NCBI GenBank assembly: GCA_030141605.1
Contig: JAQGDQ010000009.1
Coordinates: forward strand, 1,271,001 to 1,335,000
Direction: 5' to 3'
Length of the DNA: 64,000 nucleotides
Source of the DNA: Tubiluchus corallicola
Taxonomy: Eukaryota; Priapulida; Priapulimorpha; Priapulimorphida; Tubiluchidae
Under the pieces are notes generated by a model, which saw only the letters and a program-made list of their open reading frames with translations, was not told where the DNA came from and did not search any database. Both the position numbers and the translations under genes were made by a program. Below, piece after piece: positions 1 through 64,000 of the stretch (its first letter is position 1; each line of letters begins with the position of its first letter).

Positions 1-3000
1 AATCAAAAAAGTTCGCAACGTAATTATGCGACGACTACTATGGGAACATTTTTCACTCCGATTTATAAAATACTCCATCCTTGTGAAGCGCGAGTAGTTA
101 AATTTGGAGAATCAACTTCAAGTTTCATATCATGTTCAATAAGCTACTCAAGACCTCTTGAGTTTTGCCATCAATGTGTTGTGCCATATTTAGAAATGGA
201 AAAACATTACAACGATATACTAAAGGTATTACATGATTCTACAGTGTACACTTGATTATCCAGTTGTGGGTTAAGCGTGCTGCTGAATATTCATGCAGTA
301 TCCTGAATTGTTCCATCTGGCTCCTGTATAAGACAGAAATTAAACAAGTTTATTTATAACAGTTTTAAGTGAATCCAGTTAAACCTATAGTTTTGTATAA
401 CTGTGGAATTTCAGTTTCTTACCACCTTTTTATTTGTATGTACAAAACACACCATAGTTTATTACCCCGTGTTTCATAAATCCTGTCGTACGTATTCATC
501 AATATCACTTCACCAGATTTAATGAGTATAGGACCATTTTGTAGGACCAATGTTGCCAGACTTCGTAAAATATACCGCTTCAAATCTATGGAATAAAATA
601 TCAATTTATGTCACAACATAAATTAATTTTGACATTATTTTGTTTGTGTTCTGTAATCATTCATTGTTAAACTGGATAAGTGCATGGAATACTATTCCTA
701 AATAAAGAAATACTATATAGACTGTAGCGCGGACTAGTGGAATGGCAAACTTCATTACTTTGTTGTCTGCTGGTCGCAATAAATGCATCTAGTGCATTAC
801 ATTACACTTGATGTTGGATGCTACCAAAACTTTTACTATGCTATATTGGATACATATAGCGGCAATCTCTGCTTTATGAAGTAAAAATGATTTTTAGAAA
901 GAATCATGCACGTTGATAAAGAAACATGCTGTGCGGTAAAAAAAATTTCTTTCTCATCTTTTACATAAACTACCGCACCTTTATTGACAAGCCATACCTA
1001 TCCGAATGAATTTGTCACATTTGACTGAATACATGCTCTCTATATTCCCTGGGGTAAATCATATATGTTGGCTACATGTATATACATTTGGATATACATT
1101 TGTTAGATATATGTTTTATATCGTGTGTATGTCATTGTAACATTAAAAAAAATGTTTGCCTGACATATAGGACACAAGTAGTGCATTTGTATTATCCAAA
1201 CATGGTCAGGCAATGTTAGCACAGATAATCGAGAATATACTGTAAAGCATTGCGTTTCTATGACACTAATCAAATCTTTGCGATTACAATTTTATAGCAA
1301 AGAAAACCCTTTACATATACAAAGTTAAAAAAATTGAAATTTTATATCATATTTCCGTGTTGCACACAGAGTTTATATTAGCAGCAACACTGTATCAAAA
1401 CTCGAAAATTGAAATCCCCTCGATGACTGTTAATACCATTTTAATGGTAAGTTTAATGGTTTGAAACAAGCTTAGGTAACATTACATAAAGTTTGAAAAA
1501 ATAGCCAGAGCATTTGTAGTGCATACTTCACTACCTAAGCAAAAGTATAAATTACTGTATCTTGTCAATAAGATTTAAAATGTTTTTCGGTGAGTCAGTG
1601 GTGCACATTGGAAAGGTAGGTCAGTGACGTTTTATCAAATGACATGAACATTTTGGATAGTTACTAAAAATTTTCTCTTTTAGTTACGTCTTTCAAACAA
1701 GTAATATAACTTTGTTTAGAAAGTTTTTTGATAGATACTTTAAAGTTGCCTTTTCTTCCCCTTTAAGCATAATACATAAAATAGATTGTTAATAAACGAG
1801 AATTTGTTTAATTAGTCAATAGCCAAACTGCTCATATGTTTTGTGGTTAAAAAGTAAATATACTAACTATATTACTGGTCGCCTGGTTAAGTTTTTCCTT
1901 TAGGTTTTCTATTTCACTTACAGTATAAAACACAAATCGCAAATGTAAAAATTTATATTGTCCCCTTGTGAACAATTTCTCAGGTTTTCATTAAAACGGT
2001 CAGGTATCTTATGTGATTGCTAATTAGTAACTATGAAGTAAATTAGACATTTCTGTACTTGAAAATGTTGTTCAGGATCATGATAAGAAATGTGCTTATG
2101 GCAATTGATGTCATCTACAGAATACCTTATCCAAAGAAATGAGGGCTTAAATGGTAACTATTTGTAAGCAGTTCTCTCTCAATCGCCTTTTGAAACTGTC
2201 AACTGGTGAAGCACCAATGGTTGATGTTGGAAGACGATTCCATGGCTGAACTGCACAAGTAAGATCTGATGATTGGTTCAAGCTGGTTGCACAGATAAGT
2301 TAGATTCAGTGGCCACGAAGAACTTTATGAGGCCTGGAAAAAAGTCTACCTGTGTTAGAATCGTGTTTCCAGTTATTATTTTGAAGCAGTTCGCAAGGTT
2401 TACAGTCTCACGCTTTGTCTTTTCTCAAGAGTGGAAATCAAAGTGGGATCTAAGTCAATAGCAAGAAGAGTACATATCTAGAGTTTTTTTCAAGTGCATT
2501 CCTGAAAGTAGCATACTGGGGTGACCATACAACTGGCGCATATTCAAGAATGGATCTAACAGCAGCTCTATAAAGAGGAATAATTACTGCTGCATTTCTT
2601 GATATGGTACAGCGCTTGGTCATACCATTATGATGGTTTGCTTTTGCAATGATATGGTTTGTGTGGTAATTCCATTTGAGGTCATTGGAAATCATTATTG
2701 CCAAGCTTTTTTCTGCACAACTTCCTTCAGCTATTTGAACAATTCAGAAAGCAAAGTGTTGTAGATTTTGGGCATATTCTAAGTAAAGCACATTTGATAG
2801 GTTTAAGAGCCATCAGCCATTTGCTGCATTAGTCTGAAATTTCATCCGTCATGTTGGCAATATATAATGATCAAGATCATCCTAAATTGGACGAAACAGC
2901 ATTAAGTATTCTACTAATATTGGATGCCAGTCCCCGGGGAAATACAATCAGTAATATCATTAATACAGATTAGGAAGCAGTATTGGCCGCTTGAGGTTCC

Positions 3001-6000
3001 TTGTGGACTACCACTTATAACAGGGTGCCATTCAGTGGATATACCATTTAGAACAACACGTTAGAAACGATGGGTAAGAAAGTTATTGAACCACTTCGGA
3101 AGCTTTCTTTTTATGTCCGGAAGATTTCATCATAAGTAAGAGACACTGATGGGCAGAGTCGAATGCCTTTTGAAGTTGAAACAAAGAACATCACTATTAG
3201 GCAATGTAGGGTCATCGAATAAGCTAGTCCACTGATTTAAACATGACAGTAGATTAGAAAATACATGGAAGTGGAAGTGAACCATGTTGGAATTTACATA
3301 TGCATTCAGTTTGGATAAGGAATGTTAGAATCTGGTCCCACAACACCTTTGACAGGTCCAGAAATTATTATCGATACTAAATTAACAAAAGCCACTCTAA
3401 TGACTTACATTTTACTCACCAAAACTTACATTTCTTGAGCCTAATTTGAACAGTAATGTGGAAGGCCTACGGATTTGTTTTATGAATAATTCACGTTCCA
3501 AATCATAGGCCTAGATATCGTTGAGATAATGTGCATTTCAAACTTATTTAGAATGATGATGTTCCATCAAAGCAGCTGAAGATGCTAATTGACATTACTA
3601 TTTAGTAAAACATTCTGATTAATGTTATTTTAATAAAAATTACATGTCGTGTTTTACTGTCATGTTTTTTTTTGTGAATGACCATGTCATTTAACTTTAT
3701 ATGAGATTTTGCGATGGTCCGTTTCAGCACCCTCTTATTAACTGAAAATTGTAATTGCCTTTCAGTTGGTGGATACAAGGGGTTAGTGTGCACATAGTTT
3801 TGTTTGGTGTCTTACATAGAAATTTTCCTACCCTATGTGGTGTTTTTCAACGTTGTTTTTTTTTGTAGGAACCATTGGAAAATGACACTGACAAAACCTG
3901 TAGTGAAGTTATGCTCCACGGAGATCGTGTACAAATCACTGAAGCCATTTATGAATTTACTGTAGAACTATGGGAAAGTTCTAATTGTTTTGGCAAGTCA
4001 TAGTGCTTCGTTTATATAATTTCTGACACTACAAGCCTATATCTCTCCTCTTATTATGTTGGTTGATGCAGCAGGACTGAAATTTTGTTCAATATAATTG
4101 ATAACATTTTAAGATAGGATACTAAACTGGCAGAAGCTTCTGGACCACATTCGTGTATATATATATGTATATATATATATATGTATTCATGTTCCCAAAA
4201 CAAGGTTAGTGTGGCAGTTGAAATGTCCCAAAAATAATTTTCATGGTGGTCACTCATTCATTTACTAGCCAGGTCCTGTACTGCTTAATATCGTTCACTA
4301 GGAACACACTCTGATCACTGAGCATTTTCTCTTATCCATGGCAGATTTGTAGTGTTTATGTTAATGAGATGTAATAACTTTTGAATACAAATTTTCTAGC
4401 AAGTTTTTCATCATTTTTCAATGTTTGTAGATTGTTTTCATTGTGAAGACAAAAATGGTACAAAAGATTGCCAGCCAACAGAAGAAGTGAAGAAGTTTAC
4501 AGTTTTGTATAAACAGTTGCAGCAGTGCATAAACAGTTCAGTAAGTATTGTGTATTCGTTGTTGTACTAATTACCATGTGTGGCAGTGTGTAATGTCAAT
4601 CATAGTTAATGCTGTGTGAAAATTGCACCGTTTGTGTTATAGTCCAGCAAGTACACTTGTTAAATAATTATAAAAGTTTCTTGGATTATATCCATATGGT
4701 ATCACGTTGTTGGTTATTGTTTTAAGATTCTATGAATTAGTTTATGTGGTATTAAAAAGGCCACTACAAAAAAAACTGATATTAGATAGGAGATGTTTCA
4801 GTATAGTAACAACCATTTTCGTCACTAAAATAGCTGATAATTCATATTTTAGACTTTGTCAATTGGCTACGTTTTTTTTAATTTATAGCTAGCATGTTTT
4901 TTTGTGAATTTATCTGTTTGTTTGCATCAAATGTGAACGGGGTCAAAATTCTTGGATTCTTTTGCAGCAGTTCACAGTTTTTTGCAGATGATTTCAGAAT
5001 GTTACAGATAAGAGCAGATTTTTTTCTTTGGGAATTATGCAACAGTTAAGTACAAAAGGACGAGCAATAAATTAATAAATTATTTAATTAAATTTTTTCG
5101 TTTTTTTGCTGATTTTAAATTTCCTGTCACGGATATTGTGCAGATGTAGATCAGTGTGGCATGGTGCAGAGGTTAAATGAAAATTAAAAAAAACAACTCC
5201 ACCCACTTTTACTTTGCATCATTTCATCATCTTTTAGGCGTTTGGTCAACCATTTGACGTAGACTTGTCACCTAAGAACAGAACAGCTATATGCAAAAAT
5301 TGTGAAGTCATCTATGTCAATCTAAGTAATCATTTTAACCGACTCCATAGTGGGCAGATGGAAAAAGTTTGTATGGATCTAGTTGATGCGGTGAGTGTAT
5401 CTTGGTAGTTATTAGAAGCTGATACTATTAGAACTGTAGTCTAGCATTTGAAGCATTTAAACTACATTAGCTGCACATTGTACGAATTTATTCCCATTTG
5501 ATAAATGCAAATGCATTTTTATACACTAGCAGGCTACATTTTGAAATTACAAGTAATGCCAAAAATAAGTTGAATACCTTAACATCAGTAACTCAGCTGT
5601 GTATTAATGTTGTTTGATTTTTTTTCCCGATCCGATATTTAATGTTGGGCACCGATTCAACGTCATTCGATATAGTAAAAAAATCCCCAATATAGCATTT
5701 TTTGTTTATATATGTGGCACCTGCAAATTTACCTGCAAGAGCTATATAAAAGATTGCAATTGTTTTTGCAAGTAGGCCTATTTATTCAAACTAATGATCC
5801 TAAATTTATTTACGAAATCCAAATCTATTTACAAATTTAAGTAATATTGATGTATACTGAAGTATGTATATGTAATGCTGTTTAAGAAAAGTACGTTTAA
5901 CCAAAACATAATAAGATTTGGTAGTTTAACACTCAGATTAAAGTTTTGTTACTGAAATGATGAACATATTTAACATCATTCTGATTTCCAACTATGTAAC

Positions 6001-9000
6001 TCCAACATTTCAATTGAAATTAGTGAAATTGACAACACCATGAATGAAAACGTTGTGGTAAACCTTAAACTGACAACAGTATTACATGAAAAGAAATAAG
6101 AAAAGGTTAGCACTGCATGAGTGCTACTCTAGATTAAATTGTGAATGATTATCGAATACCAAGCAGCTCAGCCTGAGTTAACTGCAGCATGTATTTATCG
6201 AACTTTTGCTAAATATTGGGGCAATTAGAATCAGGTATCAAACAACACTGTTGCAAATATATTGACTTTTGTTGGGGAAGAAATGGCTGAGCGGGCAGAT
6301 ATGTACTTATTACAACATGGATATACTGCTAAGAAGTTTTACCTGCCATGGATCGTAATTCTTTGAAAGAGGAAGTAAACACATGTGGGTGCTAGCTCAT
6401 CTTGCAGGTTTATCCTTGATAGCTAGGTTCCTGTCTTGCCACAGCCATCCCCCTGATCTTACCAGTGACTCCTAATCTATATAAAAATGCATGTGACGTA
6501 GAGCTGTGTGGGATTTGTGAGCCAAGCTATGCACATTTGTTTAGTGAGGACTAGGCATACACTTTTACTGTGCATAACTCAGTATGTGTACTGAGCGTGT
6601 AGAGTCTATAATATGCTGTAGGCTGACATTTATTAAAAAGAAATGCAGCTTTCTACATTTGCTTTCATTTTTTGAAGAAAAAAAAACAGTTGATTATTGT
6701 CCATAGCTATAGAGAAAGGCTAATTCTAAAAGCTGCGAGCCTTTAGATTTTAACTGGTTAAAATATGACTTGTGGGTTGTGAAATGAGTGCTACGTTTGT
6801 ATAGAACTTACGTAATGGCCTAATTACAGTACTACATTATACTGCTTTGCAAGGTGTTCCAAGATTTACTGTACATTTCAGATGTTTGTTGCATAATAAC
6901 TTATTAATTGATGATTGTCTGATTGACGTGTAAGCATTTTTCAAGAATAAAAATTGTCAAAATTAATAAAAGTCGTTATTTGATAAAACGTGAGAAAAAG
7001 TGAAACCTAGTGAGTTTCTTTTCATTTGGACGTTGTTGCTTTTCTACCTGGCTTTATATAGTTTTTCCATGCGTGCATTGCAATATACTTTGAGAATCAA
7101 TGCAACCTCAAAAGTTTCCACCAATCAGAGACTGTTACTGCACATTTTTTTTATAAAATGAAATAGCCTAGTGGTGGCAGAGACACAGGGTTGTAGAATA
7201 TAATCGAAACAAGTTTAAAATGTAAGAATGATCCTAAAAGTTGCCTAATATGCTACTGGGGGAACATACAGCAAAAATTTAACTAATTTCTTGAATATTC
7301 CTGTCTTAATTACAATGTGGAAAGTTATTATTACAACAAAAATGCAGCAAAACAAGCACTGCATTTTTTAGGTTAACTTTAATATCTAGAAAACTTATTC
7401 ACAGCTGACAGCCTTTTGAACCTGCTTTTGAAGTGACATTTTACAAACCATCTGTACAAATAGCTCAGTTGTAATGCATTTTTTTTCACTTGGTGCATCA
7501 CATGCCAGAAAGCACCAAAAGGCAGGGCCTGTTCAGAGATCTTTGTGGTTTGATCTGGTTCATTATCAAGGACATACCTGTAAGAGGAGTCAATGAACGG
7601 CACTGATGCATATACATCCTCCCTGTCTACAAGGCGAACATTCGAGGATGTAAGTTTACACCACTTGCATGAAGCATGGGAATCCTACTTCTCAACTGCA
7701 GGTCTCGCCAAAACGGGAAAATTATGCTGTTGTGCTTACTGGGTCTTACCTCATGTCTTTAGAGGATTCATTAAACATTCATCTGTCTAAACCATTTGAT
7801 GAGCAAAAATTGTGGCACTGAAGCAGCGTTCCATGAAATTGACGAAAAAATATTGTTTACCAAGGCTGCCTCTTTTTGAATCATGGCAAGGTCAAGACTC
7901 CATGCTCAACGTTAATAATGTTGCTCAGTGTGACTAGTGTTTCACTAGTGTGTGCTGCCATGTTAACCCTCAAGTGTGTTCACATTGGAGAGCAAAATTC
8001 GCTGTGAGTTACTGTTCAAGTAAGTGCAAGCTGACTACGGCCAAATCATGTTGAAAACACCGGTTCTCGTCTGATCACCGAAGTTAAGCAACATAGAGCC
8101 TGGTTAGTGCTTGGATGGGTGACCACCTGGGAATACCAGGTGCTGTAGGCTTGCGGGATGCCCACACTGTATCTCCACACTAGGTGGAGGAGCTGTACAA
8201 GCAGCCAACGGCTAGAGGGCGGAGGAGGTCAAGTGACCCAACAGCCATGTGTAGAGGAGTAAACCTTCCAAATCAGGAGTGGAGCCCCGAATGCAGACCA
8301 GTGCAGCATGCTCACTGACTCCGGCAGCTCCTGCAGCCAACCTGGTGCCAAACGTATTGTTCCGCTTTCCTTTGGACTACACCAGGGAGGAAAAGAGGGG
8401 TTTCCTGTTGTCTGGGCAACTCAGGCTCTCCATACACCTTGCCCAGGCATGTACAATGGAGACGTTCAAGGATCGAACTGCTCAGCCACAGTCGACGCTG
8501 CAGCTCCATCAATGTGATCAATAACTGACTCTCTTGGCACATGTTCTATTGTCTTCCGAGACAGAAGGATGCCAACAAAAGTGCAAGCTGACACTTCCTT
8601 CTCTTTTCACTAAGAGAAGTGTCGACAGTAACTCACAGAGCAGTTCACACTTGTGAGTTTGCTCTCAGAGAGAAAACTTGCTAGTCTGAAATCACTGTTA
8701 GAGTTCCCGCTACAGGGAAACAGCAAAAAAAATTGATTCCGAAATAATGTCACTATAGTCACGGTTAGAATCAGCAAAAAATTTTGATTCTGAAATAATG
8801 TCACTATAGTCACTGTTAGAATCATGCTCAGTATGTTTCACTACAGTCTCTGACTCTATAAATGAATTTGTGAAGAATTTAAATGATTTAGAAAATTTTA
8901 GACATCACGATATGAGTTACAACACAATTACAAATTAAAGTACACACGTTGGTGCTATCTTACTCGAAACTGTGCAGAAACCATCGACGCTGAATAAGTG

Positions 9001-10196
9001 TGTGATAATAGAATGAGTTCTAGAGTACAAATGATTCTAGTCTGTGATCATAGTGACTGTAGGATGATGTAAGTTTAGTGCCCAGTTCTAAAAAGCGGAA
9101 ACTATAACATACAATAGCTTGTTTTATTTCTTATTATAATGCTTTTTTGTGCTAAAATCTTAGAGTTCTGTGTTTTGATGCAGATGAATTATACGAGGCG
9201 CCAGTGGACTGACGAGTTTCATTGTCGTGAAGTTTTTGGAAATTTTGTGCATGTTCTCACGGCTTCCGGAATTGTTGCGAGTCTTCCTATTGCGTTCTAT
9301 GTAGGCATAGCATTCCGGATGAAGAACAAGGAGCATAAAATACTAAAGCGTAAGTTACTCAAGTAAAATGTAAATGTAAGTTAGATGAAAATGCTAGAAT
9401 AACTATGGATAATCAGTTGTGCATTTTAGTCCTACAATCGTGTGTTTTGTTACTGTTGCATATTTAAAAAAAAAAAACTAAAACGAACAAGAAATTTTAT
9501 GGCGAAATACCTTCACAGATCAGCCTTGGTATAAATTCTGTTTCATATTTCTAAGTGAGATTCAACATATTAGCCAATATTAAAAGGCTTAGTTTAACAA
9601 CAAACTCTAATCAATGCAGTTTTTTTCCTAATACATATTTCACCACAAGCATGTACCAATTATCTTTTGCTTCAGTAACTGTTGATAACCATTGTACTGT
9701 ACACAATCAGAATCAGATACCGAAAGGGGAAGAAGAGAATTTTAATAAATTTCCCAAAAAAACTTTCCAAACAAAGGTATATTGTTTAGCTTTATGTTTA
9801 CTTGCTTGAAAGACATGTAATTAGAAAAGAAAATTCTTAATAATTTAACATATTTGCACTTGGTAAAAAATTACTACTTCGCCATCGCAGTGTGCACAAC
9901 TGATTAACCAAAAACCCATTATTGAACTTACTGACAATATGAGTAATTTAAACTTTTCCTCACTTAGTAAAGAGTGTGCTATGAATGCTCTGATTGTTTT
10001 TTCTAATTTAACGCAATGTTACCTAAACGTGTTTCAAATAATTTACTGTGAAAATTTTCGGCTGCGACTATTGGTCTTCATGGGAGTTTATGAAGATTTG
10101 TAATTCTCTTTTACAGAAAAGCGTTTGCCTAAAACAATGAGAGGTTCTCGACTATCGAGGCTTGGCATAAGATTTCCTTCGATGACACGGAGATGA
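1..10196 (+). CDS. OSTM1: OSTM1 (osteopetrosis-associated transmembrane protein 1), 5'-partial
   Basis: OSTM1 is the heavily glycosylated type I membrane subunit of the lysosomal Cl-/H+ exchanger ClC-7. Exons seen: <1-225, 3869-3992, 4431-4540, 5238-5390, 9184-9349 and 10117-10196 (TGA at 10194). Together they encode 285 residues, against about 334 for human, so roughly 50 N-terminal residues lie off the window; the reading frame is open to base 1. Conserved family features: RPLEFCHQC, WESSNCFDC, ICKNCEVIY, a Cys-rich lumenal part with NxS/T sites, then RRQW, one membrane helix near FVHVLTASGIVASLPIAFY and a short basic tail ending in RR. The second intron uses a GC donor (TTTTG|GCAAGT). That choice restores the WQEANCANC-like alignment, whereas nearby GT donors do not. 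Intron 1 (226-3868) contains a LINE relic. Intron 4 (5391-9183) contains the 5S-SINE nest. Assignment is from recalled family conservation; I am confident of it. Confidence 0.9.
2160..3230 (-). mobile_element. LINE reverse-transcriptase relic (CR1/jockey-like)
   Basis: Read on the minus strand, with several frameshifts and stops, this stretch shows the usual order of non-LTR reverse-transcriptase blocks. Near 3200 is a KAFDSAH-type block. Around 3060-2950 is RVVLNGISTEWHPVISGSPQGT, the SGVPQGS-type motif 4 region. From 2704 to 2450 comes MISNDLKWNYHTNHIIAKAN followed by RSILEYAPVVWSP, the thumb/connection end typical of CR1/L2/jockey-type elements. It is broken and cannot encode a protein. 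It sits antisense in OSTM1 intron 1. Confidence 0.75.
4155..4186. repeat. (TA)n microsatellite
   Basis: Short alternating TA tract with two G interruptions, in OSTM1 intron 2. Confidence 0.8.
7970..8695. mobile_element. Old terminal-inverted-repeat element, split by a 5S-SINE
   Basis: The arms on each side of the SINE are inverted copies. CTGTGAGTTACTGTTC at 8003-8018 matches the reverse complement of 8623-8638. The outer parts share CAAGTGTG and GAGAGCAAA. The right end carries the CAGACTAG terminus also found at 14157 and at 60603/61238, so these three belong to one family. The left terminus is eroded. Lies in OSTM1 intron 4. Confidence 0.55.
8036..8578 (+). mobile_element. 5S-rRNA-derived SINE (SINE3 class) with 14-bp target-site duplication
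   Basis: The first 117 bases (8036-8152) are a 5S rRNA homologue lacking only the first two or three bases. The A-box region (GAAGTTAAGCAAC) and C box (TGGATGGGTGACC...CTGGGAATACC) are well kept, so an internal type-1 Pol III promoter is present. No T-run terminator follows. The sequence continues into about 425 bp of GC-rich body ending in a short hairpin-like tail (GTCTTCCGAGACAGAAGGAT) and a few A residues. The copies of AAGTGCAAGCTGAC at 8022-8035 and 8579-8592 are perfect target-site duplications, so this is a retrotransposed SINE and not a host 5S gene. Short open frames on both strands here are incidental. Confidence 0.88.
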
Positions 10197-11816
10197 TTAG
10201 TGTCCTAAAGCCGCATTTGTGTAAATAAGATGTAAATACGACATATGTACAATGGTATTGTTAGTAGATCTGTGTCGACTTTTAGCAATTTTAAGTCAAA
10301 GCAATGAGAGATTTTTGATCATAATGTTAGGCGAAATGATTTTGTACCAAATTGTATACGGTCTTATAGTGGCCTAATATTTCTGGAAATTCCAAAGGCA
10401 CTTTGTTGCTATAAACCATGGGAACTAAAATAATGCGTCAAGTTGCAGACCGGCACATTTCATCGAAAAGGTAAGATTAAGCTATGTGAGAATGTAAGGA
10501 TGACTTGTATGCAGTATCAGTGCTGATTAAGAGAAATAGTACCTCATCTAAGTTTTCACATTTCAAATCTGAAAGCATACACGTCAGCTGTAAATTGTTA
10601 ATTAATGCATAGCATTCCTTATTTTTCTTTTGTATTAATTGCATATTGTGGTAACATCGCAGCAACAACTGTAATATGGTAACCATAAAGTTTACAGCTG
10701 GGCATGCCAATATTTTGCCTAATTTTACAAGGGGTTGTACGATGTATGACGAACATAGAACAGCATAGTAGCAAAGCAGTATTTTTATATAAAAATAAAT
10801 ATTATTGTTTTTATACATATTTAAAATCATGTGACATAGTTTTATATCCATTGTCGTTAATAATAAAGTGATTTAGTTTTGTGTTGCGATTTAAGTGAGG
10901 AGATATTACAGAACAACTAGAAAACAACTCAGTAAGCCCTTAACATTCAAAGGTAAAATTATTGCAGAATACAAATGCACACGCATGCACGAGCACACGT
11001 GCACACACACAATGCACTGCACAATTTTTAAAACTAGTTATAAAATTGTTGTAACTTGCCTGTAAATTTAAATTTTCTCCTTAAAGATATTAATCAAATA
11101 ATGCTAGAAAAAGTACCAAGTAACTGTGCATTACTTTGGCATCCTTGGTGGCTTTTCTACATATCGAAGGGACCATCTATCCCATACATATTACGCGTGT
11201 CTTACATATTATGCAGAATCTGCATGTGCACAGTTAGACTACTAAGTTGACTACCTAAGATCACTTTAATAAAAGTTGTTTCTGTCAAAAATGCTAAGAT
11301 ATTAATTTTTAAACATTTGAGATGTTTATATTTACCCAAATGCAAGTTTGCCTTTAAAATTCTTTCAATATTTTACAAAATATCTTTTGCAATTACCAGC
11401 CAAAAGTAAGAAACTAATAACACATCCTAGTCATCACTTCTGGGGCAGCGTAAATTAAACTGGCATAGTAAAAATTTACTAATCATTAACATTTCTTCTC
11501 ATTCACTAAGAGACTAACAATTATACAAACTAAAAGCATTGACATTATTGAGCTGATTGCTCTGAATGTGAAAGTATAAAACACAACTATCAACTCACTT
11601 CTGAAATGTTGAAAATCTTGGTTTTAAACATACCAACTTCAGACACAATATTTGACTCTTAACTCCTACTAGTTTTAAATACGAACATCTTACTTTCTAC
11701 ATTGCATTATAGACAACTCACACAGCATCATTAGACAATACTGGACATAAATAAAAATGGTACGTTAGTTAATCAGCGATGATCTTTATACGATTACACA
11801 TCTAGTTGCGAACGTG
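10197..11816. other. Convergent intergenic region OSTM1 / MEAF6
   Basis: Holds the 3' UTRs of the two convergent genes. An AATAAA on the plus strand at 10862-10867 could end OSTM1. A CA/GT-rich patch lies near 10976-11012. Open frames at 10477-10851 and 11056-11250 have no recognisable motifs and AT-driven composition. I see no further gene. Confidence 0.5.
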
Positions 11817-13975
<2,159 letters not shown>

Positions 13976-15040
13976 CAGTATAAACAGATATTCTAAAAAA
14001 ATATTGTATGATAAGTAAGATCAGGCACAAAAGAACATTCATAACATATAAAAAAGTTGATAAATTGCATTTATTGATTGTGATTAGGCTTGATGAATTA
14101 GCAAAAGGTTAGAGTTGGTGAACAATTTAACCAGGTCATTTTGTTCTGTTACATTTCAGACTAGTGAGCAGCTCACAAGCGAGTTCAAAACTTGCTGCGA
14201 GTTACTCTCCGACAGTATGCACGAGCTGAGACTCTATTTTCTATTCACTACAGGAGAGTAATGGTTATTTCAGCATCTTGGTTAGTAAATGCCAAGTCTA
14301 AAACAGACGAATTTTGACCGAAACAAAATCGCGTGTGTTCACATGTACAAGTAAACATAAGTTGAAACAATAAATTTCCACCAAAATAAATTAAAAAAGT
14401 GCGCTCTACTTGCTCATTTGAGAATTCAAGTCTACCCCGGGTGGCCGGAAATCACCCACAATGCAAATATATTTACTGTTTAGATGAGTAATAATCAATC
14501 AATCACGAGAGCTGCTTATTTTGATCCTCTGAGGAGGAAGGGATAAGATAAATTATTACAAATACCAGTGCTTCAACAATGAAATTATTAATACAAACAT
14601 GTATAGATATATAGATCGCTTCTAATGTGGCCATAGTCTTACAGTTACAGAGTAAACCAATGCAATACATGTTGATAAACTCAGTACAAATTATTAATCA
14701 CTATGTTCTTTCCAAAAGTTGTTATTTTTTAGTAGTATGTAGTATAAGTGATTAGCTCTACTAACTTACATTATTATTGAAAATCACTTTAAAATGTAAA
14801 CCGATCCTTACTTAGGTGCCAAAAGTTTTTCTCAAATCGAGTAAATCAAAAATCTTTTAGTTTTTAGCGATTTTAGGGCTCAGTCAAAGATAATGCATAA
14901 TGCTTACAGCGTTTTTAGCGAGACTTTCTGTTTGACAGTAATGATATTGTTGTTAAAGCTCAATAATAGTAATAATAGTAATTGTTAATTATTATTCTTC
15001 TTATTCCTAATAGTGTTGTAATTGCCAAAAATTAACTATA
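13976..15040. promoter_or_regulatory. Divergent promoter region between MEAF6 and CMSS1
   Basis: The two start codons face away from each other across 1,065 bp, so both promoters must lie here or use upstream non-coding exons. The most promoter-like patch is GC-richer DNA near 14435-14460, with GGCCGGAAATC (an ETS-type GGAA core). A truncated inverted-repeat element occupies about 14155-14265. No TATA box stands out for either gene. The promoter role is inferred from gene layout only. Confidence 0.5.
14155..14265. mobile_element. Truncated copy of the CAGACTAG inverted-repeat family
   Basis: Begins TTTCAGACTAGTGAGCAGCT and continues with TCACAAGCGAG and GAGTTACTCTCCGACAGTA. These are the same subterminal words found in the elements at 7970-8695 and 60603-61238. 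Only one end is recognisable. Confidence 0.5.
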
Positions 15041-18000
15041 ATGGTAGATGTACTTGACGATGAGTGGTGGTTGGAAAGCAAAGATAAGTCAGGTTAGTTG
15101 AATACTATACTCTATAGTCTAGAGTATAGTATTAATTACTAATATTATTATTATTATTATTAATAATAACAAACTGAGTCTAAAAACAGAATTGCTGTTG
15201 CAGTTTCTGTTGAAGCACTGGTTTCAGTGATATTTTTATTTGAGCCATCTGGCTGCGTGTTAAAAAACCACCTACAATCTATAATCCAGAGATGGGGGTA
15301 TTAGCATAAATGCTATTTGCCCTCCACTATGCTGAACTAGCTTAAACTGAAATGTTAAGTATAGTGGCACCACTGCAACTAGAGGAAGGATATGCCATCA
15401 AAACAATTTGTTCCCATTGGGTTAACATGGGGTTTATGGATTTTGATGAATTCTCCTGCCAGTGCTTGTTAAGACGTCTCTTATATTGCTCAATGTTTGT
15501 TGCCTCAACTACATTTGCTGGTAGCTTGTTCCATGTGTCGACAACCCTCAATTTCAGTTATAGCATATTGTCGTATTTTTGTAGACTTCATATATTCATA
15601 AAAATATTTGATGTTTAATGCCTAATCAAATAAAAAGTTGATAATCAAATCTTAAAAATTAAATTCATCAGTGGGTTATTAAGAATTTCACTTTCCAAGA
15701 GAGTTAAAATAGTCTCGCATTGATTTCCAATCAGCTGTCCAAAAACCATACGTTAGTTTATCAGTAAATTTCAGATTTAAAGACTCATTCAACAGTGACA
15801 TTTAGAATAACAATGTGATCAATTTTAGAAAAGGGGAACCAGTTACCATTAGCTTTCCTGGCAGGGAAATTGACCAGCTGAAACAAGAAATGGTCATTTG
15901 TGCTCTTAATAAATTACCTCTCTAAGCCTGAAGAGGAGACTAGACATTCTAATGACATGTTTTGAAAACTAAAATTGCCACACAAAGTACCTTTTTTTGA
16001 CCAGAATGACAATAATAGCTAATATTCTTGGTTGCTGAGGCATCAGACAGAAGAAAGGTCTCCTCTTAATCACTGTTTCCGGGGTGATCTAGCAGACACC
16101 AGTTATAATACAGTTATCATAGCAAAAACTTTGACATATTTTCACTCACCACAGCAGTCTTTGTTTACTACTTTCTTGGCCAATAAGCAGCTTTTACTAA
16201 TAAAGTCGCTTTACAATGCAGCACTCCAGGAAATATAGCGTTACGATCAGTCCTAAATAAATCATGTCACTTGGACAAAAGGAAATACCATCATCATTAT
16301 TGAGGAGACATGTTTCGCAAAGGGCAATAAAATCAGCTTGGCTAAAGCTAACAGAAGTTAAGAACCCAGTCTCTTTGGCAAAAAAAGTGCCAATAAACAG
16401 ATCCTGTGTTTTGAGTGCCCATTTTTCTCCAATCACAACTATTTACATTTCTATAATTTTTACACTTGTATATACAAAATCAGATTTACATGGTGAGCGA
16501 TATGGCATGGCAGTAGTGATATGAGCTGCCAGTTCAGTTAAATTAGTCACAGCTGTGTGTACATTTGTAGAGACAAGGATAATATGAGGAATAAAGTAAG
16601 ATGTCTAGAACAAAAAATGTTAACACTACAAGAGACTGGGAAACCATTCAAACAGTTAGAACATTTATGGCCACTTGTCTATAGCATTAGCAGTGCGTCT
16701 CTGCTTAACATAGTGTTCAATAGGCTTCACTTACACCAAAAACTCAAACTGCCTACCGAAAAACGCAACTAAGTTGGTTGAAGTATGTGAACTATTGCAT
16801 CAACAGATTACGTTCTTAGTTTAGCAAAACCTTTTATCATGCTTGTCAGTCAAAATAGTAATCTGCTTTTTTAATTACAGATCAACAAACAAAAGACAAT
16901 AATGAAATGGCTTCATCAAAATCAAAGAGACGTGAAGCTAAAAAACTGAAAGTGAGTTTTGCAATCTAATGATACTATTACAGCATTCGTCTTAACATTT
17001 GGTACACGTACAACTTTTTTCATTAAACAATTGCAGTGCAAACACTTTGTATAGTTGGAGTGCATTTTCTTTCATCTGTCTTTTTTTGGAATTAAGACCA
17101 TGAGTGTGTCTTTTTAAGCATAAAGAAAAGGCAGTAGAAAAGAAGCCACTATCAAATGAGAAATCAACCACAAGTTTTAGTGCAAAGAAACAAAAGCGAA
17201 GCAAGTTAATCTTAGAAGCAACGAAATCTGAACTTGACAAGCAGAAAAGAAAGAAAAACAAGCGCAAAAAGGTATGAGCCTTATTAATCTGAGCTCAAAA
17301 TTGATCAAAATCAAAAATACCTAATTAGTTAGAATTACTCTAGTTTGAATGAACTATCATTGGAAATATTTGATTTGGTTACCCAGCTATAAAGGATAAA
17401 CATTATACTGCCTTGAAAGTGGTAGCCTAGTAGTCTAAGGTGTCTGCTACATAAGCAGAACATCCATGGTTCAAGCCCAGATTGCATTCCAACTTTATCA
17501 CATTTTCTGTCTTTCAAATTTGTTATCAGAATTTAGTTAGTTAATATGCTGTTTGTTTGGAAACTGAACAAATGACCAAAGAATTAAATTTTACAAGATT
17601 GAATTCAATTTGTTCTAATCATTTTGTTTATTACTATTAATTTATACAAGGTGTTACAAAAAATTTATTACTTTGTCTTGTTTTAGAAGTTGTTGAGTGA
17701 ACGAATTGCTGAACAACCTGCTGTCACACCCACTAGTGATGAGCTGGTGTCTTTCTTGAATAATATGGCTAAAGACAGGTTGTCGGCCATTGAAATGCCT
17801 CAGATTGGACTATTACGTGAGGATCAGTTACCTGTTTAGTCACTTTTGTCTCAAGAAAGTAGAGAAAAAAAATTTTCTCATATATTTTTATAGTAATATT
17901 GTATTTTTGTACAATTCAGTATGCTCAAGCTGGAATCCAGCAATCAATGGCAGGTTTGTTTAATGCAAACATTTATGACGGAACCGAAACCTAGTTCATT

Positions 18001-21000
18001 ATGAGGGGTAATCCTCTAAGATGAGACACTGAACCAGCAGAATACCTCGACCAGTCTTGGTTCATTTGGACGTATTACATCTTCCTCACAAATAGACAGA
18101 CAGAATCAGTGTGCTGAAATGGAATGGAACTTGCTGGTTACCCATCCATTCACTGACCAGCCTTGGCTTGTCAAGAACATCAAAAAGCCTTGATGAAAAC
18201 TTTGATCTCTAACACGCATCATTATCACTCAAATGGCTACCTCGCCCGTGTAGTATTTTAGCCTTGCTGAAATACCGAACTCTTCATAGTCTTTTGCTCT
18301 CTGTTTGAAACTTTTAGCTAATTATATCAAGAAAAAATATTTACCTTTTTACAGCTCATCACTTTGGTACACACAAAAGTCCAGGTCTTTCACTGGAAGC
18401 ATTCTTTAAAGATGTCTTTCACAACTTTCTCAATTGTTCTGGCACATTTTCAAGCTCAAAAGGGTCTCCAGAGGTCTTAATTTTGTGCATTTCTGCTCTC
18501 AGGGCTGTGAAATTACGTAGGTAAAAGTTTTATTGCATTTTTTGTTCATAGCAGTTGATTTTGACAGTTTTCAGATTGCCTTGTTAAGTTGTGAATGTGT
18601 GTATGTATGCCTTTAACTTCGGAACAGGGATTGTAGTACTTTTTAATTGAAGTGTTACTTTTAAGTAAGCCAAATAAAAAACTTCTGACAGTCTGTCTGT
18701 TGAATTTTAATTCTTTGCACTTAAGTGTACATGTACAGTTCTGCTATTTCACTAATAAAAATCAATATTTTCTACAATTTTGACATGTAAAACGTGTAAG
18801 TTTTTCTGAGAACTCAGCCATTAATGTAAGCATTCACTTTTGATTTTTCATATGATTTTATCAGAATTCTGCCTTACATGAAAAAATTTGTCAGTTAGTA
18901 GGATGTTTTTATTGTTTTATTGCTTAAACTGTTGACAGCTGTTCATAGACATCCCACATAATTTTGATTTTTTAAGAAACACCATAGTAGTGGTAAATCA
19001 TGTTTAAGCATGTGTGCAAATGCTCAAAATTTCATTGTACTGAAAATTCATATTGGAATGTGTTCTGATTTCAGAATTGTTCAAACCATTGTCAGTTCCG
19101 ACATAAAAATTGCAAAGCTGTTTGCGAAACACCTTTCGGTAAGCTCTGGAAATATACCGCCATAAATGTGACTTCCTATTGTGAAGTAGAGTGTTTTCTT
19201 TCCTAATGGTAACAATGATACAATTTTAATGTTTCTTATATTATCTTGATGTTAGTGTGAGTGATTAGCTAATGAGTTTTACAAATTTGACATAAATTTT
19301 AATATAATATTTTTTTCAAGTTAACTGGTAGTTTTCAAGTTTAGATTTAAAGTTGGGACAGCTAAAGACATTTTACTGTTTAGAAAATATGTTGCTGACA
19401 ATACTTCAAAGTTGACGTTTTAAATGCAGGTAGTCGAACCAACATAGTGATACAAAATGTAAGATACAGTGTATGGTGCTGATTTAATTAACAGGTGTAA
19501 GTGGATGGAACAGACTAGGGCTAAATTTGAAATATGGGGTCCCAATTTCGGTGACTTTTTACAAAGTGCAGCAAGGACCCAGTTTTTATTTTACATTTAA
19601 ATACTTGAGGATGGTGCTCGAACACTGCTGGAGAAAGCAATGAGCTTAGTTAAGATAACCAGTCAGTCATTGATCTATTTAAGCTTTGAAATTTTGATGA
19701 TTTTAACAAAATGCAGAGGCCAGTGCATTCAGGCAAACAAGAAAATGATTCCTTGATGATATTACTCTCACTCGAAGCGGGTCATATTTCTAGATTTCAA
19801 TCTAGGCTTCACTCGAGCAGCATAGTGAGAAACCTCAAAATTGTTAGTCATGTTTAAGAAGTGAAAAAAGAGTAAAAACGTGCAAACCTGTGTGATGTGA
19901 AACATTAAATGGCATAGATTTACAAATGGGAAAAATGCAGAAAGGGATTGGGTATTGTGGATATTCTGTAGTACATGGGAGGGCAAATTTTAGTGGAGTA
20001 GTCTATAACCTTCAGTGGGTGGTTCAGGGCTAAAATTCAATTGTCTGAAAAGATAAACGAACAAATGACAAATTGAAAAGAGGTGATGATCAGAACAAAA
20101 CCTGATTAATATGGAAAACAGCCTGTCTTTAGCTTCTGTGCAATGCGTACCTCTCTTGCCATGCTGTAAACACAGTAGAGGGCGCACCAAATGCATGTTT
20201 TTATCAACTGAGCCGAAACTTAACCAAATGACCGGCCATGCTGCCGAACCATTATACCAAATAAAATGTAAAGTTAAATTGGAATACCGGAGCAAAGCTG
20301 AACCGATTTTTTTTCCAAAAAATTAACCAATTTTTTTTGTAATTGCAACTGAAAAAAATTATAAACTGTATAGTGTTATATAATTTTAAGTTAGTGGTGA
20401 TTGGTAAGTTGTGTAAAATTTTTCTAATTACTAAATCTGTGTTTGAATTTAATGGTTGTTGATTATTGTTATGTACTAAAGTATTAAGTATTTTAAAAGC
20501 AGCCCTAATTCTTTCAAAAGTTGTTCAAACTATTTTATATAATCAGTGAAAACAGTCTTTAAGCAAAACTGCAATAGTATAACCTTTTATTAGATCAAGC
20601 TCTCATTAATTTATTATGTCGTGTATAAGTGAATATGTTACAGCCACGTTATTGCACATTGATATGAATTGTGTACCAGCGGTGCATCGTACAGCAAAAA
20701 AATAAAACTAGGGCTTGTTCTTAATTTTTTTAATTAGTATGCTTTTTTACAATTTTAGACACTGTCTAATTTCTATACAAATTTGTCTTGTGCCAAGTTA
20801 AATTCTGACAAATTTATCCAAAGAACGTTAATGCTAAATTCATCTAGAATATGAATGTTATTCTCCCATTTTTAGGTCAGTGAGCAAAGTGCCTTTCTTG
20901 CTAAGACTGTCACACCGATTGGAGTGGGAACAGCTAATAGAGTCAACAAACTCATAGAAGAAGGTAAGTATAAAGAAGTTAGTTTAAATATTAACATACA

Positions 21001-21598
21001 CGTCTTGTACAAATTTAATCATATGCATTAAAATAGTGCCATTTGTTTGACAACAAATCCAGGTCTTCCTATAGAATATTAACAATTACCATAAATTTTC
21101 ATTGTAGAGTATTACAGACCAGTCTTGTAACAAGCGTGCACCAGTCAAGCTTGTTTTGGATTTTTTTTTTGAAATAGGAAATTGACTTAAATGAATTTTA
21201 ATTATTTTTTTGCCTGACAAGGTCTGTCATTATGATAAATGTATCCAGGGTAACAGCTACTACAGTTATTTTTTAGGAAACTATGCAACAAAATCTGACT
21301 GCCAACCTGCAAACAACTGAGATTTTTGTGACTCTTAAGCTATGCAATTTTAACTCTTGTAGATTTTTTGTATATAAACTATGCTAAAATAACCTTTTGT
21401 TTACAAGTTGAATCTTCTGTTTCAGGCTCATTAGACATCAGAAACTTAGAGAATGTATTGCTAGACTGGACTCACCGAGATAATAAATTGCAGCGGCTTA
21501 TGGATCAAAAACAGTCGAGGCTAGACTTATTTCATTTGTTTCAGAAGCACATCATACCACATATACGAAACGCGTCCTGCAAAATTGTGCTCATGTGA
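15041..21598 (+). CDS. CMSS1: CMSS1 (Cms1 homologue, small ribosomal subunit biogenesis)
   Basis: CMSS1/Cms1 is a nucleolar small-subunit-processome-associated protein with a helicase-like fold. Exons: 15041-15092, 16881-16951, 17119-17271, 17687-17816, 18355-18520, 19075-19138, 20876-20963 and 21426-21598. Phases agree throughout and give 298 residues (human 279). Conserved marks: the N-terminal DDEWW, a long Lys/Arg-rich segment (KRKKNKRKK), LILCISALRAVKL, KIAKLFAKHLSV, TPIGVGTANRVNKLIEEG (the P-[IL]-GVGTPGRI-type motif), and LLDWTHRDNKLQRLMD near the C-terminus. The basic linker is likely a nuclear/nucleolar targeting region. A polyadenylation signal AATAAA is at 21821-21826. Intron 1 carries a hairpin at the donor and a LINE relic; intron 3 carries a tRNA-like SINE. 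Confidence 0.93.
15101..15133. repeat. Perfect hairpin just inside CMSS1 intron 1
   Basis: Arms AATACTATACTCTA (15101-15114) and TAGAGTATAGTATT (15120-15133) are exact reverse complements around a 5-base loop. The structure begins eight bases after the 5' splice site (GT at 15093-15094). Confidence 0.9.
15342..15600 (-). mobile_element. LINE 3'-terminal relic
   Basis: The minus strand encodes RVVDTWNKLPANVVEA followed by a YKRRLNKHW-type stretch, the characteristic C-terminus of many CR1/L2/jockey-like LINE ORF2 proteins. It fades out upstream. Embedded antisense in CMSS1 intron 1. Confidence 0.75.
17421..17490 (+). mobile_element. tRNA-like SINE head / tRNA pseudogene
   Basis: An A-box-like TAGCCTAGTAGTCTAAGG is followed by an anticodon-arm-like TCTGC-TACATAA-GCAGA (CAT at the anticodon position) and a B-box-like GGTTCAAGCCC at tRNA spacing. 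The acceptor and T stems do not pair properly, so this is a degraded tRNA-derived SINE or pseudogene and not a functional tRNA. Lies in CMSS1 intron 3. Confidence 0.5.
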
Positions 21599-24500
21599 AA
21601 GTGAATATAATGAAGTGAAAGTAAAAACTGGTATGAGATTAATTTGTAAGATGCAGATCTTGACTACTTTGTCCTGCTCTGCGAGTCTTCTAAATACAAC
21701 TGAAAGTGACATCAGAATTATCCAACAGTGTAGATGTTACGAATTTGGTCTGCTACTTTGTTTCTACATGGCTACTAGCTGATTATTTTGTATCAGAGTG
21801 CATGCTTAAGTTTGGTAATTAATAAAAATGGAAATTTTGTCTTTTATAAAGAGAATATCTGCTATTTAATAGACAATGTACACTCCTCAGCTAATGAGTG
21901 GTTTAACGACCTACTTGTTTGTACAATGATTATTAAATTTAATGAAATTTATCATAATTGATAGCTGTATAAACTTTGTCTCATTGTCTCTATCATAAGA
22001 TTGTTTCTAACTTAATCAACAATGGTGCCAGAAAACGTTTTTGGCACAAGAGGCAAAAAGTGAATAAAATGGCAAACACATTGGCATAATTACATTTATC
22101 TTGTGATGTGCTATGCGGCGCACACTGCATGCGGTGTATGTTCTACACGTGCACATGTTTTCCAAGCTTTAAGCATTTCAATTCAATAACGATGTCTACT
22201 GTTACAGTTGGCAGTTTACATTGATACATGTTCAGTTGTTCACACTTTACAACTGAGATAGTAAATAACACTAACACATGCGCTGTACCCACAAACCCAA
22301 ATTATGTGAAGATTATCATTCTATGTGTCATTCATGTAAATGTACAAGATCCTTTCATGTGAATTATATTGACCTGGAAACCTACAATTTTATTTTCTAT
22401 TTCACATTCTTAAATCAAAACAGCATCCAAACCTGTATAACTGATCTATACCAAATATCACTTAACGCCGAAAAGCTATCGGATGTCACATATACCATCC
22501 TTATTGTTTTCTTTTAGAAGCTATCTGACGGCATGTACCGTCCAAAGTAAACAAATGCAAATGTGTGTTTAGCTAAGCTTGCTGACTCCGTGTAATAGGC
22601 AATCAAGTCTTAAAATCACATGGCAGAGCTTGTCTTATCACTCTGCACAAACAAGTAAGGTGAATAGATTTTCCCTGTTACAAGAATACGAGTAAGAGAG
22701 TGTAGTTTTTTTGCAATATGCCCGAAGGAGGTCATTTCTTGTTTACGCTAAAAAAGTATAGGTAATACTTGTTTGAATGTGCAGAGAAATTAACTGAAAC
22801 TTTAAAGCGGGATGCTGTGTGCTTTGTTTAATTATGGACCAGTTTTTGCAAATTTGAATTTCTGCGAATTTGAAATTTGAACTAGTGATATAACGTCAAT
22901 CACTTAAACAGAGTTTGCAACTTTGCATGTTTATTTATTACTCCAATATATACAGAACAGTATTATTTTTCTTATTTCACAACAACTTTATCACGAAATA
23001 ATAAGTTAAAATAATGTTTATCTTACATGCTTATGGTCATAATACACGTAAGCTTTTATCACATTAAGCTTCATAATCCTTAATGTATATAAAAACAAAG
23101 TACAAAAAACAACCCTCTCTGATAATGACATTCAGTTAAAATGAACTTGAACTGGTAAACAAAACAGTTTTGGACAAAAACTGCAATGCAGTTTTTGATT
23201 TTTTATGACAGTGTCAATCCTAAGGCTCGTGTCAAATTTAGATAGACAGGAACTGTTTATATCATATACAATATTCATGACTTCAATCAAAAAGCTTAAA
23301 TAGTATCTAATCACTGAGAAATTTTGGCCATTATGACAGTATTGTATTACTATCGACCGGGCCCGAATACAAGTTCTTAATTCTGTGTACAGTACAGTAA
23401 ATGTACAGTAAATTTTTTCCAGTCGAAAAATAGTAAATAAAAGAATTGATGCATTACCAAACATACCAGTACAAAAAGATTAGCCGAAAGGCCTATTAAC
23501 TTTTATGCCTAATTAGTCACCTGATAGGAAGAAAAATGAGTAAAAATGTCAACAAAACTGTTAAACAATTATTATACATGTTCTAATATTCTAATAATAC
23601 TGAAAAGTATAGCATAGGTTTATTTAATTTTAAATGATATTAAAAGCCATTAGAAAGTCAGTAATTGTCCAGTCAATTAATAAATTTAACATAATTGAGT
23701 AAAATGTTCCCTGCAAAACAAACACAGGGATTATAGCATGGAAGATAGATAAGCAGCTTTTAAAACCATCTTAATGCTACATATTTTGTCGTTAAAGGAA
23801 AAGCCAAGGCTCTAGGGAAGTTGATCTTATTTTGACATGTGAGGAAAATGCTAGAAAGTTTTCAGCAATAAAACTGTGATAAGCGCCTCGTTGTATTTAG
23901 TAAAATTAATTTAAATACACAATCCCTTCACGCTTGTGTGCACTTGTTTTGAATGAACCAAGTACCAGAGCAATTTTCTGCAACTGCAGTTACTGTTATT
24001 AACTATTAACAATACTTTTGCCTGCTAGGGAAAGAAAACTAGTTACTGATAACAACAAAGTAACCTTCAAATCAGTTAGTTACATTAAAACTGAACTCTA
24101 TAAGCTGAGTAACCTGCCTGGCACCTACTATACACTTGCAGAGTTCCATGCTTATTTGTAACTAAATTAGTAAGTTACATATAATACGCATTTTGATAAT
24201 CATGTGGATTAAAGCTGTATAAGTCATTTACAAGTTTCAGATAACTGATCTGGTGATTAATTTTTACATGAACACAGTTAAAGATGAAAATTTATTCAGC
24301 TAGAATAGCAGGATTTCTGAGTAAACTGCAGAAATTTCGTTATACGTCCCTTAGTGCTGTCAACCAGTTTTCAAATATGACGATTTTGTTTGGAGTAAGA
24401 TACAAATAGTTTAAATTTCCTTTACATTTTTAAAAAAGCCATTTTCTGCACACATATTATGGGGTAATTTCAATATTTTTAAGTTTATATTAAAATATAA

Positions 24501-24687
24501 TGGATGTTGTTTGAGGGCTGGCTTTTCCTTTAATAAGCTATAAAATACAGTCAATTCCATCAATTTCTGCCAAAAACAGAAGCTTACATTTTCTCTGTCT
24601 GACATTCAGAATCTTCGAGAAACCATATTATTTCCAATTTTGCATTTAGCCAGATGCAGATGAGCCAGCCAAAAGGTGGTCTTCAAG
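21599..24687. other. Convergent intergenic region CMSS1 / ENPP
   Basis: Contains the CMSS1 3' UTR (AATAAA at 21821) and the ENPP 3' UTR on the other strand (TTTATT at 24291-24296 is a possible signal for it). The minus-strand open frame 23132-23464 has no recognisable family signature. I see no gene or strong repeat in the rest. Confidence 0.5.
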
Positions 24688-27600
24688 TCAGGGTTCATCA
24701 ACATCTAATCCTCTTAGTAATGGACTTCGGACATCAGTGTCGAGTGGTAAATATCCGATGTCTCGGATGGGACGTATTGTTAACTTCCTGTTTCGACGCT
24801 TATTACAAATGTGACGAGCTAGCACAATCACACCGGTTACTACCAACGCACCAGCAAATGCACCTACTGTAAAAAAATAAAAACAAGACATTTTGCAAGT
24901 TATGTAATAAATTCTAACCAAAATACATACAGTAAAATACCCAAAACAATATTCATCTAGAGAGCTATTAATTGCTACATAAGTAAAGTTTGGTATTTGT
25001 CTTACAGGAAAACTACTAAGTTAGAGAAAATATGGATTTTGCATTGTTTTTACTTACCTAGTATTCCTATTAGACCTGAAAATGATTTCAGTTGGAAAGA
25101 TGCAGTACTGGAGGTTTTATAGTTATGATGCAACAGATGCTTAACATTGGCTAGTGAGCCATTATTAGGTCCAGGATTCAAACCTAACACACAAATAATT
25201 ATAAATGAGATGTGTATTACGTAATGATCAGATAATTACATAACTCAAAATTTCGCCTAACTCAAATAAAAAAATTATGGTCCATTTAATAAAAATACAG
25301 GTAATTTACTTTGCCTAACTCAAAAATGCAATTTATAACTCTAGAAAAATAAAAAGTTTCGCACAACTCAAAAACAGTATCATTTTCCGGGAAAATTCTG
25401 ATGTCTTACAAGTCGCCCCCCACATTATTTTTTCCGTCATATTGTTTAACAGTGTTGTGTACATGTCCTTTTATAACATTAAAAAATCGGTTGATTTTCT
25501 GCCTTCTATTTAGCTCGTTGTCTGGAGGAGGGGTTTAGAGTTTCCATGTAGGAAAATGGTTAACATCGTCTAACTCAAAGTTTTTTCCGTCCCATTGGAT
25601 TTGAGATATGCGGAGTCCACCATACAGTAGGCGCCGCTTAATAGACTCACGGTTAATAGACTCAATCGCTTAATTGGCTTAAAAACGCCTGGTATGGGCC
25701 GCTTCTATTCAAATGTACATAAAAACTGTCTGTCATTGACTCAAATAACTCCTAATAATTGACTCAATGTTTTTCCTTCACATGCTTCAATAAGACACTT
25801 TCGTGTGACTAATAAGCTGTTATGACTTTTATATCATCTTAGTTGACTTTTGATCTATGATATACATAGAAACAATCATGTTAAGTACCGTTTTGTTTGT
25901 AAGCAGGAAAGTTTAGCTTACCCTAATTATGATAGCCTAATGGTTTGCTTTGACCTGCTGGTCCACTGCAATTAACCTAATTACCCAAGAATTCCTAGAA
26001 GCTTAACATTTAATCACTTGTCGAGGGGTTTGCTTTTGAAGCTCTGGAGGTCTTTGCCAGAAAGTTTAATCAGTTAGATGTTGTTGTTATGCCAGGGATG
26101 CAGGTACAGTACAGTAAGTACTGTCACAATAGCAAGCAGGAGCTTAGGCGAAACTACTGACAAAGCTACTTTCGGGGCAATATGGGCACCGTCAACAGTT
26201 TAAGCACGACAAGCACTAAGTATTTTACTAGAATTTGTGCATCATACCATAACAGATTTTATACGTTTTTGTCATTTTGAGAACTTTGTGGGTCAACTTC
26301 TTCGTGATAAAATGAAGAAGCCAATTTTGAAGGATTTTTTTAAATTTTTGCAAATAAGTAGACTTGTGTGATTTAAAAAAGTATACTTTTTAATTTATTG
26401 CTAATTCCCTTATATAAATTAATATTTTAAAATATTTTTTTCTAATTTTTAACTGCACAAAGGAATTTAGGCTTTACTCCATTTCTAAAATTCATTAAAA
26501 GCCTTTACAGTGCATAGTAAGCTGCTGACTCATACCTCAAAACCAGTAATACTGTACCCATCGGTTAATAGGTTCAGTCGGTTAATTGGGTCAAAACACT
26601 TCGGTCCCAAAGTGAGTCTATTAAGCGGCACCTACTGTAGTACAAATCGGATTTCTAACTACAGCAAAGTATACAAATAAGTTCTAAAATTATTAGAACA
26701 AGAATTAGAAATTATCACAAATTCATTATTGTGAGTTCAACAGGGATGCTAATTTTTGAAATTTGTGCCAAACACAATATCAAATATACCTAACAATTCA
26801 CACATGAGTGGATAAACATTCACACTGCTGAATGGCTCGGACACAAATCCCTGCTTGAAGGCAGGTCCATGAGCTATGAAGAATGGATGCATGGACATCA
26901 ATCTGTTGTCATAACCATGAGTACCTGTAAGGAGGAATAAATTGCCAGTCGTATAAAAATTGAAAAACTGAAAAAGATGACCTCTGCATCAAACAGTCAG
27001 GTGACTTGCATAAAGCAAGTATTTAAATTTTCAAATGTTTGATGTACTGCCAGAATAGTGCACTTCTAATCTATCAAAAAAATGCACATCAGCGCTATAA
27101 CTAACCATGCTGTGCAGTCTGTTCATCCATTGTAATTAACCAGTTTTCTTCAGCTGTTATGATAAGATCTGAAATTCTGATGTTATGCTTATAGTGAAAG
27201 TATTCGGGCATCTCATTCTTTTTATACACAGTTAGATGGGGTACATCTTTTAACGCATTATAGACGACATCATCAAACCCTGAGAAAATAAACAAGCATT
27301 GTTAGTAACATGTAAACAACATCAAGATACTATTAGTAAAAATATCATTTCACTATTTTTTCATATGTGAAAAGAGCTTAATAGGCATTGATAGGATTGA
27401 TAGGGAAAAAGTTTGCAAGGATTTTCATTCCATACCTTCATTTGGTTGGATGAGTACATTCGGACCACCAAAACCATAACCTTTGTACAAGGATGGATTA
27501 ACAAAATCATTTAAAATAACTGTTCTATCTGGGCTTGTTGTTGCCATTCCATGGTCACTAAAGAAAAAAAAAATTACATTATTGTGACAGGTCATTATGA

Positions 27601-30175
27601 TACAAGCTTATCATATGGACTTAACAAGCAAAGCATATGGATGAGCACAGCACATTTTATGTAAATAGCATGTGGAAGAACTTTTAGCTAAATCCCAAGC
27701 TGTTGAATTTAAATGCCTTTTTCAATTCATAAGTAGAATCACTTGGTATGTTTTTAATCAGCAGTTTATCAATCTGCAAAAACTGAAAATTATTATGGTT
27801 GTTTAACGATTTAAAATTATTTAACGATAAAAGTATAGTATATTAGAAACTAGGAATCAGGTTAGGTCAGTTTTCAATTTGAAAAAAATGTGACGGAAAT
27901 AATGACACCTAACTACTGAAAGAGCTTGATGATAGTAATAGTAGTAATAATAACAACTAGATGTGCGTCGAAGGTTCAGTTCAATTTCAGCATGTATGTC
28001 AAACCGGGCAAATACAGAAGCTTCTGCATTTGGCCTGAAGTTTTTTAACCTTTAGAGTTCATTATAAAAAGATGAAAATATGGTAATTACCCTCGCAAGA
28101 CTTTTATTAATGGCATTATATTCTTAATACATGTATGTGTGGATTCTCAACATTAGTTTTGTTGCAGCCACGAGAATTAAACTTAGCGACAAACAGTCTG
28201 CCTGTCTGTTTAGTTAGTAGCAGTACCACTGACACACACTGTTTCATTATCATAAAAAGACTAATACTCACAAGTGTTATATAAGCAAAAACTGATTTGA
28301 TTTGTACTGGTTTGAAATTAATCATCAGCTGCCTACTGACTCCTGAAAATGACTGACCCAGATTAATATCTTAGTTTAAAACCTGGGCCAACACCTGTTC
28401 TACATAGTATGACAATTTTTATTTACTTAGACCAGTAAAATTTCGTTACTGAGCTGAGGAAATTAAAGCAATTCCAGCATATCTTGCATAAACTGGGTAT
28501 ATGCCACAAATGTAGTGACATTTTAATTAATCAAATGGTAACTCCCATAAGTTACTGTAGAAAATGTCTAAAAAGTAAAAATCAGATTACATCAGACACA
28601 TGTGACATTGTTAACAAAATGTTCATACACAAACAAAACAGTAGGCAAAACCATTTTGAGTGAAGGTAGGTAAGACAGTCTGGTACACACACAACTGACA
28701 GACATTAATCTTTTTCAGGCAATTAATATCTGCCATGCCTTCTCATACTATTATCCTGAACACGATACTTCAAGTCATTTCAACGTCATACTAAGAGCTA
28801 AATGGGCCCCAGCATAGGTGGAGCAAATACATAAATGTTAACTGCTGTCCTAAATCTTAACAGCTTTGCCAAACGTCACAGAAATAATTATAATCTGATT
28901 GGACAGAAGATGACCAAGCCGTTTAAATTTTTATCAAATGGGCGAGACTTTGAACCCTGATTGCAGGGGGAGTAACATTAGGTAGAGCAGAAGGAAGTTT
29001 AATTTTAGAGGCATCCACTTAATCATGTGCAAGTTCTTTTCATTTGTGATTTTTTTCTCTAATAAACTATAAATTCTACTCTCTTAAAGGAAATATATAG
29101 AAAGAGTGCAGATTACTTGAATAATAGCAGACAAAATAAATTAACACACTTTATTTACTTCACAATTAATTCACGACATCGAGGAATGAGGATTTAAATA
29201 ATTGTAACACTGCAATAATCTACTACTCGCAACCCACCTCACTTTCAGCAGTGTTATCCAAAAGTGAGGTGGGCTATGTGTGCCTGTACAACTTAAACAA
29301 TAGCTCTTGCATAAATTAACATCGTTTCCAGAAGATTCGAGTTTAGGAATATAACCTTTGATTCGGTTTAGCCAATTCTTAGATGCACTTCGACTAACTA
29401 TCAGGGTTCATTTAGACTTATTTAGAACTTTGCAATCAACACACCTTGTTATGATTATATTTATTTTATGGAATGCACCAACTTCGGTAAGTTTCTCCAC
29501 AAGATAACCAATGAGATGATCAGCAAGCTGAATCTTCTTTACAACCTCAGGTGAATCAGGGCCAAATTGGTGGCCAGTATGATCTGGTTCATGAAAGTAT
29601 AAAGCACCAAAATTAATTGGCAGTGTTTTGTCAGTCAGCCAGTCAATGAGCAGGTCAACTCTTTCAAAGAAAGGCATCGAACTATTGTAATGAAGATATC
29701 GAAACGGACGAATTCCTTTAATAGGGGTTTCTGAACCAACCCAGAACACGATACCGCTTCGACGTGCTCTACAGTCTGACTCTTGCATTTTTGTTCGATT
29801 ACATATCTGATTTGTGATCCATATTGGTTCAGCACCCACATCAAACCATTCCGATTCAGTCCGTGTTTGAGAAAAAGTATCATTTAATGCAGGGTCATAA
29901 AACGAGTTCCCTACAATCCCATGACTTTCTTCGAATAACCCACTAGCCAAAGTAAAATGATTAGGAAATGTTTTTGTAGCAAAAACGTCTGTCGTCCACT
30001 TTGCTTTGACACCACCGATAATCAGTTTATCGAAATTTGGAGTATCCGTTTTGTTTAAATAGTCGTATCTGAAGCCATCGAAAGACACGATTAAAAGTAA
30101 TGGATGTGTTGATAAAGAGTTTATATAAATTATGAACTCTGACAGTATTAGAAACAACCAAGAAATTTTTTCCAT
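24688..30175 (-). CDS. ENPP4: ENPP4/5-like ectonucleotide pyrophosphatase/phosphodiesterase
   Basis: Type I membrane phosphodiesterase of the alkaline-phosphatase superfamily that hydrolyses nucleotide or dinucleotide phosphodiester bonds. Exons on the minus strand: 30175-29445, 27557-27436, 27279-27106, 26924-26790, 25183-25058 and 24866-24688. All junctions are GT-AG with matching phases, giving 488 residues (human ENPP4 453, ENPP5 477). A signal peptide occupies about residues 1-20. The two-zinc active site is complete: D33 (SFDGFRYDY), nucleophile T69 (TKTFPNHF), D198 and H202 (EPDHTGH), D245/H246 (SDHGM, formed across intron 1) and H345 (GTHGYDN). After the PDE domain come NPGPNNGS, a membrane helix ([19 protein letters not shown]) and a basic tail containing YLPL. 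It lacks the somatomedin-B and nuclease-like domains of ENPP1-3. ENPP4 versus ENPP5 cannot be separated here. Intron 4 holds two adjacent DNA transposons. Confidence 0.93.
25210..25622. mobile_element. Pogo-like element relic with ACTCAAA repeats
   Basis: Repeated TAACTCAAA words at the left (25241-25270) are mirrored at the right as a run ending TTTGAGATATGCGGAGTCCAC. This is the style of Tigger/pogo terminal repeats. The extreme left terminus is lost. It abuts the next element at its right end. Located in ENPP intron 4. Confidence 0.5.
25625..26637. mobile_element. Pogo/Tigger-like element, TAGACTCA family, copy 1
   Basis: Starts CAGTAGGCGCCGCTTAATAG and ends ATTAAGCGGCACCTACTG, bounded by TA at 25623-25624 and 26638-26639. 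Subterminal GACTCA / TTAATTG words occur on both sides. The 1,013 bp interior matches the element at 46522-47494 over long blocks, such as one around GTTAAGTACCGTTTTGTTTG. No intact transposase. Located in ENPP intron 4. Confidence 0.88.
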
Positions 30176-30940
30176 TGTGTTTGATTGCCAAACAACAGTA
30201 ACTAATAATTATGCGTCTGACGGTTTACTCATAATCTCACACTAAAATTTTGCCAAGCGCAACTTGACAATTTGTGGATACTAGGGCAACTTTCCTTTCA
30301 AGTCGTGGATAAGAGATGGTTTCATGGACATCTGATTTGCACTGATTTAGCCGTATCGGCTTCGACGTTGTACATTTCCTTTCAAGGGAAATTTTTTAAA
30401 ACATGTATACGGTCACTTTCCACAACTTCAACAATAAAACAAATGTGTTAGACTAAACTGAATTGTCTAAATTTCTATTTTTTGGAAAACGAACAGTTCA
30501 CGATAAGTAACAATCATCAAGTCTCTTTACGCTTAGAGTAAAATAAACAACTGTTAGTTAGTAGTCATAAGCACGAAAACAACAACATCAGTTTATGAAA
30601 TTTGGTGATTAAATTTATGTGGACCAAGTAGATATGACCAAATGTACGTAGAGCTTTGCAGTCATGTTATTCGTAACCACATACATCACATACTTGATGG
30701 AAGTGACTGTACTGATTAATAACTGATCAGATTATTTTATGTTTTTGAATTAATTAGTTTTGCAAGAGAATGCGCAGTTTGTAGTTATGTTATATGACGT
30801 GCTTCAAAAGAAGAAAAATTAACTGTACATGTTCTATTACGACTTTTAGAAAGAGCAAACACCATAAAGACATTGTTAGATTGAAGACAAGTTTCTTACA
30901 TTAATCATCAACTAGCCAAACCCCACAAAAAGAATTTTGT
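30176..30940. promoter_or_regulatory. Upstream region of the ENPP gene
   Basis: Sequence immediately 5' of the ENPP start codon on the minus strand. No distinct TATA or initiator could be chosen, and no repeat or gene is visible. Confidence 0.3.
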
Positions 30941-30944
30941 GCAC

Positions 30945-31590
30945 AAATCAACACACAACCCACACCACACCACTCCACCTCATCACACCACACTGCACCA
31001 CACAGTACCACCAAACCGCACCACACCACACCATACCACCTACACACCACACCACCCACACCATACCACTCCACCACATCACACCACACTGCAGCACACC
31101 ATACCACTGCACCACCCACACACCACACCACACCATAATACTCCACCACATCACACCGCACAGCACCACACCATAACACCACACTGCACCACACCACCCA
31201 CACCATACCACTCCACCACATCACACCACACCGCACCACACCATACCACTGCAGCACACTGCACCACCCACACACCACACCACCCACACCATAATACTCC
31301 ACCACATCACACCACCCTGCACCACACCATACCACTGCACCACACCACACCACACCACACCACCCACACACCACACCACCTACACCATAATACTCCACCA
31401 CATCACACCGCACTGCATCACACCATAACACCACACCGCACCACAACACCCACCCACACACCACGCCACCCACTCCATACCACACTACCCACACCACACC
31501 CCACACACCCTATCACCCCACCACATCATCCATAGCACAACACACAAAGCACACCACCACCACACCACATCAAATCCACCACCTCACATG
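30945..31590. repeat. CCACACC/CACCA-type minisatellite
   Basis: About 640 bp made almost wholly of C, A and T on the plus strand, with CCACACCA and CATACCACT words re-used in irregular higher-order blocks of roughly 100 bp. It runs into a short GATGAT tract near 31600-31620. Long open frames on both strands (His/Thr/Pro on plus, Trp/Cys/Gly/Val on minus) are by-products of composition. Confidence 0.9.
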
Positions 31591-31728
31591 GTGATCATGA
31601 TGTTGATGATGATGATGGTGGCAACGATGACAACACCTATAGCACAAGCACCAACAGCACAGCATTACAACAAAACCATTCCAAACATTTTTCACAAAGT
31701 TGAAACTATGTGCTATAATATAATAAAT

Positions 31729-32430
31729 AGTAAAGGCCCCGCAAAAGATTTTGCGTATAAATACACGTGTAATCAATAATACGCGAACATCCTACCTAGT
31801 CCACATTTATAACACAAAGCCCGTAACATCGTGCCTACTGTTTGTTTAACTAACGCAAAGCCTGTAGCTTTTTGCTGAATTAAAGTTATAAGATTATAGA
31901 CAGAGTACACTGGATGACGTCACAACAATGCCTTTGCGTCAGCTGCTTTCTAAGTGAAAATTGCCGAAAATAGAACTCCTAACTAACTCGTTGACACTCC
32001 TCTCGGTGGAGCTGCCCTAAAATATATCCCACATCATCGTGTAGCCCAGTCCTTCCTCTTTGTAAAGAGCTATATATCTCTTTCCGAGAGTCCAACCAGG
32101 CGCCGCTAGAACGTTTTTCCCGCATGCTGTTTGGTCAAAATTTCGAAAAAATCGCGAGTTGGGTCCGGGAAAACGCCCGTTGCGGGGCGCCCTGGCCCTC
32201 TCGGGAATTCTAAATATGCCTACTACAGCCACCGCTGAACGGGCTATCTATCCATACCCAGCACCCCCTCTCGGCCCGTTCCCGTTCTCTACATCTCAGC
32301 CGTATAACTTTTGCAAAAAACGGCCGAAAAAGGGCCATTTTGGGGGGGTTTTCGCCCCCCGTTCCTCCTGGTGGGCCCGATTCGAAAAATAAACCATCAA
32401 TGAGAAGACACTAGATCGAGACCTTTCGTT
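31729..32430. repeat. Unidentified interspersed repeat, copy 1
   Basis: Shares long colinear similarity with 33663-34305: AAAGGCC start, TTTTTGCTGAATTAA, a perfect TGACGTCA (31915-31922), AGCTATATATCT, CCGAGAGTCC, GCTGTTTGGTCAAAATTT, TTCGAAAAATAAACC, and GAGACCTTT near the end. GC-richer than its surroundings. Preceded by a short AATAATA tract and the minisatellite. No coding capacity or terminal repeats recognised. Confidence 0.75.
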
Positions 32431-32579
32431 TGATATATAGATCGCCGCAAATGGTGCCCTCGTCCGGGCTGTAGCCTCGAATCTTATATAAATAAATAAA
32501 TAAATAAATATATATACCAAGAATATTAATATAAGAGTATAGATTCCTTTTTTGTTGTTAACACACGTTCTTTTTGGCT

Positions 32580-32732
32580 TGTAAAGTTTAATAGAGACAA
32601 TTTGGCATGACAGGCTGGTTATGCCAAATTATCTTTATTAAACTTCACAAAATAGGTCATTCCAAGCTATTTCTGTTAAACTTTAAAGGGTAGGTTGCTC
32701 CAAACTATCTCTATTAAGCTTTACAAAAAAGG
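32580..32732. repeat. 38-bp tandem repeats with an inverted copy (hairpin)
   Basis: Three direct copies with a 38-bp period (CCAA words at 32624, 32662 and 32700; each ends in a TTAAACTT- or TTAAGCTT-type run) follow one copy in the opposite orientation (32580-32609). The inverted copy and the first direct copy (32621-32650) form a long imperfect stem with an 11-base loop. Confidence 0.8.
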
Positions 32733-33578
32733 TATGTCTTCAAAACTATTTTGTCACTGAAAATGGGACTGAATGACTACTTAATTTTAAATAGCTTTAA
32801 TAACAACAACAAAAATTAATCAACAAATGCTTCATGCCAGAAATGCGTCTTTATGATGATTTTTTTCTTTGGGAGACATAAAATTAATCATATAGAATTG
32901 CAAAATGTAAAATTAAGAAGCAGCACAAAACGATATAATTTACAATTACGTTTACTTATGTAATTCATTTAATGTAACTAAATGAAGGGGACAATGGTTA
33001 TTGGAGATAATTGTCATTATTATTAATAATCCTTGTTTGATTTACTTTTTTGAGTCTATCTCTTTATGTCTTTCTAAGCCAACCCTTAACAGTCTTATAT
33101 GTTGGGGTTGTCATGAGATTCTGAACAAATACTCAAAAATTTTGCAATGAGAATCGAAGGAGGCCTCTTTTTATTATAGATTTCTTTCCAACAAATTTAT
33201 TATTGTTGAGTATAATCAATTACAATACTCGATTTTTCTACTGCTCATTGAAGATCTCAGTCAAGTGCCAGTTGCTTTCCAGTGCCAGTCCCAGTTAAAC
33301 AGCAAAATTTCATAGTATAAATACAACAATACTATATAAAGTAGTTTTTTATTAATAACAATATATTTGCTGTTTACTATATTGTAGTCCTAGAAAATTT
33401 GCATTTTGTAGATTTTAATTTTGTTGAAGTACAGTGTTATTGTTGTAATTGTTTTTTTAATAAGAGACTTAATTGAGAGCTTTAAATTAGAGAGATAGAC
33501 TGCTATGTGCAGACAGACACAGTGAAATATACAGGAATAGACAACTATAAAATAAAAATGCTTTACTCACGCTTCCGC

Positions 33579-33589
33579 TAATAATAATG

Positions 33590-33661
<72 letters not shown>
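33579..33661. repeat. (AAT)n microsatellite
   Basis: Near-perfect run of about 27 AAT units directly abutting the second copy of the unidentified repeat. Confidence 0.97.
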
Positions 33662-33662
<1 letters not shown>

Positions 33663-33663
<1 letters not shown>

Positions 33664-34305
33664 TAGCAAAGGCCTCACAAAAAAGTTTGTATATAAATAT
33701 GCTGTGCGAACAGCTTACGTATAGTGTTCATTTGATAATCTAACGTGAAACGAACAGCAGCTTTTGCTGAATTAAGTTTATGGGCAGTGTATAATGGAAT
33801 GACGTCAGCACAATGAAAACGTCGTTGTAACTTTTAAGCGAGAGTGGCCGAAAATGGAACCTCTAGTCAAATCGTCGCCATTCCTCTTCGGGGAGGGCGT
33901 TCTAAAATGTAACCCACGCCACTATGTAGCCCTGTTTCTTCTCTTTCTAAAAAGCTATATATCTTCTTCCGAGAGTCCCACCAGGCGTCGTTAGAACGCT
34001 TTTTCTACAGGCTGTTTGGTCAAAATTTGGAGAAAATCGGGAGTTGGGGCTGGGGAAAAGGGATACCATGGCTCTAGCACGCATTCTGAATATGCCTGCT
34101 ACACCACTGTTAAACGGGCTGTGCAACCATTATCAGCACCTCCCCATGCCCATTACAGTTCTCCAGAAATAAGAGGTATAAATTAAATTTTGCAAAAAAT
34201 GGCCGAAAATTTGCAATTTTTAGAATTTTTTTGCCACACATGCATCCCGGAGGGGCTAATTCGAAAAATAAACCCAATGGTAAAGGACTAGATTGAGACC
34301 TTTGA
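33663..34305. repeat. Unidentified interspersed repeat, copy 2
   Basis: Direct-orientation, diverged copy of 31729-32430, with its own perfect TGACGTCA at 33800-33807 and the same ordered blocks. Its 5' end touches the AAT microsatellite, which suggests the microsatellite is part of, or the target of, the element. Confidence 0.75.
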
Positions 34306-37216
34306 TACACTGTAAAAATGGCACCGGTAATAATGGCATGCACAAAAATGGGACAAACGTAAAAGTGGATAAATCGCACAGATGGAAAAGTAGGCAGAAA
34401 TGACACACACAATGTTATTTTGATGCAAATGATTTCTATAATAAAACTAGAATGCCTCAGTAGGAAGCAGATCTCTGCCAAAGCCGAACAATCTTAAACT
34501 TATTCTTTTCTGATTCTTTTCATTCAAAAAAATTAACACAAACAAACATACAAAAATGTAATGTACATGTATGGGTATTATACAGATAGTTTTATAATGC
34601 GGTTTGTAGTGCGCTGAGTAAACAGCGACCACTAACTTAGCTACTAGTCGTTTACGTTTTGAAATGTACAATAAATGCAAACTGAATAAACAGCACATAA
34701 ACTTGCCTGCGCTTTCGCACTAAATTTTCAGAATAAATATGGCAGCCTTCGGTGAACCAGTTTACTGGCAAAGTTTTATATTTTCAAGACGTAAAGGGCA
34801 GTGTTGAATAATTCCCATTGACCATTATAGCTCATAACTGTAAGTGTTACCATGTGACGTGCTGTTTGCTATTATTGCGTTACTCTTGATAGTGTTTAAG
34901 ACTGATCACCTGTAGCAGTGATAAATCAGGGCTAGTGGTTAAATTTCTAATTTAACTTGAGAGATACTGGAAGCAGACTCGTTGAAATTCACTTGTTCCA
35001 ACGTGCTGAAGCTGTTTGCAGGTGCAGAACCTGCCTTTATGGCTCCATTCTGTTACTACCTCTGCTCCCAAATAAAAATTTTCTGTAACCCTTTTTTGGT
35101 TTCTAATTAAGTAATTTGTTTCATATTATTACAAAGAGTTAGCATGGATAATAAAAATGTTGGTCTATATAATACTAGTTGACAGTAATTATGGTATAAT
35201 TTAGCCAGTGACTGCATATAAATAAGTGTATTATACTATAACGAAGATTTTGCGTTTGTGTTCGTAATTTTTTATAATTTGAGTAAATCTAGATGATAAA
35301 TCGATAAATTTGGCTTGAGTTCAATGTTTAAGTGTCACAGTCTCGTAAGATTTGAAATGGAGTTTACATGTGCACCTTGCATGTCGATTATTTAAAGCTG
35401 TGCCGTCTGATATGGGACACTGTGATAGGTGTATGTTACAACTAGACCTCAACAACTTTGAAAAATGGTGTGAATCCGATGGTTATTGGACCATAAAAAA
35501 GCAAGAGCAGTCTTCTGTGTATCCATTCTAAGAGTTAAACTCCATATTATCTTAAAGATGGGCCCCTTGAGGATTAATCATCTATTAAAAATCTTGGCAT
35601 CATAATAACAAATGACTTAAAGTGGGATGTCCACACGAGTAATATTATTTCACCATCAAATCAATGCATACGTATGATTAAACATTGTGTCATATCCACC
35701 ACTTTATAAGGCCATTATTACGCCCAGTTGTTGAGCATACTTCTGTAGCTTGGTCCTATTAAAGCTTCAATAGAAAAAACACAAAACTAATGTATTCGAC
35801 TAGCTGAGGTTCTGACGATGCTGACCTTTCTACGACATCAACTCTCGAACAATCTAGAGAGACCACTGATCTCATCAATTGTTATAAGATAATCAATGGA
35901 TAATCCAGGAAGGTGCTTATTTTTCATGCTCTCTTAAACCTCCTCCAAACTATTTGCTCTTTTTTCATGACCCAATATCCGAGCCCACTTTTTTTGAATA
36001 ACACTTCATCAACCACTGAAACAAAAATATTATTACCAACGGCAATCGTTCAGTACCATCTGTCGATAGTTTTAGATAGTGTTTGAGAAGGGACCATAAC
36101 TGAGTTCAACTCTAGGGTCCCTATGACTTTGAAAGGTAAGATCAAAGGTGTGAATACATTAGGAACACTTGCAGAAATTTCCAGCATTGCTCGAAAGCTG
36201 TCAAAGAGTGATTCTGCCAACAAATCAGCTAAGGTCAAAATTGGAATACACGTCTTCAGTATGGTACCCATACATGAGCAAATCTTACACTTTGGAACAT
36301 GAGCGAGATTAGTGTATAATACCCATCGGGGCCAAACTTAAGTCAGCAATATGCAGAACAACATTTGTCCTAGTTCTCAAGTTGCAGAAGTGCCAATGAG
36401 TGAGACTGCAACCAAAACATCTAGGTGTCTGGGGGAGCGCTGTAGCCCGTAAACTGCCAGAGTGGTGTCTGAGCCCCAGTAATACAGATTCAGATAATAT
36501 AGACATGTTTTATTAATCTCTTCAAATGTACAAGTACATCAAATAAACAACTGAACACTCATATAAAATAATTCAAACAAAGTAAAATATGAATAATATC
36601 AAGAAAGTGTCAAGGGCTAGCTTGTCAAGAAACTGGACCTCGTCTAGTAGCTTGGTTTGTGGAATACATTTGTATTCGTAAGAACTTGAGTTCTGTATAT
36701 TACATCACTGACATCTAATATTGTTTGCTTCCCATGTCAAAATAAGAGTTTGTTGAAGTAGTTTTTGACCTCAGTTTTCAAAATTTAGGTGTCATAACTA
36801 GACCAACGGAAAGCAGCGTTTGACTGTACCTTGTAAATATTGTAATTCCTAACAATCGTTGTTGTTTGTTTGTTTATTTTTTATTTGTGTTTATAACAGT
36901 TTGTTAAATACTATGTAAATTTTGTATGTATTACTGTGCCAGTAATATTTTACTAATAGATTATGCTAAAAATAATAATAATATCTAATAATGTGCTTGC
37001 CCCTTTTCTGCAATTGCTGCCTTTAGCTATCTTACAGAAGAGATTTTTTCAGATTGCGTATTGACTACTGGCCCCACACTAAGTAGTAAATACCATGCTA
37101 CAGCACAGTGGTCAAAGTCCTGGTACTTCTGAAGTTATATACTTTGCATTATAAAATGAACAATATTTTGTTGCTACTAATTTTTTCATCTTTATTACCA
37201 TTTTTGTGCATTTCAG
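34306..37216. other. Region upstream of the MAP3K first recognised exon
   Basis: Contains a LINE relic (35430-35960). I see no conserved coding sequence in the rest. The 5' UTR exon(s) and promoter of the MAP3K are expected here, because the exon with the presumed start codon is preceded by a splice acceptor (AG at 37215-37216). Confidence 0.4.
35430..35960 (+). mobile_element. LINE reverse-transcriptase relic
   Basis: Plus-strand fragments in shifting frames: DLNNFEKWCESDGYW, LGIIITNDLKWDVHTSNI, RPLLRPVVEHTSVAWS, then TDLINCYKIING. This is the conserved 3' part of CR1/jockey-like ORF2. Same class as the relic at 2160-3230 but opposite strand. Stops and frameshifts throughout. Confidence 0.72.
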
Positions 37217-37223
37217 GTTCAAG

Positions 37224-40200
37224 ATGGAAGTAGTGTGTGTGATTGACATTGGGATCTTGGAGCGCAAGCTTGCATTCGAGGCAATAAAGAAAGCTTGTGC
37301 TAATGTGAATGCAAAATTGGAACATGTCACATTTGAAAAGCTAGACTTTGGAGAAACTCATGTGCTAGATTTATTTTATAATGCTGATGTGTGTATAGTA
37401 GATGTGACTATCCAGGTACAAAAAACACACTGTTTCATACTTAAAATGATAATATTAGTAAGAGAAGACCCTAATGTTTAGATTTGAAAACATTTCATTC
37501 ATACAGTTAATTAAGAACATTTTACTTTTTCACTTTTTCTCATGAAAGTTTTTCTTCGTATAATCATGGCAGTCGGTACCATTAAGAAATTATACATTTT
37601 GGTGATGACAGTTAATGTATTGTTTATAAGTTACTGTTTTCTGTGTTAGTGATCAGTAAGCACTACACTGATAAGGCATAACTAGGCATTAGTAGGCATG
37701 ACTAGTAGTAGGAGTAATTTGGCATGACCAGGCATAACTAAGCAACTTATCAGCCATTATATTTTTCAGATGCAGCAAAGTGCTCTGATCTACCAGCTTG
37801 GAGTAAGAGAGAGCTTTGGCAACCGAGATAACGTTTTGATTTATCAAGACGTAGGCAATGTGGAAACTGGCAGCATGGGCATACCTCTAAAGGTAAGGAT
37901 ATAGTTTAGAACATAATTAAATATTAAATTGGATGAGATCTTTTAAGATATTTAACAAAATACAGGTAGTCGTTGACTTGTGACCTATGCAACTTACAAC
38001 TGTTCGACTTTGTGACCTCTGAACACAGCTTCAATAATAAATTATTCAAAATGAACTATAACTTTATTTAAATCACTATTTGCTTCGATAAATTCATCTG
38101 TACCTGCTGCCATTCTTAGTGCCACGTACACAACATCTTACGGAAGGGACACACCACTTGAACAAGTGGGTATGACTTGCATCCAATTTGTCTTACGACC
38201 AGGAAGGACAGATTGTGGTCGTAAGTCGACGACTGCCTGTAATTCGTTAATTTTGTTTTGTAATCTTTACTTTATACAAAACTAAGTTCTACAAAACTGA
38301 ATTTGCTAATGTTAATTTCCTAAGTATTGCCGATGTGCTTAACGGATGAACATGTGATGTTATTTCAGATGACATTTAGTGGCTACAAGTTCATCTCATA
38401 TGTCTTGTCAGCTGACCAAAAGTCAGTTGTCGTGGGAACAAGAGATCGTAACATGTCCACTAGCGTGGTGGACCATGCGGCTGCTGAGAAAACTGCCGTG
38501 TCATTGCAATGTCGATTGAAAAAGATCCTACAGCAGGTTGAGGTGGATGCTGGGTAAAGAGCTTTAACAACTTTCAAAAATTTCATGTATCATTCATGTG
38601 AGATTTTTATAGTCTTTACATATTCATGTAAAATTTATATACGTTCCAAAAACCTTTAGTATTTCTTTATTTTTTCCAGTTCAATAATTTTATTGTGCTT
38701 ACAACACGTATTAGCGGTAATTGCAAAGAATACAGTGAATATGAAAATGGAAACATCTAATTGTTTTTCACATCATGTTTGCATTGTTAGCAGTTTTATT
38801 GAACGTGTAGGCTGCCTGTATAGCTAGGTATTTGATGGTAGCTTATCACCATTAACTTTTTGTTTCCAATTTTGAAGCTATGAAAAGTAAAATTAGGTTT
38901 AAAATTGAATTTGAAGCTTCAACGTATCAAGTTAGTTAATCAGCCACTCAGTCAGTCATTAATTATGTGTTCAGGTTCCTATTCCCAATAAAGTTGAAAT
39001 TTTTGTATGAAAAATTTTGTAACTAAGAATGTATTGAATGTATTTTCGAATACTTGCAAATTTTCCTGGCCGACATCTTATCTAAAAGTGTATTCTTGAA
39101 ATACATGTGCACAATAAGTTAAAACTGCTGTTCCATAGTAAATAAAGTTAAATCATGCTGTTCCTGAAATTTGTGTTATTACAAGTAAACTTTATCAACT
39201 TTTCTTCAAGAATGCTGAATTTTGTTTTCGGTTTTTATGTTGCTAAGTTTCAGGTGACCCTTATTATCGTCTTGGTTTTTGTAAATTTTTGTAGTTTCAT
39301 ACAGAACATGTGCAAAATTGTACTAAAAAAATTTCGACAACATGGACTTGCCATTTCCATAACTGATAGAGTAAACAAGTTGGAAATTAAGTGAATAGGT
39401 CAGCAAGTCAGTGAATTGTTGTGTGAGAGAGAGGTGGAGGAAGAAAAGAAAAAGGAAGAGTTGCAGCAAGTACTCCAAGTTTTTTTGTGCATGGAAAAAG
39501 AAAGTTTGTGTTAATAAGTTACTCATTTGGCTCTTCAGGAATAACCTGTCAGAAGCCAGCATTAGCAGCAACGAAAAACTAATATTTTAGTAAATAACTA
39601 ATATTTACATAGTAAAGCTGGAATGGAGTGAAAAGAGGCATTCATAAAATTCGTATTTATGCAAAAAAATGGCAATATGTCATCATCATTAAAATGAATC
39701 ATGTAAATTGCTACCGTTTCTCGTAGTGCTCATCAGAAGGAAAAATTTTTATCGGACCTTCGCAAAGTGAGAGAAACATATAAAGGAGAAGAGCTGAAGC
39801 AAGCATTAGCTGCAATGAAGCGTCGATTGGATGATCCTAGTCTAGTGTCAGCTGATGTGATCTTGAGCATGCTTATCAGTTATAGGGAAATTCAGGTGAA
39901 ATTATATGACTAAGCTGTTATTGTTTTTGTAAGTGCACATATTTTTGTGTTTAGGAACTTCTACAGTTACAGTTGAAGCTTAAACACCTGATGTTGTATG
40001 TTTGTTGGCATGCCAAAATTTATTTGTTTAAGTTTGAGCAACTATTGCATTAATAATATGATAATCGACTTACATTAGCTTAATTGATTATGCTTTCATT
40101 TTGTACATCAGTTGTTCATCTGTAATGTGCGCTACATCAATATCGGTTGTTTAGGATTATGACTGCATGGTAGCGCTTGTCGAACAGATAGATTCCTTGA

Positions 40201-43200
40201 AACTTCCCAGTGGAAAAATTACTGATATTGTAGCAATACAACATTTATATGCATTTGCACTAAACAGGTATGTAACTTTTTACTAATTGTAAGAACATGA
40301 GGCAGTGTAGACAAATGTTTAAAAAAAATTTATTATGAAAAGATATTGATGAACATTTTTGGGGTCCCGGCAACAGAGACTCATCCTGTCATTCTTCTTC
40401 TTGTTGTGGGACTCAAAAAGGTCTACATCTTGATCATTTTAAAACAAAATGTAACAAATTTTCATCGGTGTTTTCATGGAGCTGGATTTTGAAAAAGGTT
40501 GTTGTTCCAATGTGGCAAGGAAGATGTCATATTTAGAAGAAGCTGCCTATCATTTTGAATAAAATTTTACAGTTTAACAGTAAATCATATTGCACAGCAC
40601 TAATTTAGAATTGGCACTGATGATATAGTATCCAGAAAATGACCATTCTCATTATTTGCTGGGATCTATAGTGACTTTGTATGTGTTAATAGTTGATACT
40701 TAGTAGGTATTTAGCCACAACACTAGAGTCTAGCACTAGTAAACTCATTTGAACTTCATAAATATTTACAGACGTAACAAAACTGGTGATAGAGAGACCG
40801 CATTAGACGTCATAGAAAAGGCTTTGAAAAAGGACGAGACTCCGGCTCCGGACATACTTTGCCTTGCTGGACGGATATACAAGGACAAATTTGTTGAGTC
40901 AGGATACACAGACAATGAGAGCAGAGATCAAGCTATTCACTGGTTTGTTTAGCTTTATCATCATTGTGTTTAGATAATGTAATTTGCCTTGATATTTCAG
41001 CCTAAAAAGAAGGGACAAGCTACTTAGCATGTTTGGTTGGATTTACTGTTATGACTTGAACTTAGAAACATATAATAAAGAACTTAAAAACTAATAATAA
41101 TATAGACATATATAAAACCTGACTATAAACCATGAAATAAATTTATACTGTTAGTGTGCCCAGATTTTCAAGTGCAGTGGTAGACACGATTCACTTGAAA
41201 ATTATAACTTCACTGGTGGACTTCATGACTTCGTAAGCGTATCGTGGTTTTCCGTAAGTGCGTGCTGCTTAAAGTAGTTCAAACTTCTGCAGCTTACCTA
41301 ATGAATGTTCGTGCAAAAATTTCACAAAATTAACAATTTAATTTTTTGTAAAAACTTATTCTGCTTTAGACAGAATTTGACAGTGCACTGCTTTTTTTCT
41401 GTCTGTGAATGATGTCATTGTTGGAAGAATTGGTACTCAAAATGGGAGCACCCAAGCATGAAATGATCACAACTTTATAGACATTTTACTAATTACACAT
41501 GTCGCTTATCATACTTTTATTACTAAATTCTTTTAACGTTTTTTGCGACATTAAAATATGCCTAACTTCCTTACCTTTCCTTGATACAAAGCTTTGTAGC
41601 AGTTCTTTTCAGAATTCCTCGCTTTCTGAGCCTGTTTAATACGTTGTTAAACAATATACTTGATAAGTGAATGATTGGTTTGAAATTTCAGGTACAGGAA
41701 AGGTTTTCTAGTCCAACCGAATGAGTATGCTGGTATTAATCTTGCCACCTTGCTAGTCATTGCCGGAAAAGATTTTTCAACTGACCATGAACTGCAGCAA
41801 ATAGGTTTGTAATTATTTCTATTTTTAGTTAGTTTAGACATATTTATTGCACATCCTTTGAACAAAACAGTAAATTAAAACTGATACAAAAAGTTCTCTT
41901 TATACAGAGATAATACATATACTACAAGTGTATAATTAGTACGTAGCAATATAACAAGCATAATAGAAAATAGAAAAAGACAGTCAAACGATTGAACAAC
42001 ATAATCAACTGAACATATTGAATTTTGTTCAAGTTAAAACTTTTAGATTCTTTAATGTTATTGTTTAGTTAACGTAAACTTTTTGATCTATTTTTTTTAT
42101 TGGAAACTATTTGCTAATACAGGTTTAAATTTCATTCTTATTCAGGAATTAGTTTAAAGTTTTTAGGCTTACTTAGCAATATGTTTACAGGATTGATATT
42201 GAACAACCTGATTGGTCGCAAGGGCAGCTTATGTTCATTGCAGGACTACTGGGATGTCGCCACTTTTTTTGAGATAAGCGTTCTTGCCGAGGACTACAGT
42301 AAAGCTGTTCAGGCTGCCGAGTGCATGTTCAAGCTGCAACCTCCAAAGTGGTGAGTTTATGCTTGTTTATATTGTTGAGAAATGTATTGCATTTTCATCC
42401 AAATGTGGTAGAAACAATTCTGCTAACTCATTCGCTTAGCTTAGGTTAGATTCTTTTTAACGTGCATAGTCCCACCACAGATATCTGCATTAAGTATGAC
42501 CTGTTTTAACTGTTAAATAACAGCTTGTAGAGTTTCATGTATAAAAATAGTCATGTTCTCTCAGTAAGTATGATAGGTTAGGTGGATGCCTTTTCTGTTT
42601 TTGGAGTTTTTATCAAATGGCACAGTTCAAGTTGTTTTGAGGAGTGCATCTGGTAGCCAGTTTTATGTCTGTTGCATCCATTTTATGCCAGCCAGTTTAA
42701 TAATTAGTAATACTTCCACATACAAGAAATCTGACACAATACAGAAGGATATCCAAGAATTGACAGTCTTCACAGTAACCAAATGCTTCGCCTTTCTTGG
42801 AGAAGCATTTTACCTCGTGAAAATGATTTTAGATACTTAGCATCATCGCATTTCTTAGCACTTGGGTCACTCAGCAGTGTCAATGAAAATCTGCAAACGT
42901 GATGGCCACAGCTCAAGAAATTTTCAGAGATGTGAATGGAAATCTGACAGATTTTAGAATTTTAGAAATCTTAGAATTTTTATCCCAAAACTTTGTTAGT
43001 GCATCACCGAACAATCTAGGTAGTGCCTCCTCAAAATCTTGCACAGCGCATGTATAATTCGTGGGCAGAGAATTAGTCCAATTGAGACCTGTTTATTTTT
43101 AAATTGAAGGTGGTTGTTAGGAAATATTTTTATACTCTTGTGATTTTGTAACATCTGCCATGTTATGAATCTTTGCTCAGATAATTTTTGTTTTAGTTGT

Positions 43201-46200
43201 AAAGTTTAGGAAGCACTGAATATTTCTAATGTCATTCAGTAGTTCGGTATTTCTGATTCCTCGGTGTTAAGTAGTGGACACAGTGGAATAAAGGTTTAAC
43301 TCTTGGTAGGTACGTGAAGTCAACAATTGGGAATATCACACTAATTCAGACATTTCGGAAACAGAGCGAAGCAGCACCACGCAGCCATGAAGAGGAACTC
43401 TTTCACTTTTGGCTGGAATTTTTCTTGGAGGGAATTGAAGAGGAGCAACACAAGAGTGTACATTTTCCAGTAAGTATACTGCAGTAGCAGTTAATGATTT
43501 AAAGCAATTAGTGATCAACACCTAATTAAAAGTAATAAAATTTAAAAAGGCTGTTTTCGGATATTCGCATCTGCGTGCTATGTAGATTTCTAGACGAGTA
43601 TTCATTGACACCCTGCAGAAATTGCACTGGCTACAAATAAGATGTTACAGAAAAGTACAAAGATGTTTAAACTTTCTTATCCGGATTAAGTTTAGTAGGG
43701 AATATCTTTATTTAGTCAATAACAAGTGGTGGACTTCACGGATAAAAAGAACACATTACGTAGTCTTCAGGATTGCAGTCCTTTTTATTAGTCAATGAAG
43801 CTGTACTGCTTACTAAATTTCTATAACTATCGATTTTTTTGGCTTCAACTTTCTTATTAAAAACTTTATTTTAAACAGGTTCTTATCTTAGAGCCAACAA
43901 AAGTCTACATGCCTAGTTATGTTACTGTAAATTTGGAAACCGGTGACGCTCTTACGGAAAACATTCAAAAGTCCATTCGTATGTGGCACGTGGCACCAGA
44001 GAATCAGTCCGGGTTGCACGAATGGCTGTTTACTGCTGACTCTATAAAAAGTGTCAGGTAAACTATGTTGTTAATTCTGTCACGTGTATTCACTATTCAT
44101 TAATGTTTTGTTACATAACAAGTATTAATAGGTTCTCAGATCACATTACTATTTGCCAAGGTTGTCATTTATACGATAATTATCAGAATATACGACAATT
44201 TGTGAGTTTAACCCATGCAGAAATGAGACTGTGCTATAATTTAGATATGAAACAAAACCAAAAGTATGAAAAAATTGTGCACTGAAAACATTTAAAACAG
44301 TACTGCTAAGTGTTAACCACTGGGTAGTAAATAAGTGTTGATTTCAATGTAATCCGAAGAATGCTGGTTATTATGATCACAGTTTCCTGAAGAAAAGCAG
44401 TAATTTCAAAAATGAATGGTGATGACAAAGCTTGTTTCTACACAATTGAAATTATTGACATTTTACCCCTTTTCGATAAATTTAATTTTACCCTAGTTAA
44501 TGCCTCTTTTTGGTGTTATAGTTACTTACGTAGTGCTTAATTAGGCAATAATAATTATTTGCTTGCAAATATGCAATATTTTTGGATTTTGGACGAAAAT
44601 ACGATAATTTGGCAGAAAATGCGATAATTGTTGACCCCCAATACGATAATCAGCATCAACAAAACAGCAGCTCTGCCATTAATTAGTGAATTTTATGTTA
44701 CTAGTATTAGATGAGTGATTTAGATTTTTTCCAGACTGATTTTGTGATTATATTGTTACAAATGAATTTTTTTAGTAAATACCTTTTCACATATTGTAGC
44801 CTAAATAGTAATTCAAGATCTGTTATAACATGTGTCTGTAAGCCTCTTTGAGTACAGTAATTTGACTAAATAAATCCATGTCAGATATTTTACATCATTT
44901 GTTATGTGTTGCCAGTTGACCTAACGACAGTTACTTACCCTACATTAATATTAACATATGTTTTTTAAAGTTATTGCCTCTTATTAAAAAATGTATTTTT
45001 TTGCAAGAAATAGCCAGTTTCATGTACGCATGCATTTATTTTCAGTTTGTATCGTCGAGATGATCGCTGTGTTTATCTTTATGTTCATCAAAACTCTGAC
45101 GATTTTCAAATGTTTTTTCCTTCTGATGTATTGAGAAAACGGTGAGCGGGCAAGTTAATTCATCTCTTGTTGTATCAGTCGAACTTTTTGCCATCATCTT
45201 TCATACCCAATTTCAAATTCCAAATTGTGAACAAAATTTTTTACTTCTTTTTTGTATTGTGTTTTATGTTTAGTTTACTTAGTTCACTTTTAAAATATGT
45301 TACGCATTTACAAACACCATTTTGATTTCTGTTCACAAGATAATCTTGATGCATTGTGTAAGACAGCTGATCATGTTTGAAATGTACATCTACAAAAATG
45401 GGCAAAGAAAGGTTCAACTATAGTTTTTGAATCAGTCTTTGAAATAGGTATGAATCGGAAAACTATTTTCAAAAAGTATGCATTGACTTTGTGCTCAGAA
45501 AGTTTTGATATTTTGTGTTTCAGTTTTTATGATATGGTGCTAGAAATGACTGCAGATGTCCAGGACTGCATAACCGATCTAGATTCTGATCTATCCACTG
45601 AGCCAATTCAGGTTTGCTTTACTGATTAGTGTTCCTTGCTGACTTTGCAAAGTGATGAGCATGTCAGTGGTCATTAGATACATTTTTTGCTTTATTACAC
45701 ACCTGTGGTCTTTCACAACCATATTTTGTTTGTTGCACAATTCAGTTTTTTGTCTCAGTGTTGCTGTTCTTTTTGTGATTATTATTGTTTTTGTCGTATG
45801 GATTAACCCTCGTAAATTCTCTTACAGTTTGAGTATGAATTGGATGATGGAGGAAGAAAGATTGTGTTAGGAAAAGGTACCTATGGTGTTGTATATGCAG
45901 CCAGAGATCTCACCACTCAGGTCAGGATAGCCATAAAAGAAGTTCCAGAAAAAAATAAAAGGTATCGTCAGACCTGCCAGCCATTTGATGTAAAAGTGAA
46001 TGCGAAATGTAGAAACACCGTGTTTAAACTCGTCCCTGAGAGTCCAGGGGGAAATTATGCTCCAGAAATTTCTGCTTTTTTTGGGTTTGAAAATCAAATT
46101 TTCAAAAAAATTCAAGCAAAAAATTAAGGTAATTTTGCATACTACTGAGCTTTCTTATGCTGTTATTATTCCAGTTAAAAATGCTTTTTATGTAAATATG

Positions 46201-49200
46201 TTCTTTTTGTACATTTAAAAAGCTCAATAACATTCAAGTGCTTAATTTTTAATAATTATAATACCATGAACACTACTGTATTAAGTAGAATAGTGCTACT
46301 AATTGTGTTGTGGTTAGTACTGATGGCAGTTAAAGCCAGTTGATTTGCAAATTTGCATGTGAAGTTGCAAAATGTATGAGAATTGAAATTTTATGAGTGT
46401 GTGAAAGCCTTAAAATGAGTGTGACACGTGCCTAATGCATCAGAGTTTGCAAGTTTATATTGTGTGCCTGACAACAATGTGTAAAATGGCTGTTCTAATG
46501 TGCTGTTTCATTAGATAAATACAGTAGGCGTAACTTAATAGATTCACGTTTAATAGACTCTGTCGCTTAATTGACTCAATCGCTTGGAACGGGACTCTTC
46601 TATTCAGATATACATAAAAATTATCGGTAATTGACTCAAATAACTCCGCATGATTGATTCAATTTTTTTCCTTCACCTATTTAAAATAAGATATTTGTAA
46701 GTGCCCAAAGACCCTTTCCTATTTTTATGTCATCTTTACTTCCCCTTTGTGCACTATGTATACAGAAACAATCATGTTAAGTACCGTTTTGTTTGTAAGC
46801 AGGTACGTTTATCATGCTCTAATACACTAGCGTAGCGGTTTTGCTTTGAATCTATTACCTGCTCGCCCACTGTTACCCAAAGAATTTCTGGAAGCTAAAC
46901 ATTTAATCACTTGCCTAGCGGTTTCCTTTTGATGCTCTCGTTGCAAATCACGCTTTCAGGCTTAATGAGTTTACAGTCAAAGATGCAGGTACAGTATAAT
47001 CAGCTGGTATTCCTTGTGAGTTACAAGAGTAAACATCATACAGCAAATAAGGGCAATGTAAGTGAGCAGACGATTCAGAACTGTTTTAGTCATGCACAAC
47101 AACAGATTTTCAACGTTTTTATAATTACGAGAACTCTGTGGGCCAACTTCTTCGCGAGAAAATGAAGCAGCCAACTTTGAAGGAATTTTTGTAATTTTTG
47201 CAAATAAACAGACTTAGAAAAGTCTGTGATTTAGAAAAGTATACTTTTTAATTTATTGCTAATTCACTTGTATAAATTAATATTTTAAAATATTTTTTCT
47301 AATTTTTAACTGCACAAAGGAATTTAGGCATTATTTCATTTCTAAAATTCATTAAAAACCTTTGCAGTGCATAGTAAACTGGTGACTCATACTTCTATAC
47401 CTGTAATGCTACACCCATTGGTTAATAGGTTCCATCGGTTAATTGGGTCAAAACACGTCGGCACCAAAGTGAGTCTGTTAAGCGGCGCCTACTGTACATA
47501 ATTATATGTCATGGATTGCTTGTTACGTCTTATGCAACCGTTGCATAAGCAAGCCTTCCATTTAAAAAACAGTCTACCTTAAAAGCAAATTTACTAACTG
47601 CAGTTGTCCCTGCACTAGTATGTAATCAAAATTATAATGGTAATTGTAATGTAAAATTAATTAAAATTAGTATGTAATGGTAGTAGATGTCTGTGACTCA
47701 AGATGGGAAATCTCTATAATTTCCTATGTGTACTAACAACAGCTTATTTGTCTGTTTATGATAGTGAAGTGCAGCCCTTGCACGAGGAGATAAAACTTCA
47801 TTCCCGGCTCAGTCATCGTAACATTGTCCGTTATCTAGGATCAGTTTCACAAGAAGGCATGTTTAAAATCTTTATGGAACAGGTGCCTGGAGGTATGTGA
47901 AAAATTCCAGAAAATAGAGTTTTTTTTAATGTCCAACAACAGCCGACACAACTGTTTTCATAAAAGCTATGACAGTGTAATGTGACAATGTGCATGTCAC
48001 TAAGAATGTCTATCAATGTTCTTAGTAGAGGTGTTGTGTTTTTTAATAGATCTTGTTTAATACTTTCATTGTTTTTTGTTTTGGTTACAGGAAGTCTGTC
48101 AGCATTGCTCAGGTCCAAATGGGGTCCATTAAAAGATAATGAATTAACAATTTCATATTATACCAAGCAGATACTTGAAGGATTGAAATATCTGGTATCA
48201 ACTTTTCAATTTATAAGTATTGTCTTTTGTGATAAGATTTAAGCGATTACTTGTGTAGTGTTTATGTATTACATTTACACTAGTTTAAGAAAAAACGTTT
48301 TTTAATGAATTTGGATTAAATGCAACTGTTCTACATTTTAGGGCAAATTTTCTGGACTTATAATTCTTATAATTTTCGATATTCTTATTAATATGTAGGG
48401 GTGAGCATTCTCTATCAGAAATCAAATTCGAATCGAACTAAACTTTCGACTTTCGATGTTGAATCAATCCGAATTGAATTCAAATTCATTTTTAAAGATT
48501 TTTGAATAAATTTTCAAATTATTAGTAAAAAGATCATGCACATTGCTTGCTAATAATGTGTTTAAAACTTGTGCACAGAAATCGCAGCTAAATTGCCTGA
48601 TGTTTCAAACGTTCTAATGATAAAAAACATATGCAGCTGAACTGGCAAATGATGCAAATTGAAAATTTTAGGCTTGAATCGAATTCAAATTGAAAAACTC
48701 TTCCAAACTCGAACATTCAATGCTCACCCTTATTAGGTGTCATAGATTAACTTTTGTAGAATTTTCTTTTATTATGTAGTCACGGTTGTAATGTTTTTTA
48801 TTTTTGATAGCATGATCAAAAAATAGTGCACAGAGATATCAAAGGTGACAATGTGTTGGTAAACACGTACAGTGGTGTGTTGAAGATTGTTGATTTTGGC
48901 ACAAGTAAACGTCTAGCGGGCATGAATCCTTGCACAGAAACCTTCACAGGTAGGATAATATGCTAACTGATATATTGCTAATTGAATATATGATAATTTT
49001 CATCATTTTACTATGTATGTTTGGAGGTTATCTCTTTATATTATCCAAATTTAGAACATCCAGATATCAAGATGCTTTTGTTTCATTAGCAACCTCCTGT
49101 TTTAATAAAAAAGCGTCTTCATAGACTCAAGTTATTGTGAAATGAACTTTTTAATCTAAAATAGTTTTAATCTGAAATAACCTATATGAAAATAGATTTT

Positions 49201-52200
49201 TATATGAGCCATATCATTTGAATTCATATTTGAATTTATTTTTTTATTTTATTGTTATATTGTACTTGTAATTGTAAAAACTGTATACACTGTGTGCTGT
49301 AAGTTTGTATAAATTAAATATTTAGCTTACTAGCTTTTTCTGTGGCATATTGTAACACATCACATTTAGACTAAACTGTCTCTGCTTAATATGTATTAGG
49401 TAGTTGATTTCAATTTCACCTGGTTGCCTAATAACTATGGATATATAAGTCAACATTAATAGTTACACTTATGACTTTCCAATATTATGAATCTCATTTA
49501 CAATTTTACAGGAACATTACAGTACATGGCACCTGAGGTAATAGATAAAGGACAGCGGGGTTATGGAGCAGCAGCAGATATTTGGTCTCTGGGTTGTACG
49601 GTAGTAGAAATGGCATCTGGCAAGCCTCCCTTTATTGAGGTGCATTTACAATTGTTTTAATTAATGTTTTGATATAGATTGACTAGAATGAATGTCAGTG
49701 TGCAATGAATATTCACGGACATTGTGGAAAAGAAATGCTTAAAAGCTGGTTCAGGTATATCCAAAAACTTTTAAATGTTACCTAGTTTACAACTGAATTG
49801 TTGTGCATTTGTAATGAGTTCTTTTTTGCATATCCAAAAATTCTTTAACGTTATACAGCTTGCAAATGAACAGTTGTACATTTGTGATGAGCTTTTTTGT
49901 AATTTTATTTAAGAAACACTTATTTTGATTAGCAACTTCATACGTTTGTTTTTATACTCCCCCTGTGTAAAGCAATCATATAGCACTGCATACTCAAACA
50001 TAGTATAATGTTGTTTTATTTGTATTTATCACAATACAAAATGTGTTATGTTATTATAATGTTATAGGCGTAATAGTTGAACCCATCCCATTCTGTAGCA
50101 ACAAATAAAGGCTCTATTATCGTGCTGATGCTAGCTGTGATTTTTCATGTTTTATAGCTGGGGTCCCCACAAGCAGCCATGTTTAAAGTTGGTTTCTATA
50201 AAGAGCATCCCGAGATACCAGAATCCATGTCGGAAAACGCCATAGATTTTCTAAAAAGGTAAGTGTTTTTATTCAACATGGCTTGCTTAATTAACATTTT
50301 ACTGTATAAAATATGCGTCGTAAGTTTTGTCATTTTCTGTAATACATTCGAATATTTTTGTGGTGTCTGTTCCAGGTGTTTTGAACCCGACCCAGAGAAA
50401 AGACCGTCTGCTGCCACTTTGTTGGAACATCCATTCATTAATCCGTAAGTTATCAATTCTTATTTTGGTAAAATTTGGACATTCTGTATAATTGTTAAAC
50501 AAATTAAGTCATGATGCTAAAGCTGTAAAAAAGTAAAGATGTCTTTTACTATTGCACGATTGAATGAAAAATAAAAATAATGATTTTAGTGGATAATTAA
50601 TCTTAGTTTGGATTCTTGAATTGATAATATCTTTATGCCAATGCTTGTTGGTTCATAAATCTACAATGAATCTTGAACTTGACAAAATAATTTTTTCCAA
50701 TCTAATATCACTACTGTATATGTGGATGCTGTTTTGTATTACTATTACAACTCACAAGTTTGTCTTTTTTCAGCAGCCATAGGAAGAAGAGCAAGATTAA
50801 ACCACGGTTACAAATTCATGAGTTTAACAGGAGTGCATCAGGTATTTGATTGTCTTATTCAACCTGGGAACTGCTCAGTTTTTTTCCTGATAATTTTGGT
50901 GGATGTCAAGATGCTAGATGCTTCATTAAGACAAAATTTGTTTTGATAAGAAGGTCGCGTTAAAAAAAGATAATCGCCAAAGCTTGTTCATCTCAATTTG
51001 TTTGTTTTTGTAATGAATTTGCTTTTGTTTTAATGTGCAGAGTGTCCAGATGTCTCAGGTAAGTAAGTCATTAATTCCTTTTTTACTAAATTAATTAATC
51101 AATTAGTGGCCTATATTTTGATAAATCAAATTCGCGTGCATGACTTTTTACATGAGAAATAAATTTTACTTTTATATTAATATGATACGATCGGGTTCCG
51201 CAGTAACTGTTATTGCTCAGTAAGTTTGGCTCCTGTAGCATTTGTGTTTTTTGTTGCTTGATAGTCAAGTTAACTAGCCTTTTAAGTTACATGTATTTTT
51301 GTTCCGTTATTTTTTCTATTTATATTGAGTTAGTTAAAATGCGAAAAGTGATTCCTGCATCTTTTTTTCTGCTTATCTACATTTCAATGTACATTTATTA
51401 ACCTTTATGAATTTCATTTCCTTTGCACTCATGTTTTGGTACATGTGTTAAAGTATTTTTTGTTTTGCATCCCTATTGTAAGTGTTGTGTCTGCAATCTT
51501 ATATAAGCCTTACTAGTATACTCTGCTTTGATCTGTATTTTGCATAGTTATTGTGGCTTTACTGTATTTAATTTTGTAAATTTCGTTTTTTCTTCCGTGT
51601 TGCAAAGTCGTGCAAACTCAAAATATTCAAATCCTCTGCTTAACAGTAATAAATTGCGTATTTTATTTTTGATGGGCTCATGTGTAAATGAAATTTTGGT
51701 TTATAAAATCATATTTGACTTTACTATGTGTCAGTCTATGCAGAAAAGGCAGAACATTATTTTTCTTTGTGTTATTTGTTAATAATTGTTTAGTTCCAGC
51801 AAAGAGCGGGTATCCGGGGACTCCCTTGACTCCAGAGAACGAAGATGAGTTGGGAAGACTTCCAAGAATCGGCAGTGCAACATTTTCGTCTCCTCCAGCC
51901 ACGTAAGTGAATCCTGCTTTTGTTCTATTGGCTGTTATGTCTTATTATGTTACATGTTGTTGTCTACACTTAGGAGTATTTTGTGTAATCGCTGATTTTT
52001 TGTTTTTACATAATTTCATGCATTTTTGCTCGTAAAAATTAATAAACTTTAGGGGGAAATTAAATGATTTTAATGAAAACAATTTATTTTCTGAGACAGC
52101 TATTTTTTCACTTTGCTGTATTTACTGAACAAAACAGAAACAGTGCATTTTTGTTTGGTTGTGTGTAACTTGGCATTTTAACTTATCTGCAAATTTGTTA

Positions 52201-55200
52201 TTGTTGATTGAATGATTATTTGCTTAGAATGTACTAAATCTCAAAACTTTGAATTGACTAATTTATTTATGTTAACTAACTTATTACATTTAACCAAACA
52301 CATGGTACTTGTGATGTTCACTGATGCTGTTGCAGAAGAATTCCTATGTTGTAGCTTTTTATTGGTATTTATGGTCATTTTTACTGCTAGTATTACAGCC
52401 TTGGTAATGCTACAGTATGAATAAGTATTTTGCGTAGCTTGTAACATTCATCATTTCGTATTTACTGTATGTCATGATATTCGGTTTACAAAAACATAAT
52501 GTTGGGGCCCCCTCGCCTGGGCGCCACAAGGGGGGGGGGGGCGATGTCCACAAAGACTGCCGAGCAGTTACCCTCTGCTTGAGTATGCTGCATACCCAGA
52601 AGTAACTTGACACAGAACAGTTAGAGAAAAGCTTAGAGTTTATGGTTAAACTATGCTGTACCTCACCTACTATAATAACAGCTACTTGACCTGCCTGAGC
52701 ACTAGAAAGAGCAGCACCTGCTTGACAAGACAAGACAACATGACAGAGATGGCCTAAATTTGTGTGCACTCCTTTTATACTTATAATTGCTACACATTGA
52801 AACAAGTTAAGCGTGCCCGCAACAATATCTTTAACGACACACTTTTTCCCACTGCATCCTAATGTCATTTAAGCTTTCGTTTGGCTTACAAAGGCATAAT
52901 ATATTGAACGACTTTCTTTTTTCCTAGCGTATCCTAAACATTATTTAAACCTTCATTTGTAGATTCACGGTTTAATAATTTTGTATTATTTTAGAATTAA
53001 TGAGCGAATGGACAGTCCTGATCTGACTGCCCAGCTCAGCACTGCCACGCCCGCATCACCAGAGAATGAAGGTTTCTTTATGCTGAAGAAAGATTCCGAG
53101 AGACGATTAACTCTCGTACGGGTGCTAGAGGATGACAGAGATAAGGTACGAGATAAATTTGTCAAATGCCTAAGTGCCGCTGCTGTTTCCTGAATTTAAT
53201 GAAATTTAGACGATGTCGCGAGTTTGGTTGTACAGTGAAAATGATTGCAGTAAGAGTCCTTGCTTAATTTTGCTAATGCATTTCAGCAAAATGAGACATA
53301 AAGCAAAACATTGCTAAACAAAGCCAAGACTTCCACAGGAAGTAATTTAAAAGAATTGAGATATGTTCCAAAGGCAAAAATCAATGCTGCTTAAATCAAT
53401 CACATAAATTATACATTTAATTATAAGTTTTATTCACATTTCTACTGATTAATTTCTTTTTGTTTGCTTGAATTCACTTATCATTCTTACCTCTACTTAG
53501 CTAGCGGTTTCTTTTTTGTTAATGTTGCAGCTCTAGGTAGTGGCTAAACACTATGTAGTGAAAGCCAAGCCCTGGCAACCTCGGGACAACTCTGTCTAAT
53601 TGCTATTGCAGGCAAAATTCTGTCCATAAATTTACACCCAGGTGCAGATAAATCGCAAATCCCTTTATAAAAATTACCAGCATTAGCAGTCAGTGTGGAA
53701 GCAAAAATATAAATAATAACTTACTGTTTTACATTATTAGTGAATTTTTAGATCAGGATAACACAATATGAACTATTTTGATGCTTAAAGGAAGATAAAA
53801 TGTTGCTGATAAAATAAAAAAAATGTGTTTTTTGAGCAAAGTAAAAATATTATCAAAATGAAACGTGTATCGTTAAGTGAAAAAAGTTAACAAATTTTCA
53901 GCATAGTTAGCACAAAATGTTGCTAGAAGGGGGAGTTGTTAAGCGAGGACTTACTGTAATTTTATCTGTTTGTAGATATGTGATGTGTGGCATAGGATGG
54001 TACTAAATGATGTGAAGACTTCGGTGCTAACAGTTGACCACCTTCATGTATTAATTTACGGACTGCAAGAGACTATACAAAGTAATCAAAAGCAACCGGT
54101 GCATGACACTATCAGTAAGTTCATAGAATTATATTTGTAGTGAGCATAGAGCAGCAGTAATTCAATTTGACAAAAAATTTGACAATTTGACAATTTGATT
54201 TCTTGGGTAAAAAAAGCCAGAAAAGTTTATTTTAGAAAGCCTATGCACAAATAATATGTCAGTAATTATCATGACTTGTAAAAAAACATTAAAACTTTAA
54301 TATGGGCCTTCAAATTTTAGTATATCATTGTGGCTAATGGTGGAGCCTCAAACCCTCAACATTTTCTGGCTGTGACAAAGCAAAGCATAATACACCAATC
54401 TTCAGCTTTTGCAGGGTAAAGTTCCCTACTAACAATTTTCAGATCTGCCCATCCTGGCACCGGTCCTGCACTTCGTAACCTTACAATTGTTAAAAATTGA
54501 CTATTCGGCTGTATATTTACTAGTATGACATAAATTTCTTATCACTTTATTACATATTACTAGTTTCACTGAAGGAAGATGTTCGTGGAGAAAAAGTTGC
54601 CATGGAGCACATCAAAGTTGCTCTATATCTCTTCCAAGATGCTGTTAACGAGGTGCTGAAGAAACACAACATAAAACCACATTGGATGTTCGCCATTGAC
54701 AATCTCATACGTGATGCCGTAACTTCGGCAATGCAGATCATGTTCCCAGGTACACAGTTTTCTTAATTGCTTGAAGCCTTTGTAGTTGATTGTTTGTTCA
54801 ATTAAGTCATAAGTTTTGGTTTAGCCACAAATTTACCATCATAAGGCAATCAAGACCATTGTACAATTGTGCATGTGTGTGTGTGCGTGTGTGTTTGTGT
54901 GTGTGCGTGCGTGTGTGTTTGTGTGTGTGTGTGTGTATGATTTATGTGTGTTTGTGTAAAATTTGTATGTGTGCATAATTATGAGCATGGAATTACTTAT
55001 ATTAAATTTTAAAGTCATTTTAAGTCTGTTAATAGAGAGTTTGATGCAGTTGCGAGTGCTGTTCCCCGTGCAGAGGTCTGCATTTAACTGTTTCTGTCAC
55101 TGTGAATGGACACCTTCCTGCACTTGAAAGGAAAAGCTAATCTTAAATTATAGCTCAAAACAATCTACTTGTAATTAATGACAGAAAACATTCTATATTT

Positions 55201-58200
55201 TCGATAATGACTTACGTGAAAGAATTATTACCACAGAAACAATTTCGTGTTCGGGATTCTTCATTGCTACATGCATTTCACTATCTTTTAGTTAAATGGC
55301 CATTAACCTCTGCATTTCAGAAATGTGTTGCACAAAAAAAAAACAGTTGGTTTACCTCTCAGTTCAATGTGTTCAGTTGTGACTGTGCACACACTTGATA
55401 GCTCGGGGGTGAGTGCAGCAGTTAACTTGAAATTTGAATTTTAAACTTTTAATTTGTCGAGTTTTTACATATTACGCTGAATGTTGTACAGTGTAGCACT
55501 ATACTCTAGTTTTCGCTTTCACAAACACGTGCGACACACTTGTGGAATGCTTGTGCTGTTGAAAATCCTGTCATCACTAGCCTTCCTTGCCTGACGTTAA
55601 TTAAATTTTTTAATCTATTAATTAATTATCAGAAATGCTTTGGCATTATTATAGTTGTTAAAATGTATACTTTTACCGTACTTCAAAGTGCCATAGAATA
55701 TGAAAAGTCATCCTGTTTTCCTTTAACATTTCATGCTGTTCATTGAGTTTTCATATAATCAGTAATATGATTTCAGAATCATGTAAGTGCAGCTGCTTAT
55801 GGAAAACTGTTTATTTGTCAAGATGTGTATCTGCTTCAGTCTGCTGATGATTTTCTTAATCCTAGTAAAACTTCAGAACTGATAAGTAAAAAAATTGTAA
55901 CACATTGTTACAAATTGCTGTAAAAGTCATTTTTAACTTGCAGAAGGCTCATTTTTTCATCCGGCTGGTGATTCAGAGACGGAAGAGTCTGCTGCATCAG
56001 GAGTGTCTACACAAAACTCTGTCCAGGCACAAGCACTGCAGGCTACGTATCAGGCAGGGGTATCTGCTGAGCTGAATAAAAAACTCAAAACTTTGGCAGA
56101 AACTAACCAAAGGTGCTTTTGTTTTTTTACTTCTCTGTATTGTTATAAAAATGTGAAGGAACACAAAATTTTTCAGTCATTTTAGTTACTATTTACTTGC
56201 TTTTTTTCTACATTCTGTAATGATATCTTTACATATAATTTTTTTTACAAATATATCTTTTTTATATAAATTCAATCAATTTTAATTTCGTGTCTCTCAT
56301 GACATCTGAAGAACTTTTTATTTAATGTGCATATGGTTTAGTTAACTGTCAGAGGTGAATCTTATTAAACAAAGTTGTGGCTGCTTGAGCCGCTTATTAT
56401 GTAAAGAGATAATCATATCAATGAACTGGTTATTTTATGCTTATAAAATCTTAAAGAATTTTGAAAGTTAATACTTCTATTTTTATGTGAATTTATTTTT
56501 ATTGACATTTTACTGACTATAACTCAGTAAAATATGTAGCCATCAAGATGTAGTTCTGAAAACAAACTGAATTTTTCAGTCTCATGAAGCAGTTAATAGA
56601 AGTTCAGCAACAGTTTCAAGGAGTGCTCACTAGTTATATCAAAGAGAAAGAATTAACAATGTCACTACTAAAGTAAGTTTAGTTGAGTTTTTACTGATTG
56701 CTTACTGAGTTGCTTTTCAAATGCAGTAGTTTCATTGAGATCGTTTTGATATCACCAGCAGTTTCTTGCATGTGTAAAATGCGAATACTAATATTTATCA
56801 GAGACTTCTGAATTGTGCACAAAGCAAAAACATACCTTTGTCAAATTAATGTCAAATTAAGGTGTCTGCTATGCTGTTTTGTATTTATATGCAATTATAT
56901 GTAAAATGATAGTAAGCCTGTTTGAGTTTACATTAGCTTTTGTTGTCCAAATAATGCTATAGAGCATTTTAATTGCTTGTTATATGTAGCGTTCAGCATA
57001 ATATGCCAGACATGGTCGATTCGCCCAAGACTGCTATTCGTGACATTGACGAGAACCTGGTGTCTTGGCTCAAATCACTTGGTTTGGATGTTCAAAGTAT
57101 AAGCAAGGTATAGTGAAGTAAATGAATTGAATGTGATTAGCAAATCAGGTTGCACTTTCTTTTTAAACTGTGTATTTCTTATTGTCGCAATGAAATGCTT
57201 TCAAATACGATGTATAGACGAAATCTGCTTTTAAGACAACCGTACATGCATGGCAAAATTTGATAGTCTTGCAGATGACGGAATCTGTTTGGTAAAAGTG
57301 CCAACCTGGTTATTGCAAAATTAGAAATCACAGATTACAAATTCGTGTGACGGTTATCTGCACTCTGGAAAGAAGTTGTAAAACAAGCTAAAAGTTCTGC
57401 TTTCCACCACTAGGAATATAATACTGGAAATTTAATATGTAGTTACCTGGACCTAGTTTACGTGGGTTGCTAAAATTGCCAAATGTCTTTATTGGTATAC
57501 ATTTACATGTATTTATGTATTTACATGTATTTTTTTATTGAACATTAACACTCATGGTTGATTCTAGGTTGGTGAACTTTTTTAAAATCTTATTGTTTTG
57601 GTTCATTTTCCTTTTTTACGTAACATAAATTTACTCCTTTTATTGCTGTGCCGTGGTTAACAAATTATTTTTCTTCCTGTAGTTTTTAGCTGAAGGCTAT
57701 TCAAAAGAAGATGTCCTAGAGCTAATGACGAGAGAAGATTTAACCAAACTAGGTTTAAAGTAAGTAAATGTTTTATATGTGTGTTTTCCATAATCATAGC
57801 TCATATTAGCAGTAATTTTACTTGCAATAAATAATTCATATTTTAACTGCTGCAGTTTGAAAAAGCAGAAGAACTGTCTGAGATTAAAGCAAATGTTTTG
57901 AACTGGTATGTGTATAACTAGTTAACTCTGAGGAAGTGCATATATTTTAAACAAGATTGTAGATACAGTTTAATTCTTTTCATTTTTTCTTAGGGGCGGT
58001 CATTGTTGTAAAGTGTGGAGAGCGATTCTCGAGTATAGATACCAAGAGCGGTGGCAGGAGAATATCGCGTACAAGGCACCGTCTGGTGGTGGCGGTGATG
58101 GGAAGCGCAATCGCAGTTTGTCCACCGGCTCAGCCATCTCGCATCTTCCACCGAAGGGTAAGTGTACAGAAGCAAGTAGGGTAGTTCCTGGCTTCGATGC

Positions 58201-59009
58201 TTTATTACAAGGGCACGCCGCAAAGAAGCATACAGCAGGTGAATTCAATCATAACTGGAATAATACTTGTTCTTATTTATAAGATTATATAGGTACTGTA
58301 CATGTTGCGAGAATTTAATGTTTAACAGTAATAGTATTAGTTAATAATAAGCTTTTTAATGAAAGTGTATGTATTTATTAATGAATGTATTAATGAAATG
58401 AAGAACGCGTTAATCTTTGCTGGAACATATTATTTGGTTTTATGAAAATTTCTTTTAATGCACTCCACGCAAACTGGTTGGCTGCATCAATAGGTTGGTA
58501 ACATTTAAACAATGCTTGGTTCACTAATTATTGCTTTTGTATAATTTTTAAATGAGCAGGATGTGCTCATTTGCTAGTGCGTGTAGAGATTGCTTGCATT
58601 TTTTTAATGCTGGTCTCTCATTTTATATTTACATCATACTAGTGTTTTACCAATCTTTATGTCAATCATGTATTGGTAGCTTATATCTATTAATGAAAAA
58701 TCGACTAAGCAACATTTGAAAAAGAAACCATTGTGCCTTAATTCACTAAACTACACTGAGGAACTGTTAAAGTAAAACTAGAAAATACAGTTACGTTTAG
58801 CTTTTTAGCAACGCTGCAAGGAAATGAAATAATAAATGCCATTTCTCAGAAAACTATTTCTTAATAATAGTATATTTGTATTTCTTAGTAATTCTTAATG
58901 CAGTGAGCGTAACTGATAAATTTTTTGCCTATGTTATGTTTCAGGTCCCCCTGCTGCTCAGAAATCAGACAGCCCTCAAACGAGAAGGAGAAGTCGGGAG
59001 AAGCCTTAA
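37224..59009 (+). CDS. MAP3K5: ASK-type MAP3K (MAP3K5/6/15 orthologue)
   Basis: Apoptosis signal-regulating kinase, a MAP3K that activates MKK3/6 and MKK4/7 (p38/JNK) in oxidative and other stress. There are 31 coding exons: 37224-37415, 37770-37892, 38369-38553, 39727-39895, 40155-40267, 40772-40942, 41692-41804, 42191-42350, 43310-43469, 43879-44057, 45046-45141, 45524-45611, 45828-45961, 47765-47892, 48091-48194, 48811-48949, 49512-49639, 50158-50258, 50376-50444, 50774-50841, 51041-51058 (microexon), 51794-51902, 52995-53145, 53976-54114, 54564-54749, 55944-56112, 56580-56672, 56990-57107, 57683-57759, 57994-58157, 58945-59009. Total 1,302 residues. Order: thioredoxin-binding region ([21 protein letters not shown]), TPR-type regulatory region, PH-like module from about 463, kinase 586-849 (GKGTYGVVY at 598, K620, HRD 712-714, DFG 733-735, T749 equivalent to ASK1 T838), 14-3-3 site S873, coiled coil, SAM (about 1180-1245) and a basic tail. 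An acceptor just before the ATG means an upstream exon exists. AATAAA at 59234 and 59251. Confidence 0.95.
37963..38239. mobile_element. 277-bp MITE (pogo-like)
   Basis: Starts CAGGTAGTCGTTGACTTGTG and ends GTAAGTCGACGACTGCCTG, with TA on both sides (37961-37962, 38240-38241). Subterminal GTGACC / GGTCGT words mirror each other. Lies in MAP3K intron 2. Confidence 0.88.
46522..47494. mobile_element. Pogo/Tigger-like element, TAGACTCA family, copy 2
   Basis: CAGTAGGCG... to ...AAGCGGCGCCTACTG with flanking TA (46520-46521 and 47495-47496). Colinear with the copy at 25625-26637 in the same orientation. Inserted in the intron between kinase exons 13 and 14 of the MAP3K. Confidence 0.88.
46911..47165 (+). 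pseudogene. Degenerate Tigger-type transposase C-terminal fragment
   Basis: Within the element, the plus strand still reads [13 protein letters not shown], resembling the V-x-x-x-T-I-x-N-C-F-R-K-A block near the C-terminus of Tigger/jerky-type transposases. Nothing of the DDE catalytic region survives, so this is a relic. Confidence 0.45.
48398..48730. mobile_element. hAT-like MITE
   Basis: Inverted termini GGGGTGAGCATTC (48398) and ATGCTCACCC (ending at 48729). Inside are mirrored runs of AATTCGAATCGAA / GAATCGAATTCAAATT. The GGGTGAGCA terminus is typical of hAT-group elements, but an 8-bp target duplication is not clear. Located in MAP3K intron 15. Confidence 0.6.
51041..51058 (+). other. 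18-nt microexon of the MAP3K, interrupting a 14-3-3 motif
   Basis: AGTGTCCAGATGTCTCAG lies between a good acceptor (TTTTGTTTTAATGTGCAG) and a near-perfect donor (GTAAGTAAG). Length is a multiple of three and both flanking introns have the same phase, so it can be skipped without a frame change. Inclusion encodes ECPDVS between RSAS and VP. Confidence 0.75.
52500..52880. mobile_element. GC-rich insert with poly-G tract, possible solo LTR or other TE
   Basis: Begins TGTTGGGGCCCCCTCGCCTG, runs through a G12 tract and stays GC-richer than the intron around it. It is bracketed by imperfect direct repeats exactly 400 bp apart (52482-52500 and 52882-52900, 15 of 19 matching). A 152-codon minus-strand frame through it matches nothing I recognise. 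In MAP3K intron 22. Confidence 0.35.
53248..53956. mobile_element. Pogo/Tigger-like non-autonomous element, copy B
   Basis: Left end CAGTAAGAGTCCTTGCTTAA and right end GTTAAGCGAGGACTTACTG followed by TA. It is inverted relative to copy A at 12078-12751: the block around TTTGAGCAAAGTAAAAATA is the reverse complement of TTTTTTACTTTGCTCAAA there. Its right end is 17 bp before the AG of the acceptor (53974-53975) of a MAP3K coding exon. Confidence 0.85.
54871..54973. repeat. (TG)n microsatellite
   Basis: Interrupted GT/GC repeat in the MAP3K intron between 54749 and 55944. Confidence 0.95.
57856..57905 (+). other. Candidate cryptic/poison exon in the SAM-domain region of the MAP3K
   Basis: A 50-nt stretch between TTTAACTGCTGCAG and GTATGTG. 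The flanking exons (57683-57759 and 57994-58157) join directly in frame to complete the SAM fold ([18 protein letters not shown]). Inclusion of these 50 nt shifts the frame and meets a stop after about 14 codons. The exon is inferred from splice-site likeness only. Confidence 0.35.
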
Positions 59010-60602
59010 GCATTTCTACTGCAGAAAAGCAAAATTTATTTAAAAAGTGAATGAATTAAAAAGCCTGGCATACTTTACAATGTCTGTTCCTGCACATTTC
59101 ATATGTCATAGACAACTGAAACTAAACCTGGTGATTGAAACAGTTAGGCCTTTTCTTCCTTGTTGGAAAGGAAGTTCTCTGAAATAGAGTTTATTGCACA
59201 ATAATATCAGTGAAATGCTATTTGAACCATTATAATAAACGAGGCCAAAAAATAAAGTCACTTAATTTATGTAAATATAATGCACAGTACTGTCACTATA
59301 TAATATAATTGTGCACTATTATTGTCCAATTATGTGACTGTAGGTGAAATGATCTGTATAAAGAATATAATATATAAATGCATGCTGTTATTTATAACTC
59401 CCCATATTACATACAGTCAAACCTCATTATACTGCTCTCTCCCCCCGTTATAATGCTAACCTCTCTAAACGGCATTTGCATAAACTTCTGTGTATTAATG
59501 CACCTTGTTATAATGACAAACTTGCTTAATGCCAACGTTTTTGCAGTCTTAAAGTAGGCAGTATAAAGAGGTTTGGTTGTAATCATGTTAAAATAAGTAC
59601 ATTCCTAGATAGAAAATTAGTTACGAACTGTTAATTACAATATAAAAGTAGGATGCATTATAAGAGTTGTCATTAATAATATTGTACAGGTATACGTATA
59701 ACAGCCATATTTATTGCACAATAGTCTTTGTTAAGTTATTAATATTTCTGTTTGTATGTTAGATAGATGATGTGACTGCTTATTGCTTAGGAAACCCAGT
59801 ATGCAGTACCTGGTAATGTTTTTTTTGAAAAAATGTTTCCTAGAATACAATACGTCTATAGAGATTTTTTTCTTAAATCTGTGTTTCATTAACATACATT
59901 TTTGATATTAGGCAATAACACTGATGGGGTGTTAACAACTTGCTTTTATTCATGATCGTATGAAATGTTGTGAATCCACTGCTCATTGTCATTAACATCT
60001 TTAAAAAAATTACTGATGTGAATCAGATTCGATGGGTGAAAATTATGAAATTTTAAAAACAATGTACACTGATTGGACAGACGTAATAAATAAATTTATA
60101 AAATCTAATCATGCCAGTATATTTTTATAGAGTTGGGCAAATTTTTTTCTAGGCTGATGATGAATTGTGATCAGTCAGATACGTTTCACAGTGATACATG
60201 GTTGGTACTGTAGTTTAACATTAATCTGTGGTTCCCGGTAGACAATACGGGTGTTTTTTTTTACAAAGTTCAATTTTTGAAGACTGCATTATTTGAATAA
60301 TAATTTTTACTGCACGTGGTGACTGTGTTTTTGCTTTGTGTTGTTAACAGCTATGTGTTATGAAGATCCTTGCATTATTACATTGAAATTTTTATTAGGC
60401 AGCTATTTATATTCTGTAAGCTGTACTAAAATTATAGTGGAGTATGGATGCCTGTTTGATAGCAACAGAAAATTCCTTGTGTGTAATTAATTCATTATTC
60501 ACATTATTCAGTCAGTTTGAGCTTCATAAATACAGAGAAATTAGATTCCCTTTATAGATGTCTATAGATATACTATGGTGCTACTTTTCTATTTAATCTT
60601 GG
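59010..60602. other. MAP3K 3' UTR and downstream sequence
   Basis: AATAAA signals at 59234-59239 and 59251-59256 suggest polyadenylation about 250 bp after the stop codon. A MITE follows at 59414-59579. I see no gene in the rest. Confidence 0.5.
59414..59579. mobile_element. 166-bp pogo-like MITE
   Basis: CAGTCAAACCTCATTATACT at the left mirrors AGTATAAAGAGGTTTGGTTG at the right, with TA on each side (59412-59413, 59580-59581). The interior has repeated TTATAATG words in both orientations. Confidence 0.88.
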
Positions 60603-61238
60603 GCATTCAGTCTAGTGACAGTAAATTCGCTAGTAACATGCTTGCAAGTGTGAACTGCTTTGCAAGTTACTGTTGGCAAGTTATTATTGCAAATTCTCAG
60701 ATGATTTTCTGCGAGCTGCTGTCTAATGTACATGCTCTCAATACTTCTCGCAGTAAATAGAGAATTGAATGTCAGTTTGTGCCTACTGTTGGAAAGTAAC
60801 TCGAGTGAATAGAGAATTGAATGTCAGTTTGAGTTTACTGTCGGAGAGTAACTCGAGTGAATAGAGAATTGAATGTCAGTTTGTGTTTACTGTCGGAGAG
60901 TAACTCGAGTGAAGAGAGAATTGAATGTCAGTTTATGCTTACTGTCGGAGAGCAACTCGAGTGAATAGAGAATTGAATGTCAGTTTGTGTTTACTGTCGG
61001 AGAGTAACGCGAGTGAATAGAGAATTGAATGTCAGTTTGTGTTTACTGTCGGAGAGTAACTCGAATGAATAGAGAATTGAATGTCAGTTTGTGTTTACTG
61101 TCGGAGAGTAACTCGAATGAATAGAGAATTGAATGTCAGTTTGTGCTTACTCTTGGAGAGTAGCTCGCAGCACGTTTTGCTCTCTAGTCTGAACACACTT
61201 GCAAGTTACTTGGCGAAAAGACTCGCTAGTCTGAATGC
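60603..61238. mobile_element. CAGACTAG-family inverted-repeat element carrying a tandem array
   Basis: Left end GCATTCAGTCTAGTGA and right end TCGCTAGTCTGAATGC are inverted repeats. Further inside, AAGTGTG, AGTTAC and TTCGC words are mirrored. The interior is dominated by eight 52-bp tandem repeats. No coding capacity. Target duplication not clear. Confidence 0.75.
60762..61177. repeat. 52-bp tandem repeat, eight copies
   Basis: Copies begin at 60762, 60814, 60866, 60918, 60970, 61022, 61074 and 61126, each starting GAATTGAATGTCAGTTTG and containing ACTGTCGGAGAGTAACTCGA. The spacing is exactly 52 bp and the copies differ by only a few bases, so the array expanded recently. There are no variable spacers. 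Confidence 0.95.
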
Positions 61239-62238
61239 ACCATTATGTTTTTTTATGTGATATGTTTGTTATGTTAATTGTTGGTGGTCATCTAATTAAT
61301 TTGAACAATGACAAAAAATTTATTTTTTCAAGCTACTATTGTTCTAGAACGTTCATTATAATAATAATTGTTTCCTGTTCCATTATTTGGATTTACTAAC
61401 ACAAACGAAAGGAAATTGCACTGTTATTATAACATTTGTTGTCTATATTTTGTATGGATTTTTTTTATATTTCTTACAATAGCTGTGAATTTGTAAGCAT
61501 GTTGTTCTTTTTGAAAATGATGGTCATGTCATAATTCAATGTTAGGAAATGTAGCTAAGTCAAATTTTTTTTTGGAAATTTTAGAGAACTTTTAAAACAA
61601 TTTGTAAAAATTGGCACCGGTGTTATGCAGCTGTACTGATCGTGGTTAGTTACTATTTTCTTATATCACGTTATTGTTAGTTTTGATAAATTATAAATTT
61701 GATTTCGTCTAAGCATTGTAATTAATTCTGTACTTCACTAGGTACGTTGTTATATTTAATAGTGTATACAGGCATCTGTTTTGTTGTAAGCAATATGCCA
61801 AATTTTCATAAGCTCATATTTCCTTGTTATGTAAATATTTACACTTTGTAAAGTAATAAAATTGTTAGAACACAGAATTAATTGTGATTGGTCTTTTTGG
61901 ATGAAATTACATGACACAACCAAAACTTTGCAAGTTGCTTCAAGATGCAGCCCTGGTTCTGAAACAGAAATTATTTCTGTACATAGATTATCGTGGATGT
62001 AGTAATCCACTGAAAGTCTGAAATCTTGTGATAAAAAATGTTGCAAAACAGCTAAATTTGAAAAATCCACTCTTTGTGCAGAACTTAAAAATGAAGTTGC
62101 CCGATTACAAAGCAGGTGTTTCACCAACTGAGCCACTAAAAATGTTTGTATAATGGTTTCAGTTTATGAGAATTGTCCATTAAAAGAGTTTGAGCCACTT
62201 TTTTGAAGGAAACTTAAAAGTTGGTAGTAAATCTATTA
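61239..62238. other. Non-coding stretch
   Basis: AT-rich. The minus-strand open frame at 61756-62136 has no recognised motif. Its start overlaps a tRNA-5'-half-like sequence (TGGCTCAGTTGGT...CTTTGTAATC, minus strand near 62130-62100) that lacks a B box. Confidence 0.4.
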
Positions 62239-62798
62239 TATAGGTTTTACACGTCAAATGTAGACACAGGAAAGTTCAAATGTGACTTAGGTAAGTCAAA
62301 TGTAGACATAGGAATTTCGGATGTGTTTTGGTAACTCAAATGTGACTTAAGTAAGTCAAATGTAGACATAGGAATTTTGAATGTGTTTTGGTAACTCAAA
62401 TGTGACTTAGGTAAGTCAAATGTAGATGCGGTACTTTGAATAAAACGGTAATTAAGTTATTTAAGTGCAAATTAGAAAAAGATAAACCAAAGATAGTGCA
62501 TCTATTAGGCCTATAACGTTGTTATTTTAACTTAAGAGCAATTATTAAATTGAAATTAAAGAAGATTAAATTTAACATCCTTAAACTTTACCACATATCC
62601 ACATTTCAGATAACAATGTCACATTTGACTTGACATGTGTCTACATTTGACTTACCAAAAGCACTTAAGATTTCTTGAAAACCATTGTTAACACATTTGA
62701 ACTACCAAAGTATACATTTGAGTTACCAAGACACATTTGAATTACCTAAATCTACATTTGAGTTAACGTAGGTCTACATTTGACTTGTAAAACCTATA
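62239..62798. mobile_element. Palindromic MITE with 60-bp internal repeats
   Basis: Termini TATAGGTTTTACACGTCAAA and TTTGACTTGTAAAACCTATA are inverted repeats. The left arm contains an exact 60-bp period (62281, 62341, 62401) of GTAAGTCAAATGTAGACATA / GGTAACTCAAATGTGACTTA words. The right arm (62610-62790) carries the same words reverse-complemented, so the whole unit can fold into a long hairpin. Flanking TATA/TA fits a Tc1/mariner- or Sola-type target, unproven. Confidence 0.8.
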
Positions 62799-64000
62799 CA
62801 AGTATATAAAAAAGTACAGTATGATAGTGATTTCTGAAATAAAAAGACTGCATTGAAGTCCAGGCATTCCTGCTGCTATACCTCATGGCCTACCTATGAA
62901 GTAATATTACCTATTATAGCCACAGAAACAGCACTTCTCTGTTAACCACAATATTTTTGGCAATTACTGTTACAATGCAATTTGGTTTCAAAATATAAAG
63001 CGGATTCTGATCAGTAACTCTATGCCAGTCAGCTAAAATTCACCACATCTTCATCACTTGTCTTTCTTTCAAATATACCGCTGTTAAGATCCACCGACAG
63101 GTAGGTGTGTGTTCTTGTCCTTCACCTTATTTCAGCAGACTGGGTGGTAAGTATACTTAATCTAGAAGAATTCAGTAATTTACTATTTGCAATTGCAGAT
63201 GTTAGCACAGAATGCATGACATGACTGATGATGAACTAGCTGGCAACTAATTATGTAAACACACTAAATAATAGGTAACATAAAACAATACAATCAAGTA
63301 CATAGAAACAATACTATCAGGTTATTGATCAGTTTTTATTTTGCAGCCAGAAATCAAATTCCATCACAATCTTCACAAACTTAGTCGGAATATACGGCTA
63401 ATAAAGTGCCGTATTACATTAAACATTGCTGCTGCCTATGCAATAGCAATAGTGCTTTACATAACGTATTTACAGTTAATAACAGCACATTATTTATAAC
63501 CAATTAGAATTTAAATATATTTAATAAACAAAAATCAACAAGCTGTAAACAAACTACCTGTTATGGTATAATTTTAAAGTTTGCGTTAACAAGATGGCTT
63601 TTCGTTGCCTAACAGCAGTGATCACAAGAGCAAAAGTACAACTTCAAACTGTTGTCATAGAGAGAAAGAATTGGCTATATGAAATTTGATTTTAACAACA
63701 AGATGCAGGGTACAGGAGGCATTTGTCAATGACTCTGTTTACGTTTGATCACTGATAATATTTAGTACAAATGAACTATTGTACTAAGAACAGCCATTAC
63801 CACACTTCAGCATAGTGCACAATTTTTAACTTAATTTCATGAGAAATGTTCGTGAAAAAAATGAAAAATCGGCCGACATCACATAAACACGTACACAGTC
63901 CTTGTACAGAAATGCACAGCAAGTCAGTGAAAATAACACTGTGACACAACTCACGGTAAAATTTATCCTGCTAAAAGCTAATTAAGCAAACATTCCTGTA
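62799..64000. other. Unassigned right flank
   Basis: No exon with family signature, RNA gene or clear repeat was recognised. It may belong to the intron or UTR of a gene beyond the window. Confidence 0.4.

What the first reader, a model, noticed from the sequence alone, without database searches (positions are those of the whole stretch)
50774..51902. 18-nt microexon toggles a 14-3-3 docking motif in an ASK-type MAP3K
Seen: exon 50774-50841 ends in codons for N-R-S-A-S plus one base; exon 51794-51902 starts V-P-A-K. Direct joining gives RSASVP, an exact RSxSxP mode-1 14-3-3 consensus. It lies just after the kinase domain, where human ASK1 has RSISLP with Ser967. Between them is an 18-nt exon with strong splice sites that inserts ECPDVS exactly between S and V and breaks the motif. 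Known: 14-3-3 bound to phospho-Ser967 holds ASK1 inactive. Inferred: regulated inclusion would give a splice form that escapes 14-3-3 restraint. This switch is not one I know of in ASK kinases.
Basis: partly seen in the sequence, partly recalled or inferred. Interest (0 to 1): 0.85.

Follow-up and report, generated by a model that had tools for sequence, protein, structure and literature searches.

The report
Tiny exon inside ASK kinase's 14-3-3 site
In an invertebrate stress kinase of the ASK family, an 18-base candidate exon sits exactly inside the site where 14-3-3 proteins are expected to hold the kinase off, so skipping or including it could switch that brake on or off; the exon looks real, but no RNA or species comparison yet shows that it is used as a switch.

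Summary
The gene is an ASK-type MAP3K (Pfam ASK_PH and MAP3K TRAF-binding above cut-off), the only copy found. Nineteen modelled exons join in one frame up to an unresolved last end. Skipping 51041-51058 gives NRSASVPAK, which lines up with human ASK1 RSIS-L; inclusion gives NRSAS-ECPDVS-VPAK.

The exon is probably real. Its donor is the best of 23 scored. In 14 kb of modelled intron it is the only 3-30-nt pair (length divisible by three) of that summed strength; shuffles give 0.02 or 0.08. Among the first 100 of 265 similar genome-wide pairs, after dropping repeats, 29 of 54 others have lengths divisible by three (p = 0.0016).

"Toggles" is not shown: no RNA, no relatives, and strong sites could mean constitutive inclusion. 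"Breaks" is too strong: fewer than half of proven 14-3-3 sites have Pro at +2, and Arg(-3)-x-x-Ser stays. New here: the downstream acceptor is a tandem TTTAG|TTCCAG whose distal use would delete exactly V-P. UGC motifs and a long AG-free zone weakly resemble neuronal eMIC microexons.

Best reading: a real, plausibly regulated microexon that weakens the 14-3-3 site.

The parts
51041..51058 (+). candidate 18-nt microexon, encodes E-C-P-D-V-S between S and V of the motif
   Evidence: phase 1/1, no stop, best donor of 23 scored, acceptor rank 7/23 (own) or 13/23 (generic); intron matches only itself
50774..50841 (+). upstream exon (68 nt), [22 protein letters not shown] + 1 base; NAGNAG acceptor (distal 50777 would drop one Ser); donor CAG|GTATTT scores 4.68 (generic) and 7.64 (own matrix)
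51794..51902 (+). downstream exon (109 nt), [36 protein letters not shown]
51789..51799 (+). tandem acceptor TTTAG|TTCCAG|; distal AG (exon from 51800) would delete exactly V-P of RSASVP
   Evidence: leave-one-out score 5.05 proximal; 6.0 distal; in-frame AG within 12 nt at 6 of 22 acceptors, so not rare
51020..51040 (+). microexon 3' splice-site region with TGC at -21 and -5; nearest upstream AG 56 nt away
45828..50444 (+). kinase-domain exons (45828-45961, 47765-47892, 48091-48194, 48811-48949, 49512-49639, 50158-50258, 50376-50444)
   Evidence: Pkinase 2.1e-68
39727..45611 (+). TRAF-binding / TPR / ASK_PH exons of the same gene (39727-39895 to 45524-45611)
   Evidence: MAP3K_TRAF_bd 4.7e-131, ASK_PH 1.2e-40
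52995..53200 (+). following exon, start of the HisK-N-like C-terminal domain (3' end of the exon not resolved)
   Evidence: PF20302 26.1 bits, under its 27.8 cut-off; profile positions 1-34 of 132 matched
37217..37415 (+). probable N-terminal exon (ATG at 37224, [23 protein letters not shown]...), edges read by eye, junctions not worked out
   Evidence: likeness to the start of ASK proteins is recalled

Best explanation
The window holds the only ASK-type MAP3K gene found in a bilaterian, probably protostome, genome. A real 18-nt microexon lies in the phase-1 intron that splits the 14-3-3 docking motif between the phospho-Ser and its +1/+2 residues. Shown: anatomy, frame, splice-site strength, motif alignment. 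Inferred: the microexon is an alternative exon. When skipped, the kinase carries RSASVP, a full mode-1 site that, once phosphorylated, binds 14-3-3 and is held inactive as in human ASK1. When included, +1/+2 become Glu-Cys, the consensus is lost, 14-3-3 affinity falls, and that isoform signals to JNK/p38 more readily. A second handle, a tandem acceptor that could delete V-P, acts on the same two residues.
For: Exact in-frame anatomy. ASK identity; its ASK_PH region matches only this gene in the genome. Motif aligned with human ASK1 RSIS-L. Splice-site pair unlikely by chance. Genome-wide TGCAG-N{3,30}-CAGGTAAGT: 265 hits against 26 for the backwards control; of the 100 that were listed, after dropping the ASK exon itself and 45 members of four repeat families, 29 of 54 have a length divisible by 3, p = 0.0016 (a laxer automatic grouping gave 24 of 47 with the ASK exon in), so a good part of such structures are probably real in-frame microexons. 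The two halves of the split consensus (RSAS / VP) are both kept, so skipping restores the human-like motif; a constitutive insertion would leave no reason to keep V-P next to the junction (inference). 14-3-3 exons lie on two contigs; by eye, Lys49/Arg56 are in the one I translated and Arg127/Tyr128 in the other (position numbers recalled). UGC near the 3' splice site and a long AG-free zone (56 nt, rank 5 of 23) fit eMIC microexons, and the donor is not weak, as in mammals rather than flies (PMC8797185 passages).
Against: No RNA evidence of inclusion or skipping. No relative was available, so conservation is untested. A very strong donor beside neighbours that look weak by the generic matrix (donor 50842 at 4.68; acceptor 51794 at -2.87, the lowest of 22; by the own matrix both are above the median) could mean constitutive inclusion. 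Pro at +2 is absent from more than half of proven 14-3-3 sites. SRRM_C (PF15230) gave no match at E 0.001 or 10, without a positive control. TGC within 35 nt also occurs at 7 of 22 other acceptors, and eMIC exons usually have weak 3' sites, which this is not.
Confidence: 0.38

Rival explanations
1. The microexon is real but constitutively included. The species' ASK always carries RSASECPDVSVP; 14-3-3 control is kept through the remaining R-x-x-S core or lost.
For: Donor CAG|GTAAGT is the best of 23 scored and the acceptor is average or better; inclusion pairs donor 50842 with a nearer acceptor (199-nt intron instead of 952). Sites without +2 Pro are common.
Against: V-P is kept exactly where skipping would rebuild the human-like motif; chance of Pro at one given linker position is roughly 5-10% (inference, not computed).
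Confidence: 0.33
2. Cryptic pair: the 18-nt stretch is never, or hardly ever, spliced in; a chance decoy in an ordinary intron.
For: No transcript evidence; the finding was picked after reading a whole window; in the whole window 2 (own matrix) or 4 (generic) other pairs reach its summed score; chance matches to the pattern occur genome-wide (26 for the backwards control).
Against: Expected 0.02-0.08 such pairs in all 14 kb of this gene's modelled introns, 1 found; sense strand, right phase, no stop, at the motif junction.
Confidence: 0.14
3. The microexon is alternative, but its main effect is not on 14-3-3: it inserts an acidic/Cys segment that changes phosphorylation (for example S-A-S-E makes a minimal CK2 site at the -2 Ser; recalled consensus) or another contact of the linker.
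For: Inclusion puts Glu at +3 of the first Ser of RSAS and keeps R-x-x-S. The -2 Ser of 14-3-3 sites is often annotated as phosphorylated (PMC4495292 passages).
Against: The insertion falls on the bond that separates the phospho-Ser from the +2 Pro of the mode-1 motif; no direct evidence for other partners.
Confidence: 0.15

Closest known systems
Human ASK1/MAP3K5 14-3-3 site (pSer966, Ser967 in older numbering; RSISLP, the last Pro recalled)
   Same: ASK family, same place just after the kinase domain, RSxSxP in the skipped form
   Different: No splice control of this site showed in the titles and abstract starts listed; human control is described as phosphorylation (PDK1) and dephosphorylation (PMC8705584 passages)
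eMIC/SRRM3/4-dependent neuronal microexons
   Same: very short, length divisible by 3, UGC near the 3' splice site, long AG exclusion zone, donor not weak as in mammals (PMC8797185 passages)
   Different: acceptor not weak; neuronal use unknown; no PF15230 match in this genome (search without positive control)
Crustacean Na+/K+ ATPase alpha-subunit with variable N-termini
   Same: a 27-residue N-terminal stretch carries predicted 14-3-3 sites in a paper on alternative splice variants (PMC3793950 passages; that this stretch is the spliced segment is my reading)
   Different: there the variable stretch carries the site; here a microexon would split an existing site

Membership tests
ASK-type MAP3K (MAP3K5/6/15) | ASK kinase PH domain and TRAF-binding region before the kinase | tested here: met
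   PF19039 1.2e-40, PF13281 4.7e-131, PF00069 2.1e-68, all above cut-off
ASK-type MAP3K (MAP3K5/6/15) | HisK-N-like domain and C-terminal SAM | tested here: inconclusive
   PF20302 26.1 bits against a cut-off of 27.8 on a truncated model; tblastn matches to the C-terminal end of recalled ASK1 at 57689-57760 (E 3.8) and 57989-58048 (E 0.032)
mode-1 14-3-3 site at the ASK1 Ser967 position | RSx(pS)xP just after the kinase domain | tested here: met
   skipped form RSASVP; alignment to 4BIB and 4BF2 runs to RSIS-L/RSAS-V. A search with the linker region alone found no ASK1 chain at E up to 10, so the placing rests on the alignment anchored in the kinase
mode-1 14-3-3 site at the ASK1 Ser967 position | phosphorylation and 14-3-3 binding | not testable with these tools
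   needs protein work
alternatively spliced microexon | 3-30 nt, in frame, consensus splice sites | tested here: met
   (sites scored, not shown to work)
alternatively spliced microexon | both inclusion and skipping seen in RNA | not testable with these tools
   no RNA data held
eMIC-dependent neuronal microexon | UGC near 3'ss and long AG exclusion zone | tested here: met
   TGC at -21 and -5, AG-free 56 nt, rank 5 of 23; TGC within 35 nt also at 7 of 22 other acceptors
eMIC-dependent neuronal microexon | weak 3' splice site | tested here: not met
   rank 7 of 23 (own) or 13 of 23 (generic)
eMIC-dependent neuronal microexon | eMIC domain in the genome | tested here: inconclusive
   PF15230 no match at E 0.001 or 10; it rang in 0 of 14 control genomes at 0.001 and, under cut-off, in 2 bacteria at 10, so there is no positive control
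eMIC-dependent neuronal microexon | neuronal inclusion | not testable with these tools
   no RNA data held

The most novel reading that the evidence does not exclude
Invertebrate ASK has a splice-level brake release: a regulated (perhaps neuronal, eMIC-type) 18-nt microexon, helped by a tandem acceptor that can delete V-P, makes a stress kinase isoform that escapes 14-3-3 restraint without any phosphatase step.
Probability: 0.25. Interest if true: 0.75.

Novelty: new variant of a known kind. Interest (0 to 1): 0.5.

Why it matters
Release of ASK1 from 14-3-3 is described as a phosphorylation event. A microexon placed between the phospho-Ser and the +2 Pro would make that release a cell-type property set at splicing, giving some cells (neurons, for example) a lower threshold for JNK/p38 stress signalling. 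It is directly testable with RNA-seq and two peptides.

Tried and rejected
Paralogue comparison: none, the ASK_PH region matched only this gene at E 0.01 (a missing match does not prove absence). Second allele or haplotig for conservation: none matched. Longer exons ending at the same donor: of the AGs inside the intron, the 4 that give a longer exon of length divisible by 3 all bring stops; one shorter option of 9 nt (AG at 51048-51049, DVS) is open. Special status of the tandem acceptor: 6 of 22 acceptors have an in-frame AG within 12 nt, 3 of them at exactly 6, so it is not unusual. COX1 for species naming: PF00115 gave no match. let-7 found over cut-off, bantam under its cut-off at E 1.2e-8: bilaterian, probably protostome; species not identified. 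Papers: (MAP3K5 + microexon) listed 2 papers with one occurrence of each term, not opened; one search listed 2; in one of these, PMC5431906, ASK1 occurs once, in the reference list, unrelated. Structure prediction was not used: it would not settle a linker insertion.

Full report
What is there. The window is a piece of a 343.5-Mb assembly of 2,344 contigs. let-7 is present over its cut-off and bantam matches over its full length at E 1.2e-8 but under its cut-off, so the animal is bilaterian and probably a protostome; the species was not identified. An ASK-type MAP3K runs on the + strand. Further exons upstream and downstream were seen but not joined. Pfam gives MAP3K_TRAF_bd 4.7e-131, ASK_PH 1.2e-40, Pkinase 2.1e-68, and HisK-N-like just under cut-off on the truncated end. 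In the PDB the best hits are human MAP3K5 chains. The ASK_PH region matches only this gene in the genome.

The candidate exon. Skipping yields NRSASVPAK; including 51041-51058 yields NRSASECPDVSVPAK; both are phase 1/1 and open there. In the alignment with human ASK1 the query ends HEFNRSASV against NEYLRSISL, so the motif sits where human Ser966/967 is. The linker region alone finds no ASK1 chain at E up to 10, so this placing depends on the kinase-anchored alignment.

Is the exon real? Scored with a matrix from the gene's own 22 donors and 22 acceptors, the microexon donor ranks 1 of 23 and the acceptor 7 of 23; with a generic recalled matrix, 1 and 13 of 23. In 21 modelled introns (14,037 bp) it is the only pair of 3-30 nt, length divisible by 3, with that summed score; dinucleotide shuffles give 0.02 (own) or 0.08 (generic) on average (100 shuffles). 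In the whole window on both strands, the own matrix gives 3 such pairs (1 +, 2 -) and the generic one 5 (4 +, 1 -), so the summed score alone is not unique; asking that both sites be as good leaves only this pair. Genome-wide, TGCAG-N{3,30}-CAGGTAAGT occurs 265 times against 26 for the backwards control, repeats included. Only 100 of the 265 were listed; 35 of these fall in one repeat family. After dropping four repeat families (45 rows) and the ASK exon, 29 of 54 have a length divisible by three (1/3 expected, p = 0.0016); an automatic, laxer grouping gave 24 of 47, ASK exon included. Short in-frame exons of this type therefore seem enriched in this genome. The intron matched only itself. I put the chance that the exon is used at about 0.86 (judgement).

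Is it a switch? Not shown. For: both halves of the human-like consensus are kept on either side of the insertion, as expected if the skipped form is used (inference). Against: a very strong donor can mean constant inclusion; by the generic matrix the neighbours are weak (donor 50842 at 4.68; acceptor 51794 at -2.87, the lowest of 22), though by the own matrix both are above the median. A new point is the tandem acceptor TTTAG|TTCCAG at the downstream exon: the distal AG scores slightly better (6.0 against 5.05) and would remove exactly V-P. In-frame AGs within 12 nt follow 6 of 22 acceptors, so this is not rare.

Would inclusion release 14-3-3? Human ASK1 is held by 14-3-3 at pSer966 (967 in older work), a site phosphorylated by PDK1 (PMC8705584 passages; PMC7700312 passages). 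Mode I is RSX(pS/T)XP, but Pro at +2 is found in fewer than 50% of proven sites (PMC4495292 passages). Inclusion keeps Arg at -3 and changes +1/+2 from V-P to E-C. Lower affinity is likely; loss is not certain. The genome gives seven 14-3-3 exon matches on two contigs, which I read as two genes, one epsilon-like and one zeta-like; these names are by eye and recall.

Who might regulate it? [quoted passage not shown] in flies they also have weak 5' sites, in mammals not (PMC8797185 passages). Here: TGC at -21 and -5, AG-free for 56 nt (rank 5 of 23), strong donor, acceptor not weak; TGC within 35 nt also at 7 of 22 other acceptors. PF15230 found nothing in this genome at E 0.001 or 10. It rang in none of the 14 control genomes at 0.001 and under cut-off in two bacteria at 10, so there was no positive control and this does not show absence.

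Novelty. Ten literature searches ran. I saw titles and abstract starts only, and five lists were cut (12 of 54, 15 of 20, 8 of 100, 20 of 218 and 15 of 16 papers). No listed title or abstract start tells of a splice switch in the ASK 14-3-3 site. The nearest case I met is the crustacean Na+/K+ ATPase, whose variable N-terminus carries predicted 14-3-3 motifs (PMC3793950 passages). The library lacks most subscription journals, so this is not proof of novelty.

Noticed in passing
G000, 35 of the 100 places listed: A repeat family with the unit TGCAGTGTGTGAAYGCCTGAGTTACTCCAATCTACAGGTAAGT, which carries an acceptor-like and a perfect donor-like sequence 32 nt apart; could seed spurious or exonised short exons.
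   Followed up: no
window 50769-50776: NAGNAG acceptor (TTCAGCAG) of exon 50774 that would add or drop one Ser just after the kinase domain.
   Followed up: partly
window 51059-51068: Tandem donor GTAAGTAAGT; the second one would make a 22-nt exon and shift the frame.
   Followed up: partly
window 30885-31535: Long CAC/CCA-rich simple repeat, open in several frames on both strands.
   Followed up: no
window 29408-30208 (-): Exon that reads like an ectonucleotide pyrophosphatase/phosphodiesterase (ENPP) N-terminal part (family name recalled, not searched).
   Followed up: no
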